Source: an uncultured Pelagibacteraceae bacterium
GTDB taxonomy: Bacteria > Pseudomonadota > Alphaproteobacteria > Pelagibacterales > Pelagibacteraceae
DNA: 64,000 nt
Assembly (NCBI GenBank): GCA_902615045.1
Contig: CACMNP010000001.1
Coordinates: 1-64,000, forward strand
Direction of reading: 5' to 3'
Position numbers and translations under genes: made by a program. Below the pieces are notes generated by a model. The model did no database searches and was not told the origin of the DNA. It saw only the letters and a program-made list of their open reading frames with translations. Each line of letters begins with the position of its first letter. Position 1 is the stretch's first letter. Positions 1 to 64,000 of the stretch are shown one piece after another.

Positions 1-982
1 AATTATATCTTCCACCTCCACCAACTGATCCAAACTCCACCTCTTGGTTTTTTTGATTTTTAACTTTAAATGTTAAATTTGCCTCAAATATTGGGCCATC
101 ATAATATTCAAGTCCTCTAATAACTTCAGGAGAAAAAATTATTTGATCAAAATTAGATGAATAACTTATTCCATCTAATACTTTATTTAATTCTTCAACA
201 CCATCCTCAACTAATTTGCTTGGTATAGCTGACTTAATCTCATCTAAAGATTTCATATTTATAAAACTGACTATCGCTTCAGCTTGATTATCAGAGAGGT
301 TTGCTCCAATAGTTTTATCACCAGATTTGTCTTCACGTCCTGTTGTAAGCAATTGTTTAACACCATCAGTTCCAACTCTATCAAGTTTATCTATAGCTCT
401 CAAAACAGTAAGTTGTTGTTTGCTTTCTGAAATTTTTAAATTTTCAATAAGTCCTTGAATTAATTTTCTATTACTTAATTTGATTTGATATTGATTTTTT
501 TCTAAGCCACAGAAATATAATGTGTCAGCTAAAAGATTGCACATCTCAGCATCTGCTAAAGGATTACTAGATCCAATAATATCACAATCAGCTTGTGTAA
601 ATTCTCTAAATCTACCAGGGCCGGGTTTCTCATTTCGCCATACATTACCAATCTGATATCTTTTAAAAGGATTTGAGATATTTAAATAATTTTGAGATAC
701 GTATCTTGCTAATGGCGCAGTTAAATCATAACGTAATGATATCCAACTATTATTTTCCTCTTGAAAACCAAATACACCAGAGCTTGGCCTATCTTCATCT
801 GGTAAAAATTTTCCTATATTTTCTGATATTTCAAAACTTGGGGTTTCTAGCTTAGAAAAACCAAATTTTAAAAAATTTTCCTCAATCTTAGCAATTAAAT
901 TTTCTTTTAAAGCTAATTCTTTTCCGTATCTATCTACAAAACCCGAAGGAGTATTTGCAGACAATTTTTTTTCTTTATTCAT
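1..982 (-). CDS. hisS: Histidyl-tRNA synthetase (partial; C-terminus beyond window start)
   Basis: Class II aminoacyl-tRNA synthetase that charges tRNA-His in the cytoplasm. The frame is open from the ATG at 982 to the window edge, so the C-terminal part, including the anticodon-binding domain, is missing. Motif 2 reads 'GNVWRNEKPGPGRFREF' and the histidine-binding loop 'RGLEYYDGPIFE'. From family knowledge, these match the divergent HisRS type of many alphaproteobacteria rather than the common bacterial form ('RHERPQ.GR' and 'RGLDYY.RT'). The start is fixed: 'MNKEKKLSANTPSGF' begins only 4 bases after the 3' end of tRNA-His on the same strand, and no other ATG lies near. No Shine-Dalgarno sequence fits in that gap. 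Co-transcription with the tRNA is inferred. Confidence 0.95.
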   Translation of the reverse strand, partial: MNKEKKLSANTPSGFVDRYGKELALKENLIAKIEENFLKFGFSKLETPSFEISENIGKFLPDEDRPSSGVFGFQEENNSWISLRYDLTAPLARYVSQNYLNISNPFKRYQIGNVWRNEKPGPGRFREFTQADCDIIGSSNPLADAEMCNLLADTLYFCGLEKNQYQIKLSNRKLIQGLIENLKISESKQQLTVLRAIDKLDRVGTDGVKQLLTTGREDKSGDKTIGANLSDNQAEAIVSFINMKSLDEIKSAIPSKLVEDGVEELNKVLDGISYSSNFDQIIFSPEVIRGLEYYDGPIFEANLTFKVKNQKNQEVEFGSVGGGGRYN

Positions 983-986
983 TTTT

Positions 987-1063
987 TGGTACACGGGGAC
1001 AGATTCGAACTGTCGACCTTCGGTTCCACAAACCGCTGCTCTAACCAACTGAGCTACCCGTGC
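987..1063 (-). tRNA. tRNA-His (GTG)
   Basis: Full cloverleaf of 77 bases with encoded CCA. The anticodon loop is TTGTGGA (anticodon GTG), with D-stem GCTC/GAGC and T-stem GACAG/CTGTC. The acceptor stem is GCACGGG against CCCGTGT, so the terminal pair is G1:U72 and the discriminator is A73. The base before G1 is A, so the G-1 that marks almost all other tRNA-His is not encoded. It lies 4 bases upstream of hisS. A TATAAA box about 12 bases before G1 could be its -10 element. Confidence 0.97.
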
Positions 1064-1113
1064 TCCTTCTACTGTTTTATACTAAATGTGGATAAAATTA
1101 AATTTATAAATAA

Positions 1114-1188
1114 TTAAATAGCTAGCTTGCAGCCAGCATGAAAATGATGTCTGTGAGTTTCTCTGTTAATAATAACAAATTTATTCAT
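1114..1188 (-). CDS. Candidate 24-residue His-rich leader peptide upstream of tRNA-His/hisS
   Basis: Short open frame ATG (1188) to TAA (1114), with four His in the six-residue stretch 'HRHHFH'. It lies 51 bases upstream of tRNA-His and hisS on the same strand. The codons after the His cluster can fold into a stem (GCTAGC 1121-1126 with GCCAGC 1132-1137), followed in the - direction by a T-rich tract, as in amino-acid attenuators. No clear ribosome-binding site precedes it, and a + strand terminator-like hairpin starts where the frame starts. The gene could equally be chance sequence or the antisense of a small + strand RNA. Not a recognised family. Confidence 0.3.
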   Translation of the reverse strand: MNKFVIINRETHRHHFHAGCKLAI

Positions 1189-1215
1189 TGCTGAGTAATT
1201 AGCATTTTTTTTTTT
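1189..1215 (+). terminator. Rho-independent terminator-like hairpin, + strand
   Basis: TGCTGA (1189-1194) pairs with TTAGCA (1199-1204) around loop GTAA, with one G:U pair. Eleven T follow at 1205-1215. No + strand gene lies upstream: everything from 1 to 1188 is read on the - strand. The hairpin would therefore end an unannotated + strand RNA from about 1080 onward, or it is fortuitous. Confidence 0.4.
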
Positions 1216-1242
1216 AAATGCAAGTAAGAAAAGGCTTTGCAC

Positions 1243-1277
1243 AGGAATAGCTATGTTATTTAACATATCCTATTCCT
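1243..1277 (-). repeat. Strong inverted repeat downstream of cspA
   Basis: AGGAATAG (1243-1250) pairs with CTATTCCT (1270-1277), and inner TATGTTA (1252-1258) pairs with TAACATA (1261-1267), giving about 15 paired bases. It begins 30 bases after the cspA stop codon and probably marks the 3' end of the cspA message. No T-run follows in the - direction, so it may act as a 3' stabiliser rather than a classical terminator. Confidence 0.5.
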
Positions 1278-1307
1278 ATACAAATATTTTTGATGAATTA
1301 AATTTTA

Positions 1308-1520
1308 TTAACCTAATTTTTTCAAATTTACAGCGCTTGGACCTTTTTCGCCATCTTGAATTTCGAATTCTATAGCATCGTTTTCATTCAAAAATCTTAG
1401 CCCAGCTTCTCTAACTGCGCTCGCATGAACGAAACAATCTTTTTCTCCGTCTTCTCTTTCAATAAAACCGTAGCCCTTCTTACCGTTGAACCACTTTACT
1501 TTGCCTTTTAATGTACTCAT
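1308..1520 (-). CDS. cspA: Cold-shock domain protein
   Basis: Seventy-residue single cold-shock domain (OB fold), the standard size for bacterial Csp proteins. They bind single-stranded RNA and DNA and act as RNA chaperones. RNP1 is visible as 'KGYGFIERE' and RNP2 as 'DCFVHASAV', where Cys replaces the usual Val or Ile of 'DVFVH'. Trp and Phe residues for base stacking ('[11 protein letters not shown]') are kept. It stands alone, with an upstream gap of about 114 bases to tRNA-Phe that would be a long 5' leader, as is common for csp genes. That leader contains the small dyad AGCTA-TAAA-TAGCT (1555-1568). A stable inverted repeat follows the stop codon. Whether it is cold-induced or constitutive cannot be told from sequence. 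Confidence 0.95.
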
Positions 1521-1634
1521 ACTTTAGTTACTCTTTCTTTGTTATTATATAATTAGCTATAAATAGCTGCTGGATAGGTATTAGATTTTAATTTTGAATG
1601 CAAGCATAATGATGGATATTAATACCACATGGAG

Positions 1635-1710
1635 TGGTGGCTTCGGCGGGACTCGAACCAGCGACACAAGCCTTTTCAGGGCTCTGCTCTACCAACTGAG
1701 CTACGAAGCC
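1635..1710 (-). tRNA. tRNA-Phe (GAA)
   Basis: A 76-base cloverleaf with encoded CCA. Acceptor GGCTTCG pairs with CGAAGCC and the discriminator is A. The anticodon loop is CTGAAAA (GAA), and the T-loop is TTCGAGT. Its 5' end is only 3 bases after the infA stop codon on the same strand, so it is probably cut from the infA transcript. Confidence 0.97.
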
Positions 1711-1713
1711 ATA

Positions 1714-1929
1714 TTAAGATCTAAAAACTATACGACCCTTTGATAGATCGTATGGAGAAACTTCCAATTTTACTCTATCACCTTGTAAAACACGAATACG
1801 ATTTTTTCTTAATTTTCCTGCTGTATGAGCTGTAATGTTATGACCATTGTCTAGTTTAACTCTAAACATAGCATTAGGAAGAAGATCTGTTACTACACCT
1901 TCAAACTCCAACGTATCCTGTTTACTCAA
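1714..1929 (-). CDS. infA: Translation initiation factor IF-1
   Basis: A 71-residue S1/OB-fold protein, the usual IF-1 size. It binds the ribosomal A site of the 30S subunit during initiation. Typical sequence is present: '[23 protein letters not shown]', split by the family's '[16 protein letters not shown]' core, and a C-terminal '[11 protein letters not shown]'. It lies between hisD (4 bases upstream) and tRNA-Phe (3 bases downstream), all on the - strand, so one transcript from murA through tRNA-Phe is likely. The neighbourhood murA-DUF2948-hisD-infA is a known alphaproteobacterial order. Confidence 0.97.
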
Positions 1930-1933
1930 ATTA

Positions 1934-3196
1934 TTATCTCCTCATTCTTGATCTTATACTTAAAGCGTGACCATATAATTCTTCATACTCTGCGAGATGT
2001 GTAGCGGATTCTCCTAATTTCTCAATACCTTTTTTTGTAAGAGTTATATGGCTAATTTTTTTATAAAATTCACTAAGATTTAGTCCAGATGAAAATTTTG
2101 CAGATCCTAAAGTTGGCAATACATGGTTTGAACCAACATTATAATCTGAGACAGCCATCGGAGAATACTTTCCAATCATAATACTTCCTGCATTATGAAT
2201 TTGATTTAAATACTTTTTATAGTTAGACACATTAATTTCTAAGTGCTCTGGAGCAACTTCATTAATTGCTTCTATTATTTGCTTATCACTTTGGGCTAAC
2301 ACAATTAATCCATTATTTTTTAAACTTTTTAAAACAACTCTTTTCCTTTGAACTTTTTTGATACTTTCTTTTATTTCTATATTAAATTTATTTGCTAATT
2401 TTTTATCTTTCGTAATTAAAATACACTGGGAGTTTACATCATGTTCTGCTTGTCCAATCATAGATGTTATAACTTGATTTAGATCAGTTTTACTATCTGC
2501 TAAAACACAAATTTCACTAGGCCCAGCGACCATTCCTTCTGTCCCAACATCACCAAAGACTTCACGCTTACTTCTTGCAACATAAATATTTCCAGGCCCA
2601 ACAATTTTATTCACTTTTTGAATATATGCTAAACTTGCTATAGCTTGGGCACCACCCATTGAGTAAATTTCTTTAATTCCAACTTTTCTAGCCGCATAAA
2701 GAACTGCAGGATTAAGTTTTCCATTAAGTTTTGGGTTGGCCAAAACAATTCTTTTTACACCTGAAATTTTTGCAGGCACTGCATTCATTAATAATGTAGA
2801 TGGTAAATTAGCTGGAACATAAATACCTACAGACTGTAGTGGCACATACTTGTATTCAAGTTTATTTTTGAAATCATCTACATACTTAATATTTTTTGGT
2901 TTTTGTAGTGAATGAAACTTAAAAATTCTATTATAAGCTAAATCGATACTTTTTTTAATCTTAGGTTCCAATGTACTAATTGCTGTGTTTACTTTATCTT
3001 TTGAAGGAACTATCTCTGTATTTTTACTAAATTTTTTCTCATACTTTAAAAGTGCTTTTCTTCCATTAATTTTGATGTCTTTTAAAATTTTTGGAACTAT
3101 CGAAGTGTCTACTGCTTTTCCAGATCTCCTTTTATCCAAAAAAGATTCTAATTCTCTCTTATAATTTTTTTTCTTACAATCAATTACTTTTATCAT
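1934..3196 (-). CDS. hisD: Histidinol dehydrogenase
   Basis: Zinc- and NAD-dependent enzyme of 420 residues that oxidises L-histidinol to L-histidine in two steps, the last reactions of histidine synthesis. Visible family signatures are '[16 protein letters not shown]', '[11 protein letters not shown]', the zinc/catalytic stretch '[10 protein letters not shown]', and 'VAPEHLEI' with its catalytic Glu-His. The end '[15 protein letters not shown]' supplies the last zinc ligand region. It overlaps the DUF2948 gene by 4 bases and is separate from any other his gene in the window, as is usual in alphaproteobacteria. Confidence 0.97.
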
Positions 3197-3582
3197 TTTT
3201 CAATTTTTTGGTCTTCTAGCGTTACATCAATAACTTCTGTGGACAGTGTTATAATTCCATTTTTTGAAAATAACAGAACTATTTCAAAATTTTCTTTCTT
3301 TTTAAAAATATCAATTGCAAATAACTCTAAAGTTAAATCTGTATTAGACTGGTCAATATTTTTTGATTTAGAACTCTCAATAAATTCAAATTTTACAACA
3401 CTATTAATAGGTTTGCCATTTGTTTTTTCTTTATCCATTCTTAAAACAGAAAGTAAAAAGATTTTCGTCGAAGGTAAATATTTTATATCAGAAATTTTGA
3501 CTTTCGATTCTGCACATATTGCTGATATGATTTGTAAGTCATCTGGTGATTGAGCGATTACTTTTTTAAAAAAACTATTCAC
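3193..3582 (-). CDS. DUF2948 family protein
   Basis: A 129-residue protein matching the alphaproteobacterial DUF2948 family in size, position and start ('SPDDLQIISAICAESKVKISDIKYLPSTK'). The family's function is unknown. No signal peptide or membrane segment is seen, so it is probably cytoplasmic. It sits between murA and hisD, overlapping hisD by 4 bases and sharing the base at 3582 with the murA stop. Co-transcription with those genes is therefore likely. The family assignment rests on recognition of the N-terminal pattern plus synteny. No active site can be named. Confidence 0.8.
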   Translation of the reverse strand: MNSFFKKVIAQSPDDLQIISAICAESKVKISDIKYLPSTKIFLLSVLRMDKEKTNGKPINSVVKFEFIESSKSKNIDQSNTDLTLELFAIDIFKKKENFEIVLLFSKNGIITLSTEVIDVTLEDQKIEK

Positions 3583-4844
3583 TAAGATATTCTTTTAATT
3601 TTAACTCCAATTTTTTTTAATTTATTTTCAATTTTTTCGTAACCACGGTCTAAATGATATACTCTATTTATAATAGATGTTCCTCTTGAAATAAAAGCTG
3701 CCAAAACTAAAGCTACTGATGCCCTTAAATCACTAGACATTAGCTCAGCTCCCTCTAGATTATTAGTTCCTTCAATAATTGCCTTGTTGCCTTTGATATT
3801 TATTTTTGCACCTAATCTTTTTAATTCTGGAACATGCATAAATCTGTTTTCAAATATATTTTCTTCAATTGTGCTTTTTCCATTTGCTCTAGTTAATAAT
3901 ACCATAATTTGAGCTTGCAAATCAGTGGGGAAGTTTGGATATTCTCCAGTTTTTAAAAAATCCAAACTTCTAATTTTTTTTGGTCCCTTAATTTGAATTG
4001 TATTTTTCGTGGTTTTTATTTTTGCACCAATTTTCTTTAGTAAATTTATCTCTGTGTTAATAATTTTAGGTTCGAAATTTTTAATTGTTAATTTTCCACC
4101 ATTCAAGCATGCAGCAACACAAAAAGTGCCTGCTTCAATTCTATCATTCATGATTGAGTAAGTTATACTTTTTAATGTTTTAACACCTTCTATTTTTAAA
4201 GTTCTTTTACCAATCCATTTGATTTTGGCGCCAGCTGTTTTAAGAAAATTTGTCAGATCCTTGATCTCAGGCTCTATAGCGCAATTCTTTATTATTGTTG
4301 CTCCTTTTGCAAGACAAGCAGCAAGAATTGAATTTTCGGTAGCTCCAACAGATATTTTTGAAAATCTTATTTCTGAACCAACTAACCCTTCCTGAGCTTT
4401 TGCATTAACGTATCCTTTTTCAATTTGTATTTTAACTCCTAATTTTGATATAGCATTTAAATGTATATCTATTGGTCTTACTCCTATACTGCAACCACCT
4501 GGGCTACTTACTTTTGCTTTTTTATTTTTTGCCAATAAAGGACCAAGAACTAAAATTCCCGCTCTCATTGTTTTAACTAGAGAATAAGGTGCAAAAAAAT
4601 TATTTTTTTTTCCTTTTGAGATTGTCGCGATTTTTTTATTATTTTTAAAGCTAATTTTTTTTCCTAGTGATTTTAGCAAATTAAGCATTGTATCTATGTC
4701 TTTAACTCGTGGAAGATTTTTAATTGTTACACTTTTATCGAAGAGTAAAGTTGCAGCAAGTATTGGGAGAGCAGCATTTTTACTTCCAGAAATTGAGACC
4801 TCTCCTCTGATCTTGGAGGGACCATTAATTTTAAATTTGTCCAT
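3582..4844 (-). CDS. murA: UDP-N-acetylglucosamine 1-carboxyvinyltransferase
   Basis: First committed enzyme of peptidoglycan synthesis. It transfers enolpyruvate from PEP to UDP-GlcNAc in the cytoplasm. At 420 residues it has the standard length, with two inside-out alpha/beta barrel domains. The N-terminus 'GPSKIRGEVSISGSKNAALPILAATLL' and the loop 'PGGCSIGVRPIDIHL' are clear. The Cys in that loop is the PEP-reactive, fosfomycin-target residue, so the enzyme should be fosfomycin-sensitive in principle. 'YPNFPTDLQAQ' and the C-terminal 'HLDRGYEKIE' also fit. It heads the DUF2948-hisD-infA run and follows dcd with a one-base gap. Confidence 0.98.
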   Translation of the reverse strand: MDKFKINGPSKIRGEVSISGSKNAALPILAATLLFDKSVTIKNLPRVKDIDTMLNLLKSLGKKISFKNNKKIATISKGKKNNFFAPYSLVKTMRAGILVLGPLLAKNKKAKVSSPGGCSIGVRPIDIHLNAISKLGVKIQIEKGYVNAKAQEGLVGSEIRFSKISVGATENSILAACLAKGATIIKNCAIEPEIKDLTNFLKTAGAKIKWIGKRTLKIEGVKTLKSITYSIMNDRIEAGTFCVAACLNGGKLTIKNFEPKIINTEINLLKKIGAKIKTTKNTIQIKGPKKIRSLDFLKTGEYPNFPTDLQAQIMVLLTRANGKSTIEENIFENRFMHVPELKRLGAKINIKGNKAIIEGTNNLEGAELMSSDLRASVALVLAAFISRGTSIINRVYHLDRGYEKIENKLKKIGVKIKRIS

Positions 4845-4845
4845 T

Positions 4846-5400
4846 TTAAATTTTGGGAAGCGTTACTCCTTTTTGACCCATATATTTTCCATTTCTGTCA
4901 GCATATGAAACATCGGGTTTCTCATTCCCTTTTAAAAATATAAATTGAGCCACACCCTCATTTGCATATATTTTAGCTGGTAATGGAGTTGTGTTAGAAA
5001 ATTCAAGAGTTACATGGCCTTCCCATCCTGGCTCCAAAGGTGTTACATTAACAATTATTCCACATCTAGCATAAGTAGACTTGCCTAAACAAATAACTAA
5101 GACATCGCTAGGAATTTTAAAATATTCGACAGTTCTTGCTAAAACAAATGAATTTGGTGGAATAATACATTCATCAGATTCTTTTGTTACAAAATTTGTT
5201 GGTTTAAAATTTTTTGGGTCTACAATTTCGGAGTTAACATTGGTAAATATTTTAAACTCATTAGATACTCTTGCATCGTACCCATATGAAGAAACACCAA
5301 ATGAAATTTTTCCTTCCCTTATTTGTTTATCTTCAAATGGTGAAATCATTGCATGATCTTTTGCCATTTTGATTATCCACTTATCTGATTGCACTGACAT
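4846..5400 (-). CDS. dcd: dCTP deaminase
   Basis: Trimeric enzyme of 184 residues converting dCTP to dUTP, the precursor route to dTMP. Recognisable stretches are '[28 protein letters not shown]', '[24 protein letters not shown]' with the catalytic Glu, and '[24 protein letters not shown]'. It is close in length to the monofunctional enzyme of E. coli (193). The start codon directly abuts the stop codon of the upstream 33-residue gene, and murA follows after one base, so it belongs to the same - strand operon. Any bifunctional dUTPase activity cannot be judged from what is seen. Confidence 0.96.
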
Positions 5401-5502
5401 TTATTTATTTTTTTTACTTTTTTTTTGAAAAATTTTTCTTTTTCTTAAGTTTTTACGCAAAGCTTCTTCGAGTTTAGCTTTTTTATCCTTCTTCCTGTCC
5501 AT
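5401..5502 (-). CDS. Small basic protein, 33 residues
   Basis: Open frame ATG (5502) to TAA (5401). It ends exactly where dcd starts and begins 5 bases after the stop codon of the upstream 65-residue gene. The middle 'LEEALRKNLRKRK' resembles short alphaproteobacterial proteins with an 'RL..AL..NLRRRK' core, whose function is unknown. Nearly half of the residues are Lys or Arg. Tight packing on both sides in an operon-like series, and this recurring core, argue that it is translated. It has no membrane segment and could bind RNA. Confidence 0.65.
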   Translation of the reverse strand: MDRKKDKKAKLEEALRKNLRKRKIFQKKSKKNK

Positions 5503-5507
5503 CTTGA

Positions 5508-5705
5508 TTACTTTTTGTCTGGATTTGTAAGGTGATCCAAAGTAATTACTTGATCGATTGGTATTGTTTTATCCTCTGGAGTTTTGGTTTCGCCTTGTTT
5601 GGCTATTTTCTTAGCTCTTTTTTCAGCAAGCTTTTTTTCTCTTTTAGCCTGCTTCTCCATAGCTTTAGCGCCTCTTGTCGATTTATAATCGTAGTGAATT
5701 CCCAT
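5508..5705 (-). CDS. Small basic protein, 65 residues, unknown function
   Basis: Begins 'MGIHYDYKSTRGAKAMEK', followed by a Lys/Arg/Ala-rich helical stretch (residues 15-40, 'KQAKREKKLAEKRAKKIAK') and a neutral C-terminus with 'IDQVITLDHLTNP'. It looks like a basic coiled helix with a short tail and could contact RNA or ribosomes. No family is recognised with confidence. It is first in the - strand series that continues with the 33-residue gene, dcd and murA. The gap upstream to tRNA-Thr holds about 95 AT-rich bases, enough for a promoter. Confidence 0.7.
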   Translation of the reverse strand: MGIHYDYKSTRGAKAMEKQAKREKKLAEKRAKKIAKQGETKTPEDKTIPIDQVITLDHLTNPDKK

Positions 5706-5800
5706 ATCATTTACCTAATTTAGATATACCTGATTTTCGTAAAAAATTAAGGCAATTATTTGAAAAAAACAATTTTATACACTAATTATAATTAAAAAAT

Positions 5801-5874
5801 GCCCTCATAGTTAAATGGTATAACACATCCATGGTAAGGATGAGTTTCCAGTTCAATTCTGGGTGAGGGCACCA
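5801..5874 (+). tRNA. tRNA-Thr (GGT)
   Basis: A 74-base cloverleaf with encoded CCA. Acceptor GCCCTCA pairs with TGAGGGC and the discriminator is A. The D-stem is GTTA/TAAC, anticodon stem CATCC/GGATG, loop ATGGTAA (anticodon GGT), and T-loop TTCAATT. It is the only + strand gene between two - strand genes. Its CCA ends 1 base before the 3' end of the TVP38-family gene, leaving no room for a terminator. Confidence 0.95.
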
Positions 5875-5875
5875 G

Positions 5876-6592
5876 TTATTTGTAGAATTTTTTTTTGATT
5901 ATAAATCCAACTAAAACCAGGGTTATCATACCAATTACTGGTACATAAATATCTGGAGTTAAAATTATATCAAACATGCTCGGGAGTTCTTGATTGTTTT
6001 CAATTACTTTATTTAATCCTGCACCAAGTGAAGCTCCAACGAATAGCTGAGGTGTCATTCCAATAACAGATCCGAAAAAGAAATTTTTAATCTTAACATT
6101 AAATAATGTCGGCAAAATGTTTGATATGAAAAAAGGTATACCGCCAACAAATCTATATATCAGAAAAAAAATAAATTCATTTTTTTTAAATTTTTCAGTA
6201 AGGTTAGAAAACTTTGATGAAAATTTTTTTTTAATTAAATCTTTAAAAAAATAATTTGCACAAATATATAAAAGTGTTGCGCCAATAGATAAAGCAAACA
6301 CAATAAGGATTGTCCCTATCCATTTTCCAAATACAAATCCTCCAACTAAAAAAACTGGCGCACCAAATCCTAAGAGCATAACCCAAATAATCACTCCAAT
6401 AAAAAATAATATGCTAGCAATTAAAAGATTAGAATTTTTGATATCATATAGTTTGTCTCTATTATTTTTTATAAGTTCAAAACTTGAAAAGTCGTCAAAT
6501 GAAAAATAGCTAAAAAAAAGCAACAAAAAGCCAGTAACTATTGAAAGATATATAATACCAAGAATAATTTTTAATTTATTTTCATTTTCCAT
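5876..6592 (-). CDS. TVP38/TMEM64 family membrane protein (VTT/DedA-like domain)
   Basis: Integral membrane protein of 238 residues with about six hydrophobic segments. The first is at residues 8-28. The VTT-domain core follows, with '[20 protein letters not shown]' and later '[19 protein letters not shown]', including the Arg and the re-entrant-loop Gly/Pro pattern of the family. The last segment is near residues 215-232. Family members are thought to be lipid scramblases or transporters of the inner membrane; the substrate here is unknown. It ends against tRNA-Thr and is divergent from rpmH, with 83 bases between them for two promoters. Confidence 0.85.
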
Positions 6593-6675
6593 TTAAATTT
6601 AATTTATTAAAAATCGCTGTACTTATATACATTAAATTGTATAACTACCGAAATTTAACAAAAAAAAGCCTTAAT

Positions 6676-6810
6676 ATGAAACGTACATATCAACCTAGTA
6701 AAAAAGTGAGAAAAAGAAGGCATGGTTTTAGGTCTAAAATGAAGACTAAAGGTGGAAGAAAACTAATTAGAAGAAGAAGAAGTAAAGGTAGAAAAAAACT
6801 CACTGTTTAA
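6676..6810 (+). CDS. rpmH: Ribosomal protein L34
   Basis: A 44-residue protein beginning '[19 protein letters not shown]' and ending '[10 protein letters not shown]', the standard L34 sequence and size of the large ribosomal subunit. The TAA stop overlaps the rnpA ATG (TAATG), giving translational coupling. It heads the + strand operon rpmH-rnpA-yidD-yidC, whose order is nearly universal in bacteria. No DnaA-box cluster was noticed beside it, so this is not evidently a replication origin. Confidence 0.98.
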
Positions 6811-7151
6811 TGCAGGTTAAATTAAAAAGTTTATCTAAAAATGAGGATTTTAAATTTATTTTAAATGGTAAAAAAATTTCAAATAGATATTCAACGATTT
6901 TTTACAGGAGATTAGAAAGTAAAAGTAATAAATATCTTAATATTAGTTTAATTACAAAAAAAAAGATAGGCACAGCTGTTATAAGAAATAAAATTAAAAG
7001 AAGATTGAGAAACATGATGAATGAGGCTTTAAAAAAAATTAAAATTAATCTTAACTATAGTTATTTATTAATTGCTAGAAAATCTGTTTTAGAAGATGAA
7101 TACAATTTTATTAAAATAAAACTTTTTAATGAGTTAAAAAAAATTAGATAG
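6810..7151 (+). CDS. rnpA: Ribonuclease P protein component
   Basis: A 113-residue basic protein subunit of RNase P, which with the catalytic RNA removes 5' leaders from tRNA precursors. The RNR signature region reads 'AVIRNKIKRRLRNMMNEAL', the family's most conserved part. The early 'LKSLSKNEDFKFILNGKK' fits the leader-binding cleft. It overlaps the stop of rpmH by one base. yidD follows after 2 bases. Confidence 0.95.
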   Translation: MQVKLKSLSKNEDFKFILNGKKISNRYSTIFYRRLESKSNKYLNISLITKKKIGTAVIRNKIKRRLRNMMNEALKKIKINLNYSYLLIARKSVLEDEYNFIKIKLFNELKKIR

Positions 7152-7153
7152 TT

Positions 7154-7393
7154 ATGATTAAAAAAGGATTTATATATTTAATTAAGTTTTATAAATTTTT
7201 TATTTCACCGGTTCTGGGCAATAATTGTAGGTATCTTCCAACCTGTTCAGAGTATTTTATTGATAGTTTAAATGAGTATGGTGTATTAAAAGGTTGCTAT
7301 AAAGGCATTAAAAGAATTTTATCTTGTCATCCTATAAAATTTTTAGGAGGTGGACATGGATATGATCCAGTAAAGAAAAAGAATATTAAATAA
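7154..7393 (+). CDS. yidD: Membrane protein insertion efficiency factor YidD
   Basis: A 79-residue member of the YidD (DUF37) family, which assists YidC-dependent insertion at the inner membrane. The family's core 'NNCRYLPTCSEYFIDSL' with its two Cys, 'GIKRILSCHP' and 'GGGHGYDPV' are all present. An amphipathic N-terminal helix replaces a true membrane span. It shares TAATG with the following yidC start, so coupled translation is likely. Confidence 0.96.
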   Translation: MIKKGFIYLIKFYKFFISPVLGNNCRYLPTCSEYFIDSLNEYGVLKGCYKGIKRILSCHPIKFLGGGHGYDPVKKKNIK

Positions 7394-9075
7394 TGGACAC
7401 AAGAAACGTAATAGCGGCAATTTCATTAAGTGCAGCGGTAATAATCCTCTACGGATTATTTTTTGCTCCGCCAAGTCCTGATCCAAAACAGGTGACTAAT
7501 AATGATCAAAATAATAACAATCTTCAACTAAACGAAGCACCGAAAATAGAGCAAAATATTGAGAATAATAAAATTTCTAGATCAGAGGCAATTAATAAAG
7601 TTGAAAGGATACTTTTTGAAAATGAAAATATTAAAGGTTCTATTTCTCTAGAGGGGTCATTAATCGATGACCTGATATTTAAGAAATACACTGAAACTTT
7701 AGACTCTGATGAAAATGTAGTTTTGCTTAATCCTAAAGAGTCCGAAAATGGTTATTATATAGAAACAGGTTGGGCTATAAATAATAAAGACATTGAAGTT
7801 CCTAATTCAAATACAAAATGGAGAGTTGTAGGCAATAAATTACTAACACCGAACAGTCCAATTAAATTAGTATGGAATAACGAGCAGAATATAACTTTTG
7901 AGAAAGAAATAAGTATAGATGATAAATTTTTATTTACTGTTAACCAAAAAATTACGAATAATACTCAAAATACTTATAACTTTTATCCTTACGGACAGAT
8001 TATTAGAAACCTAGCCCCTGATGTAACTGATTTTTATATATTACATGAAGGTTTATTGGGTGTTTTTGATGATAATCTTGTTGAAGAAGATTACGATGAC
8101 ATTAAAGACAAGAAGTACTCTGTAAATGCTAGCAAAGGCTGGATGGGTATTACAGATAAATATTGGATAACAAGTTTAATCCCAGAAAGCAATAAAAGTT
8201 TTAGATCAGATTTTGATTATAAAAATAAATTTAAAGCTAATTTCATAGAGACTACTGCAACAGAAGTCAGAGCTAATGAAAGTAAAACTAATGAGGTAAA
8301 AGTGATTATTGCAGCAAAAGAAGTGGATGTTGTTGATGGTTATGCTGAAAAACTAAATATTAATAAATTTGATTTAGCAATTGATTGGGGCTTTTTGTAC
8401 TTCCTTACAAAGCCAATCTTCCTAATCTCCGATTATTTCTTTAAATTAACTGGTAACTATGGAATTGCAATTATACTGATTACCGCTTGTATAAGAATAT
8501 TATTTTTTCCTCTCGCTAACTACTCGTTTAGATCAATGGCGAAAATGAAAGTTCTTCAACCTGAAATGGTAAGGCTTAAAGAACTACATAAGGAAGATAA
8601 AATGAAGTTACAGCAAGAAATGATGGCTCTTTACAAAAGAGAGAAAGTGAATCCTGTAAGTGGATGTTTACCTATTTTAATTCAAATACCATTCTTTTTT
8701 GCAATTTATAAAATGTTATTTGTTACAATTGAAATGAGACATCAGCCTTTTTTTGGTTGGATACACGATCTAAGTGAAAGAGATCCTACAAGTTTATTTA
8801 ATCTATTTGGTTTGTTACCATATGATGTTCCATCATTTTTAATTATCGGAGCTTGGCCAGTAGCAATGGGTGTAACAATGTGGATGCAACAAAAACTTAA
8901 TCCAACACCGCCAGATCCGATTCAGCAAAAAATATTTATGTTTTTTCCTGTATTCTTAACAGTGATACTTGCACCTTTTCCATCAGGGTTAGTTATATAT
9001 TGGACAATTAACAACGTGCTTACAATGGCACAACAGTATGTAATTATGAAGAGAACTTCAGTTAAAACAGTTTAA
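7393..9075 (+). CDS. yidC: Membrane protein insertase YidC
   Basis: A 560-residue Oxa1/YidC insertase of the inner membrane. The N-terminal anchor is residues 5-25. A large periplasmic beta domain runs to about 320. The conserved five-helix part follows, with 'GNYGIAIILITACIRILFFPL' split by family residues including the Arg of the hydrophilic groove, the coiled-coil hairpin 'LQPEMVRLKELHKEDKMKLQ', 'NPVSGCLPILIQIPFFFAIY', and 'GLVIYWTINNVLTMAQQ' near the end. The length is typical for proteobacteria. In related genomes engB (yihA/ysxC) usually sits between yidC and argB; here argB follows after 3 bases and engB is absent. Confidence 0.97.
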   Translation: MDTRNVIAAISLSAAVIILYGLFFAPPSPDPKQVTNNDQNNNNLQLNEAPKIEQNIENNKISRSEAINKVERILFENENIKGSISLEGSLIDDLIFKKYTETLDSDENVVLLNPKESENGYYIETGWAINNKDIEVPNSNTKWRVVGNKLLTPNSPIKLVWNNEQNITFEKEISIDDKFLFTVNQKITNNTQNTYNFYPYGQIIRNLAPDVTDFYILHEGLLGVFDDNLVEEDYDDIKDKKYSVNASKGWMGITDKYWITSLIPESNKSFRSDFDYKNKFKANFIETTATEVRANESKTNEVKVIIAAKEVDVVDGYAEKLNINKFDLAIDWGFLYFLTKPIFLISDYFFKLTGNYGIAIILITACIRILFFPLANYSFRSMAKMKVLQPEMVRLKELHKEDKMKLQQEMMALYKREKVNPVSGCLPILIQIPFFFAIYKMLFVTIEMRHQPFFGWIHDLSERDPTSLFNLFGLLPYDVPSFLIIGAWPVAMGVTMWMQQKLNPTPPDPIQQKIFMFFPVFLTVILAPFPSGLVIYWTINNVLTMAQQYVIMKRTSVKTV

Positions 9076-9078
9076 TTG

Positions 9079-9927
9079 ATGGAATTAGTTAAGATTATTC
9101 CAAAAGATGGGCCAAATATTAATGAAGTTGAAAAATATATAAATAAATACCAGTCTGAGGTTATAGTAATTAAATGTGGTGGATCAGTTTTATTAGATAA
9201 AAAACTATTTAATCAGTTCATAGAAGATATTTCAGTAATAAACAAAATCGGTTTATCGGCAATAGTAGTACATGGTGGAGGTAAAAATATTAAAAAAAAA
9301 TTAGACGAAAATAATATTGAAACAAGATTTATCAAAGGACTTAGGGTTTCAGACGATAAATCAATAAGATACATAGAAGAGGCTTTACTAGAGCTTAATT
9401 TAGAGATTTTAAATGAATTAAAATCTAAAAACATCAATGTTTGTTCAATAACACCTAAAGAAAATAATGTAATTAATATTATTCCTGAAAGTAAAGAATT
9501 GGGATATGTCGGAACACCAAAAAAAATTAATAAAGAGAAAATATTAAATTTTATTAACAATAAACAAATTCCAATTGTTGTCCCTTTAGGAGTGGGTGAT
9601 GATGGTAAAATTTATAATATTAATGCAGATGTTGCGGCAGGTTCAATTGCAAAAGAGATCGATGCTAGACGACTTCTTTTAATGACAGATGTTGAGGGAG
9701 TTCTTGATGAAAATCAAAAACTTATATCTGAAATTAATCTCAATAGGGCCAACGAGATGTTAAAAAATAATATTATATCTGGAGGTATGATACCAAAAAT
9801 AGACACTTGTTTAGATGCAATATCTAATGGTGTTAGGGGTGTTGTTATTGTTGATGGGAGAAAACCACATTCAATACTATTTGAGTTATTTTCTGATAAG
9901 GGCGCAGGAACATTAATAAGAAAATGA
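9079..9927 (+). CDS. argB: Acetylglutamate kinase
   Basis: Phosphorylates N-acetyl-L-glutamate in the second step of arginine synthesis. The amino-acid-kinase fold signatures are 'VIKCGGSVLLDKK', 'VVHGGGKNIKKKL' for the nucleotide and substrate loops, 'NINADVAAGSIAKEI', 'LLLMTDVEGVL' and 'GGMIPKIDTCLDAI'. It has 282 residues from the ATG at 9079. An in-frame TTG sits just before it at 9076, but ATG is preferred. The final ATGA overlaps the start of the HAD hydrolase gene. No other arg gene is in the window. Confidence 0.95.
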   Translation: MELVKIIPKDGPNINEVEKYINKYQSEVIVIKCGGSVLLDKKLFNQFIEDISVINKIGLSAIVVHGGGKNIKKKLDENNIETRFIKGLRVSDDKSIRYIEEALLELNLEILNELKSKNINVCSITPKENNVINIIPESKELGYVGTPKKINKEKILNFINNKQIPIVVPLGVGDDGKIYNINADVAAGSIAKEIDARRLLLMTDVEGVLDENQKLISEINLNRANEMLKNNIISGGMIPKIDTCLDAISNGVRGVVIVDGRKPHSILFELFSDKGAGTLIRK

Positions 9928-10595
9928 ATAATCTAAAAAATATAAAGAATATTTTGTTCGACTGTGATGGTGTTTTATATAGTGATTTAGAAGCAGTTTT
10001 TGGCCAAGTTAGTAAGAGAATGACAAAATATATTTCGAATAAACTTAACTTAGACCTTACAAAAGCCAAAGAATTACAAAGAGATTATTTTCATAAATAC
10101 AACACAAGTTTAAATGGATTGATGATACATCATGATATACCACCAGAAGAATTCTTGGAGTATGTTCATGATATTGATCTTTCATTTATGGAAAAAGATC
10201 TTGTTTTAAGAAATGAGCTTGAAAAGATAAATTTAAATAAATTCGTATTCACAAACGGAAGTAGAGCGCACGTAAAAAATATAGTTAAAACCCTTGGTAT
10301 AGAAGACCAATTTAAAGATATATTTGATATCGTAGACGCAAAATATCACCCAAAGCCTGAAGCCAAAGCTTTTGATCTTATGGTTGATAAATTTAAGATT
10401 AATCCAAAAGAAACTCTTTATATTGAGGATATAGCTAAAAATTTATCAATAGGTAAAGAGCGGGGGACTATAACAGCTTGGCTTATCAATAATGAATACT
10501 GGGGTAAAAAAGAGTCTGATAAAGATTACATTGACTATAAAATCGAAAATCTCTCTTTATTTTTAAAAGAAATAAGGTTATTAAAAAACTCATAA
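9924..10595 (+). CDS. HAD-family hydrolase, pyrimidine 5'-nucleotidase type
   Basis: A 223-residue haloacid-dehalogenase superfamily protein. Motif I is 'LFDCDGVLYSD' with the nucleophile Asp and the general acid Asp. Motif II is 'VFTNGSR', the Lys of motif III is in 'HPKPEAKAF', and motif IV is 'LYIEDIAKNL'. The cap-region 'YFHKYNTSLNGLM' pattern is that of pyrimidine 5'-nucleotidases (yeast SSM1/SDT1-like), which hydrolyse UMP or CMP. The exact substrate is not provable here. It sits between argB and dapD in an operon, which is the common alphaproteobacterial place for this family. Confidence 0.85.
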   Translation: MNNLKNIKNILFDCDGVLYSDLEAVFGQVSKRMTKYISNKLNLDLTKAKELQRDYFHKYNTSLNGLMIHHDIPPEEFLEYVHDIDLSFMEKDLVLRNELEKINLNKFVFTNGSRAHVKNIVKTLGIEDQFKDIFDIVDAKYHPKPEAKAFDLMVDKFKINPKETLYIEDIAKNLSIGKERGTITAWLINNEYWGKKESDKDYIDYKIENLSLFLKEIRLLKNS

Positions 10596-10599
10596 AATT

Positions 10600-11427
10600 A
10601 TGAGTATTGAAAAAATTATAAATGAAGCTTGGGAAAATAAAGATCAAGTAAACCAAAATTCAGATAAATCTTTAAAGGATGCTGTTAATCAAATTATTAA
10701 TGATCTAGACAGTGGAAAAGCAAGAGTAGCTGAAAAGATCAATGGTGAATGGGTTACTCATCAACATCTAAAAAAAGCTATAATGTTAAGTTTTCGAATG
10801 CATGGGATGGATATCATGGCGGGACCATATTCAACATGGAGAGATAAGAGTCACTTATTAAAAGGTAAAACTGCTGGCTGGACGAATGAAGATTTTGAAA
10901 AAGCTGGATTCAGAATGGTCCCCAACACAGCAGCAAGACGTGGTTCCTTTGTTGCAAAAAATGCTGTTCTTATGCCATGTTATGTAAATATTGGAGCTTA
11001 CATAGACGAAGGTACTATGATGGATACATTCAGTCGTGCAGGAAGTTGTTGTCAGATTGGAAAAAATTGTCATATCTCGGCCGGAACTGGAGTTGGTGGA
11101 GTATTAGAACCAGCCCAAGCATTACCAACAATTATTGAAGATAATGTTTTCTTAGGAGCAATGTCAGAAGTAGTAGAAGGTGTAATAGTTGGAGAAGGCT
11201 CTGTTTTAAGTATGGGAATGTATATTGGGCAATCAACAAAAATTGTTAATAGAAAAACTGGTGATATAACTTATGGAAAAATTCCACCTTACTCAGTGGT
11301 AGTTCCAGGATCCTTACCAGATAAAAACAATCCACAAGCACCATCTTTATATTGTGCAGTAATAATTAAACAAGTCGATGAAAAAACTAGATCAAAGACA
11401 TCTGTTAATGATCTTTTAAGAGAATAA
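10600..11427 (+). CDS. dapD: 2,3,4,5-tetrahydropyridine-2,6-dicarboxylate N-succinyltransferase
   Basis: Trimeric left-handed beta-helix enzyme (275 residues) that succinylates tetrahydrodipicolinate from succinyl-CoA in the lysine/diaminopimelate pathway. The N-terminal helical domain is followed by hexapeptide repeats ('VLMPCYVNIGAYIDEGTMMD', then 'CQIGKNCHISAGTGVGGVLE'). 'MGMYIGQSTKIVNRKTGD' and 'YSVVVPGSLP' follow and are family-typical. It lies 4 bases after the HAD gene and 4 bases before dapE, its pathway partner two steps later (dapC, the intervening aminotransferase, is not in this operon). Confidence 0.98.
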   Translation: MSIEKIINEAWENKDQVNQNSDKSLKDAVNQIINDLDSGKARVAEKINGEWVTHQHLKKAIMLSFRMHGMDIMAGPYSTWRDKSHLLKGKTAGWTNEDFEKAGFRMVPNTAARRGSFVAKNAVLMPCYVNIGAYIDEGTMMDTFSRAGSCCQIGKNCHISAGTGVGGVLEPAQALPTIIEDNVFLGAMSEVVEGVIVGEGSVLSMGMYIGQSTKIVNRKTGDITYGKIPPYSVVVPGSLPDKNNPQAPSLYCAVIIKQVDEKTRSKTSVNDLLRE

Positions 11428-11431
11428 ATTA

Positions 11432-12574
11432 ATGAAAACTTATAATGAACTAAAGTTAGCTCAGGAGCTAATAAAATTTCAAACCATTAAAACTGAAGAT
11501 AAAGGGATTATGAAGTTTCTTACAAAGAAACTTTCCTCATTAGGTTTTAAATGTCAGATAATAAAATCAAAAGGCACAGGTGCTAAACCTGCATTAAATT
11601 TATATGCAAAATTTGGTAAATCAAAACCTAACATTAATTATTTGGGTCACACAGATGTTGTTGCTAACCTTAATAATTGGGAGTTTCCACCATTTAAAGC
11701 ATTAGTAAAAAAAGGATATTTATATGGCAGAGGATCTCAAGACATGAAGGGTAGTGTAGCGTGTTGGATAAGTGCTGTAAGTGATTTTATTAAAAATAAA
11801 AAGTTTAAAGGTTCTATATCAATAATAATTACAGCTGATGAAGAAACTACAGGTCATGGTTGTCCAGCAGTTATGAAATATTTAAAGAAAAAAAAAGAAA
11901 AAATTGACTTTTCAATAGTAGGCGAACCGTCTTCAAATAAATCAGTTGGGGATGAAATCAGGATTGGAAGAAGAGGTTCTATGAATGCAACAGTAACAGT
12001 GTATGGAAAAAGTGGACACTCTGCATTTTATGGGACATATATAAATCCATGCACTGCTCTTGCTAAAATAATATCTAAACTGAAAAGTGTTCCGCTAGAC
12101 AAAGGAACAAAGTATATGCCACCATCAAATTTAGAATTTACAAAAATGAATGTGGATAATATATCTGAAAATGTAGTCCCGCAATCTGCAAGTGCTAAAT
12201 TTAATATTAGGTTTAATTCATCTTATAAATCAATATCTTTAAAAAAAAAACTTAGTAAAATTATTAATGCAGTTGCAAAAAAAGAAAATTGCAAAACAAA
12301 AATAGAATATAAAGTAAGTGGAGAAGCATTTTACACAGTACCAAATAAAGAAATTTATATGGTAAAAAAAGTTGTAAAAAAAGTTACAGGTAACAATGCA
12401 AAATTAAATTGTAGAGGTGGCACAAGTGACAGCAGATTTTTAGGTTCGATACCACGTCTTGAGCTGGGGTTAAGAAATAATACTATTCATATGGTTAACG
12501 AGAGAACATCGATCTCAGATTTAAAAAAGTTAACTAAAATTTATAAGAATATCTTACACAATTATTTCACTTGA
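11432..12574 (+). CDS. dapE: Succinyl-diaminopimelate desuccinylase
   Basis: Di-zinc M20-family hydrolase of 380 residues that removes succinate from N-succinyl-LL-diaminopimelate, feeding lysine and peptidoglycan. Metal and catalytic motifs are intact: 'LGHTDVV' (His ligand and Asp), 'GRGSQDMKGSVACWI' (bridging Asp), 'ITADEETTGHG' (catalytic Glu and ligand Glu), 'IVGEPSS' and the C-terminal ligand His in 'NNTIHMVNERTS'. The dimerisation domain lies at about residues 180-290. The last bases overlap the TTG start of the deacetylase-like gene. Confidence 0.96.
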   Translation: MKTYNELKLAQELIKFQTIKTEDKGIMKFLTKKLSSLGFKCQIIKSKGTGAKPALNLYAKFGKSKPNINYLGHTDVVANLNNWEFPPFKALVKKGYLYGRGSQDMKGSVACWISAVSDFIKNKKFKGSISIIITADEETTGHGCPAVMKYLKKKKEKIDFSIVGEPSSNKSVGDEIRIGRRGSMNATVTVYGKSGHSAFYGTYINPCTALAKIISKLKSVPLDKGTKYMPPSNLEFTKMNVDNISENVVPQSASAKFNIRFNSSYKSISLKKKLSKIINAVAKKENCKTKIEYKVSGEAFYTVPNKEIYMVKKVVKKVTGNNAKLNCRGGTSDSRFLGSIPRLELGLRNNTIHMVNERTSISDLKKLTKIYKNILHNYFT

Positions 12575-13500
12575 AAACTGCAATTATAACATCTGAATCT
12601 TCAGAAAAACACATAACAGGTGATGGTCATCCAGAGCAACCGAAAAGAGTGGTTTCAATAATTGATACTTTAAAAAAAAATAAAGAACTGCTTTGGGATA
12701 AGCCAGATGTTGTTCCTAATGATATTCTTAATATGACACATTCTGAAGATTATATTAATAATTTAAACAATTCATTTCCTAAAAGTGGCTTAAATTTTTT
12801 AGATGGTGATACAGTTGTATCACCTGGAAGTAAGGATGCAGTATTTCAGGCTGCAGGATCAGCTATAAGTGCAATAGATGGAATTGAGAGTAAAAAATAT
12901 AAAAATGCATTTTGTGTTGTACGACCGCCAGGACACCATGCTGAAAAAAATAAATCGATGGGCTTTTGCTGTATTTCTAATGCAGGTGTTGCAGTTAATT
13001 ATTTAATAAAAAAATATAATTATAAAAGAATTGCATGTGTAGATTTTGATGTTCATTGGGGAAATGGAAATTATGATGTTATGTATGATAATAAAAATTC
13101 ATTTTATATATCAACACATCAATATCCATTTTATCCAGGTGGTGGCTCAGAAAAAGACAAGGGAAAGTATAATAATTCTCTTAATATACCTCTTCCTGCA
13201 GGCACAAATTCTGAAAAATATTTTAATGCTTATGATAGAGTTTTAGATAGGTTAATTGAATATAAGCCTGATTACTTGATCTTTTCTGCTGGCTTTGATG
13301 CACACAAGAACGATCCACTAGCTCAATTTGAACTTTCATCCAAAGATTTTTATGAAATAACAAGAAGAACGCTAAAAGCCACCAATAAATTTACTAATGG
13401 AAAAGTGGTATCTTTACTAGAAGGTGGATACGACCTGAAAGCACTTGCTGAAAGTGCTAATTATCATGTAAATGCATTAATCGAGTCGGAAAATAAATAA
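12571..13500 (+). CDS. Histone deacetylase superfamily protein (acetylpolyamine amidohydrolase-like)
   Basis: A 309-residue zinc-dependent deacetylase of the arginase/HDAC fold. Catalytic features are intact: the His-His dyad in 'RPPGHHAEKNKSMGFC', zinc ligands in 'DFDVHWGNGN' and 'SAGFDAHKNDPLA', and the transition-state Tyr in 'SLLEGGYDL'. Bacterial homologues act on acetylated polyamines, acetoin-related targets or protein lysines; the substrate here is unknown. It starts at TTG (12571), overlapping dapE, because no in-frame ATG precedes the conserved 'DGHPEQPKRV'. A SET-domain gene follows 2 bases downstream, so the two are co-transcribed. The pairing with a lysine methyltransferase-like protein is notable. 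Confidence 0.9.
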   Translation: MKTAIITSESSEKHITGDGHPEQPKRVVSIIDTLKKNKELLWDKPDVVPNDILNMTHSEDYINNLNNSFPKSGLNFLDGDTVVSPGSKDAVFQAAGSAISAIDGIESKKYKNAFCVVRPPGHHAEKNKSMGFCCISNAGVAVNYLIKKYNYKRIACVDFDVHWGNGNYDVMYDNKNSFYISTHQYPFYPGGGSEKDKGKYNNSLNIPLPAGTNSEKYFNAYDRVLDRLIEYKPDYLIFSAGFDAHKNDPLAQFELSSKDFYEITRRTLKATNKFTNGKVVSLLEGGYDLKALAESANYHVNALIESENK

Positions 13501-13502
13501 CC

Positions 13503-13964
13503 ATGAAACTATATAAACAAAAATCATCAAATATTGATAACAGGGGACTGTTTGCATCTAAAAAAATAAAAAAAGGAACTAAGATTATTTACTACACAGG
13601 TAAAATAATTACAAAAAAACAGACTGAAAATAATCCAAAATTCGATAATGATAAAGCGATTTATCTTTTTAACTTAAATAATAGATATGATTTAGACGGT
13701 GATTTTGCTTACAACACTGCGAGACTTATTAATCACTCTTGTGATCCAAACTGCGAAGTTGAAGGCAAAGGTTTAAAATTATGGATTAGTTCCATTAAAG
13801 ATATAAATAAAAATGAGGAACTAACTTATGATTATGGGTTTAGTTTTGATGAAAACTATAAGGATTTTCCTTGTAAGTGTGGCTCCAAAAATTGTTGTGG
13901 TTATATAGTTAGAGAAGGATCAAGATGGAGAATAAAAAAGAAAAAAAAGAAATCTAATAAATAA
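13503..13964 (+). CDS. SET-domain protein-lysine methyltransferase-like protein
   Basis: A 153-residue stand-alone SET domain. 'NRGLFASKKIKKGTKIIYYTGK' is the N-terminal SET strand region. 'ARLINHSCDPNCEVEGKG' carries the NHSC knot motif that binds S-adenosylmethionine. 'IKDINKNEELTYDYGFSF' holds the catalytic Tyr region. A post-SET zinc motif 'CKCGSKNCCGYI' (CxC and a later Cys) is complete. Such proteins methylate lysine in proteins; bacterial substrates are mostly unknown (Chlamydia NUE methylates histone-like proteins). A highly basic tail (residues 143-153) could bind nucleic acid. Its 3' end overlaps truA, read from the other strand, by 11 bases. Confidence 0.9.
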   Translation: MKLYKQKSSNIDNRGLFASKKIKKGTKIIYYTGKIITKKQTENNPKFDNDKAIYLFNLNNRYDLDGDFAYNTARLINHSCDPNCEVEGKGLKLWISSIKDINKNEELTYDYGFSFDENYKDFPCKCGSKNCCGYIVREGSRWRIKKKKKKSNK

Positions 13965-14694
13965 TTTTTTCAAGATATAAGCCATGTGCAGGGGCAATAG
14001 GAGCACAATTTTTTCTAGATTTTGATTTAAATATACTGGTAAACTTTTTTAAGCTCCATTTTTTTTCACCAAGGTATTTAAGTGAACCAACCATGGATCT
14101 AACTTGACTCTTAAGAAATGATTTTGACACAAATTGAATTTTTATAACATTTTTAACTTTGGTTATTTTTGCTTTTTTCATGGTTCTTACCGGACTTTTT
14201 GCAGCACAATTAGATGCTCTAAAAGTTGAAAAATCATGAGTTCCAATTAATTTTTTTGCTCCCTTTTTCATCAATTCAACATCAATTTTTTTTTTAATAT
14301 GCCACTCTCTGTTAAAATTGATAACTGAAGGAGAAGCATCATTTCTAATTAAGTAAGTATACCGTCTTTCTTTTGCAGAATATCTTGAATGAAAAAGCTT
14401 ATTTTTTTTCTTTATTTTTAAAATAGATATTTTTTTTTTATTTAAAAAGAAGTTTAGTGAATTCAATAGTTTATCTTTTTGAATAATTTTGTTTGTAGTA
14501 TCAAAGTGAGCTGATTGCTCTTTAGCATGAACTCCTGTGTCTGTTCGTCCAGAACCGTAAATTTTTATTTTTTCTTTTAATAGTTTAGATAGGACAATCT
14601 CAATATTTTCCTGGATTGACTTACCTTTTTTTTGAATTTGCCAACCACTGTATAAAGTGCCTTCGTATTCTATTAGAATCTGATATCTATTCAC
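13954..14694 (-). CDS. truA: tRNA pseudouridine(38-40) synthase
   Basis: A 246-residue pseudouridine synthase modifying positions 38-40 in the anticodon arm of many tRNAs. 'EYEGTLYSGWQIQKKGKSIQ' is the N-terminal RNA-binding loop. The catalytic Asp is in 'GSGRTDTGVHAKEQSAHFDT'. 'RYSAKERRYTYLI' and the C-terminal 'SFLKSQVRSMVGSLKYLG' are standard. It overlaps fmt by 8 bases, so def-fmt-truA form one - strand unit. Confidence 0.97.
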   Translation of the reverse strand: MNRYQILIEYEGTLYSGWQIQKKGKSIQENIEIVLSKLLKEKIKIYGSGRTDTGVHAKEQSAHFDTTNKIIQKDKLLNSLNFFLNKKKISILKIKKKNKLFHSRYSAKERRYTYLIRNDASPSVINFNREWHIKKKIDVELMKKGAKKLIGTHDFSTFRASNCAAKSPVRTMKKAKITKVKNVIKIQFVSKSFLKSQVRSMVGSLKYLGEKKWSLKKFTSIFKSKSRKNCAPIAPAHGLYLEKIIY

Positions 14695-15601
14695 TTGTAA
14701 TTATTGTTCCTTTTCTAACTTTATTCCCTAATAAAAATTCCTTAATTAATTGAGGGCTCTTGCCCTCTTTTTGTATCTCAATAATATTTATTGAATTTTC
14801 ACCACATGCTATTGTCATTTGTTCATCGATTACTTCACCGATTTTTGCTGACTGCTTGTTTATTTTGGCTTTTAATATTTTATGTCTTTTGTTGTTAAGC
14901 TCAAACCATGCGCCAGGTTTTGGATATAATCCATTTATTTGAGCAATTATTTTACGAGCACTATTATTCCAATCTATCTTTCCCTCTATTTTTTGAATTT
15001 TCTTTGCGTATGTAGCTTTTGCATGATCTTGCTTTTTAAATATTGCCTCTCCGTCTAAAACTTTTTGTACATTTTCTAAAATTTTCTCTGTACTCAAATA
15101 AGATAATTTTTTTGATAAAATTTCTGCGTTATCTTGATCAAGAATATCTATTGAATATTTATTACATACTGGTCCAGAATCTAATTTTTCATCAATTTTC
15201 ATAAATGATATACCAGTTTTTTTTTCATTGTTTAAAATAGATCTTTGGATTGGTGCCGCTCCTCTCCATTTTGGTAATAATGAAGCATGAATATTCAAAA
15301 AACCTTTTTTACTCAAATCAAGAATTTTTTTTGAAATTAATTGTCCGTATGCAACAACAATTACAAGATCTAAATTTAATTCTTTAAGATATTCAAATTC
15401 TTCATCAATTTTTTTTGGAGTTTTAACTTCTAGATTAAGTTCCTCTGCACATATATGAATTGATGATTTCGTGAACTTTTGACCTCTATTTGATTTACTT
15501 GGAGGCTGAGTAAATACACAATTAATTTTATATTTTTGATTAATTTTTTTTAGGATAGGCACAGCAAACTGCGGTGTGCCCATGAATACAATATTTGACA
15601 T
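14687..15601 (-). CDS. fmt: Methionyl-tRNA formyltransferase
   Basis: A 304-residue enzyme that formylates initiator Met-tRNA using 10-formyl-tetrahydrofolate. 'IVFMGTPQFAVPILKK' starts the N-terminal Rossmann domain. The catalytic loop 'NIHASLLPKWRGAAPIQRS' includes the key Asn-His and SLLP. 'GISFMKIDEKLDSGPV' has the catalytic Asp. The C-terminal OB-like domain begins near residue 205 ('INGLYPKPGAWFEL'). It lies 0 bases after def and overlaps truA; def later removes the formyl group it adds. Confidence 0.97.
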   Translation of the reverse strand: MSNIVFMGTPQFAVPILKKINQKYKINCVFTQPPSKSNRGQKFTKSSIHICAEELNLEVKTPKKIDEEFEYLKELNLDLVIVVAYGQLISKKILDLSKKGFLNIHASLLPKWRGAAPIQRSILNNEKKTGISFMKIDEKLDSGPVCNKYSIDILDQDNAEILSKKLSYLSTEKILENVQKVLDGEAIFKKQDHAKATYAKKIQKIEGKIDWNNSARKIIAQINGLYPKPGAWFELNNKRHKILKAKINKQSAKIGEVIDEQMTIACGENSINIIEIQKEGKSPQLIKEFLLGNKVRKGTIITSE

Positions 15602-16123
15602 TTAAACAACAACTCTATTAGAAGTTTTTTGTTTAGACAATTTTTTTATTATTAAATCTTTTTTAATTTTTGATAAATAATCAATTATTAGTTTTCCATC
15701 TAGGTGATTTATTTCATGTTGTAAACATGTTGAGAGTAATCCATCACATTCCATTTCTTTCTTATCGCCATTTTCATCTATATAAGATACAGTACAAATT
15801 TCTGGTCTCTCTATCTCAATAAAGGTATTAGGTATTGATAAGCAACCTTCCTCATATGTAGACATTTTTTCACTTAAAGTTTTTATTTGTGGATTAATAA
15901 AGCATAAAGGTTCTTTTTCATTTTCATTTTTTGAGACATCTAAAACAACTACTCTTTTAAGTATTCCAACTTGAACAGCTGCCAAACCTATACCATTGTG
16001 ATGGTACATAGTTTCAAATAAATCTTTTATGAGTTTTTTTTCATTAACATCAACTTTATTTAAAGGCTCAGATTTTTTTCTAAGAATATCATCAGGTACT
16101 GTGATTAGTTCTTTTACTGACAT
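15602..16123 (-). CDS. def: Peptide deformylase
   Basis: A 173-residue metalloprotease-fold enzyme that removes N-formyl from nascent proteins. All three motifs are present: 'GIGLAAVQVG' (motif 1), 'EEGCLSIPN' (motif 2 with metal-binding Cys), and 'LQHEINHLDGKL' (motif 3 HExxH with catalytic Glu). Length is typical of the bacterial type I enzyme. It directly precedes fmt (adjacent stop and start codons). The secreted-protein gene upstream ends 14 bases before it. Confidence 0.98.
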   Translation of the reverse strand: MSVKELITVPDDILRKKSEPLNKVDVNEKKLIKDLFETMYHHNGIGLAAVQVGILKRVVVLDVSKNENEKEPLCFINPQIKTLSEKMSTYEEGCLSIPNTFIEIERPEICTVSYIDENGDKKEMECDGLLSTCLQHEINHLDGKLIIDYLSKIKKDLIIKKLSKQKTSNRVVV

Positions 16124-16137
16124 AGTTTATTTATTGT

Positions 16138-17877
16138 TTAGACTTTTAAAGGCAAGACTTCTATTAGAATTTCGTTCCTTAAATCTACATTTTTTAGCTC
16201 ATTCATAGTTGAAACTAATAAATTCACAGTGTTTATATCTAGATCTTCAAGGTTACTTTCACCAACAATATCTACTATTTTAATTAATAATAAGCCTAAC
16301 TCTCCATTCGATAGCATTTGTTTTATATCAGAGGAAAATTGATAGTTGTATTCATAAAGGTTTGCGTATTTTTTATCTATTTTTACTCCATCTGATTTAA
16401 GCGATTCAATAAGAATCATATCTTTTGTTGAAAAAACATATTTTTTGTTTCTTTTAATTTTTTTTAAAATATCGTTGGTTTCCTTTTCAGCTTTAGGCAA
16501 ACTAGTTTTATTTAAAAAGTAATTTAATAATTTTGACTGATGTATTTTTTTATTATTAAATTTTATCTTCCTCTTTTTTTTTAACTTATTGCCGGTATGA
16601 TTTTCATAAAAGGTAGTAAAATTTGAGGGAACATCGTCTTTTTTTATTTTTTTTAATATTACTTTGATTTCATTATCAAACGCATTATCTAATTTTTTTT
16701 TTTGGAAAGATTTATATAGTTCAGATGTCATACTTAATCTTTGTTTGACATCAACAGATAAAAGTAATCTTTGATATAATAAAGCTCTGCCCTCATAATC
16801 TGGAAGTAGCTTATAAGCATCTTTAGCATTTAATAGTTGTGTTATGTTAAATTGAAATTTTTTATATGTATCTAGTAGTTCTCTCTCATCAAATACATTT
16901 TCGTGAGTTGCTCTTTCTAATAATCTTAAATCTTCTGGATTTTCAATATCAAAGGAATTTGCATTTTTAAGAATATTTGATGACGACAAATAACTCCAGA
17001 TATATCTAGGTGAGTCCATTTTTGGCTCATAATTAAAATCATTATTTGTTTTATGAGATAAGTGAAAATATAAAATATTTTCGTCTGAAATTATTTCATC
17101 TTTGCTTGCATAACCCATTAATATATTAAATTTATTTTCAAAAAAAGTGTCAATCTCATCCAACTCTTTTGACAAATCAAAAAGTAGTTGAGCTTGTTCT
17201 TTTTTATCCTCTAGAATTAAACAATAAATTTTAAAATTATTTAAATATTTATCAGTAATAGCACCACTAATATTAAATATTTCACATGCTTTTTTTACTT
17301 CAGAGTTTGAAAGAAAATATTCTGAATAAAATTTAATCAATTTATTTTTATTTGAGACTTCAGAATTATTGATTAAAAATTCTTTAATTAATTCAAAATC
17401 TTTTTTGTTTATTAAATGATTAAATTTAAACTCTAAAAATTCCTCTTCAGTAATATTATTTGTTGGAATATATGAATTTGTTAGTAAAGCTATGTCTAAT
17501 ATTTTTTTTGAAAATTCAGATAAGTTTCTATTTAAATTTTTATTTAATATACTTTTAATTAACTCACCATCACTGTTCGACCACATGTCAATTTTTAAGC
17601 CATTCTGCGCAGGATCATATAATCCAGCTAATTTTATAGTGGATGACTCGATTTCTTTATTTATCATTATCTCGGAACTAGATTGAACTGATAATGTTGT
17701 ATTAGTATTTAGATTATTACTTGCGTTTATATTTGAGGTTGAATTCTCTTTGTTAACAATGTCTTTTTTTTCAATTTTCCAAATATCGATTGGTTCATTT
17801 GCAAAAGAATAATTATAAAAAAATAAAATTAAGGTTATTTTGAATATTATTTTACTTAATTGTTTTAAAATTTTCAT
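16138..17877 (-). CDS. Secreted or periplasmic helical protein, unknown function
   Basis: A 579-residue protein with an N-terminal signal-like segment (residues 1-27: basic start, hydrophobic core 'IIFKITLILFFYNYSFA'). A low-complexity Asn/Ser/Thr stretch follows at about 40-75. The remainder is mostly alpha-helical-looking, with Leu/Lys/Glu-rich segments suggestive of tetratricopeptide-like or solenoid repeats. I see no catalytic motif. Its place (beside a tiny membrane protein and divergent from aroK-aroB) matches a little-characterised secreted protein of other alphaproteobacteria at this locus, but I cannot name it. It may act in the cell envelope. Confidence 0.75.
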   Translation of the reverse strand: MKILKQLSKIIFKITLILFFYNYSFANEPIDIWKIEKKDIVNKENSTSNINASNNLNTNTTLSVQSSSEIMINKEIESSTIKLAGLYDPAQNGLKIDMWSNSDGELIKSILNKNLNRNLSEFSKKILDIALLTNSYIPTNNITEEEFLEFKFNHLINKKDFELIKEFLINNSEVSNKNKLIKFYSEYFLSNSEVKKACEIFNISGAITDKYLNNFKIYCLILEDKKEQAQLLFDLSKELDEIDTFFENKFNILMGYASKDEIISDENILYFHLSHKTNNDFNYEPKMDSPRYIWSYLSSSNILKNANSFDIENPEDLRLLERATHENVFDERELLDTYKKFQFNITQLLNAKDAYKLLPDYEGRALLYQRLLLSVDVKQRLSMTSELYKSFQKKKLDNAFDNEIKVILKKIKKDDVPSNFTTFYENHTGNKLKKKRKIKFNNKKIHQSKLLNYFLNKTSLPKAEKETNDILKKIKRNKKYVFSTKDMILIESLKSDGVKIDKKYANLYEYNYQFSSDIKQMLSNGELGLLLIKIVDIVGESNLEDLDINTVNLLVSTMNELKNVDLRNEILIEVLPLKV

Positions 17878-17992
17878 TAGGCAAAATCACTTCAATTTTT
17901 TTGTTGGGGGATGGGAAATCAATCTGACTCAAAACAACAATAGACAAAATCAATATAAAAAAAATAATTCCAGCTTTAATTGCAAATTTCAT
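17852..17992 (-). CDS. Small single-span membrane protein, 46 residues
   Basis: ATG at 17992 to TAA at 17852, overlapping the start of the 579-residue secreted protein by 26 bases. It has a hydrophobic N-terminal helix (residues 7-22, 'AGIIFFILILSIVVLS') followed by a short soluble tail 'SPNKKIEVILPNENFK'. A signal anchor plus a 'P.P...IE..LPN..F' tail recurs, as I recall, in small proteins at this alphaproteobacterial locus; that is from memory, not checked. The overlap suggests translational coupling to the secreted protein, and the two may work together at the membrane. Confidence 0.6.
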   Translation of the reverse strand: MKFAIKAGIIFFILILSIVVLSQIDFPSPNKKIEVILPNENFKTIK

Positions 17993-18088
17993 ATTATGTT
18001 ATATTCCTTTGTAGTATAATGTTTTAAAAGCATATAATTTTGTAAAATCAAAATAAGACATATTTGTGTTTTTTCAACTTAGAAATAT

Positions 18089-18613
18089 ATGGAATCAAAT
18101 AAAAATCTAGTTTTAGTAGGTATGATGGGCTCGGGAAAGACATTAATAGGAAAATTGATTTCTAAACAAACCAAACTTAAATTTATTGATATAGATAATA
18201 AAATTGAAGAGAAAGAAAAAATGAAAATTGCAGAAATTTTCAAAAAAAAAGGAGAAAGATACTTCCGTGAATGTGAAGAAGAAATAACATTATTATCTTT
18301 AAAAGGTGAGAAACAAATTTTATCACTTGGTGGAGGTGCATATATTAATACTAATATTAGGAAAGAATGTAAGAAAAGTTCTTTTAGTTTTTGGTTGAAT
18401 TGGAAAAAAGATATAATAATTAAAAGAATAATTGGTAGCAAAAAAAGACCTCTGGCTATGACATTAAGTGATACAGATCTAGAGAGACTAATAAATGAAA
18501 GGGCTAAAATATATGGTTTGGCAGATTTCACAATTAATTGTGATCAGCTAAATAAAAATCAAATAGCAAATAAAATTATAAAAAAATATGAAATCAAAAA
18601 TAATAAAGGTTAA
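18089..18613 (+). CDS. aroK: Shikimate kinase
   Basis: A 174-residue P-loop kinase that phosphorylates shikimate at the 3-hydroxyl for aromatic amino-acid synthesis. The Walker A is 'GMMGSGKTLIGKLI'. 'FIDIDNKIEEKE' carries the shikimate-binding Asp, 'RYFRECEEEI' the Arg/Glu pair, and 'SLGGGAYIN' the Gly-rich substrate loop. 'KKRPLAM' supplies the lid Arg. Its end overlaps the aroB start by 26 bases, so the two shikimate-pathway genes are translated in tandem. The start is 97 bases downstream of the divergent small membrane-protein gene. Confidence 0.95.
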   Translation: MESNKNLVLVGMMGSGKTLIGKLISKQTKLKFIDIDNKIEEKEKMKIAEIFKKKGERYFRECEEEITLLSLKGEKQILSLGGGAYINTNIRKECKKSSFSFWLNWKKDIIIKRIIGSKKRPLAMTLSDTDLERLINERAKIYGLADFTINCDQLNKNQIANKIIKKYEIKNNKG

Positions 18614-19703
18614 AACTAAAAGTAAAAATTACGAAGTTCATATTGGTAACAATCTAATTCCAAAATTAAAAAATATTTTAAAAAAAAATAAATTATTATT
18701 TTCAAAATGTTTGATTGTAGTTGACAATAAGATACCAAAAAAATTTAGAATATTACTATTAAGAAGTTTAAAAAATGAAAAAATTTATACTTTAGGTTTT
18801 AGTGCAAATGAGAAAAACAAAAGTAACCTAAGTATCGATAAAATACATAATGTTTTATTTAAAAATAATTTTTATAGAGAAGACTGTATAATTTCATTTG
18901 GTGGAGGAATTACTGGAGATGTAGTTGGATATGCGGCCAGCACATTTAAAAGAGGAATAAAATTTATTAACATACCCTCTACTTTATTAGCTCAAGTTGA
19001 TTCTTCTATAGGTGGTAAAACAGGTATTAATAATAAATTTGGAAAAAATCTTATAGGAAGTTTTTATCAGCCAGATTTAGTAATTTCAGATATTAATTTA
19101 CTACGTTCCCTCCCCAAAAGAGAAATTATATGTGGATATGCTGAGATATTAAAAAGTAGTTTAATTGATAGCAAAAAAAATTTTATTTTTTTAGATAAAA
19201 ATTTTAATAAGATTTTAAATCTCAAAGGAAATTTTATAATAAATGCAATTTTAAATAGCTGTTTATTAAAAAAAAAAATTATTGAAAAGGATGAAAAAGA
19301 AAAAAATTTAAGAAAATCTTTAAATCTTGGCCATACTTTTGCTCACGCATATGAGGCTAGTCTTGGTTACTCAAAAAAATTAAATCATGGAGAAGCTGTT
19401 ATATTTGGTTTAATGAATGCTGTAAATTTTAGTAAAGAAAAAAAAATTATTTCAAATTCAAATGAAGAATTAATAAACAATCATATTAGAAAGATAGAAA
19501 TTAAAAATAAATATAAAGACCTTTTTAATAAAAGGAAAATTAAATCAATTCTTAATTTTATGAAAAGTGACAAAAAAAATAAATCAGACAATATAAACTT
19601 AATTTTAATAAGGAATTTTGGAAAATTAAACCTAAATTATCAGGCCAAATCTAGTGAATTGAACAAGTTTTTATTAAAAGAATTAAGTAAAGCTTATTTG
19701 TAA
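18588..19703 (+). CDS. aroB: 3-dehydroquinate synthase
   Basis: A 371-residue NAD- and metal-dependent enzyme converting DAHP to 3-dehydroquinate, the second shikimate-pathway step. 'FGGGITGDVVGYAASTFKRG' holds the nucleotide-binding and metal-site Asp. 'LAQVDSSIGGKTGIN', 'GSFYQPDLVISDI', 'CGYAEILKSSLI', 'LNLGHTFAHAYE' (metal His) and 'HGEAVIFGL' (second metal His) are all present. The overlap with aroK is long (26 bases), but the ATG at 18588 fits the family's N-terminus. Its last 21 bases overlap the 3' end of bolA on the other strand. Confidence 0.97.
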   Translation: MKSKIIKVKTKSKNYEVHIGNNLIPKLKNILKKNKLLFSKCLIVVDNKIPKKFRILLLRSLKNEKIYTLGFSANEKNKSNLSIDKIHNVLFKNNFYREDCIISFGGGITGDVVGYAASTFKRGIKFINIPSTLLAQVDSSIGGKTGINNKFGKNLIGSFYQPDLVISDINLLRSLPKREIICGYAEILKSSLIDSKKNFIFLDKNFNKILNLKGNFIINAILNSCLLKKKIIEKDEKEKNLRKSLNLGHTFAHAYEASLGYSKKLNHGEAVIFGLMNAVNFSKEKKIISNSNEELINNHIRKIEIKNKYKDLFNKRKIKSILNFMKSDKKNKSDNINLILIRNFGKLNLNYQAKSSELNKFLLKELSKAYL

Positions 19704-19943
19704 AGAATGAATATCAGTTTTCAATTCTTCGCTTAAAATTTTGTAGATTATTTTATTAGACTGAATTCTATTCGTTTTTTTTAATATTTCAGAATTTATT
19801 TCTAATTTAATATGATATTTGCCTTTCTGATGTGAATTGTGTTTTAAATGCTTATAAGTGTTATCAATTATCTTTACATTTTTTATAGAACTGTCATTCA
19901 AAAGTTTATTTTCAATTTTTTTTGAAAGTTGATTAATATCCAT
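19683..19943 (-). CDS. BolA family protein
   Basis: An 86-residue BolA-like protein from the ATG at 19943 ('MDINQLSKKIENKLL'). A longer frame extends upstream to 20021, but that would run into the neighbouring gene and lacks family sequence. Typical features are the 'IKNVKIIDNTYKHLKHN' strand-helix with a His and 'GKYHIKLEI', then 'KIIYKILSEEL..DIHSLQI' at the C-terminus. BolA proteins partner monothiol glutaredoxins in iron-sulfur or redox handling. It lies divergent from the J-domain gene with 20 bases between starts, and it overlaps aroB at the 3' end. The bolA/J-protein/cobST grouping is a known alphaproteobacterial arrangement. Confidence 0.85.
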   Translation of the reverse strand: MDINQLSKKIENKLLNDSSIKNVKIIDNTYKHLKHNSHQKGKYHIKLEINSEILKKTNRIQSNKIIYKILSEELKTDIHSLQISFT

Positions 19944-19963
19944 TAAACTTGATATTATATTAT

Positions 19964-20497
19964 ATGAAAAATATTTGTGAATGGAATAATTGCAATGAGG
20001 AGGGACTTTACAAAGCTCCAAAAGAAAAGGATAACAGCAAAGAATATAGGCTTCTATGTCTGGAGCATGTAAGAGAGTTTAATAAAAGCTGGAATTATTT
20101 TTCAGGAATGAGCGACGAACAAGTAATCAACTTTTTAAAGTCTGACATAACATGGCATAAGCCAACACAAAGTTTCAGCTCTTCAGATAATTTTTTCAAA
20201 ATATTGTGGAATAACACTTTAAAAGATGAAAATGGAAAGTTTAAAGATTTTAGTAACTTGAATCATATGAATAAGTTTAAGTTTAATAGCAATGACCTTA
20301 AAGCCTTTGAAATTTTGGGTGTTGGAGTCGGTTTAAAATGGGCTAAAATACAAGAAAAATTCAAAAGACTTGTGAAAAAATTTCACCCTGATATGAATGC
20401 TGGCAATAAAAAATTTGAAGATAAGCTTAAAGTGATAACTTTAGCTTATACCCAATTAAAAAATACATATAAGGATAAAATTGACAACAAATATTGA
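19964..20497 (+). CDS. J-domain (DnaJ-like) co-chaperone
   Basis: A 177-residue protein from the ATG at 19964. The C-terminal J domain (about residues 110-177) has '[17 protein letters not shown]', with the invariant His-Pro-Asp that stimulates Hsp70 ATPase. The N-terminal part has '[15 protein letters not shown]' and '[17 protein letters not shown]', with a Cys/His pattern (CxxxxC...C..H) that may bind zinc. It overlaps cobS by 17 bases. Its position in front of cobST is conserved in alphaproteobacteria from family knowledge, which suggests a chaperone link, inferred only. Confidence 0.9.
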
Positions 20498-21455
20498 ACA
20501 AACTCCAGATATTAAATTATCGATTAAACAAACATTCGGTATTGACTCTGATATGGAAGTGGATGCATTTTCAAAAAAAACTGATTATGTGCCAGATATA
20601 GATAAAACTTATAAATTTGATAAAGATACAACCTTAGCAATTCTTTCTGGATTTTCATTTAATAAAAGAGTCTTAGTACAAGGTTATCACGGAACAGGTA
20701 AATCAACACATATAGAACAAATTGCAGCCAGATTGAACTGGCCATGTATCAGAATTAACTTGGATAGCCATGTTAGTAGAATAGATTTAATTGGAAAAGA
20801 CTCAATCGTAATTAAAGATGGCAAACAAGTTACAGAATTCAAGGAGGGAATACTTCCTTGGTCGATACAAAATCCAGTAGCTTTAGTATTTGATGAATAT
20901 GATGCTGGTAGACCAGATGTGATGTTTGTAATTCAAAGAGTTTTAGAAGCTGAGGGAAATTTTACTTTATTAGATAAGAATAAGGTCATTAAACAAAATA
21001 AATATTTTAGATTATTTGCAACTTCAAATACTGTTGGTTTAGGAGATACAACAGGCCTCTATCATGGAACACAACAAATAAATCAGGGGCAAATGGATAG
21101 ATGGAACATCGTTACAACATTAAATTATTTAGCTTTGGAAAAAGAAATGGAAATTATTTTAGGAAAAAACAAGTCTCTAGATAATAATAAAGGTAAAGAG
21201 AGAGTTGCAAATATGATAAAAGTTGCGACATTAACAAGAAAAGGCTTTATGGCAGGAGATATTTCAACTGTTATGAGTCCTAGGACAGTACTACATTGGG
21301 CAGAAAATTCTGAAATATTTAAAGACGTGGGCTATGCATTCAGAGTAACTTTTTTAAATAAATGTGATGATGTAGAAAAGAATACAATCGCAGAATACTA
21401 TCAAAGATGTTTTGGTGAAGAATTACCAGAGTCGATGATAAATATTCAGGTTTAA
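20481..21455 (+). CDS. cobS: CobS-like AAA+ ATPase (cobaltochelatase small subunit family)
   Basis: A 324-residue MoxR/CobS-type AAA+ ATPase. The conserved N-terminus '[19 protein letters not shown]' is CobS-like. Walker A is '[14 protein letters not shown]', Walker B 'LVFDEYDAG', sensor 1 'LFATSNT', and '[11 protein letters not shown]' marks the C-terminal domain. In aerobic cobalamin synthesis CobS and CobT form the chaperone part of the CobNST cobalt chelatase. No cobN or other cobalamin gene is visible in this window. The start is TTG at 20481, because the first ATG is inside the conserved part; it overlaps the J-protein gene by 17 bases. The last base is shared with the cobT ATG. Confidence 0.93.
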
Positions 21456-23245
21456 TGAACAAAGATGATCTTATAAAAGAGCAATTTAAAGAAGCTTTAA
21501 ACTCAACGATTAAAGCCATTTCAGGTGAAACACATCCATTAAAAGATAAAAAAAATTTAAAAGAATTTAATATTTCTAAATTTGATAATTTAAAAGATAA
21601 AGAAAACTTTGTTAAATTAAGAGCCGAGGCAGATTCAGAGGCATTAAAAAGAAAATTTTCTGATAACTCTACTTTGGAACAAAATATTCCAAAAACACCT
21701 ACTTGCCATACACTATATAAAATTTCTGAGAAAATAAGATATGAACTCTTAGGATCACAAATGATGAGGGGAATTTCTAAAAATTTAATGACCAAATACA
21801 ACAATAAGATTGGTATGGCAAAATCTGAAAATATAAAAAAGAAAGAGGAATCTAATGTTTCTGAAGCTTTTGAATATTACATGCTTAGTAAACTAATGAA
21901 CGTAAGTTTATCAGAAAGCGCCAAAAAAATCTTATCATACTGGAAAGATGATTTTGAAAAATCTTTAGATAAACACATAGAATTTTTAAAAGAAAATGCA
22001 GAGAATCAAGACATATACAATTCCAAAATATCAGAAATTCTCCAGAATATGGAGATCTTTGAGTCTGAAGAAGAAAACAAAAGGGAAGAGCAGAATGAAG
22101 ATGAGCAAGATAATAACAACTCAAAAGATGAACAAAAAACAGATAATGGAGAATCTCAGGAAAGAGAAGAGGAAGACAGTATCAATGAAGGTGTTGATAG
22201 TTCTGACGAAATGAATGAATTTAGACTTGATGAACAACTTGGAAATGATGATGCTGAAAACAATGAAATAGAAAATATTGTTCAGAAAAAAAATTTAGGA
22301 ATAAGTAATAAAGAATATAAAATATATACTTCAGAATTTGATGAGACAGCAAAAGCAGAAACATTGGAAAATTCAGAGGAAATTTCTAAATTAAGAAAAA
22401 ATTTAGATCAACAGCTAACTAGTTTCCAAGACATAATTACAAAACTCGCAAATAAATTACAAAGACAGTTACTTGCAAAACAAAATAGATCTTGGGAATT
22501 TGATCTTGAAGAGGGTTTATTAGATAGTTCAAAATTACCAAGAATAATAATTGATCCATATAATTCTCTTTCCTTTAAAAAAGAGAAAGATTTGGAGTTT
22601 AAAGATACAGTTGTGACTTTACTCATAGATAATTCTGGATCAATGAGAGGAAGGCCAATAACTATTGCTGCTCTTTGCGCCGATATATTATCTAGAACAC
22701 TAGAGAGATGTTCTGTTAAAGTGGAAATTCTTGGCTTCACAACAAAGAATTGGAAGGGCGGTAAGAGTAGAGAAAAGTGGAATAAACTTGGAAAATTAAA
22801 AAATCCAGGACGTTTGAATGACTTAAGACATATAATTTATAAATCTGCTGATACTCACTGGAGACAATCAAAAAAAAATTTAGGCTTAATGCTAAAAGAG
22901 GGTTTGCTTAAAGAAAATATTGATGGTGAAGCTATTACTTGGGCTTTCAATAGACTTAAAAAAAGAAAAGAAGAAAGAAAAATTCTTATGGTTATTTCAG
23001 ATGGAGCTCCAGTTGATGACTCAACATTATCTGTTAACTCAGGTGATTTTTTGGAAAAACATCTAAAGCAAACTGTAAAAACAATAGAAAACAAAAGTGA
23101 TATAGAAATTCTTGCAATAGGTATAGGCCACGACGTTTCGAGATATTACAAAAAAGCGATAAAAATAGCTGATGTTCAAGAGTTAGGAGATGTAATGATT
23201 GGTCAGCTTAGTGGTTTGTTTGAAAATAATAAAAAATTACACTAA
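21455..23245 (+). CDS. cobT: CobT-like protein with C-terminal VWA domain
   Basis: A 596-residue partner of CobS. The N-terminal helical domain is about residues 1-200. A strongly acidic linker follows at about 205-280, rich in Glu, Asp and Asn. The C-terminal von Willebrand A domain has the MIDAS motif '[14 protein letters not shown]' and a later '[13 protein letters not shown]'. Family members contact Mg-chelatase-type ring assemblies through the VWA domain. Without cobN nearby, the true client of this ATPase/VWA pair is uncertain. It is translationally coupled to cobS (shared base), and its last 9 bases overlap the regB-like gene on the other strand. Confidence 0.93.
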
Positions 23246-24517
23246 TTTTTTTAAATTTTTATTTTCCCACTCTATTTTTACTTCAGCTCCACCTCTAGTT
23301 TCTGAATTTCTAATTGTTATTTTGGCAGAATTTTTTTCTAACAAAGTTTTGCCTATAAAAATCCCTAAGCCTAACCCAGTTTTTTTACTATCTTTAGGTT
23401 TAAGTGTCTTAATATAAGGCTCTCCAATCTTATTAAGTATATCTTTTGGTATACCAGGACCATCATCCTCTATTGTTATTTCAGTCCTTTGACTGTCACT
23501 TTTGATAGCAATATAAATATTTTCACTTGAAAATTTGTTAGCATTTCCAATAAAATTCCTCAAACCATAAACAATTTCAACAGATTTTAGTATTTCAAAT
23601 GAGTTAGAATCTTGCTCTTTATCAATATTGAAATTCTTATTTGAAATTTCCTGAAATGAGTTAACTATCTCATTGATATAATCGTAAAGCGTTTTATTTT
23701 TGTCAATAAAATCGTCTTCTATAGTAGGATTTAATGTTAGTTTTTTTAAAATATCGTTACACCTGTTAACTTGACTAATTAATAGTTCAAGATCTTTTTT
23801 TACATCGTCATTGTCTTTAAATTGATCAAATAAATCGTGAGAAATAATTTTAATTGTAGACAATGGAGTGCCAAATGAATGGGCCGCAGCTGCAGCTTGT
23901 CCCCCGAGTGAAACAAGCTCGTGTTCTTTAGAAATTACTTCTTGGATTTTATCTAAAGCATCTTTCCTAAGATTTGTTTCTTGTCCAAAAATAAAAGCGA
24001 AATAATTCAAAAAAAATAATGCAATTATCAGTGCTAGAGGAATTGCATAGTAATAATACAAGCTGATACTATATTCATCCAATGGTTTTGGCATTTCATA
24101 ATGATAAAAAGTTAAAAATATAATTGATGCTAGAGTAATTACAATTAAAGCAATATTTGTTTTAATATTTAAATTGGATGCAGCGAATACGCTTGGAATC
24201 AAAAGAAATATTGAAAATGGATTTAAAATACCTCCAGATAAATAAAGCAAAGCGCTTAATTGAAGAATATCTAAAGATAAAAAATTAAAAGAGGAAATAT
24301 TTGAAAGTAAAGGTTTTTTATAGAAAAATATTAAGTATAGATTACTTAAAACCCCAACAAAAATAATCAGATTAGATAAAATAAAATTGAATTCAAAATT
24401 AAAAACAAATTTTACCGTGTTTATAGTTATAAATTGACCTAAAATTCCTATCCATCTTAAATTTACATAAGTAGACTTATTTAATGATGCTGTTTTGACA
24501 GACTCTTTTAAATCCAT
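23237..24517 (-). CDS. regB: RegB/PrrB/ActS-type redox sensor histidine kinase
   Basis: A 426-residue membrane kinase with about six N-terminal transmembrane helices (residues 20-200) carrying the family's ubiquinone-site-like '[15 protein letters not shown]'. The dimerisation helix has the H-box '[19 protein letters not shown]'. In most RegB proteins the phospho-His is followed by Glu ('AHELGTPL'); here it is Ser. A Cys at '[12 protein letters not shown]' may correspond to the redox-active Cys of Rhodobacter RegB. The ATPase domain is intact: N-box '[13 protein letters not shown]', G1 'DDGPGIP', G2 'GLGLGIF'. No response-regulator gene is adjacent; gyrB follows upstream with no gap. RegB family by the quinone motif, moderately sure. 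Confidence 0.85.
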
Positions 24518-26581
<2,064 letters not shown>

Positions 26582-26603
26582 TTAATAAGGAAGAAATTTT
26601 TAT

Positions 26604-26632
26604 AACATTTTTACAAAAAATTTAAAAATGTT
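26604..26632. repeat. AT-rich dyad upstream of gyrB
   Basis: AACATTTTTA (26604-26613) and TAAAAATGTT (26623-26632) form a perfect 10-base inverted repeat with a 9-base spacer. It lies 29 bases before the gyrB start. It could be a leader hairpin or an operator sensing supercoiling; neither is shown. The rest of 26576-26745 is AT-rich with no gene. Confidence 0.35.
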
Positions 26633-26745
26633 AGAAGTGCAAATGCTTAAATTAGTGTTGAATACCAACGTTTTTTTGATGCTTTTTAGATTTTTTTTCT
26701 ATTTAACTAAAATCCGTTAAAAAGATCATTTTTCTAATAAAAATA

Positions 26746-26835
26746 TGGCGGAGAGAATGGGATTCGAACCCATGATAGAGTTTCCCCTATACACGCTTTC
26801 CAAGCGTGCGCCTTCAACCGCTCGGCCACCTCTCC
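26746..26835 (-). tRNA. tRNA-Ser (GGA)
   Basis: A 90-base class II cloverleaf with a long variable arm and encoded CCA. Acceptor begins GGAGAGG and its partner ends CTCTCC followed by discriminator G. The anticodon loop is TTGGAAA (GGA) and the variable arm TATAGGGGAAACTCTA. Its 5' end is 1 base after the stop codon of the methyltransferase gene on the same strand, so it is probably at the end of that long transcript. Confidence 0.96.
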
Positions 26836-26836
26836 T

Positions 26837-27625
26837 TTAATCACTATTTCTAAATACACATAATGATGTATTTCTTATATTTAAGATGTTTTTCTCTTTG
26901 GAAATTTCATTTAAGTAATTCACAACATTTTTAGCAGACTGTTTACTAGGAACGTAATCATGCCATAAAATTATTCCGTTTTTGTTGAGCATCTTGAATG
27001 ATTTCTCCGTATCATTTTTTACAACGGAATAAGTATGACCTCCATCTATAAATATTAAATCAAATTTATTTTTATATTTACTCTCATCAAACTTTGTTGA
27101 ATCTTCAAAAATAATATTAATTTTATTTTCAACATCAGTACCTGAAAATAGAAATTTTTCATATATGCTCTCATTTATTATATTTCTAAATGAAATCTTA
27201 TTATCTATATTTTTTTTATTTAAATTTTTTACCTGATCTGGCCCAATAGTTAAGGATGTAATTTTAGCATCTTTATTTGAATTAAGCGCCATTAAATAAG
27301 TAGTTTTTCCACTACAAGTACCGAATTCAAATATATTATTACTTTTTTTACTTAATACAGATATTATCCATGCTTCATAATCAGAGGTCATTCCTACAAT
27401 TTTATTTTGTGGAGAAATAAAAAAACTTTTAATTATAGTGTCTTCTTTTGGGCCTTTTAAATTTTTGCTTATCAATTTCTCATCAAAAATATTGTCTAGC
27501 TCAGATATATTTATTTGTTTTATTTTACTTTTATAAAAAAAATTTCTAACTTTTTTTTTATTTGTTTTATATGTTAAAAATAAAATTATTAAAAATAAAA
27601 TTAAGATTATAATATCTTTTGTCAT
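26837..27625 (-). CDS. Membrane-anchored class I SAM-dependent methyltransferase-like protein
   Basis: A 262-residue protein with an N-terminal transmembrane anchor (residues 4-21). A Methyltransf_24-like Rossmann domain follows. '[18 protein letters not shown]' is motif I with the SAM-binding Gly region. '[20 protein letters not shown]' is the motif IV stretch with 'DGGH', typical of this family, which includes sugar- and lipid-modifying or unknown methyltransferases. The '[12 protein letters not shown]' after it also fits. The substrate is unknown; the anchor suggests action at the inner membrane. The ATG overlaps the lepA stop by 4 bases, so it is an operon member just before tRNA-Ser. Confidence 0.8.
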
Positions 27626-29430
27626 TCTTTATTAATTCTTAAAACACCTATGAATGCTTCTTGAGGAATCTCAACTTTTCCAAATTGTTTAGCTCTAGCT
27701 TTACCTTTTTTCTGTTTTTCTAGAAGTTTTCTTTTTCTATCCGTCGCTCCACCTCCATGAATTTTTGTCAATACATCCTTTTTAAATCCTTTGATAGTTT
27801 CTCTAGCAATAATTTTACCTCCGATAGCCGCTTGGATCGGTATCATAAAATTATGCCTTGGAATTAAATCTTTTAATTTTTCACAGACCTCTCTACCTGT
27901 AGTTTGAGCAAAATCTTTATGTATCATCATCGCAAGAGCATCAACAGGTTCTGAGTTTACAAGTATATTCATTTTTACCAGATCTCCTTCTTTGTGATCA
28001 ATAATCTCATAATCAAAACTAGCATATCCACTTGTCATAGATTTAAGACGATCATTAAAATCAAATACGACTTCATTTAATGGTATCTCATAATTAATTA
28101 CTGCACGATTTCCTGAATAACTTAAATTAGTTTGAATACCTCTTTTGTTTTGACATAACTTAATGATTGATCCTAAATACTGATCTGGGGTAATAATTGT
28201 AGCTTTAATCCATGGTTCTTCAATAAATTTTATAAAAGTAGGATCTGGTAAATTTGATGGATTTTGGAGTTCAACAGTTTCACCATTATTTAAGTGAACT
28301 TTATAAACAACACCAGGTGTTGTGGTTAATAAATTAATATCAAATTCTCTTTCAAGCCTTTCTGTAATTATTTCAAGGTGTAAAAGACCTAAAAATCCAC
28401 ATCTAAAACCAAGTCCTAGGGCAGATGATGATTCTGCTTCATAAGAAAAACTTGCATCATTTAATTGTAATTTAGCAAGTCCATCTTTTAATTTTTGATA
28501 TTCAGAACTATCTACAGGAAATAAACCACAAAAAACTACTGGTTTACTTGGTTTGAAACCTGGTAATGCATCTTTGAGAGGATTTTCTGCATCACATATA
28601 GTGTCTCCAACTTTAGTTTCAGATAAAATTTTAATACCAGTTGTAATAAAACCTATTTCTCCAGCGTTAAGTTCGCTAACATCTTTTGCCTTAGGTGTAA
28701 AAACACCAACTTTTTCAACAATATATTCTTGATTTGTAGACATCATTTTTATTTTCATATTTTTTTTTAGTTTTCCGTCTATAATTCTAACCAATATAAC
28801 TACTCCAAGATAAGTGTCATACCAGCTATCAACTAATAAACATTTCAATTTGCTATTTTTTTCACCTTTAGGTCCAGGCAAAGAATTAATAATTTGTTCA
28901 AGGATTTCATCTATTCCTTCTCCGGTTTTTCCAGAGCACGGAACAGAATTAGATGTATCTATGCCAATAACATCTTCAATTTGATTATTTGTTCTCTCAA
29001 GATCAGATGCTGGTAGATCAACTTTATTTAATACTGGAATAATCTCATGATTTATATCAAGTGCTTGATATACATTTGCAAGTGTTTGGGCTTCTACCCC
29101 TTGGGTGCTATCGACAATTAATATTGAGCCCTCGCACGCATAAAGGCTTCTACTTACTTCATAACTAAAATCTACATGTCCTGGTGTATCTATAATATTT
29201 AAAATATAATTTTTGCCATTTTTAGCTTTATAATTTAATTTAACTGTTTGTGCTTTAATTGTTATTCCTCTCTCTCTTTCTATATCCATAGAGTCAAGCA
29301 CTTGAGATTTCATTTCTCTATCACTCAAACCTCCACATTTATGAATTATTCTGTCAGCTATAGTTGATTTGCCATGATCTATATGAGCTATAATTGCAAA
29401 ATTCCTAATGTTATCTATTGTATTGCCCAT
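27622..29430 (-). CDS. lepA: Elongation factor 4 (LepA), back-translocating GTPase
   Basis: A 602-residue translational GTPase. G1 is '[15 protein letters not shown]', switch II '[12 protein letters not shown]', G4 'NKVDLPASD', and G5 'SGKTGEG'. The LepA-specific C-terminal domain is present ('[26 protein letters not shown]'-like stretch, given here in fragments around '[12 protein letters not shown]'). LepA acts on the ribosome under stress and during initiation. The upstream neighbour is pheT, 2 bases away; the methyltransferase overlaps its end by 4 bases. Confidence 0.98.
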
Positions 29431-29432
29431 TT

Positions 29433-31841
29433 TTAGGATCTAATTTTTGCGCCAGACTTTGACTCAACTGAAGAGATAATTAGTTTATTAATGTAGTCCA
29501 GGTCATTTTCATTTAATGTTTTTTCTTCTGACTGAATAGTTACATTAACAGCTATAGATTTTTTTCCCTCTGGGATATTTTCTCCCTCAAATACGTCAAA
29601 TACTCTTACTGACTTAATTAATTTGTTATCAACAGATTTAATTATATTAACTAATTCTTGAGATTTAAAATTTTTATTAATAATAAATGCAAAATCTCTC
29701 TCTGATTTTTGATAATCAGAAAATTTATATTCAGATTTTGAATCTTTTATTTTTTGTTTTGACTCTTTTATGTAATCAAGACAAATTTCAAATATTACCA
29801 AACCTTCAGTTTTTATATCTAATTTTTTTATTATGTTTGGATGTATTTCACCAAAATATGCTATAGCATTTTTTTCTTTTTTATTTTGGTATACTCCTCC
29901 AGATTTTCCTGGGTGATAGTAAGAAGGAGTTCTATCATCTATAATAATATCATCTTTATTAATCCCTGCTTCATAAAGACTTTTTATTACATCTTTTTTA
30001 ACATCGAATGTATCTACAATTCTCTCTTTATCATTCCAAGATAGTCTTGAAACCTTTCCTGCTCTTACAGCTCCTATCACAGTCAGTTGATCTCCAGGAT
30101 TTTTTCCTTTAAACGACGGACCAATTTCAAATAAAGAAATATCCTTAAATCCTCTATCTAAGTTTTTCTTTAAATAGAATATCAAATTTGGGAAAATAGA
30201 ATTTCTTAGAACATTTAGATCTGAACTAATCGGATTTACAATTGGTATTTCTTTATCATTTTCTTTAAATAATTGATTAATTTTAGAATCTGTAAATGAC
30301 CATGTCACAGTCTCTAAATAACCTTTAGATGCGACAGATCTTTGTAAAAAATGAAATAATTTCTGATAATAATTAAGTGTAGGCTTTAATCTTGTCTTAA
30401 CAGGATCTGAAGTATTAATATGTTCGTAGCCTTTTATTCTTACTATTTCTTCAACAATATCAATTGATTGAGTTATGTCTGGTCTCCAAGAAGGTACTAC
30501 TAACTTTAAAATTTTTTTATTCTTAGTTATATTAAAACCTAGTTTTTCAAGTATTTTAATTAATTCTTTATTTTCAACATTAAATCCGGTTGTTTTTTCA
30601 AAGAGAAATGGGTCAAAATTAATTATTGTTTTTTTATAATTTTCAATTTTTTTTACATCTAGATTGCTTATTTCACCTCCACAAATTTGTTTTATTAGCT
30701 CAGATGCTTTTATTAATCCTTCTTCAATTGAAAGGGGATCTATGCCTCTTTCGAATCTGAATTTTGCATCTGTATCTATATTTAATTGTTTAGAGGTTTT
30801 TCTTATTGAACGTGGTAAAAAATAAGCAGATTCTAATAATATGTTTTTAGTCGAATATTCTGTTCCAGATCTTGTCCCACCAATTATGCCGCCGAGACCA
30901 AGGACTCCGGATCTGTCAGAAATAACGCACATATCATTTTCTAAAATATATTTTTTGTTATCTAAGGCTTCGAAGCTTTCTCCTTTAGAAGAACTTCTAA
31001 CAATAATTTCATTATCTATTTTATCTGCATCATAAGCGTGTAATGGTCTATTTAAATCAAACATTACGTAATTAGTAATATCGACTATCGCAGATATTGG
31101 TTTTTGGCCTAAAGACAGAATTTTATCTTTTAGCCATTTTGGACTCTCTTTATTTGTTACACCTTTTATTAAACAACTTCCAAATATTGTGCATCCTTGG
31201 GCTTTTTCTTTTTTTATTGTTACGTTTATATTTTGATTACCTCTATATTTTAAATTAGATTTTTTATTAATTTTTAATTTACCAGCGCCAGCAGCAGATA
31301 AATCTCTAGCAATTCCTCTTACTCCTAAACAGTCTGGTCTATTGGGCGTAATTGATAAATCTATTACTTTTTCAGAAGTGTTTTTAAAATATTTTTCACC
31401 AATTTTATTTGCATATTTATTGTTTTTTAATTCTATAATTCCATCACTTTCATTGGATAATAGTAATTCTGACTCAGAACAGAGCATTCCATATGATGTT
31501 ACACCTCTTATTTTACTTACAGATAATTTCATCTGATTTTTAGGAATAATCGATCCTGGAGGTGCATAAACAGTCAAAAGACCATTTTTTGCATTTGGGG
31601 CTCCACATACTACTTCAATTGTTTTGTCGCTACCTATGTCAACATCACATAACTTCAACCTGTCAGCATTTGGATGAGTTTTGGCATTGATAATTTTTGC
31701 AACAATAAATGTATCTAATTCAGATGTAGAACTCTCAAAACTTTCTACTTCTAGACCAATATTAGTTAATTTATCTATTATTTGATTATTGTTAAATTTT
31801 GTATCAAGATGGTTTTTTAACCAGTCAACTGTAAACTTCAT
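29433..31841 (-). CDS. pheT: Phenylalanyl-tRNA synthetase beta subunit
   Basis: An 802-residue beta chain of the alpha2-beta2 enzyme. An N-terminal EMAP-like tRNA-binding domain (residues about 39-150) has '[13 protein letters not shown]' and '[11 protein letters not shown]'. B3/B4 editing domain follows ('[18 protein letters not shown]'), then B5 with '[17 protein letters not shown]' region, a catalytic-like core, and the C-terminal FDX-ACB domain ('[13 protein letters not shown]'). Length is standard. It overlaps pheS by 4 bases. tRNA-Phe is 28 kb away, so it is not in this operon. Confidence 0.98.
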
Positions 31842-32905
31842 CTACTTAGTCCTCTATAATTTGAAGGGACATCCAATGGATCAAAGCCAAAGTGACTTAA
31901 CCATCTATAATCAGTCTCAAAAAAGGCTCTTAAATCATTAATTCCATATTTTAACATTCCAAGTCTGTCTATGCCAATTCCAAAGGCATATCCTTGATAT
32001 TTACTTGGATTAACATTTACATTTTTTAAAACATTTGGATGAACCATCCCACAGCCTAGAATTTCTAACCATTTATTACCTTCACCAATTACTATCTTTC
32101 CATTTTTAATTTCATATCCTATATCTACTTCTGCTGAAGGTTCAGTAAATGGAAAATGACTTGGTCTGAATCTCATTTTAATTTTATCAACTTCAAAAAA
32201 CTCCTTAATAAAATAATTTAAACATCCTTTTAAATGTCCCATATTTATATTCTTATCTATATGAAGTCCCTCAACTTGATGAAACATCGGAGCATGGGTT
32301 TGATCACTATCTGATCTGTAAGTTCGTCCAGGAGCAATTATTTTAAAAGGAGGTTTACCTTTTAGCATAGTTCTTACCTGAACTGGAGATGTGTGTGTTC
32401 TCAAAAGTAATTCCTTATTATTATCAAGGTAAAAAGTATCATGCATATCTCTAGCTGGATGGTTATCCGGTGTATTTAATGCTGTAAAATTATTATATTC
32501 ATTTTCTACATCTGGGCCTTCCTCAACACTAAATCCTATTTCAGAAAATATAGATGAAATTTCATCTATTACCTGGGAGACTGGATGAATTTTACCAATT
32601 TCAATGTTTCTTTCTGGAAGAGTTACATCAATTTTTTCTTTCTCAAGCTTTATGTTAATTTCTTTAGTTTCAATTTCTTGAATTTTGATTGATATTTTAT
32701 TTTGAAGTTCATCTTTAATACTATTTAAATCTGAGGCTAATTTTTTTCTTTCTTCTACAGAAATCGAACCTAATTTTTTAAATTCATTCGATATAATTCC
32801 ATTTTTTCCAAATAGTTCAGATTTGATGTTATTTACTTTTTCAATGTTATTTTCTGTGTTAAGCTTATCGATATAATCATCTTTTATTTTTTTAATATCA
32901 GACAT
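31838..32905 (-). CDS. pheS: Phenylalanyl-tRNA synthetase alpha subunit
   Basis: A 355-residue class II catalytic chain. The N-terminal coiled coil (residues 1-90) contacts tRNA. Motif 2 is '[21 protein letters not shown]', in part; '[18 protein letters not shown]' binds substrates; and motif 3 is '[16 protein letters not shown]'-like ('[15 protein letters not shown]'). In many sensitive and resistant alleles the Ala of 'FGIGID' region controls analogue binding; here it has the usual form. The gene overlaps pheT, and rplT lies 43 bases upstream. Confidence 0.98.
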
Positions 32906-32948
32906 TTTAATAGAATATTTGTTAAAGGAAGAAAAACAATAGTCTTGA

Positions 32949-33305
32949 TTAATTTAATGCTGCTTGAGCCCTTTTAACTATAGTTTTGAATGCTTCGGGG
33001 TTATCGTAAGCAATTTCTGCAAGAATTTTTCTATCTAATTTAATTCCTGATTTGCTTAAACCATTAATAAACTTTGAATATGTTATACCTTCGGATCTGA
33101 CACCAGCATTAATTCTTTGTATCCACAGTGATTTAAAATCCCTTTTTTTATTTCTTCTATCTCTATAAGCATACTGCATAGCTTTTTCCATTGCTTGTCT
33201 TGCAACTCTTATTGTATTTTTTCTTCTTCCCCACTGACCTTTAACAGCTTTTAAAACTTTTTTGTGTTTAGCTCTGCTTGTAACTCCTCTTTTAACTCTT
33301 GCCAT
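32949..33305 (-). CDS. rplT: Ribosomal protein L20
   Basis: A 118-residue L20 of the large subunit. The start '[18 protein letters not shown]', '[14 protein letters not shown]' and '[22 protein letters not shown]' are standard. It binds 23S rRNA early in assembly and in E. coli represses its own operon. No pseudoknot could be confirmed in the leader here. It lies one base after rpmI. Confidence 0.98.
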
Positions 33306-33306
33306 T

Positions 33307-33513
33307 TTATCCTCTTAAGCTGTAAGGCATATAAGATTTTACTATCTTACCATCTTGTTTGGATAAAACAGTTGTGCCTCTTTGTTTTCTAATTTGTGAA
33401 TTTGTTCTTTTAATCATGCCGTGTCTTTTTCCAGCCTGTGGGGTAATAACCTTACCTTTAGCTGAGATTTTAAATCTTTTTTTTGCTGAACTTTTTGTTT
33501 TTAACTTAGGCAT
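33307..33513 (-). CDS. rpmI: Ribosomal protein L35
   Basis: A 68-residue basic protein of the large subunit with the family pattern '[20 protein letters not shown]' and '[20 protein letters not shown]'. The infC-rpmI-rplT order is nearly universal. A 52-base gap separates it from infC and could hold a control element; none is evident. Confidence 0.97.
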
Positions 33514-33565
33514 AATTTTCGGGGTTATACAAATATTAAATTAAATTTACAACTAGAAATATGGC

Positions 33566-34111
33566 TTATAAAGGCTGGATTACCATAATCATTTGCTTTC
33601 CATCAAATTTTGGCTGAAGCTCTACTCTTCCAATAGTCTCCATGTCTGCCTTAATTTTATCCATTAATTCATTGCCAAGGTTTGAATGTTGTAATTCTCT
33701 CCCTTTAAACCTTATTGTAAATTTGACTTTATCGCCTTTTGCCAAAAATTTTTGAGCATTTTTAATTTTGAAAGTGTAGTCATGAACTTCTGTAACTGGC
33801 CTTAATTTTATTTCTTTTAATTCAATTTTCTTTTGTTTTTTTTTTGCTTTGTTAGCTTTTTTTTGTGCGTCGTATTTATATTTACCCATGTCCATAATTT
33901 TGCAGACAGGGGGTTTTGCATTCGGAGCAATTTCAATTAAATCTAAACCTTCATTTTTTGCTTTATTAATAGCTTCATTTAAATTTAAAATTCCTAAATT
34001 TTCTCCATCACTTGCAATAACTTGAACTTCATTTGATGTAATCCTGTTGTTAGACCTTGGGCCTCTTGCTTTAGTTCTTTTTTGAAAATAATTTTGTTTA
34101 AATTCTGCCAC
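33566..34111 (-). CDS. infC: Translation initiation factor IF-3
   Basis: A 181-residue factor that checks the start codon and keeps 30S subunits free. The N-domain 'NEVQVIASDGENLGILNLNEA' and 'VCKIMDMGKYKYDAQKK' are followed by the C-domain 'VKFTIRFKGRELQHSNLG'. It starts at GTG (34111), directly after the thrS TAA in the same frame, so no earlier start is possible. Many infC genes begin with the rare AUU, which drives autoregulation; that codon is not used here. No Shine-Dalgarno sequence is visible in the thrS end. Confidence 0.97.
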   Translation of the reverse strand: MAEFKQNYFQKRTKARGPRSNNRITSNEVQVIASDGENLGILNLNEAINKAKNEGLDLIEIAPNAKPPVCKIMDMGKYKYDAQKKANKAKKKQKKIELKEIKLRPVTEVHDYTFKIKNAQKFLAKGDKVKFTIRFKGRELQHSNLGNELMDKIKADMETIGRVELQPKFDGKQMIMVIQPL

Positions 34112-36031
34112 TTAGATTGAAGGGGCTTTATTTAGATCGGAGTATTTTTTTATAAATTCTTTTAAAGCCATATTTTCTTGTTTATTAGAATCCAATCTTC
34201 TAATAGTTACACTGTTGGAGTCAACTTCTTTTTTTCCACAAATCAATAACATTGGTACTTTTGTTAAAGAATGATCTCTTATTTTATAATTTAAATTGTG
34301 ATTTTTAAGATCCACCTCGACAATCAAACCAACCCGTTTTAATTCCTTAGCTACACTTTTAGCATATTCATCAAAATCACTAGAGATTGGAATAACTACT
34401 GCCTGTAAAGGTGATATCCAAAATGGTAGCTTGCCTGCATAATTCTCTATAAGTATACCTATGAACCTTTCTAAAGATCCAAATAATGCTCTGTGTAACA
34501 TTACAGGTACTTTTTTAGTTCCATCTTTATCAACAAAAGAAGCTCCTAATCTACCTGGTAAATTTAAATCTACTTGCAAGGTTCCACACTGCCAATCTCT
34601 ACCGATTGCATCTCTTAAAACAAATTCAATTTTTGGTCCATAAAATGCGCCCTCACCTTTATTAATTGAGTACTCTAGCTTTGTCGCTTTGATTGCCTCT
34701 AATAACGCAGCCTCTGATTTATCCCAAACTTTATCATCACCAACTCTTAAATCTGGTCTATCTGAATATTTTAAAATAACATCTTCAAAACCAAGATCTT
34801 TATAAATTTCTAAAATTAAATTTGTAACACTCAAACATTCTTCGGTAATTTGTTCTTCTGTACAAAAAATATGTGCATCATCTTGAGTAAAGGCTCTTAC
34901 ACGTAATAATCCATGTAATGCACCTGAAGGTTCATATCTATGAACTTTTCCAAATTCTGACATCTTTAAAGGTAAGTCTCTATAACTTTTAAGTCCTTGA
35001 TTAAATACTTGAACACACCCAGGACAATTCATGGGTTTAATTGCAAATACTTTTTCATCTGGTGTAGTTGAAGTATACATATTAGCTCCAAATTTTTCCC
35101 AGTGGCCAGATTTTTCCCACAAAGATCTATCAAGTATTTCTGGTGTATTTATCTCTTTGTAACCATCGTGATCTTGTTTCATTCTCATATATGAAACTAA
35201 TTTTTGGAACAAATTCCATCCTTTCTGGTGCCAAAACACAGATCCAGGACTTTCTTCTCTAAAATGAAATAAATCCATCTCTTTTCCAATTTTTCTATGA
35301 TCTCTTTTTTCTGCTTCCTCAATTCTCTGAAGATAAAGGTCTAATTCTTTTTGAGTTGCCCAACCAGTACCATATATTCTTTGAAGCATTTCATTATTAG
35401 AATCACCACGCCAATAAGCTCCAGATACTTTTGTCAGTTTAAAAGCCTTACCTATTTTACCAGAAGATACTAAATGTGGACCTCTACATAAATCATGCCA
35501 TGTTTCGCCATGATGATAAACCGTTAGTTCTTCGTTTTTAGGGATGCTTTCAATTATCTCAGCTTTGTATTTTTCTCCAATTTTTTTAAAATGACTTATT
35601 GCTTTATCTCTCTCCCAAACTTCTTTTCTTGTTTTTACATCTTTATCTATTATCTCTGACATTTTTTTTTCAATCTCTTTTAAATCATCGCTAGTAAAAG
35701 GCTCTTTTCTTGCAAAATCGTAGTAAAATCCATTTTCTATAACTGGCCCAATTGTTACCTGTGTACCTGGATATAGTTCTTGAACGGCCATAGCCATTAT
35801 ATGCGCAGTGTCATGTCTTATGACTTCTAAACCCTCAGGATCTTTAGCTGTAAATATTTCAATAGAACAATCTTGATCAATAACAGTATATAAATCTTTA
35901 AGCTCACCGTTTATGCTCATCACCAAAGCTTGCTTACCTAAAGACTTACTAATTTTTTCAGCAACCTCTGTGCCTGTTATACTTTTTTCAAAGTTTAATT
36001 TTTTCCCATCAGGTAACGTAATATTTGGCAT
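34112..36031 (-). CDS. thrS: Threonyl-tRNA synthetase
   Basis: A 639-residue class II enzyme. The TGS domain covers residues 1-60 and an editing domain includes 'RHDTAHIMAMAVQEL'. 'HDLCRGPHLVSSGKIG' and the zinc site 'MNCPGCVQVF' follow. Motif 2 is 'VHRYEPSGALHGLLRVR', and motif 3 is near 'PVMLHRALFGSLERFIG'. The C-terminal anticodon domain completes it. The start overlaps the glycosyltransferase stop by one base (TAATG). Confidence 0.98.
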   Translation of the reverse strand: MPNITLPDGKKLNFEKSITGTEVAEKISKSLGKQALVMSINGELKDLYTVIDQDCSIEIFTAKDPEGLEVIRHDTAHIMAMAVQELYPGTQVTIGPVIENGFYYDFARKEPFTSDDLKEIEKKMSEIIDKDVKTRKEVWERDKAISHFKKIGEKYKAEIIESIPKNEELTVYHHGETWHDLCRGPHLVSSGKIGKAFKLTKVSGAYWRGDSNNEMLQRIYGTGWATQKELDLYLQRIEEAEKRDHRKIGKEMDLFHFREESPGSVFWHQKGWNLFQKLVSYMRMKQDHDGYKEINTPEILDRSLWEKSGHWEKFGANMYTSTTPDEKVFAIKPMNCPGCVQVFNQGLKSYRDLPLKMSEFGKVHRYEPSGALHGLLRVRAFTQDDAHIFCTEEQITEECLSVTNLILEIYKDLGFEDVILKYSDRPDLRVGDDKVWDKSEAALLEAIKATKLEYSINKGEGAFYGPKIEFVLRDAIGRDWQCGTLQVDLNLPGRLGASFVDKDGTKKVPVMLHRALFGSLERFIGILIENYAGKLPFWISPLQAVVIPISSDFDEYAKSVAKELKRVGLIVEVDLKNHNLNYKIRDHSLTKVPMLLICGKKEVDSNSVTIRRLDSNKQENMALKEFIKKYSDLNKAPSI

Positions 36032-37185
36032 TAGTTTATTAATTTTTTATACTCTGAATAAGTAGAAAAACACATTTTTTCAACATTAAATTTTGAAACG
36101 ACATTTTTTCTACCTTCTATGCCCATTTGATTGATAGTCTGTTCATCTAAATTCATAATTTCTATTAATTTTTTTGAAAGATCGTCAGAGTTATTTGCTT
36201 CAAATAAAAATCCTGTTTTATTTTCATTTATAGTCTCTTTTGATCCCCCAATATTACTTGCAACAATTGGTTTTTTCATTGCCTGAGCCTCAACAGATAT
36301 TCTTCCAAAAGCTTCTGGTTCTATTGATGAAGAAACTATGATGTCTGAAACTTTGTAAGCTAGAGGCATATTTTTACAATGATCTATAAATTTTACTTGG
36401 TTAGTTAATCTATACTGTTCAACTAACCTAATAAGTTTCTTTTTGTAAAGTTCTCTTCCTTGATCGCTCCCAAGAATAATTACATTAAATACCTCGTGTC
36501 CTAAATTAATATTTACTTTATTAATAGCATCTAAAAACATTTCTTGACCTTTCCATTCTGTTAATCTTCCAGGCAATAGAACAGTTTTTCTCTCAATTTT
36601 AAGTCCCCATGATTTAAATAATTCATCTTCCTCTGTTTCTATAGTAGTTGATGGATCAAAATAGTCAGTATTAATGCCTCTAAATATCACCAAGAATTTT
36701 TTTTTATCATTAAGGTATTCAGAGTAGTTTTCTTTAATATGTGAAAATATAAAATTAGACCCAGCAATAATTAAATCTGATCTCAACATTACAGAGTTAT
36801 ATAATTTTTTTAATTTACTTTTAAAATTATATGTTCCATGAAATGTAGTTACAAATTTACGTCGTGTGATTTTGGTAGCTAGCAAACAAGACCATGCAGG
36901 TGCTCTACTTCTCGCGTGGACAATATTAATTCCATAAAATAAAATTATTAAAGAAATAATTATTGAATTAAAAAAAACCAAAATGGGGTTTTTGGAATTA
37001 ACAGGTAACCTTATATATTTAACTTTTTTTTTATCTATAAACTTTGTTAATTCACCGCCGTTGCAAATTAAAAAAGATTTACAATCATTTTCATGTAGAT
37101 AGTGTGCGATATCATAACAACCTGTTTCTGCGCCACCGTATCCAAGTTTTGGTATAACTTGCAGAACTTTCAATTTTGGATGCAT
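36031..37185 (-). CDS. GT4-type (group 1) glycosyltransferase
   Basis: A 384-residue two-domain GT-B enzyme. The N-terminal acceptor half has 'QVIPKLGYGGAETGCYDIA' with the Gly-Gly-Ala-Glu loop of the GT4 family. The donor half has 'LLPGRLTEWKGQEMFLDAI' and the EX7E motif 'EPEAFGRISVEAQAM' with both Glu. A hydrophobic stretch at about residues 70-85 may bind the inner membrane. It would add a sugar to a lipid or cell-surface polysaccharide, but donor and acceptor cannot be named. It is first in the transcript thrS-infC-rpmI-rplT-pheS-pheT-lepA, which is an unusual partner. Confidence 0.88.
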   Translation of the reverse strand: MHPKLKVLQVIPKLGYGGAETGCYDIAHYLHENDCKSFLICNGGELTKFIDKKKVKYIRLPVNSKNPILVFFNSIIISLIILFYGINIVHARSRAPAWSCLLATKITRRKFVTTFHGTYNFKSKLKKLYNSVMLRSDLIIAGSNFIFSHIKENYSEYLNDKKKFLVIFRGINTDYFDPSTTIETEEDELFKSWGLKIERKTVLLPGRLTEWKGQEMFLDAINKVNINLGHEVFNVIILGSDQGRELYKKKLIRLVEQYRLTNQVKFIDHCKNMPLAYKVSDIIVSSSIEPEAFGRISVEAQAMKKPIVASNIGGSKETINENKTGFLFEANNSDDLSKKLIEIMNLDEQTINQMGIEGRKNVVSKFNVEKMCFSTYSEYKKLIN

Positions 37186-37227
37186 ATGGTAGAGTTATAA
37201 TATTTCAAATCAATTTTAATACTTTAT

Positions 37228-37989
37228 ATGAAAAAATTTAAATTTCTAAAAATTTCTAAAACAAAAAAACTAAGATATATAAGCAATTATTATAAGAAAA
37301 ATCTTTATATTATATTTTTACCAGGTTTTGCATCCGATATAGAAGGAGATAAACCTAAAAGATTTTTAAACTATGCTAAAAAAAATAAATTGGGTTTTTT
37401 GGCACTAGAATATTCTGGATACGGAAAATCTTCAGGTGAATTTACAAAAGGAAATATTTCCACTTGGGCAAATGATGCAAAACAGACTATTAAGAATATA
37501 GTTAAAAAAAATGATATAATTTTAATAGGTTCTAGTATGGGTGCTTGGATTTCTTTATTATTATTTAAATCAATTAAGAAACAGATTAAGGGCTTTATGG
37601 GAATTGGCCCTGCTCCAGAATTTTTAACAAGAATAATGTGGAAAAAATTTTCAAAAAAGACAAAGAGTGAAATTATCAAAAAAGGTATTAGCAAAATTAA
37701 AAATGGTGGGTATGAGTATCTCATAACTAATCAATTAATTAAAGATGGAAGAAAAAAACAAAATAAAGTTTTGAACATTAAAATTCCGATGAAAATAACT
37801 GTTACTATGGTCCATGGTCAAAAAGATGAAGTTGTACCAATTAAATACTCAAGAGAAGTTTTAAAAATCTTCAGCAAAGCAAAAAAAAAATTAAATATAA
37901 TTAAGAAGGGTGACCATAGTCTCTCGTCAAAAAAAAGTCTAAATATTATTTGTAAAGAGTTAGATAATATTATTAAAAATACTAACTAG
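37228..37989 (+). CDS. Alpha/beta hydrolase (ABHD10-like)
   Basis: A 253-residue alpha/beta-hydrolase fold protein. 'IIFLPGFASDIEGDKPKRFL' holds the oxyanion region after the first strand. 'LALEYSGYGKSSGEF' follows. The nucleophile elbow is 'LIGSSMGAWISLL' with Ser. The acid is probably in 'GQKDEVVPIKYS' and the His in 'KGDHSLSS'. This pattern is typical of ABHD10/acyl-protein thioesterase-like proteins; the substrate is unknown. It is divergent from the glycosyltransferase with 42 bases between starts, and its end overlaps gltB, on the other strand, by 8 bases. Confidence 0.85.
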   Translation: MKKFKFLKISKTKKLRYISNYYKKNLYIIFLPGFASDIEGDKPKRFLNYAKKNKLGFLALEYSGYGKSSGEFTKGNISTWANDAKQTIKNIVKKNDIILIGSSMGAWISLLLFKSIKKQIKGFMGIGPAPEFLTRIMWKKFSKKTKSEIIKKGISKIKNGGYEYLITNQLIKDGRKKQNKVLNIKIPMKITVTMVHGQKDEVVPIKYSREVLKIFSKAKKKLNIIKKGDHSLSSKKSLNIICKELDNIIKNTN

Positions 37990-40900
37990 CTTGACCGACT
38001 AATTTTTTATTTGATATAGGATTTTCTAACTTATCTAACATTTCTTTTGGACAAACTTGCACGAAATTATTTATTTCATTTTCAAAATTCTCAACAATTT
38101 TTTTCGAGATTATTGAATTCGTTTCTATCGCATGCTCTTGAATTAATTTCCTTAGATGCTCAATCCAAAATTTAGTTTCTGGAGTTTGCCAAACTACACT
38201 TTCAGGATTTACCTTTTTATCAAATTGATTTTCAGGGTCATAAATAAATGCCATACCTCCTGTCATGCCAGCCCCAAAATTATCGCCAATATCTCCTAAT
38301 ATAATAATGTTTCCACCTGTCATGTATTCACAACCATTTGAATCACAACCTTCTACTACTGCAGTTGCACCTGAATTTCTAACAGCAAATCTCTCTCCTG
38401 CTTGTCCTGCAGCTAATAATTTTCCTGAAGTAGCTCCATACAAAACAGTGTTTCCAATAATAGTATTTTCATTTGAAACAAGGTTGCTTTCATCTTGTAA
38501 TTTAATCACAATAGATCCACCTGATAATCCTTTTGCAACATAATCATTTGCATCCCCTTTTAAAATTAGTTTTAATCCTTTAATAGCAAAAGCACCAAAG
38601 GATTGGCCTGCTGAACCTTTAAAATTTAATTCGATCGAATTTTCATCAAGATTGTTATTTCCAAATTTTTTGTACAAATGATAAGAAATTCTAGTACCAA
38701 CTGCTCTATCAGTATTTTGAATTTCAAATTCTTGATTTATTTTTTCTTTTTTATCTATTTTGTCTTCTATTTCTGGCCATAATTTTTGATCTAAAGTATC
38801 TGGAACAGAATTAATTTCAGGTTTCTCACAATATCTTTTATTTTTTCCAGGATCTGCCTGAACAAAAAGAGGATTTAAGTCTAGATCATCCAAGTTTGGT
38901 GATCCTTTGCTTACTTGCCTTAGCAAGTCAGTTCTTCCAATTACTTCATTTAAAGATTTGAAACCTAGATCAGCAAGTATTTCTCTTACTTCCTCTGCTA
39001 TAAATGTAAAAAGGTTTACTACTTTTTCAGGAGTTCCTGTAAATTTCTCTCTTAATTTATCATCTTGTGTGCAAACACCCACTGGGCATGTATTTGAATG
39101 ACATTGTCTGACCATTATACATCCCATTGCGACTAAAGCAGTTGTTGCTACACCAAATTCTTCTGCTCCCATCATGGCTGCAATGACAACATCTCTTCCT
39201 GTTTTTATTCCACCGTCAGTTCTAAGCGTCACTTGATGTCTCAAGTTATTTAAAGTCAATACCTGATTTGCTTCTGTTAATCCCATCTCCCAAGGAACTC
39301 CAACATATTTAACGCTTGTCTGTGGAGTGGCTCCTGTACCTCCTGAGTGCCCTGAGATTAAAATTATGTCTGCTTTAGCTTTTGCAACTCCAGCAGCTAT
39401 CGTTCCAATTCCTGATGAAGCAACTAATTTAACTCCAACCCTAGCCTTAGGATTTATTTGTTTTAAATCATAAATTAATTGAGCTAGATCTTCTATTGAG
39501 TAAATATCATGATGTGGTGGAGGTGATATTAACGTAACTCCTGGCGTTGAGTGTCTCAATCTCGCAATTTCATCCGTAACTTTAAAACCTGGTAATTGTC
39601 CACCTTCACCTGGTTTAGCACCCTGTGCAATTTTGATTTCAATCTCATTACAATTATTTAGGTAATTAATGGTTACTCCAAATCTAGCTGATGCAATTTG
39701 TTTAACTCTTGAATTTGCACTATCTCCATTCTCCATAATCTTAAATCTTTTTTCATCTTCACCACCTTCACCACTACAAGATGCGCCTTTAATTCTGTTC
39801 ATACCAACAGCAAGAGTTTCATGTGCTTCTTTCGATAAAGCTCCATGAGACATACTTCCACTTCCAAATCTTTTTAATATATTAGTTGCAGGCTCAACAT
39901 TAGATATATCAATGGGATTTTTAGATTTAAAATCTACTAAATCTCTTAAACTTATTGGATTTAGATTATAAATACCTTTTGTGTATTTTTTATATATTTC
40001 ATAAGATCCTTGTCCAACCGCAGTTTGCAGTAAATGAATTAGTTTGCCTTGATACTGATGTGTTTCACCATTTTTTCTATATCTGTAAATACCTCCAATA
40101 GGTAAAATATTTGAATTATTGAAAAATGCTTCTTTGTGTATAGTTCTGATTTTCTTTTCTATTCCTTTTAAACCAATTCCAGAAATCTTTGATAACATCC
40201 CAGGAAAGTAATCTTTCACAATTGTTCTGCTTAGTCCCACAGTTTCAAAATTACATCCGCCTCTATAAGAACTTAAAACAGAAATTCCCATTTTAGACAT
40301 TATTTTAAGAAGACCGAGATTGACTGATTTAATATATCTTGAAACACATTCATCAAAAGTGAAATTTCCAAATAATTTCTTAGAATGTCTTTGATATAAG
40401 CTATCAAAAGCTAAATAAGGGTTCACTGTAGTAGCACCAACACCAATTAGTGTTGCAAAAGAGTGAGTATCTAAAGCATCTCCAGTTTGAACATTAATAG
40501 AAACATAACCTCTTAAACCTAATTTAACTAAATGTGTATTTATTGCCCCTATACATAAAAGCATCGGCATTGGCATTCTATTTTCTGAAATATTTTTATC
40601 TGATAATATTATTTGTTTAATTCCCTCTCTAACAGCTTGTTCAGATTTAACTTTGAGTAAATTTATTGATGTCTCTAAATCATCATCTTTGCTGAATGTA
40701 CAATCTAAAACTTTATTATTATTTCCAAAGAATTTCAAAAATTTTTCAAATTGTGCATTTGATAATATCGGACTATTTAAGACATAAATATTATCTTTAG
40801 TTAATTTACTAAAATCTAAAATATTACCGAGATTTCCAAATCTTGTCTTTAAACTCATAACTTTATTTTCTCTTAGAGAGTCAATTGGTGGATTTGTAAC

Positions 40901-42478
40901 CTGACTAAAGTTTTGTCTAAAGTAATGATATAATGGTCTATATTTATCAGATAAAACTGCTAAAGGCGTGTCATCACCCATTGAGCCTGTTGCTTCTTTA
41001 GCATCTTCTGCCATTGGATGAAGAATTAATTCTAAATCTTCTATGCTATATCCAAAACAATGTTGAAAATTCCTCAAACTTTGACCTTCTAGCTCTACTT
41101 TTTCAGTTTCTGCCTCTAATTTTTTATCAAGATCAATAATCTGATTATTGTAATGTTTATATTCTTTTGAAAGGTAGTTTTTTATTTCATCGTTTGAATA
41201 TACTTTGCCTTTTTCTATTCTTACTCCTAATATTTCTCCAGGTCCTAATCTTCCTTTAGATACAATTTTTTTCTCATTTAAATCTATCATTCCTGTTTCA
41301 CTTCCTGCGAAAAGAAGTTTGTCTCTTGTAACTGTATATCTAAGTGGTCTTAATCCATTTCTGTCAGTTGCAACAATTACCCATTCATTATCTGTTGCAG
41401 CTATAGCAGCTGGTCCATCCCAAGGTTCCATGGTACTATTTAAAAAATTGAATAGTTGTTGATGATCTTTTTTTAATACCTTATTTTTTTTTGACCAAGC
41501 GTCTGGTATTAACATTAATTTTGCTAGAGGAGCAGGCTGTCCAGAAATATTTAATAACTCAAAAACATTATCTAATGATGCAGAGTCAGAATTTCCAGCT
41601 GGTATTACAGGCTTAAGGTTCTCTATATCTTCGAAAACTGGACTAAACATCTCTTCTTCGTGGACCTTCATCCAATTAACATTTCCTTTAAGAGTATTTA
41701 TTTCACCATTATGCGCTATAGATCTAAATGGTTGAGCTAAGTCCCAACTTGGCGCAGTATTAGTTGAAAATCTTTGGTGAAATATTGCATACCTAGATAT
41801 AAATCTTTCATCTTTTAAGTCAGTATAAAAATCTGACAAAGCTTCTGCTAAAAACATTCCTTTATAAATGATAGATTTAGAACTAAATGAACATATATAA
41901 AAATTATTTAATTGATTATTGAGAGCTTCTTTTTCAATTACTCTTCTAGTTTCATACAATTTTTGTTCCAGAGATTTATTAACAACCTTTTTGTCATTGT
42001 ATGTGAACAATACTTGTGTAATTTCAGGTCTTGTTTGTTCAGCTTTTTCTCCTAAGACAGAGGGATCAACGGGAACTTGTCTCCAGCCATATATACTAAA
42101 ATTTCTCTTTGTTAGTTCGCTTTCAACAATAGTTCTGCATTGCTCTTGAGCGCTATAATCATTTCTTGGTAAGAAAATCATACCCACACATAGTTCAGAA
42201 TTATCATGTTTATGACCAGTTACTTCAATTTTTTCCTCAAAGAAATCTTTAGGAATTTCAATATGGATTCCAGCACCATCTCCTGTTTTTCCGTCTGCAT
42301 CGATTGCACCCCTATGCCAAACAGCTTTTAAGGCATCGATTCCATATTCTACGACTTTTCTTGATTTTAGACCTTCAGTGGATGCTACTAAACCTACACC
42401 ACATGCATCATGCTCCATTTCTTCCGAGTAAACATGATTACTTCTTAAAATTTTTAAATTTTTATTTCTTAACTTCAT
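37982..42478 (-). CDS. gltB: Glutamate synthase (NADPH) large subunit
   Basis: A 1498-residue alpha subunit. The N-terminal glutamine amidotransferase domain has the nucleophile in 'MEHDACGVGLVAS' after a short propeptide of about 25 residues. The central domain and FMN/synthase domain follow ('GQLPGFKVTDEIARLRHSTPG' in part, 'SGGTGATPQTSVK'). The 3Fe-4S cluster Cys are in 'QCHSNTCPVGVC'. A C-terminal beta-helix domain ends the chain. It takes the amide nitrogen of glutamine onto 2-oxoglutarate, the main ammonium-assimilation route with glutamine synthetase. It shares one base with the gltD stop, so GltD and GltB are coupled. Confidence 0.98.
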   Translation of the reverse strand: MKLRNKNLKILRSNHVYSEEMEHDACGVGLVASTEGLKSRKVVEYGIDALKAVWHRGAIDADGKTGDGAGIHIEIPKDFFEEKIEVTGHKHDNSELCVGMIFLPRNDYSAQEQCRTIVESELTKRNFSIYGWRQVPVDPSVLGEKAEQTRPEITQVLFTYNDKKVVNKSLEQKLYETRRVIEKEALNNQLNNFYICSFSSKSIIYKGMFLAEALSDFYTDLKDERFISRYAIFHQRFSTNTAPSWDLAQPFRSIAHNGEINTLKGNVNWMKVHEEEMFSPVFEDIENLKPVIPAGNSDSASLDNVFELLNISGQPAPLAKLMLIPDAWSKKNKVLKKDHQQLFNFLNSTMEPWDGPAAIAATDNEWVIVATDRNGLRPLRYTVTRDKLLFAGSETGMIDLNEKKIVSKGRLGPGEILGVRIEKGKVYSNDEIKNYLSKEYKHYNNQIIDLDKKLEAETEKVELEGQSLRNFQHCFGYSIEDLELILHPMAEDAKEATGSMGDDTPLAVLSDKYRPLYHYFRQNFSQVTNPPIDSLRENKVMSLKTRFGNLGNILDFSKLTKDNIYVLNSPILSNAQFEKFLKFFGNNNKVLDCTFSKDDDLETSINLLKVKSEQAVREGIKQIILSDKNISENRMPMPMLLCIGAINTHLVKLGLRGYVSINVQTGDALDTHSFATLIGVGATTVNPYLAFDSLYQRHSKKLFGNFTFDECVSRYIKSVNLGLLKIMSKMGISVLSSYRGGCNFETVGLSRTIVKDYFPGMLSKISGIGLKGIEKKIRTIHKEAFFNNSNILPIGGIYRYRKNGETHQYQGKLIHLLQTAVGQGSYEIYKKYTKGIYNLNPISLRDLVDFKSKNPIDISNVEPATNILKRFGSGSMSHGALSKEAHETLAVGMNRIKGASCSGEGGEDEKRFKIMENGDSANSRVKQIASARFGVTINYLNNCNEIEIKIAQGAKPGEGGQLPGFKVTDEIARLRHSTPGVTLISPPPHHDIYSIEDLAQLIYDLKQINPKARVGVKLVASSGIGTIAAGVAKAKADIILISGHSGGTGATPQTSVKYVGVPWEMGLTEANQVLTLNNLRHQVTLRTDGGIKTGRDVVIAAMMGAEEFGVATTALVAMGCIMVRQCHSNTCPVGVCTQDDKLREKFTGTPEKVVNLFTFIAEEVREILADLGFKSLNEVIGRTDLLRQVSKGSPNLDDLDLNPLFVQADPGKNKRYCEKPEINSVPDTLDQKLWPEIEDKIDKKEKINQEFEIQNTDRAVGTRISYHLYKKFGNNNLDENSIELNFKGSAGQSFGAFAIKGLKLILKGDANDYVAKGLSGGSIVIKLQDESNLVSNENTIIGNTVLYGATSGKLLAAGQAGERFAVRNSGATAVVEGCDSNGCEYMTGGNIIILGDIGDNFGAGMTGGMAFIYDPENQFDKKVNPESVVWQTPETKFWIEHLRKLIQEHAIETNSIISKKIVENFENEINNFVQVCPKEMLDKLENPISNKKLVGQAS

Positions 42479-43911
42479 TAAGCAACTCTAAGTTTTTGTT
42501 TACTTTGTAAATAATTATCAATTGATGTTGCGGCATCTCTACCGTCTTTGATGCCCCAAACTACTAAAGATGCTCCACGAACTATATCTCCGGCTGCAAA
42601 AACTCCCTCTATACTAGTTTCCATTGTATCAAAATCCGCTTTTATTGTTCCCCATCTTGATACTTGTAATTTTTCTTCATTAAATAATTTTGGAAGATCT
42701 TCTGGGTCAAATCCGAGTGCTTTGATTACAAGATCAGCTTTAATTTCAAAATCTGAATTTTCTTCAACAACTGGTTTTCTTCTTCCGCTATCATCTGGCT
42801 CACCCAATTTCATTTTATTAACAACTACACTTTCAATTTTATTGGTTCCCTTAAACTCTTTGGGACTTGTTAACCAAATGAATTCAACACCTTCTTCTTC
42901 TGCATTGCCAACTTCTCTTGCTGATCCTGGCATATTTTCTCTATCTCTTCTATATAAACATTTTACAGATTTAGCATTCTGTCTTACCGAAGTCCTTAAG
43001 CAGTCCATTGCTGTATCGCCACCTCCAATTACTACAACATCTTTGCCTTCAGCATTTAAAGTTCCGTTATCAAACAACTCAACTTTATCACCTAGTCCTT
43101 TTTTATTTGATGCTGTTAAAAATTCCATGGCAGGGAAAATATTACTCAAATCGTTACCAGGTAGATTAACTTCCCTAGCTTTATAAACTCCTGTAGCTAT
43201 TAAAATTGCATCATGTTTTTCTCTTAACTCCATCAAGCTGGAATCTTTTCCAACTTCAAAGTTTAAGACAAATTTAATTCCACTTTCTTCTAAAAGTTTT
43301 ATTCTTCTTTGAACAACATGCTTTTCTAATTTAAATCCTGGGATACCATATATTAGTAGCCCTCCAGCTCTGTCATAACGATCATATATAGTTACCTTGT
43401 ATCCTTTTTTTCTGAGTTGTTCTCCACAAGCAAGTCCAGCAGGACCAGAACCTATAATTCCTACACTCTCATTTTTTTCACTATTTATTTCTATTGGTTT
43501 AACCCAACCATTTTCCCAAGCTTTCTCTGTGATATATTTTTCTATTGATCCAATGGTTACTGTTCCATGACCTGATTGCTCTATTACACAATTTCCTTCA
43601 CACAGCCTATCCTGGGGGCAGATTCTTCCACAAACTTCTGGCATGTTGTTTGTGCTTTGTGATAATTGATAAGCTTCCTCATATCTTCCCTCAGCAGTTA
43701 GTTTAAGCCAATCTGGTATATTGTTACTTAATGGACAATGAACTTGGCAAAATGGTACTCCACATTGGGAACATCTGCTTGACTGTTGAACAGCTCTATC
43801 TTTTAGAAATTCTTGATATATTTCATCAAAATCCTCTTTTCGGTCTGATATATCTCTTTTAGGTGGATTTTGTTGACCTATATCAACAAACTTTAGCATT
43901 TTTTCTGACAT
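42478..43911 (-). CDS. gltD: Glutamate synthase (NADPH) small subunit
   Basis: A 477-residue beta subunit that passes NADPH electrons to GltB. The N-terminal 4Fe-4S region is 'RCSQCGVPFCQVHCPLSNN' with further Cys in 'EVCGRICPQDRLCEGNC'. The FAD loop is 'GIIGSGPAGLACGEQLR', and the NADPH loop 'VVIGGGDTAMDCLRTS'. The C-terminal 'GVFAAGDIVRGASLVVW' also fits. Its first base is preceded by a 179-base divergent region shared with uppP, which contains a small dyad. Any nitrogen-responsive control there is unproven. Confidence 0.98.
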   Translation of the reverse strand: MSEKMLKFVDIGQQNPPKRDISDRKEDFDEIYQEFLKDRAVQQSSRCSQCGVPFCQVHCPLSNNIPDWLKLTAEGRYEEAYQLSQSTNNMPEVCGRICPQDRLCEGNCVIEQSGHGTVTIGSIEKYITEKAWENGWVKPIEINSEKNESVGIIGSGPAGLACGEQLRKKGYKVTIYDRYDRAGGLLIYGIPGFKLEKHVVQRRIKLLEESGIKFVLNFEVGKDSSLMELREKHDAILIATGVYKAREVNLPGNDLSNIFPAMEFLTASNKKGLGDKVELFDNGTLNAEGKDVVVIGGGDTAMDCLRTSVRQNAKSVKCLYRRDRENMPGSAREVGNAEEEGVEFIWLTSPKEFKGTNKIESVVVNKMKLGEPDDSGRRKPVVEENSDFEIKADLVIKALGFDPEDLPKLFNEEKLQVSRWGTIKADFDTMETSIEGVFAAGDIVRGASLVVWGIKDGRDAATSIDNYLQSKQKLRVA

Positions 43912-44019
43912 GGTGGACGCTGTATATACGATAAAAATTTAATAATAAACAATTACAAGGTCATAAATATTGACTAATATTTCACAAAACTTAAGTAAAT
44001 CAGCGGTTTTTTCTTATTA

Positions 44020-44036
44020 TGCATAGATGATATGCA
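44020..44036. promoter_or_regulatory. Dyad in the gltD/uppP divergent promoter region
   Basis: TGCATA (44020-44025) and TATGCA (44031-44036) are perfect inverted repeats with a 5-base spacer. They lie in the 179-base gap between the divergent gltD and uppP starts. This is the size of a dimeric repressor site, but in such AT-rich DNA a 6-base dyad can arise by chance. The rest of the gap shows AT-rich promoter-like sequence and no gene. Confidence 0.25.
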
Positions 44037-44090
44037 AATATGTAATTGCTTTAATTTGGTTACAATTTCGTTATGAAGTATTGGATCTAA

Positions 44091-44858
44091 ATGATTTCAA
44101 AATATGTAGAGACGCTAATTTTATCAATTATTCAAGGAATATCTGAGTTTATTCCAGTTAGCTCGTCTGCACATCTTATAATTATATCAAGATTGAGTGA
44201 CTTCAATGTTAGCAACCTACAATTAGATATTAGTCTGCATTTAGGTTCTTTGTTAGCAATTATTTTATTTTTTAGAAAAGAGTTAATAAATATCATTAAT
44301 AATAAAAATATATTTCTACTAATAATTCTTGGGTCTATACCATTAGTTATTGTTGGTTATATTTTTTACTCCACAAATTTAATTGATCAATTTAGAAACT
44401 TAAAAGTTGTCGCTTGGACAACTTTGATTTTTGGAATTTTATTATACTTTTCAGATAAGTTTGAATTAAAAAATAAAATTTCTTCAGAATTAAATATTAA
44501 AAGTATTATTATAATAGGGTTATTTCAGATTTTAGCTATTATTCCAGGAGTCAGTAGATCAGGTATAGTAATTACAGCTTCAAGATTTTTAAAATTTAAC
44601 AGAGTTGAATCATCAAAGATAGCTTTTTATTTGTCTATTCCAGCTTTAGCAGGTGCAAGTGTTTTGGGATTTAAAGATGTTATTGATGATCAAATAAATT
44701 TTGATGCTATATTTATTTTTTCTACTTCAGCTTCTTTTTTATTTTCTTATTTTACAATTAAATATTTTCTTATTTATGTAAAAATGTTTAGTTTAAGTTT
44801 TTTTGTTATTTATAGAATAGTTTTAAGTATTATTCTTTTTTCAATTATCTACTTATGA
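44091..44858 (+). CDS. uppP: Undecaprenyl-diphosphatase
   Basis: A 255-residue integral membrane enzyme (about eight spans) that recycles the C55 lipid carrier of peptidoglycan synthesis and confers low-level bacitracin resistance. The first conserved stretch is 'GISEFIPVSSSAHLIIISRL', with the catalytic Glu. The second is 'IPGVSRSGIVITASRFL', with the key Ser and Arg. Both are intact. It overlaps the EamA transporter gene, on the other strand, by 6 bases at the 3' end. It functions in the same pathway as murA at 3.6-4.8 kb, though not linked in transcription. Confidence 0.97.
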   Translation: MISKYVETLILSIIQGISEFIPVSSSAHLIIISRLSDFNVSNLQLDISLHLGSLLAIILFFRKELINIINNKNIFLLIILGSIPLVIVGYIFYSTNLIDQFRNLKVVAWTTLIFGILLYFSDKFELKNKISSELNIKSIIIIGLFQILAIIPGVSRSGIVITASRFLKFNRVESSKIAFYLSIPALAGASVLGFKDVIDDQINFDAIFIFSTSASFLFSYFTIKYFLIYVKMFSLSFFVIYRIVLSIILFSIIYL

Positions 44859-45740
44859 TTTTTTAGACGTTGGAGTAATTTGAGAAAATATTACAGCAAT
44901 AAGAATTAATACACATCCTATAATATTATTTATGTTAAGAACTTGACTTAGAATAATCCATCCAGCAATTGTTGCAAAGACACCTTCAAGAGAGTAGATT
45001 ATTGCTGCTGGAGCTTCCTCAATATTTTTTTGTGCAAACATTTGTAAAGTAAAAGCTATTCCTCCAGATAAGACGCCAGCATATAATATTGAACTATACT
45101 CAGTTAATATTTTTGTAATAACTACTTCCTCTAAAATAAAAGCAAATATAAGAGATAAACCAAAAACAAGAGCTGCTTGTAATGCTGCATAAAAAATTGG
45201 TATATTAAATTTCTCCATAAATTTTCCAGCGAAAATTATATGTAAAGCCCAAAATAGTGAACATAGAATAACTAAAGCATCACCTATCATAATTTCTGAG
45301 TTTGAAAAATCACTTAATAGGTAAACACCTATTATACATAAACCTATTGAAGGCCAAAGACTCCAATGGACTTTAATAGAATAAATAAAAAATAATAGAA
45401 TTGGAACTAATGGAACGTAAAAAACTGTAAAAAAAGCAGCATTAGCTATATTTGTGTATTGTAATGCGGCTTGCTGCAAGTAGGTGCCCAAAAATAATGA
45501 TATACCCATTAAAAATAAATATTTTAAAAATAATTTTTTATTAGAATTGATTTCATAATTAATTTTTTTTCTTTCTAAAATTAAAGCAATGGGTAGGACT
45601 GTAAGAAAACCAACAAAAAATCTAGATGCATTGAATGTTAATGGACCAATATTGTCCATGCCTGTGTCTTGAGCAATGAAAGCAGTGCCCCAAATAAATG
45701 TTGTTATCAAAGCGCATATAAGCGATGTAGTTTTGGACAT
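44853..45740 (-). CDS. EamA/DMT family transporter
   Basis: A 295-residue drug/metabolite transporter with ten predicted membrane segments in two EamA repeats (for example 'LICALITTFIWGTAFIAQD' early, then 'VILCSLFWALHIIFAG' in the second repeat). 'GGIAFTLQMFAQKNIEEAPAA' and 'YSLEGVFATIAGWIIL' are typical family sequence near the C-terminus. It probably exports an amino acid or another small metabolite; the substrate is unknown. It starts 14 bases after the dioxygenase gene, so the two may share a transcript. Confidence 0.88.
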   Translation of the reverse strand: MSKTTSLICALITTFIWGTAFIAQDTGMDNIGPLTFNASRFFVGFLTVLPIALILERKKINYEINSNKKLFLKYLFLMGISLFLGTYLQQAALQYTNIANAAFFTVFYVPLVPILLFFIYSIKVHWSLWPSIGLCIIGVYLLSDFSNSEIMIGDALVILCSLFWALHIIFAGKFMEKFNIPIFYAALQAALVFGLSLIFAFILEEVVITKILTEYSSILYAGVLSGGIAFTLQMFAQKNIEEAPAAIIYSLEGVFATIAGWIILSQVLNINNIIGCVLILIAVIFSQITPTSKKS

Positions 45741-45754
45741 TAATTTAATTAAAT

Positions 45755-46852
45755 TTAGATAATATTATTCATTCTACAACAGCTATCAAAATCTTCTTTA
45801 TTGATATAGCAACCAGCCATTTTTCTTGTACCTGAAAATGCACCTCTACCATGCATTACTCTCCAATTGTTAAAAATTAGTAATTCACCAGGTTTTAAAA
45901 TATGCCTCCACTGGTATTGCTTTTGGTTTGCCATCGTATCAAATACTTTAATTGCTTTATAAAAATTAATTGTTTTCTGATTAGTTTCTCTAAAAGGTGC
46001 TCTATCGTAATTGTTAAAACTAATTTGATCAAAATTATTTTTTTCATTTAATTTTATTATTGGTCTTTTTGCTTCAAGGCGAACACCATCACCAACATAA
46101 GAACCTTTAACTTTTGTATTTGTTAAAGTTTTAAAATGTTTTTTATATTTTTGTTTGATTTCATTTGCCAATTTAAATCCATCTACCATTATAGAATCTC
46201 CACCTTTAGCATCATACTTACAACAAAGCAGTAATTGTAAACCCGGAGCATCATTACTATATGTAGAGTCTGTATGTGGTCTCAGCTCTTGGTTTGAATA
46301 TGCACTGTCTGCTTTTTTATTATTTGACTCAAAAGTCCACAATCCTCCAAAAATTGAATTTCTAACATAACCTATTTTTTTAGCTATATATTCAACAGAG
46401 TTTAAATTCTTTGAACAATTTCTTACGACTGCAAAACCATATTTGTGGATTTTTTTTAATAAATTTTTAAATCCAACTTTAGTTTGTAATTGCTTATAGT
46501 TAATAAAAATTTGATTTTTTATGTCTTTATCTTTCCAAAATTGAGTATCCCTTTTAGTTTCTCCTTTTTTTAAAGAATTTTTTTTTAAAAATTCATATGA
46601 ATATTTGGTTGGTTTGTTTTCATCAGACCATAATATTTCAATGAATTTCCCTTTTTTTAATAATTTTGCTTTTTTAACTTTGATATTAATGTCTAAATTT
46701 GCGGTATAAGTTATTCTTTGATTGGTTTTAAAATCCCAGTTTTCTTTATTTTTAATATGATCCCTTAACCAAATATTAGGAAATGTTTCAGACTTATTAT
46801 CATTAAAGTAAAATACAGTTTTATTATTTAAAAGTTTAAAATTTTTAATCAT
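45755..46852 (-). CDS. Gamma-butyrobetaine/trimethyllysine hydroxylase-like 2-oxoglutarate dioxygenase
   Basis: A 365-residue Fe(II)/2-oxoglutarate dioxygenase of the TauD/BBOX superfamily. Iron ligands are in 'RPHTDSTY' (HxD) and 'WRVMHGRGAF' (distal His); the 2-oxoglutarate Arg is in 'GTRKMAGCYI'. The N-terminal DUF971-like domain keeps 'NIWLRDHI' but lacks the Cys of the canonical 'WLRDNCxCxxC', so the zinc site seen in butyrobetaine hydroxylase is lost. Possible reactions are hydroxylation of gamma-butyrobetaine or trimethyllysine, or degradation of another methylamine or quaternary compound common in seawater. It overlaps the aceF start by 4 bases. Confidence 0.85.
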   Translation of the reverse strand: MIKNFKLLNNKTVFYFNDNKSETFPNIWLRDHIKNKENWDFKTNQRITYTANLDINIKVKKAKLLKKGKFIEILWSDENKPTKYSYEFLKKNSLKKGETKRDTQFWKDKDIKNQIFINYKQLQTKVGFKNLLKKIHKYGFAVVRNCSKNLNSVEYIAKKIGYVRNSIFGGLWTFESNNKKADSAYSNQELRPHTDSTYSNDAPGLQLLLCCKYDAKGGDSIMVDGFKLANEIKQKYKKHFKTLTNTKVKGSYVGDGVRLEAKRPIIKLNEKNNFDQISFNNYDRAPFRETNQKTINFYKAIKVFDTMANQKQYQWRHILKPGELLIFNNWRVMHGRGAFSGTRKMAGCYINKEDFDSCCRMNNII

Positions 46853-48132
46853 TGCTTAGCCAATTTATAGGCAAAGTTTTTACCAAGATTATTTTTTAAT
46901 TCATTATTAAATCTTGAACCTTCGGCACCGTCAATAATTCTATGATCGTAAGAAAGAGATAAAGGCAACATTGTTCTAGGTTTAAATTGTCCATCAATAA
47001 AGACAGGTTTAATAAAAGTCCTACCAATTCCTAAAATAGCAACCTCTGGATAATTTATAATAGGAGTAAAATAAGTTCCTCCAATACCACCTAGGCTTGT
47101 TATAGTTATAGATCCTCCGTAAAATTCTTTTTTATCTATCTTCAAATTTCGACAATCGTCACTTACTTTTTTAAGATCCTTACTTATTTGATCTATATTC
47201 TTTTGATTAGCATTTCTTATTTTAGGCACCATTAATCCGTTGGGAGTATCAACTGCAATTCCTACATGAAAGTATTTTTTTAAAGTTATTTTTCCATTTT
47301 CAATATTATCAATTGAACTATTAAATCTTGGAAAAACTTTCAAGGCTTCAACAACTGCCTTTATAATAAATGCCAATGGAGTAATTTTCTTTTTCTCCCC
47401 AGTAAAAGTATCAGTCAAATTTTGTCTAAATTCTTCCAGCTCTGTAATATCTGCTTCATCACAACTAGTAACATGCGGTATTGTTTGCCAGGAATTTGAT
47501 AAATGTGGAGCAGCAATTCTTTTAATTCTTGGTATATCTTGAATTTCTACATCTCCAAAATCAGCATGATCATATTCTGAAGGTTTTATAGATTGAGCCT
47601 TCTTTTCTTCTTGAGGTTTATTAAAATTAGAAGATACGAATTTTTTTATATCCTCCTCTATAATTCTTCCTGATCTTTGTGATCCATTAATATTATTAAT
47701 ATCAACACCAAGTTCTCTTGCAAATTTTCTAGTTTTTGGACTAGCAAGTGCTTTGCTTGATTTGAATACACTAACTCTATTATTTTTTAATATTTCTTTT
47801 GGTTTTGAAATTACTTTTTCGGGTGGTTTTTGTATAATAGTTTCTTCTTTAATCTCTTTGACCTCTTCTTCAATTTGCTCATCTTGTTTTTCTTCTTCTG
47901 AACCAATTATTAGTATTGATGAACCCTCTGAAACCTTATCACCAACTTTTAAATTAACTTTTTTAACACTACCTGAGTATGGGCTTGGGATCTCAACACT
48001 TGATTTATCGCTTTCTATTGTAATTATCGGATCATCTTTATTAATATTTGATCCTGCCTCTATTAATACCTCAATTACTTCAACATCTTTAAAATCACCA
48101 ATGTTTGGAACTAATACTTCTTTCTCGCTCAT
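46849..48132 (-). CDS. aceF: Dihydrolipoamide acetyltransferase (PDH E2)
   Basis: A 427-residue E2 of pyruvate dehydrogenase. One lipoyl domain is at residues about 1-78 with the lipoylated Lys in 'ITIESDKSSVEIPSP'. An acidic, Pro-containing linker follows. The peripheral-subunit-binding domain is 'SPKTRKFARELGVDINNI', then the 'GRIIEEDIKKFV' end of it. The catalytic domain finishes with 'LSYDHRIIDGAEGSRF', including the active-site His and Asp. Three lipoyl domains are usual in E. coli; a single one here is partly balanced by a lipoyl domain on the E1 partner. It lies directly after aceE. Confidence 0.97.
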   Translation of the reverse strand: MSEKEVLVPNIGDFKDVEVIEVLIEAGSNINKDDPIITIESDKSSVEIPSPYSGSVKKVNLKVGDKVSEGSSILIIGSEEEKQDEQIEEEVKEIKEETIIQKPPEKVISKPKEILKNNRVSVFKSSKALASPKTRKFARELGVDINNINGSQRSGRIIEEDIKKFVSSNFNKPQEEKKAQSIKPSEYDHADFGDVEIQDIPRIKRIAAPHLSNSWQTIPHVTSCDEADITELEEFRQNLTDTFTGEKKKITPLAFIIKAVVEALKVFPRFNSSIDNIENGKITLKKYFHVGIAVDTPNGLMVPKIRNANQKNIDQISKDLKKVSDDCRNLKIDKKEFYGGSITITSLGGIGGTYFTPIINYPEVAILGIGRTFIKPVFIDGQFKPRTMLPLSLSYDHRIIDGAEGSRFNNELKNNLGKNFAYKLAKQ

Positions 48133-51100
48133 TATAATTTTGTGGGCATAGGCTTATCTTTATCAATTTTATATTTTTTAATTGCATCTACCGCATGTTT
48201 AGAAGCAATTAATTGTTCATTAGATAAAATACTTAAGCCATATGCAACTATATGCTCTTTATCGACTTCAAAAAATTTTCTTAAATTTTTTCTTGTATCA
48301 CTTCTACCAAATCCATCTGTGCCCAATGAATAAAAACTTTTATTTATGTAAGGTCTAATTTGGTCAGAATTCATTCTCATGTAATCTGAAGCTGCTAAAA
48401 TAGGACCTTCGGTTTTTCCAAGGCATTTTTCAACGTAAGAGATTTTTTTCTCTCCTCCTGGATTAAGCAAATTATGCCTTTCTGTTTCAAGTCCATCTCT
48501 TCTTAATTCATTAAAACTGGTAACACTCCATACTTCACTATCAACTTGATATTCATTTTGTAAAATTTCTGCTGCTTCAATCATCTCTCTTAAAATTGTT
48601 CCTGAACCCAATAATTGAATCTTATTTTTTTTATTCTTGCTGAAATCTTTTATTTTATACATCCCTTTTAATATGCCTTCTTCACAATCTTTGGGCATCT
48701 CTGGATGAGAATAATTTTCGTTCATTGTTGTAATGTAGTAAAAAATATTTTCATGTTTTTCATGCATTCTTCTTAAACCTTCTTTAAAAATTGTAGCTAA
48801 TTCATAATGAAAGGTTGGATCATAAGAAACACAATTTGGAATTGTTGATGCTAATAAATGACTGTGACCATCTTGGTGTTGAAGACCTTCTCCAGCCAAA
48901 GTTGTTCTTCCAGCTGTAGCTCCAATTAGAAATCCTCTTGTTTGACTATCTCCAGCTGCCCAAGCAAAATCGCCAGTTCTTTGAAAACCAAACATAGAAT
49001 AAAAAAGATAAATTGGTATCATTTCTATATCATGATTTGAATACGATGTTCCTGCAGCTATCCATGATGCCATGGATCCAGCCTCATTTATTCCTTCCTC
49101 TAAAACTTGACCACTTTTCTCTTCCTTGTAAGAGCTTAATTGAGCTGAGTCCTCTGGCTCATATTTTTGTCCTTCGTGCGCATATATACCTATTTTTTGG
49201 AAAAAACCTTCCATGCCAAATGTTCTTGCTTCATCAGGGATTATTGGAACAAGTCTTGGAGCAACATTTTTATCTCTTAGCAAATTCGTCAACATCCTAA
49301 CAAGTGCCATAGTAGTTGACATTTCTTTTTCACCAGTTGATTTTTTCATAAAGTCAAAAATATCATTACTTGGTGTTTTTATTGGTTTCGAAAAAGACGA
49401 TCTCTCAGGAATATATCCTCCTAAAGCTAATCTTCTTTTTTTTAAGTATTTTATTTCCTCTGAATTTTCATCAGGTCTAAAGTATTCTATATTTTTAACT
49501 TGTTCGTCTGTTAATGGAACATCAAATCTATCTCTATAATATAGCAAATCATCTACACCTAATTTTTTTTGCTGGTGGGTTGTATTTATACTTTCACCAG
49601 ATTTTCCCATACCATATCCTTTAATTGTTTTAGCTAATATGACTGTTGGTCTGTCTTTTGTATTAATAGCTTTATGATAAGCAGCATAAACTTTATGCGG
49701 GTCGTGACCGCCTCTATTTAATTTCCAAACGTCGCTATCCGTATAGCTTGCAACTAGATTTTTAAGTTCTGGGTATTTCCCAAAGAAGTTATCTCTAACG
49801 TATAAACCGCCTTTTGCTTTAAATGCTTGGTATTCTCCATCAACTGCTTCGTTCATTCTTTTTACAAGTAAACCTGATTTGTCATTTGCAAGTAAAGGAT
49901 CCCAATATGACCCCCAAATGACTTTTATTACATTCCAGCCAGCTCCTCTAAAAATTCCCTCTAATTCTTGAATTATTTTACCATTACCTCTTACTGGACC
50001 ATCTAATCTTTGTAGGTTGCAGTTCACAACATAAATCAAGTTATCTAACTTTTCTCTTGCAGCTAAACCAATAGATCCTAGAGCTTCTGGCTCATCTATT
50101 TCACCATCCCCTAAGAAAGTCCAAACTTTTCTATTCTCATCTTTTATTAATTTTCTATTAATAAGATATTTCATAAATCTTGCCTGATAGGTTGCCATCA
50201 TTGGTCCAAGACCCATAGAAACAGTTGGAAACTGCCAAAACTTAGGCATCAGCCATGGATGGGGATAAGATGATAAACCTCCTGGGTAAACTTCCTGTCT
50301 GAATCTATCTAGTTGCTTTTCGTCAAGTCTTCCTTCCAAAAAAGCTCTAGCGTAAATACCAGGCGCCGAATGTCCTTGGAAATAAATTAAATCTCCACCA
50401 AATTTATTGCTTTTAGCTCTCCAAAAATGATTCATTCCTATATCATAAAGAGTTGCTGCTGAAGCAAATGTCCCAATGTGACCTCCTAATGAAGGATCTC
50501 TCATGTTTGCTCTGACAACCATCACTGCTGAATTCCATCGAATTAGTGCTCTGATTTTTCTTTCGATATTTTGATCGCCTGGAGATTTTATCTCTTCATC
50601 TGCTGGTATAGTGTTTATGTATGGTGTATTTTGTGTGTAGGGTATATTTGATCCCTCTTTATATGCCTGATCAATTAATTGTTTAATTAAAAAATGAGCT
50701 CTCTCAGGTCCTTCAGAATGAACTACAGCAGATAAAGACTCTAACCATTCTTTTGTCTCTTGAGGATCAATATCATTATTATTTTCAACTATTTCTAATC
50801 TTTCATTATGTTCTTCTACTTGTGTATTTTCTACTTTGATCTCTTTATGTGCACTAGTATCTAATTCAGAATTATTATATCCATTAGAATTTTCTGCTTC
50901 CGCAATTATTTTTTCTGTTGCAGGTGGTATCTTTTCAATAGTTTCTTGTTTTTGCTGAGTTCCATTCTCAGAGGATAATGTTAGTATCAAATCCCCTTTA
51001 GAAACTTTATCACCAATCTTGATGTTAATACTATCTACAACACCCTCAAAAGCAGATGGCACTTCAACACTTGATTTATCACTTTCTAAAGTTATTACAG

Positions 51101-51200
51101 GGTCATTTTTAGAGATTTTATCACCTTCTTTTACAAGAATTTCTATGATTTCTACTTCTTCAAAATCTCCAATATCTGGAACTAGTAATTTTTCACTCAT
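48132..51200 (-). CDS. aceE: Pyruvate dehydrogenase E1 (homodimeric type) with N-terminal lipoyl domain
   Basis: A 1022-residue thiamine-diphosphate enzyme that decarboxylates pyruvate. Residues 1-78 form a lipoyl domain ('ITLESDKSSVEVPSA' with the target Lys). A charged linker runs to about 145, and the AceE body follows (usual size about 890). The ThDP motif is 'GDGEIDEPEALGS...VVNCNLQRLDG', shown in fragments. 'GHSAPGIYARAFLEGRL' and 'QHQDGHSHLLAS' mark the active site. Homodimeric E1 proteins normally have no lipoyl domain; the close likeness to the aceF domain suggests duplication and fusion. Its last base is shared with the aceF start codon. Confidence 0.97.
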   Translation of the reverse strand: MSEKLLVPDIGDFEEVEIIEILVKEGDKISKNDPVITLESDKSSVEVPSAFEGVVDSINIKIGDKVSKGDLILTLSSENGTQQKQETIEKIPPATEKIIAEAENSNGYNNSELDTSAHKEIKVENTQVEEHNERLEIVENNNDIDPQETKEWLESLSAVVHSEGPERAHFLIKQLIDQAYKEGSNIPYTQNTPYINTIPADEEIKSPGDQNIERKIRALIRWNSAVMVVRANMRDPSLGGHIGTFASAATLYDIGMNHFWRAKSNKFGGDLIYFQGHSAPGIYARAFLEGRLDEKQLDRFRQEVYPGGLSSYPHPWLMPKFWQFPTVSMGLGPMMATYQARFMKYLINRKLIKDENRKVWTFLGDGEIDEPEALGSIGLAAREKLDNLIYVVNCNLQRLDGPVRGNGKIIQELEGIFRGAGWNVIKVIWGSYWDPLLANDKSGLLVKRMNEAVDGEYQAFKAKGGLYVRDNFFGKYPELKNLVASYTDSDVWKLNRGGHDPHKVYAAYHKAINTKDRPTVILAKTIKGYGMGKSGESINTTHQQKKLGVDDLLYYRDRFDVPLTDEQVKNIEYFRPDENSEEIKYLKKRRLALGGYIPERSSFSKPIKTPSNDIFDFMKKSTGEKEMSTTMALVRMLTNLLRDKNVAPRLVPIIPDEARTFGMEGFFQKIGIYAHEGQKYEPEDSAQLSSYKEEKSGQVLEEGINEAGSMASWIAAGTSYSNHDIEMIPIYLFYSMFGFQRTGDFAWAAGDSQTRGFLIGATAGRTTLAGEGLQHQDGHSHLLASTIPNCVSYDPTFHYELATIFKEGLRRMHEKHENIFYYITTMNENYSHPEMPKDCEEGILKGMYKIKDFSKNKKNKIQLLGSGTILREMIEAAEILQNEYQVDSEVWSVTSFNELRRDGLETERHNLLNPGGEKKISYVEKCLGKTEGPILAASDYMRMNSDQIRPYINKSFYSLGTDGFGRSDTRKNLRKFFEVDKEHIVAYGLSILSNEQLIASKHAVDAIKKYKIDKDKPMPTKL

Positions 51201-51311
51201 TTCGCTATTCGTATATATATATATTATTTACTTTTAATAGATGTATATTTTTGACCATTATTAAAATTTAGTAAAATTAATAATAAATGTTAAAAGAATA
51301 GATTAAATTTA

Positions 51312-51388
51312 GCGCCTGTAGCTCAATTGGATAGAGCGCTTGGCTACGGACCAGGAGGTTCTGGGTTCGACTCCTAGCAGGCGCACCA
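51312..51388 (+). tRNA. tRNA-Arg (ACG)
   Basis: A 77-base cloverleaf with encoded CCA. Acceptor GCGCCTG pairs with CAGGCGC and the discriminator is A. The anticodon loop is CTACGGA (ACG, A34 becomes inosine), D-stem GCTC/GAGC, and T-loop TTCGACT. A tiny membrane-peptide gene begins 13 bases later on the same strand, so the tRNA may head that transcript. Confidence 0.97.
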
Positions 51389-51401
51389 AAAAGAAGGAAA
51401 A

Positions 51402-51485
51402 ATGAAAATATCTTTGCAAAAATCTGTAATTTATTTTTTTGTAATAGTGTTAATAATATTATTTTTAATAACTTTAATAATTTAA
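51402..51485 (+). CDS. Tiny hydrophobic membrane peptide, 27 residues
   Basis: ATG at 51402, preceded by a good Shine-Dalgarno sequence (AGAAGGA, 5 bases before the ATG). The stop TAA at 51483-51485 overlaps the thioesterase ATG (TAATG). After 'MKISLQKS' the rest is an uninterrupted hydrophobic helix rich in Ile, Leu, Val and Phe, the size of one membrane span. It could be a small membrane regulator or a leader whose translation couples to the thioesterase. No known family is recognised; the ribosome site and overlap support real translation. Confidence 0.55.
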   Translation: MKISLQKSVIYFFVIVLIILFLITLII

Positions 51486-51904
51486 TGAAAAAATTTAAAC
51501 AAATTAGCGTTAAAAAAGGTTTCATGAGACACAATGGTGGTTTGCTACTAAGAGATATCTCAAAAACTAAATATGAATTTAAAACTAAAATAAAAAAAAA
51601 CCATCTTAACAGAGCTGGCATAACTCATGGTGGGTATATAGCATCGATCATAGATACCGGGTGTGGATCTGGAGCCCATAGAATTTCGGGTAATCAGCCT
51701 TGTGTAACTATAACACTTAATATTAACTTTATCGGACCTTCAACTACTGGTGATGAAATTTTTGGATATGTAAAAATTAAAAAAAAAACAAAAAGCATGG
51801 TTTTTTTAGAGTGCTATTTAGAATGTAAAGGTAAAATAATTGCATCTGCTACAGGTATTTGGAAAATACTTCAACGTAAGTTACCCCATGCAGGTCTAAG
51901 CTAA
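51485..51904 (+). CDS. PaaI-like hotdog-fold thioesterase
   Basis: A 139-residue single-hotdog protein. 'HLNRAGITHGGYIASIIDTGCG' carries the HGGxxxxxxD pattern of the PaaI/YbgC-like thioesterases, where the acid residue catalyses thioester hydrolysis. 'VTITLNINFIGPSTTGD' and 'ECYLECKGKIIASATGIWKIL' complete the fold. Substrate is a CoA thioester, unspecified. It is translated after the tiny peptide (shared TAATG). Its TAA overlaps the TAG of the TRAP permease gene, read from the other strand, by sharing the bases at 51901-51904. Confidence 0.88.
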   Translation: MKKFKQISVKKGFMRHNGGLLLRDISKTKYEFKTKIKKNHLNRAGITHGGYIASIIDTGCGSGAHRISGNQPCVTITLNINFIGPSTTGDEIFGYVKIKKKTKSMVFLECYLECKGKIIASATGIWKILQRKLPHAGLS

Positions 51905-54222
51905 ATTCTTCTTCTTATATTTAAATAACCAAAGATTGATAAAAGAATTAGAGCGATAGGATAAATTATTTCTTTTTTTGGTCTATTCTGATTTTCAATT
52001 TTAAATTCATTAATAATATCTCCCATATCTAAACCAGATTTTTTTGCAATGCCATTCCATTTTAAAGTATCAATTACGGTTTTATTGTCTTCTACAACTA
52101 AGCTCATTCCATAATCATCTAAACTGAAATTTTCATCAAAACTATTTTTTTCAATTACAAATAATTTATATCTTTCGCCATATTCTGTTAGTCTAGTAAT
52201 TTTAATTCTTACCTCTTTACTATTATCAAACTGTTTTTTGTTTATTTCTTCAATGCTTAAATAGTTATATTTTGGGTAAAATTTATTTAAAATAAATTCT
52301 GGAGATAATAATGATATTGAAATTATTAAAAAAATAATAATCTCATACCATCTCAATTTATTTATAAACCATCCCTGAGTAGCAGATGTAAATACTAAAA
52401 TCCCGATCAATGAGGTGGCTATGACCATTAAGCCATGCCATATGCTTTCAATACCAATTAATAATAACTCACTATTAAATAAGAATACAATAGGAAGTAT
52501 TCCAGTTCTCAGACTATACCAAAATGCCTGGGCTCCTGTTCTTAACGGGTCTCCGCCAGAAATTGCAGCTGCTGCGTAAGATGCTAAGCCAACTGGAGGT
52601 GTTACGTCTGCCATTAGGCCAAAATAGAATACGAATAAATGAACCGCAATTAAAGGAAAAATAAATCCTGATGCATTTCCAACATCCACAAGAACGGTTG
52701 CCATTAGAGACGCTACAACTACATAGTTTGCAGTTGTTGGTAAACCCATACCCAATAGTAAACATAAAATAATAGTTAAAAATAAAAGAATAATAACATT
52801 ATCTTTTGCAATCGACTCGATTACAATTATTAAATTAGTACTCAAACCTGTAGATCCAACTGCACCAACTATAATACCTGCTGTTGCAATTGCTATTCCA
52901 ACACTAACCATATTCAAGGCACCCTTTTCGAAACCAACAACAGTTTGGTTGTACCAATATATTAAAGCATTCTTAATGTTCTTTTCTTTAAAAATTTTAT
53001 TAAAAAGGTTAACTATAATTAAAGTTATTGTTGCAAAAAAAATAGAGTAAGAAGCTGTAAGCCTCATATAAACTAGTAGATATATAAGAACAAATATTGG
53101 AACTAAAAAATGTATTCCTTCAAAAAATGTTTTTTTCAATTTTGGAATGTCATTTTCATCCATACCTTTTAAATTTAATTTAAGTGCTTCAAGGTGAGAT
53201 ATATAAAATAGTGCAATATAAGAAATTATAGCTGGTAAAAAAGCATGTTTAACAACTTCAAAATATGTAACACCAATAAAACTTGCCATTACAAAGGCTG
53301 CTGCTCCCATAACAGGGGGCATTATTTGACCATTAACTGATGAAGATACTTCGATTGCACCCGCTTTTTCTTTTGAAAAACCTGTCTTTTTCATAATCGG
53401 AATTGTAAATGTTCCAGTTGTAACTGTATTAGCAATTGATGATCCAGAGATTAATCCTGTCATACCAGATCCTAGAATGGCTGCCTTAGCAGGACCACCT
53501 CGCATTTTTCCAACCATTGCAAAAGCTAAATCTAAAAAATATTTACCTCCTCCAGCAGTTTCTAAAAGTGCTCCAAAAAGTACAAAGAGAAATATGAAAT
53601 CTACAGAAACACCTATTGGAATTCCGAAAATAGCTTCTTGATCAAACCATTGAAAACCAACTAACCTTTTTAATGATAATCCGCCATGAGAAATTATGTC
53701 TGGCGCATATTGCCCAAAGTAAGAAAATAACAAAAAACAAACTGCAATAACAACTAATGGGACACCTATTACTCTACGGGTGGCTTCAAGAAGAATTAAT
53801 ATTCCAATAATTCCAAGTATAAGTTCTACTGGAATAGCAAAATCATTGGAAAGATTTATTTTAAGTAATATTCCACCCCTATCAACTAATTGATCATAAA
53901 AAATATAAATATATAAACAACAAACTGCACCTATTATTGCAATGAATATATCTATAAAATTTACTTTTTTACCCCTTGCATATGGAAATATTAAAAAAGC
54001 AAGTAAAAGTGCAAAACCAAGATGAATTGCTCTAGCAGGTAAACCTTTAAACATTCCAAAGTTTAACCAAAATGGAAATGGAGAAGCATACCAAAGCTGA
54101 AATAAAGACCAGGTTATTGCAATACCTGCAACTAACTTTAAATGAAAACCTGTTAAATTTCTTGTAGGAGAAAGATCTTCTTTAATCTTATTTTCAATTT
54201 TTTTATCTATGTCTGCTGACAT
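51901..54222 (-). CDS. TRAP transporter fused permease (TAXI-associated, 4TM/12TM)
   Basis: A 773-residue inner-membrane protein with both TRAP membrane parts fused. An N-terminal small-subunit-like part (residues 20-150) is followed by the large DctM-like permease, with 'LGSGMTGLISGSSIANTVTTG' and 'GLPTTANYVVVASLMATVL' as family motifs. 'GLMADVTPPVGLASYAAAAISG' and a C-terminal soluble DUF3394 region also fit. It would take up an organic acid with the sodium gradient, with the TAXI binding protein encoded just upstream. A strong terminator separates the two genes. Confidence 0.95.
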   Translation of the reverse strand: MSADIDKKIENKIKEDLSPTRNLTGFHLKLVAGIAITWSLFQLWYASPFPFWLNFGMFKGLPARAIHLGFALLLAFLIFPYARGKKVNFIDIFIAIIGAVCCLYIYIFYDQLVDRGGILLKINLSNDFAIPVELILGIIGILILLEATRRVIGVPLVVIAVCFLLFSYFGQYAPDIISHGGLSLKRLVGFQWFDQEAIFGIPIGVSVDFIFLFVLFGALLETAGGGKYFLDLAFAMVGKMRGGPAKAAILGSGMTGLISGSSIANTVTTGTFTIPIMKKTGFSKEKAGAIEVSSSVNGQIMPPVMGAAAFVMASFIGVTYFEVVKHAFLPAIISYIALFYISHLEALKLNLKGMDENDIPKLKKTFFEGIHFLVPIFVLIYLLVYMRLTASYSIFFATITLIIVNLFNKIFKEKNIKNALIYWYNQTVVGFEKGALNMVSVGIAIATAGIIVGAVGSTGLSTNLIIVIESIAKDNVIILLFLTIILCLLLGMGLPTTANYVVVASLMATVLVDVGNASGFIFPLIAVHLFVFYFGLMADVTPPVGLASYAAAAISGGDPLRTGAQAFWYSLRTGILPIVFLFNSELLLIGIESIWHGLMVIATSLIGILVFTSATQGWFINKLRWYEIIIFLIISISLLSPEFILNKFYPKYNYLSIEEINKKQFDNSKEVRIKITRLTEYGERYKLFVIEKNSFDENFSLDDYGMSLVVEDNKTVIDTLKWNGIAKKSGLDMGDIINEFKIENQNRPKKEIIYPIALILLSIFGYLNIRRRI

Positions 54223-54245
54223 TCAGCTTAATATATAAAAAAAAA

Positions 54246-54267
54246 GGCCCAATAGATATATTGGGCC
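54246..54267 (-). terminator. Terminator between the TAXI binding-protein gene and TRAP permease
   Basis: Perfect 9-bp stem GGCCCAATA (54246-54254) / TATTGGGCC (54259-54267), loop GATA, with nine A on the low side, which is a run of nine U in the - strand RNA. It sits 23 bases after the TAXI stop codon and before the permease start, a classic intra-operon attenuating terminator. Confidence 0.85.
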
Positions 54268-54289
54268 TCAATTTTTTATATAGATTTAA

Positions 54290-55297
54290 TTACATTAAAC
54301 CAGCTTCTTTGTAATATTTAACAGCTCCAGGATGAAGCGGTGCTGATAAACCATCAGCTATCATATTTTTTTTCTCTAAAGGAGCAAAAGCTGGATGTTG
54401 TTTTCTAAAATCATCAAAATTTTCAAAAACAGCTTTTGTAACTTGATAAACTAAATCTTCAGAAACATCCATGCTTGTTACTACAGTAGCTTTGACACCA
54501 AATGTAGTTACATCTTTTTTCTGTTTAGTATAAGTGCCTTTTGGAATTGTTGCAGATGCATAATAATCAGCTCCACTAATAATTCCGTCAATTACATCTC
54601 CTGTTAAATTGATTGGCATAGCTTTAGCTGCACATGTTGCTGCTTGTTCCATTGCTCCATTTGGAAAACCTACTGAATATCCAAATGCATCAATTTTTCC
54701 ATCACATAAAGCTTTTACTTGCTCTGAAGATGTTAACTCAGTAACTGATTTAAAGAAACTGTTATCAACGCCCATGGCTTTCATTAATTCTTCCATTGTT
54801 CCTCTTTGACCAGAACCTGGATTTCCAATGTTTACTACTTTTCCTTTAAGACCCATAAAATCTTTAACTTTTGCTTTTTTTCTAGCCCAGATTTGAAATG
54901 GCTCGTTATGTACTGAGAAAACAGCTCTTAAATTTTTGAATTGTTTCCCTTCCCATTTGCTTGATCCATTGTAAGCATGAAATTGCCAGTCAGATTGTGC
55001 TACACCAAATTGAAACTCGCCATCTTTTATTTGTCCGATGTTATAATTTGATCCTCCAGTTGAAGGAGCGGTACATCTGTAAGCTTTATCTTTCATACCT
55101 TTTTTTCTACCGTGTTCAGCACTAATTGCTGACTTATGTAACATTTTACAAATAGCGTTTCCTGTCTGAAAATAAACTCCAGTTGGTCCTCCTGTACCTA
55201 TTGTAAAAAACTCTGCTGATTTTGCTATTGATCCAAATGAAAATATAGCAGCTAAAATAATCAGAGAGCTTGATATTGTTGATAATATTTTTTTCAT
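54290..55297 (-). CDS. TAXI-family TRAP transporter solute-binding protein
   Basis: A 335-residue periplasmic receptor with a signal peptide (residues 1-27, cleaved after 'SIAKSA'). The TAXI start 'FTIGTGGPTGVYFQTGNAIC' and 'RCTAPSTGGSNYNIGQIKDG' are characteristic. 'FAVHNE'-like and 'VNIGNPGSGQRGTMEELM' stretches form the ligand cleft. It binds a dicarboxylate or similar solute; identity unknown. It is encoded before the fused permease with a terminator in between, which suits the higher need for the receptor than for the pump. Confidence 0.95.
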   Translation of the reverse strand: MKKILSTISSSLIILAAIFSFGSIAKSAEFFTIGTGGPTGVYFQTGNAICKMLHKSAISAEHGRKKGMKDKAYRCTAPSTGGSNYNIGQIKDGEFQFGVAQSDWQFHAYNGSSKWEGKQFKNLRAVFSVHNEPFQIWARKKAKVKDFMGLKGKVVNIGNPGSGQRGTMEELMKAMGVDNSFFKSVTELTSSEQVKALCDGKIDAFGYSVGFPNGAMEQAATCAAKAMPINLTGDVIDGIISGADYYASATIPKGTYTKQKKDVTTFGVKATVVTSMDVSEDLVYQVTKAVFENFDDFRKQHPAFAPLEKKNMIADGLSAPLHPGAVKYYKEAGLM

Positions 55298-55405
55298 ATA
55301 CCCTCTCTTAAGTTTTAAAATTAAATCTAACTATTTATTGCTTCGAGTGTCTAGTAAATTCATTAAATATAAGTGTTGCTAATTAAGGAATTTCTTATGT
55401 GATTA

Positions 55406-56629
55406 TTATTTTTCAACCCAAGATTTTAATTTATTTACTCCTTCTACAACCTTTGGGGCGTACAATTTTATTAACTCGTCATTAATATCGGTTTTTTCAT
55501 TAATATTTTTCATGAATGTATCTCCATCAAAGTCAGTAAAACTTAAACGAACTATCATCCTTTTTTGATCAAATCCAAAATCACTTCCTGGAAGTAAAGC
55601 AATATTTAAATCAGTTAAAATTTCATCGCATAAAATTGACGAGCTATCAAATTTTTTATTTAAGAATTCTGGCAATAAATAAAAGCCACCCATTGGTTTG
55701 TTCATAATAATATTATTAGATGATAAATTTCTATGAACGTATTCCCCAACAGCTTTAAGAATTTTTTTTGATTTTAAAATATAATCTTCGTGATTGGCAT
55801 TAAAAGCAGATATTGCAGCAAACTGAATTGGTGAACTTACTGCAGAAAATGTTTCACTTGCTAAAACTTTCATAGATTTAAGTAATTCAATTTTTTTCTT
55901 TGGTATTACAAAGTATCCAAGTCTCCATCCTCCAGCACCACACCATTTACTAAGACCGTTACTTATTATGACATTATCAGGGCAGTGTTCGAAAATAGAA
56001 ATATAATTCTCATCAAATGTTAATTCAGAATAAATTTCATCTGATAAAACTAGAATATTATATTTTTTTATTATTAAGGAAATTTCTTTTAAATTTTTAC
56101 ATATTTGTCCTGATGGGTTATTTGGAGAATTAAGAAATAATAGATATTTTTTATCTGGTTTTTTTAAAATAATTTTTTCTATTTCTTGAGCTTTAGGAAA
56201 CCAATTGTTTTCAGCAGATGTTTGAATCCAATGATATTCATTATTAGCTATAATTGATTGTGGTTTATAAGATACCCAACTTGGAGCTGGTAACAAAACT
56301 TCACCTTCAAATGCTAAATGCATCAAGAACATTAACTCTTTGGTTCCAGGACCGACAATGACCTGATCTGATTTAAAATTATAATTTTTCTTTTTCGACT
56401 CATATTTTGCGATTGAGTCTCTTAGTTTATCTAATCCTTGGATAGGTAAATAGCTTTTTTGATGAGCATTTTTTTTTAATTCCTCAACAATAGTAATTGG
56501 AACCGGGAATGGTGATTGTCCAAATCCAAACTTAATAATATTTTTTCCTTCATTTTCAATAACTTTTGATTTTTCATTTATTTTTAGTGTTGCTGATAAA
56601 CTAAGGCTTTTAATAGTATTTTTGATCAT
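55406..56629 (-). CDS. PLP-dependent aminotransferase, class I/II
   Basis: A 407-residue fold-type I aminotransferase. 'SPNNPSGQICKN' is the PLP-binding loop, 'ILVLSDEIYSELTF' contains the Asp-Tyr pair, and the Schiff-base Lys is in 'SNGLSKWCGAGGWRLGYF', with the Arg of the carboxylate site in the same stretch and in 'MIVRLSFTDFDG'. It resembles aspartate/aromatic aminotransferases. The substrate is not fixed by sequence alone. It shares its first base with the stop codon of the acetoacetyl-CoA synthetase gene. Confidence 0.88.
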   Translation of the reverse strand: MIKNTIKSLSLSATLKINEKSKVIENEGKNIIKFGFGQSPFPVPITIVEELKKNAHQKSYLPIQGLDKLRDSIAKYESKKKNYNFKSDQVIVGPGTKELMFLMHLAFEGEVLLPAPSWVSYKPQSIIANNEYHWIQTSAENNWFPKAQEIEKIILKKPDKKYLLFLNSPNNPSGQICKNLKEISLIIKKYNILVLSDEIYSELTFDENYISIFEHCPDNVIISNGLSKWCGAGGWRLGYFVIPKKKIELLKSMKVLASETFSAVSSPIQFAAISAFNANHEDYILKSKKILKAVGEYVHRNLSSNNIIMNKPMGGFYLLPEFLNKKFDSSSILCDEILTDLNIALLPGSDFGFDQKRMIVRLSFTDFDGDTFMKNINEKTDINDELIKLYAPKVVEGVNKLKSWVEK

Positions 56630-58584
56630 TACGATTTTAACTCAATAAGATTTTTATATTCATTTAAGACAGATGGATTGGATAATGCTTCAATATTATT
56701 TATTTTGTTGCCATCTATGACATTTTTAACAGCTACTTCTACAATTTTACCATTCTTAGTTCTTGGAATATCATTAACTGTAATTATTTTAGCAGGTACA
56801 TGCCTAGGAGAAGCTTCATGTCTAATTGTTCTTTTTAGTTTCGAAATTAATTTTTCATCTAATTTATTATTTTTTGATAAAACTATAAAAAGTATTATTC
56901 TTACATCGTTATCCCAAGATTGACCTACTGCTATAGACTCTTTTATTTCTTTAAATTTTTCTACAACAGAATAAATTTCAGCTGTACCAAGTCGAACACC
57001 GCCTGGGTTTAAAGTTGCATCTGATCTTCCATAAATAATATAAGACCCATTACTCTTTCTCTCAGCATAATCTCCATGATGCCAAATATTTTTAAATTTT
57101 GAAAAGTAAGCTTTTTTATATTTAACTTTTCCAGGATCATTCCAAAATTTTAAAGGCATCGATGGAAATGGGTTTCTGCACACTAATTCTCCTTTTTTAT
57201 TTAAAATTGATTTACCTTTTTCAGAAAATACTGCTGTATTCATGCCAAGACCATTGTTTTGTATTTCACCGCTATTTACCTTTGAATAAATGTTTCCATT
57301 TACAAAACAGGAAACAATATCTGTTCCTCCAGAAATAGATGCTAAATGAACATTTTTTTTTATATTTCTATAAACAAATTCAAAACCATCTTTTGATAGC
57401 GGAGATCCTGTAGAGCAAATTGTTTTTAAAGACTCAAGTTTAATTTTTTCTTTTACTTTAACGTTGTGCTTTATAAGTTGATCAATATACTTTGCACTTA
57501 TGCCAAATAGATTAACTTTCTCTTTATTTGCAATTTTTAACAATAGCTCTGGAGATTTATACATAGGAAAGCCATCAAATAACAATATTGATGCTTTAGA
57601 TGCTAAGGCTGTAACAAGCCAATTCCACATCATCCATCCACAAGTTGTAAAGTAAAATACATTATCATTCGGTTTTATATTGCAATGTAATTGATGTTCT
57701 TTCAAATGTTGCAATAAAACTCCACCAGAACGATGACAAATACATTTTGGTTTACCTGTTGTGCCACTTGAGTATAAAATTGCAAGTTCGTGGTCAAAAT
57801 CAAATTTTTTTAATTTACTTATACTTATTTCAAGATTTTTAATCCTGGAGAAATAATAAAATTTAATATTTTTTATTTTTTTTAATTTTTTTAATTTTTT
57901 TCCAGGATAATTTAAAATTAATACTGATTTTATACTTTTTATTTTTTTTAATATTGTGGGCAATCTTTCAATAATATTTATTTCCTTTCCATTATAGTAA
58001 TATTTATCAGTTATAATTAACAATTTAGGCTTAATTTGGGAAAAACGTTCTATAACTCCAGGTACACCAAAATCGGGTGAACATGAACTCCAGATAGCTC
58101 CTATAGCGCTAGCGCTTAAAAAACACTCCACTGTTTCTATCTGATTTGGAGTATATGCAGCTATTCTGTCTTTTTCAAAAATATTTATTTTTTTATAAAA
58201 TGTAATTATTTTTTTTACTTCAATATTAAGTTCTTTCCAGGACTTTTGTTCTCTATAGCCATTTTCACTAACAAATGAAATAGCTTTTTGATTTGAATTT
58301 TTAACTAAAAGATTTTCAGCAAAGTTCAATTTTGAATTAACAAAAAACTTACTATTAATAAGATCTTTTGTTAATTTAAATTTATTAGTTTTTACTCCAA
58401 TTATTTCAAAGTATTTCCAAATAGAATTCCAAAAATCTTTTTGATTTTTTATACTCCAATTTAGTAACTTTTTATAATTTCCAGAAAATGTATATTTATA
58501 ATTCTTTGAAAGAAATTTCTCGTAATTAAATAAATTTGAATTTTTAATGAGCGCTTTAGACGGTTCCCAAAGTTTTTTTGGCAT
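56629..58584 (-). CDS. aacS: Acetoacetyl-CoA synthetase
   Basis: A 651-residue AMP-forming ligase from the ATG at 58584 (a TTG just before it is rejected). It activates acetoacetate, letting the cell use ketone bodies or recycle acetoacetate. The P-loop 'ILYSSGTTGKPKCICHRSGG' and 'ISGGTDIVSCFV' are present. 'WHHGDYAERKSNGSYIIYG' and the C-terminal catalytic Lys in 'IPRTKNGKIVEVAV' follow. The N-terminal 'KLWEPSKALIKNSNLFNYE' is specific for acetoacetyl-CoA synthetases. It is the first gene of the - strand run and is divergent from the helicase gene, with 162 AT-rich bases between the starts. Confidence 0.93.
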   Translation of the reverse strand: MPKKLWEPSKALIKNSNLFNYEKFLSKNYKYTFSGNYKKLLNWSIKNQKDFWNSIWKYFEIIGVKTNKFKLTKDLINSKFFVNSKLNFAENLLVKNSNQKAISFVSENGYREQKSWKELNIEVKKIITFYKKINIFEKDRIAAYTPNQIETVECFLSASAIGAIWSSCSPDFGVPGVIERFSQIKPKLLIITDKYYYNGKEINIIERLPTILKKIKSIKSVLILNYPGKKLKKLKKIKNIKFYYFSRIKNLEISISKLKKFDFDHELAILYSSGTTGKPKCICHRSGGVLLQHLKEHQLHCNIKPNDNVFYFTTCGWMMWNWLVTALASKASILLFDGFPMYKSPELLLKIANKEKVNLFGISAKYIDQLIKHNVKVKEKIKLESLKTICSTGSPLSKDGFEFVYRNIKKNVHLASISGGTDIVSCFVNGNIYSKVNSGEIQNNGLGMNTAVFSEKGKSILNKKGELVCRNPFPSMPLKFWNDPGKVKYKKAYFSKFKNIWHHGDYAERKSNGSYIIYGRSDATLNPGGVRLGTAEIYSVVEKFKEIKESIAVGQSWDNDVRIILFIVLSKNNKLDEKLISKLKRTIRHEASPRHVPAKIITVNDIPRTKNGKIVEVAVKNVIDGNKINNIEALSNPSVLNEYKNLIELKS

Positions 58585-58746
58585 CAAATATTTATATTTA
58601 TATTGTAAAATTTATGCTAACCTTAGACGATATAAATTGAAAATGAGAACTTTTTTCTATCTGATTCGGACTAGTTTTAGTCTATTTTTGTTCTTTTTGA
58701 GTAACAAAATATAGTAGGCTTAAAAAAGATCATACTAAAGGTTGAT

Positions 58747-61227
58747 ATGTCAAAAAATAAGATTACCGCAGTTCTTGGACCTACAAATACCGGTAAAACT
58801 TTTTTAGCTATAGAAACTATGCTTTCATTCGATTCGGGAATGATAGGGTTTCCTCTTAGACTTTTAGCAAGAGAAGTGTATGACAAGATTATACAAAAGG
58901 TAGATGTGTCTCAAGTTGCTCTTATTACTGGGGAAGAGAAAATTATACCAATAAATGCAAAGTATTTTTTGTGCACTGTCGAGTCAATGCCTGTAGATAA
59001 AGTTTTAGATTTTGTGGGAATAGATGAAATTCAAATGTGTTCAGATCATGAGAGAGGTCATATTTTTACTGATAGATTATTAAATCTCAGAGGCGAGAAA
59101 TTAACAATGCTAATGGGTTCCAATACTATAAAAAGTATTATTCAAAAACTTGATGATGATATTGAGTTTATAAATAAACAAAGATTGTCAAAACTCTCAT
59201 TTAGTGGACACAAAAAAATTTCAAGAATTGAGAGAAAAAGTGCTGTTATCGCTTTTTCTACAGAGGAGGTTTATGCAATTGCTGAACTCATAAGAAGACA
59301 GAAAGGTGGTGCAGCAATAGTTATGGGATCTCTCAGCCCTAAAACTAGAAATGCTCAAGTGAGTTTATATCAATCTGGCGATGTTGATTATCTTGTTGCT
59401 ACTGATGCTATTGGAATGGGAATAAATATGGATCTAGACAATGTTTATTTTTCAAACATAAAAAAATTTGATGGAAAAAAAATTAGAAGATTAAAAATCT
59501 CAGAAATTGGGCAAATTTCAGGGAGAGCTGGTCGATATTTAAATGATGGAAGTTTTGGCATTACTGGGGATTGTGATGAAATTAATCCAGAAGAAATAGA
59601 GTTTTTAGAAAATCATAATTTTCCAGAAATACAAAACATATTCTGGAGAAATTCTAATCTAGATTTTAAAAATAAAGAAACCCTTTTAAAATCTTTAGAT
59701 GATAAACCCAATAAAGATTGGTTGAGAAGGGTAGGAGAATGTGAAGATGAAAAAGTTTTAAAATATTTTTTAAAAGAAAATAACAACAGTATAGAAAATA
59801 ATTCAAACATTTTGAAAATTCTCTGGGAATGTTGTCAAATACCTGATTTTGTCAAAAAAACTTACGGTCACCATTTGGAAGTTGTAGATAAAGTATTCAA
59901 TTTTTTGACAGGTGAAGAAAGCAAAATACCTAATTATTATATGAAAAAACAACTTTCTATGCTTGATAAGCTAGATGGAAATGTAGACTCAATTTCAAAT
60001 AGAATATCGAATGTAAGAACTTGGTCATACGTTGCAAACAAATCTAATTGGGTTGAAAATCAAGATTATTGGGTCGAACGAACTAAAAACTTAGAGGATA
60101 AATTATCGGATAGACTTCATGATGAATTAACCAAAACTTTTATAGATAAAAGAGCTAGCGTCTTAGCCAAAGGATTAAAACAAGATATTGAGCTAAAAAC
60201 TGAAATTATTGAGGAGGAAAAGGTATTGATTAATGATCAATATATTGGAATTTTAAAAGGTCTAAAACTTCAATTAGATTTAAAAGTGGATGCTCTAGAT
60301 GCAGATATTAAATCATTAAAAAAAGCTGCAAGGCAAAATGTAGGCCCAGAAATAATCAATAGAATACAACAAATAATGGATACTGGACTTATAGAATTGA
60401 AAGATGACTTTAAGATATATTGGAGAAATGATCCAATAGCAAAACTGACAGCTGGATCCGATTATCTTAATCCAAAAATTGATTTGATCATAGATGAAAT
60501 GATTGAGAATAATGAAAGAAATAATTTAAACGACTACCTAAATAAATGGATAATAAAAAAAATTGAAACTGAACTTAATAGTTTAATTGAGTTGAAAAAC
60601 ATTAAAGAAGATAACCCAGAACTTAGAGCTTTAGCATACAGACTTTATGAAAATAATGGTGTTATAAAAAGATCAAATATCTCTGAATATCTAAAAAAAA
60701 TAAATCAAGATGATAGGAAAAAATTAAGAAAACTAGGTGTTAAGTTTGGAAGATATCATGTCTTTTTATTTAAGTTATTCAAACCAAGTTCGGTTTCTTT
60801 AAGAATATTATTATGGAAAAGTTATAATAACGAGTTTTTGAATTTATCGCCTCCAACATTCGGACTAAATTTTTTAAATAATATGAAAACTGCAAATAGA
60901 GACTTTATGTTACTTTGTGGTTTTGAAAAATTTGACGATATTTATGTTAGAATTGATATTCTCGAGAGATTATTCTTATTAATATTTAATTCAAAAAAAG
61001 ACGAAAAAGAAGAAGTAAAGGTTATGCCTGAAATGTTAAACTTACTTGGTTGTTCAAAAGAAAATTTTAAAAAGCTTTTAAAAAAGATGGATTATAAAAT
61101 TTTTGAGAAAGAAAAAGAATTTTTTATAAAATATGTTCCAACAAAAAAGAAAATTTTTAAAAAATATGACAAAAAGGACTATTCTAATAATCCATTCGGT
61201 GTATTAAACCAATTAAACCTAAAATAA
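58747..61227 (+). CDS. Suv3-like DExH RNA helicase
   Basis: An 826-residue superfamily 2 helicase of the Suv3/mgpS type. Walker A is 'AVLGPTNTGKTFLAIET', motif II 'VGIDEIQMCSD', and motif VI 'IGQISGRAGRYL'. Motif V is in 'ATDAIGMGINMDLDNVYF'. In mitochondria Suv3 unwinds RNA for the degradosome; the alphaproteobacterial role is largely unstudied. It is shorter than many alphaproteobacterial versions (about 1,000 residues). The C-terminal 300 residues are Lys/Leu-rich and likely helical. It is first in the operon with TerB, fdxA and carD (TAATG overlap). Confidence 0.92.
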   Translation: MSKNKITAVLGPTNTGKTFLAIETMLSFDSGMIGFPLRLLAREVYDKIIQKVDVSQVALITGEEKIIPINAKYFLCTVESMPVDKVLDFVGIDEIQMCSDHERGHIFTDRLLNLRGEKLTMLMGSNTIKSIIQKLDDDIEFINKQRLSKLSFSGHKKISRIERKSAVIAFSTEEVYAIAELIRRQKGGAAIVMGSLSPKTRNAQVSLYQSGDVDYLVATDAIGMGINMDLDNVYFSNIKKFDGKKIRRLKISEIGQISGRAGRYLNDGSFGITGDCDEINPEEIEFLENHNFPEIQNIFWRNSNLDFKNKETLLKSLDDKPNKDWLRRVGECEDEKVLKYFLKENNNSIENNSNILKILWECCQIPDFVKKTYGHHLEVVDKVFNFLTGEESKIPNYYMKKQLSMLDKLDGNVDSISNRISNVRTWSYVANKSNWVENQDYWVERTKNLEDKLSDRLHDELTKTFIDKRASVLAKGLKQDIELKTEIIEEEKVLINDQYIGILKGLKLQLDLKVDALDADIKSLKKAARQNVGPEIINRIQQIMDTGLIELKDDFKIYWRNDPIAKLTAGSDYLNPKIDLIIDEMIENNERNNLNDYLNKWIIKKIETELNSLIELKNIKEDNPELRALAYRLYENNGVIKRSNISEYLKKINQDDRKKLRKLGVKFGRYHVFLFKLFKPSSVSLRILLWKSYNNEFLNLSPPTFGLNFLNNMKTANRDFMLLCGFEKFDDIYVRIDILERLFLLIFNSKKDEKEEVKVMPEMLNLLGCSKENFKKLLKKMDYKIFEKEKEFFIKYVPTKKKIFKKYDKKDYSNNPFGVLNQLNLK

Positions 61228-61652
61228 TGTTTAATTTATTTAAAAAAGAAAAAGAGAATAAGAATGACGGAAATCATTTATCTTTAATTAGTGTCGCCGC
61301 TCTTCTAATCCATTCTGCAAAGATAGACGAAAATTTCACAGAAAAAGAGAAAACAATAATTAAAAATGCCTTAATTGAAATGGGTGCCGATGAGAATAAT
61401 TTAGATGAAATAATAATTGATGCTGAATCTAGAGAAAAAGACTCAAATCAGATTTTAGAGTTTACTAAAGAAGTAAAAAATAGAAGTTTAGATGAAAAAA
61501 AAATAGTTATTGAAGCATTATGGACAATTATTTATTCAGATGAGCAAGCAGATATGTATGAAAGTAACCTAATGAGAAGGTTGTCTGGTTTGTTATATCT
61601 TGATGCAAAAGTTGTAGGTGACATAAAAGAAAAAGTTAAATTAAATCAATGA
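61227..61652 (+). CDS. TerB-like protein
   Basis: A 141-residue, all-helical-looking acidic protein. '[21 protein letters not shown]' and the second-half '[20 protein letters not shown]' show the TerB/DjlA-type pattern with acidic clusters (DExxxxxE) that bind metal ions in tellurite-resistance TerB. No evidence for tellurite resistance is visible. It takes the place where other alphaproteobacteria have a small S4-domain RNA-binding protein between the helicase and fdxA. It overlaps both neighbours by 1 and 4 bases. Confidence 0.8.
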
Positions 61653-61975
61653 CATATTTGGTCAATGATAAATGCATAAAATGTAAACACACAACTTGCG
61701 TCGATGTTTGTCCTGTTGATTGTTTTTATGAGGGCAAAAATATGCTTGTAATTAAACCTGATGAGTGTATAGATTGTGGCGTTTGTGAACCTGAGTGTCC
61801 TATTGATGCTATAGTTTCAGATACAGAACCTGGCAACGAAAAATGGTTAGAGTTAAACAAAAAATATTCGGAAATATGGCCAAATATATCGGAAGCAAAA
61901 AAACCTATGCCAGACCACGAGAAGTTTAAAAATGAAGAAAATAAGTTTGATAAATACTTTGAAGAAAACGTTTAA
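61649..61975 (+). CDS. fdxA: 7Fe-8S ferredoxin
   Basis: A 108-residue ferredoxin with two cluster sites. The first Cys set '[18 protein letters not shown]' is of the 3Fe-4S type, with the extra spacing of FdxA. The second '[16 protein letters not shown]' is a 4Fe-4S set. The C-terminal extension '[15 protein letters not shown]' is typical of FdxA proteins. It would carry electrons to unknown partners. It overlaps the TerB gene by 4 bases and the carD start by 44. Confidence 0.95.
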
Positions 61976-62804
61976 ATCTAAAAACTCTGCTAATAAAAAA
62001 AAAACTATTAAACAAAAGAAAATAAAATCTATTAGTAAAATTAAAAAAGCTAAAGTAGCAGTTAAAGTTAAAAAAGCAAAAACTGTAGCTAAAACAAAAA
62101 AATCGAAGATACAAAAAAAAATAGTTAAATCTGTTACTGGGAAAATTGAGAAAAAAGATACCTCTGAGGCAAGCTCAAGTCTCTTACGTATCCCTAAAAG
62201 TAATGAACAAAAACCAGAAATTAAAAAAGTTAAAAAACAAGAGACTGAAAAAAAAGAGTATAAAATAAAAGATTATGTTGTGTATCCCAAACATGGCGTT
62301 GGTCAAATCACTGAATTTAAAAAAATGAATATTGGGGGAATTGATATAGAAGCTTATATCTTAAAATTTGAGAAAGATAAGGCTAATGGAATGGTTCCAG
62401 TAAATAAGCAAACACACCTAAGACCACTAGCTACAGTAAATCAAGTTAACAAATGTATCAGTATTTTAAAAAGTAAACCAAAAATTAAAAGAAGCATGTG
62501 GAGTAGAAGAGCACAAGAGTATGAAGCAAAAATCTCATCTGGTAAAATTTATGAGCTTGCTGAAGTAGTTAGAGATCTTAACAAGGGAGATGATCTTATG
62601 GTTGATCAATCATATAGTGAAAGACAACTTTTCGAAAAAGCTTATGATAGAATACTTACAGAATTTCAAATAATCTTAAATTTAAGCTTAGAAGACACGC
62701 AAAAAAAACTTGATAAAGCATTAAAAAGAAATCTTGAAAAACAAGCTCAAAAGGTTGAAAATAAACCTCCTGAAGAAGAAATTACTGAGGAAATAGCCAA
62801 ATAA
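61932..62804 (+). CDS. carD: CarD-family transcription regulator with lysine-rich N-terminal tail
   Basis: A 290-residue protein. Residues about 1-110 are extremely Lys-rich with alternating Ala, Val and Ser ('[16 protein letters not shown]' for example), like histone H1 tails. Residues about 115-280 form the CarD/CdnL domain: the RNA-polymerase-binding part '[18 protein letters not shown]', followed by 'KTHLRPL'-like and the helical DNA-binding part ('[14 protein letters not shown]'). CarD stabilises open complexes at rRNA and other promoters. The ATG at 61932 overlaps fdxA by 44 bases, is preceded by GAGAAG at good spacing, and no other start lies before the CarD domain. A terminator follows the stop codon. 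Confidence 0.93.
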
Positions 62805-62809
62805 AAAAA

Positions 62810-62842
62810 AACGCTTCTCACGCAAGCGCCATGAGAAGCGTT
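62810..62842 (-). terminator. Bidirectional hairpin between carD and the tiny basic-peptide gene
   Basis: Perfect 11-bp stem AACGCTTCTCA (62810-62820) / TGAGAAGCGTT (62832-62842) with an 11-base loop. On the - strand it is followed by at least eight U, a strong rho-independent terminator for the tiny basic peptide. On the + strand the tail is TTATTTAAT, weaker but serviceable for carD. This is the only convergent junction in the window with room for a terminator. Confidence 0.85.
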
Positions 62843-62864
62843 ATTTAATAAAAAGAATACTAAA

Positions 62865-62948
62865 CTATTTTCTTCTTTTCTTTTTAGCTTTTTTCTTAGC
62901 TTTTTTCTTAGTTTTCTTTTTAGCAGCTTTTTTTCTTCTTTTAGCCAT
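62865..62948 (-). CDS. Tiny hyper-basic peptide, 27 residues, Lys/Arg-rich
   Basis: ATG at 62948 to TAG at 62865. Twenty of 27 residues are Lys or Arg and the rest are mostly Ala, with the blocks 'KKKAKKKAKKK' in the middle and 'KRRK' at both ends. A ribosome-binding sequence (GGGAG) precedes the ATG at normal spacing, a hairpin lies in its leader, and a strong terminator follows 22 bases after the stop. This is thus an independent small transcription unit. It resembles a histone-H1-like or nucleoid-binding tail; it could also contact rRNA. No family is recognised. It could be an AT/purine-rich accident, but the control signals argue against that. Confidence 0.6.
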   Translation of the reverse strand: MAKRRKKAAKKKTKKKAKKKAKKKRRK

Positions 62949-62971
62949 CTTTAGCTCCCTTTTTTTTAATT

Positions 62972-62990
62972 ACGAATCTTTTTGATTCGT
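62972..62990 (-). promoter_or_regulatory. Leader hairpin before the tiny basic-peptide gene
   Basis: ACGAATC (62972-62978) and GATTCGT (62984-62990) form a 7-bp stem around a 5-base loop, 23 bases upstream of the ATG at 62948. On the - strand, T is not found in a run after it, so it is a leader structure rather than a terminator. The remainder of 62991-63134 is A/T-rich with no gene; it must hold the promoter for this unit. Confidence 0.4.
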
Positions 62991-63134
62991 TTAATTACCT
63001 TTTTGTAATTTTTTTGAGTAGTTATGTCAATTACATTATTTTTTGTATTTAATTAATTTTTTTTTTTAAAAATTAAAAAATTAATAATTAAAAAAAGTTA
63101 AGTAAAATAGGGATTATTATACAAGTTTTTTAAA

Positions 63135-64000
63135 TTAATTATAAAGATTTTCAAAATTGTTTTTATATTTATTTATAATTTTATATCTTTTTAACTTTAA
63201 TGTTGGTGTTAACATTCCATTTTCAATTGAAAATTTTTCTTTTATTAAAAAAAACTTTTTTATATTTTCTATTTTTGAAAGATTATTATTTAAATTATTT
63301 AATGAATTACTAATTTCTTCATTTGTAATATTAATAAATTCATCATTTAAAACTAATAATGCAACTAAATAAGGTTTATTATCTCCATATACAACAGCTT
63401 GATCTATAAATTCTAAATTTATTAATTCATTTTCAATTTTTAGTGGAGAAATATTATCTCCTCCAGGAGTAATGAGAATATCTTTTTTCCTATCAGTAAT
63501 TTTTAAAAAATTATTTTCAAATACCCCGATGTCACCTGTGTGAAGCCAACCATCTATTAAGACTTTATCGGTCTCTTCTTTATTATTCCAATAACCAAGC
63601 ATTACATTTTCACCTTTTACTAAAATTTCACCGTCCTCAGCTATTTTAACCAAATTTCCCTTAAACGGTGGACCAACAGTATCTATTCTAATATCATGTA
63701 TTGGATTACAACTCACCACTGGGGAGGTTTCTGTCAAGCCATAGCCTTGTAAAGTTGGCAGACCAATGGCATTTAGGAAATATCCAACTTCTTTATCTAA
63801 TGCACCTCCACCAGAGACAAATGTTTTAAGAGAACCACCAAATTGTGATTTTATTTTTTTTCTAACTAATTTCTCTAACATTCTATCTTGTATTTTTTCA
63901 AAAAAAGTTAAATTTTCTTTTTTTATTTTTTTTAGACCTAATTCTAACATTTTAAAAATTAATTTTTTTTTCAATCCTGTAGCTTTTTTAAAACTTGCAT
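63135..64000 (-). CDS. Long-chain acyl-CoA synthetase (partial; N-terminus beyond window end)
   Basis: C-terminal 288 residues of an AMP-forming long-chain fatty-acid-CoA ligase. The frame remains open to base 64000, so its start and the first ATP-binding motif are outside. 'TLQGYGLTETSPVVSCNP' is the adenylate-binding motif with the family Glu. 'GWLHTGDIGVFENNFLKITDRKKD' (in part) contains the hinge Asp. 'ILITPGGDNISPLKIE' and 'QAVVYGDNKPYLVALLVL' are the C-terminal domain, and 'MLTPTLKLKRYKI' has the catalytic Lys. It resembles the larger FadD15/AMP-dependent synthetase class. Upstream context is not visible. Confidence 0.93.
   Translation of the reverse strand, partial: ASFKKATGLKKKLIFKMLELGLKKIKKENLTFFEKIQDRMLEKLVRKKIKSQFGGSLKTFVSGGGALDKEVGYFLNAIGLPTLQGYGLTETSPVVSCNPIHDIRIDTVGPPFKGNLVKIAEDGEILVKGENVMLGYWNNKEETDKVLIDGWLHTGDIGVFENNFLKITDRKKDILITPGGDNISPLKIENELINLEFIDQAVVYGDNKPYLVALLVLNDEFINITNEEISNSLNNLNNNLSKIENIKKFFLIKEKFSIENGMLTPTLKLKRYKIINKYKNNFENLYN

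Follow-up and report, generated by a model that had tools for sequence, protein, structure and literature searches.

RESULTS

A tRNA-His gene between a His-rich leader and hisS

The stretch of DNA analyzed here (the window) comprises 64,000 nucleotides from an uncultured Pelagibacteraceae bacterium. At its left end, translation gives hisS as the N-terminal 327 amino acids of its product (positions 1..982, minus strand), with the ATG at 982 and the rest of the gene cut off by the contig start; in longer relatives hisZ and then hisG follow downstream of hisS. ARAGORN places a tRNA-His(GUG) gene with encoded CCA and a body that we refer to as type A immediately upstream (987..1063, minus strand), and a 4-nt spacer, read from the sequence as AAAA (983..986, minus strand), separates the CCA from the hisS start codon. 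The minus-strand junction thus reads AGAAGGA, then the tRNA from GCACGGG to CCCCGTGTACCA, then AAAA and ATG. Before the tRNA gene lies a translated leader ORF of 24 codons plus stop, MNKFVIINRETHRHHFHAGCKLAI (1114..1188, minus strand), whose His-rich end, THRHHFHAG, runs into a hairpin, GCTGGCT-GCA-AGCTAGC (1121..1137, minus strand). This candidate attenuator was called as a terminator-like site; it comes directly after the last His codon and has an AT-rich tail. The upstream neighbor (1308..1520, minus strand, by translation) encodes a putative cold-shock-like protein of 70 amino acids, and hisD is found in the window at 1934-3196.

tRNA-His without G-1 and a derived HisRS

As the initial annotation had read from the sequence, G-1 is not encoded in the window tRNA-His: the base at position -1 is A, G1 lies opposite U72 and the discriminator is A73. 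Each of the 21 distinct tRNA-His sequences collected from 117 genomes has U72 and A73, and where a genomic G precedes position 1, as it does in some of the 21, it stands opposite A73. No second tRNA-His was found in the window's own genome (1.1 Mb, 74% complete, 18 tRNAs found), which has one tRNA-His and one hisS match, and the relatives G003 and G011 (single-contig assemblies) and G015 also have one tRNA-His each, the G015 set consisting of 30 distinct tRNAs read out of 32 hits. A Thg1-like enzyme (PF04446) gave no match in the own genome, incomplete as it is, and none in the 147 genomes of the order searched; among 14 control genomes Methanosarcina alone gave a match.

The adjacent hisS does carry RNEKPGPGRFREF and RGLEYYDGP, and the enzyme is not of the common bacterial type, since for a full-length relative (L007) the comparison gave 174 bits with human HARS and 65 bits with E. 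coli HisRS. We presume that the PG of the window loop is the place to which the rule of Gly for Gln applies. This replacement in the motif-2 loop characterizes derived HisRS in the accessible part of PMC3937112, and the window enzyme has the trait, judged by RNEKPGPGRFREF together with a score nearer to the human than to the E. coli enzyme. At two other loci (L146 and L147) the motif-2 loop reads RQEKADSAR in place of RNEKPGPGR, yet the tRNA-His body is A, as in the window. No match to hisS was obtained in G040, G078 and G129, rated 92-97% complete, even with a full-length query.

That this clade has lost G-1 and acquired an unusual HisRS in parallel was correctly stated in the initial annotation and is already in print. 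In SAR11, A73, absence of G-1 and the derived HisRS loop occur together in 7 of 8 strains, according to the accessible sections of PMC3937112, so the combination as such is not a new finding.

The tRNA-His-hisS junction across the order

The physical linkage noted in the window is real and general in the family. Among genomes of family f1 (SAR11) with the locus examined, tRNA-His adjoins hisS in 120 of 121, and the locus of the sole exception, G109, ends 44 bases upstream of hisS. When 80 named loci were considered, the two genes were linked in 68/68 from SAR11 and in 0/12 others. The gap from CCA to ATG measures 3-7 nt in 116 of 117 genomes (28 nt in G046), and is 4 nt in most. In all seven genomes of family f2 that gave both positions, tRNA-His and hisS share a strand, with the tRNA 1.4-2.4 kb upstream. 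Loci were fetched from 129 genomes of the order, of which 117 matched the junction pattern; the 12 genomes outside the 117-genome counts are eight from f2 whose loci were fetched by way of the tRNA, G001 and G007, both linked though outside the pattern, G110, linked as well, and G109. These genomes are a non-random draw from the hisS matches that were listed, which are part of the matches in 272 of 297 genomes, with some added through a tRNA query. Loci L215-L294 overlap the 117 genomes, hence counts over 69 loci and over 117 genomes are not independent.

A His-rich leader and a hairpin precede the tRNA gene

An ORF with at least 2 His codons occurs at the same place in 69/69 SAR11 loci, and leaders across the family have 14-34 codons, with ends such as THRHHFHAG, STHRxCFHSL, GVHAHFHAG, SHSHRMHA and STHRYHPHA. 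Defined as at least 2 His within the last 14 codons, the leader was found in 116 of 117 genomes compared with 99 of 7220 background windows, those carrying the leader motif having been set aside. Leaders that precede tRNA bodies of types C1 and C2 (see below) mostly have only 2 His codons, and that of G107 has one. In the sister family f2, where the ORF with most His was chosen, a leader ORF with 3-5 His and then a hairpin precede 8 of 8 hisS genes; a leader of the HHHxHI type, MIVFTHHHIHI, is an example, and hisS-hisZ-hisG follows with no tRNA between. At 12 other hisS loci, a 4-His ORF was seen upstream of one, and at most 2 His or no ORF at eleven.

Conservation of the leader peptide gave a mixed result. 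Within four groups of leaders sharing a motif, a grouping that itself biases toward low pN and to which 23 of the 161 distinct leaders do not belong, pS was 2-3 times pN in the 8-codon His core and about equal to it over the six preceding codons. If leaders are instead grouped by tRNA body and anchored at the hairpin, pS/pN is 0.42/0.25 in the His core against 0.48/0.49 before it for body A, and 0.69/0.41 against 0.52/0.55 for body E. The contrast is weak or absent for bodies C1, C2, C3 and D, in which leader groups and registers are mixed. Grouping by body thus weakens the evidence for a conserved peptide, and the case for an attenuator rests on the recurrence of the leader at one place and on the f2 leaders.

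Each of 56 distinct segments has the hairpin at the His codons and folds below 5% of its simple shuffles, in a test that used whichever His codon of a leader gave the best fold downstream. The hairpin stems vary yet stay paired (GCTGGC/GCTAGC, ATAGCC/GGCTAT, GCTAGGC/GCTTAGC, GCAAGC/GCTTGC). The tails are AT-rich but mostly have no clean T run, and the T run is weak in several types. The leader stop codon falls within the hairpin or directly after it, so that a ribosome translating to the end of the leader would sit on the hairpin as well. In the window leader, the one leader folded whole, no alternative antiterminator was seen, and the full 132 nt fold no better than shuffles (z 0.23). An Rfam scan of five representative loci with E up to 1 returned no T-box; its hits were ten tRNAs and, below threshold, a single match to a plastid family. 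A separate tRNA promoter may lie between hairpin and tRNA, where none was established.

The tRNA-His body is highly variable

The 21 distinct tRNA-His sequences of the 117 genomes fall into body types A (36 genomes), C2 (29), D (25), E (12), C3 (8), C1 (6) and C4 (1), and a further body outside these types occurs in L228 and L243. Identity between types goes down to 0.50-0.60 within one genus. Over the positions that could be anchored for comparison (1-9, 27-43 and 49-76), the invariant ones are 1, 2, 8, 30-38, 40, 53, 56, 61 and 71-76. In Caulobacter the tRNA-His identity set consists of A73, U72 and the anticodon, as given in the accessible part of PMC9976931, and the invariant bases 1, 2, 30-38 and 71-73 match it.

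Histidine is the least conserved isoacceptor in 5/5 within-genus comparisons of genomes with different bodies (identity 0.54-0.58; medians 0.83-0.96). Against the partial G001 set it was the least conserved twice, second of 13 once and third of 7 once, and between G000 and G015, which share a body, it ranks 14th of 16. Strong divergence was also observed for tRNA-Phe, tRNA-Arg(ACG) and tRNA-Gln between G003 and G011, which belong to one genus (identity 0.64-0.69).

Several sources of the bodies were considered. Remolding of another tRNA of the same cell by an anticodon shift found no donor, with non-His tRNAs reaching at best 0.62-0.70 identity to bodies A, C and D in the tRNA sets of G003 and G011 and the partial sets of G000 and G001. 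C3 and C4 are intermediate between bodies C and D and favor rapid divergence within this group. Body C2 had no match in phages, nor in 385 genomes of the class beyond SAR11, although the latter search, which contained no genome known to match, shows nothing. Body A matched 188 phage records, but those listed are mostly annotated as tRNA-Ile, -Thr, -Phe or -Asn, so this reflects a general likeness of tRNAs.

Type D needs attention for a practical reason: ARAGORN missed it in 4/4 loci shown (L069, L071, L073 and L075). Its T loop is unusual (AGCGTAA in L069, L071 and L073) and resembles the T loop of tRNA-Val(GAC) in those genomes, and the usual D-loop GG is absent. The Rfam tRNA model still detects it in G003 with 50.6 bits.

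tRNA bodies and HisRS alleles re-assort

In 20 genomes of the genus to which the window belongs, HisRS shares 95-99% identity with the window enzyme, and all other matches listed are at most 58% identical. A HisRS tree has two deep lineages, and body A accompanies enzymes from three HisRS lineages separated by deep splits. For each of A, C2 and C1, the branches supported by SH-aLRT values of 95% or more require at least 3 changes of tRNA type, and for each of D, E and C3 they require 2; the support values come from a quick search, which gave a warning about long branches. Six loci (L146, L147, L267, L273, L284 and L285) combine body A and a hisD that is 90-95% identical to the window-type reference L217 with a HisRS that is only 47-49% identical to it; for L147, whose body A has one base changed, and L285 the values are 94-95% for hisD and 47% for HisRS. 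Binning error is unlikely for G015, because this genome is a single contig, and the AG- isolates are presumably single cells. An origin of the G015 HisRS outside SAR11 was not borne out, the sole named organism among 120 listed hits being Pelagibacter sp. HIMB1587 with 84%. Judged by hisD, the partner that moved is clear only for loci like those of G015 and G046. The gene hisD is itself mosaic, with 67-70% identity in several loci whose window-type HisRS is 95-98% identical.

DISCUSSION

In this study we characterized a family-wide arrangement of leader ORF, hairpin, tRNA-His, 4-nt gap and hisS, whose order and recurrence are read directly from the sequences. The His-rich leader and hairpin before the tRNA would point to shared regulation as the reason for the linkage. 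We consider it likely that leader, tRNA-His, hisS, hisZ and hisG form one operon under a his attenuator, which would be read through when charged tRNA-His is scarce, and such control would explain why tRNA and synthetase gene are linked. A ribosome stalled at the His codons would cover the 5' arm of the hairpin, the hairpin could not form, and more tRNA-His, HisRS, HisZ and HisG would be made. Processing of the tRNA 3' end would then leave the hisS message nearly leaderless. The simplest evolutionary account would be that the attenuator goes back to the common ancestor of the order and that tRNA-His came to lie within the operon in family f1. Counting against attenuation are the weak T tracts, the position of the stop codon in or just past the hairpin, an antiterminator that was not seen and the 2-His leaders of types C1 and C2.

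The initial annotation had proposed a different role for the linkage, namely that a co-evolved pair of tRNA-His and HisRS is preserved as a cassette and inherited or transferred together. Co-transfer of such a pair into SAR11 was discussed by Wang et al., as related in the accessible sections of PMC3937112. The near-constant adjacency in f1 would fit this idea, as would the fact that bodies A and E go with the PGPGR loop, and C and D with other loops, in 114 of 116 leader-bearing genomes (exceptions G015 and G046). However, the supported branches of the HisRS tree require repeated changes of tRNA label, and the six loci described above keep body A and a window-like hisD next to a distant HisRS. 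With bodies and alleles exchanged across the junction, the linkage does not appear to keep a co-evolved pair intact, and we regard the cassette as unlikely.

The short distance from CCA to ATG in most genomes might also suggest autoregulation, in which HisRS would bind the tRNA part of its own message and thereby block the hisS start codon close by. Binding of a synthetase to tRNA-like structures in its own mRNA is known, as described in the accessible part of PMC9976931. Processing would normally sever the tRNA from the message and the His-rich leader would be left unexplained, so we think this explanation quite improbable, even if both mechanisms could act. Finally, chance joining during genome compaction (SAR11 genomes have few long spacers), with ORF and hairpin as functionless leftovers, might be favored by the weak terminator tails and by the f2 arrangement, in which a deletion could join the two genes, but it seems very improbable to us given a His-rich ORF at one place far above background, hairpin stems that change while pairing is kept, and His leaders before hisS in f2 too.

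If attenuation is accepted as the likely form of control, a more specific scenario can be formulated, to which we give an even chance: the tRNA-His gene was captured within an older operon with a his-leader attenuator, so that it is controlled by the very codons it reads, closing a feedback loop between tRNA, synthetase and histidine synthesis; with G-1 gone and identity cut to the acceptor end and anticodon arm, the body became the free part that is rebuilt and swapped from lineage to lineage independently of HisRS. A G-1-independent HisRS would mainly read acceptor end and anticodon, and therefore the rest of the tRNA would be free to change. Such freedom would be in line with the many bodies seen at this position and with their exchange relative to HisRS alleles.

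SAR11 bacteria count among the most abundant cells of the ocean, and few regulators are known from them. An amino-acid attenuator heading a tRNA gene, if true, would reveal how supplies of tRNA, synthetase and amino acid are kept in balance in these bacteria, with the prediction that tRNA-His and HisRS are switched on together when charged tRNA-His is short. The natural swaps of body and HisRS within one genus offer a ready-made test of histidine-identity bases after loss of G-1. For annotation it matters that genomes with body D can appear to lack tRNA-His, as ARAGORN missed it in the four loci shown.

What is new here is the adjacency across the family, the His-rich leader with its hairpin, the diversity of tRNA bodies and the way these are combined anew with HisRS. 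The leader, its hairpin and the diversity of bodies had escaped the initial annotation. Neither a his leader in SAR11 nor a tRNA gene under such a leader was reported in the literature searched, with subscription journals mostly outside its scope; both are absent from the accessible sections of PMC2704228, PMC2965389 and PMC9413887, and a term search of PMC4833913 gave nothing. The closest parallels are the his attenuators of gamma-proteobacteria and the His leaders before hisS* or hisZ in bacilli, which, as far as the accessible parts of PMC2965389 and PMC9413887 describe them, likewise have a short His-codon-rich ORF and then a hairpin in front of histidine genes, hisS or hisZ among them. 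In SAR11, by contrast, the first gene after the leader is a functional tRNA-His gene, an antiterminator was not seen and some leader types have few His codons. With synthetase mRNAs bound at tRNA-like structures (PMC9976931 and PMC6542539, accessible portions) the locus shares a tRNA structure near the synthetase start codon, but in SAR11 the putative binding site is the tRNA gene itself in place of a mimic. The locus agrees with the G-1-less system of the RRCH clade and SAR11, as set out in the accessible sections of PMC3937112 and PMC9976931, in the absence of an encoded G-1, in A73, U72 and the derived loop, and in that no Thg1 was found. It differs in that some SAR11 HisRS loops are not PGPGR (AGNGR, SGNAR and ADSAR), that the tRNA body is highly variable inside one genus, and that the tRNA abuts hisS inside an operon headed by a leader.
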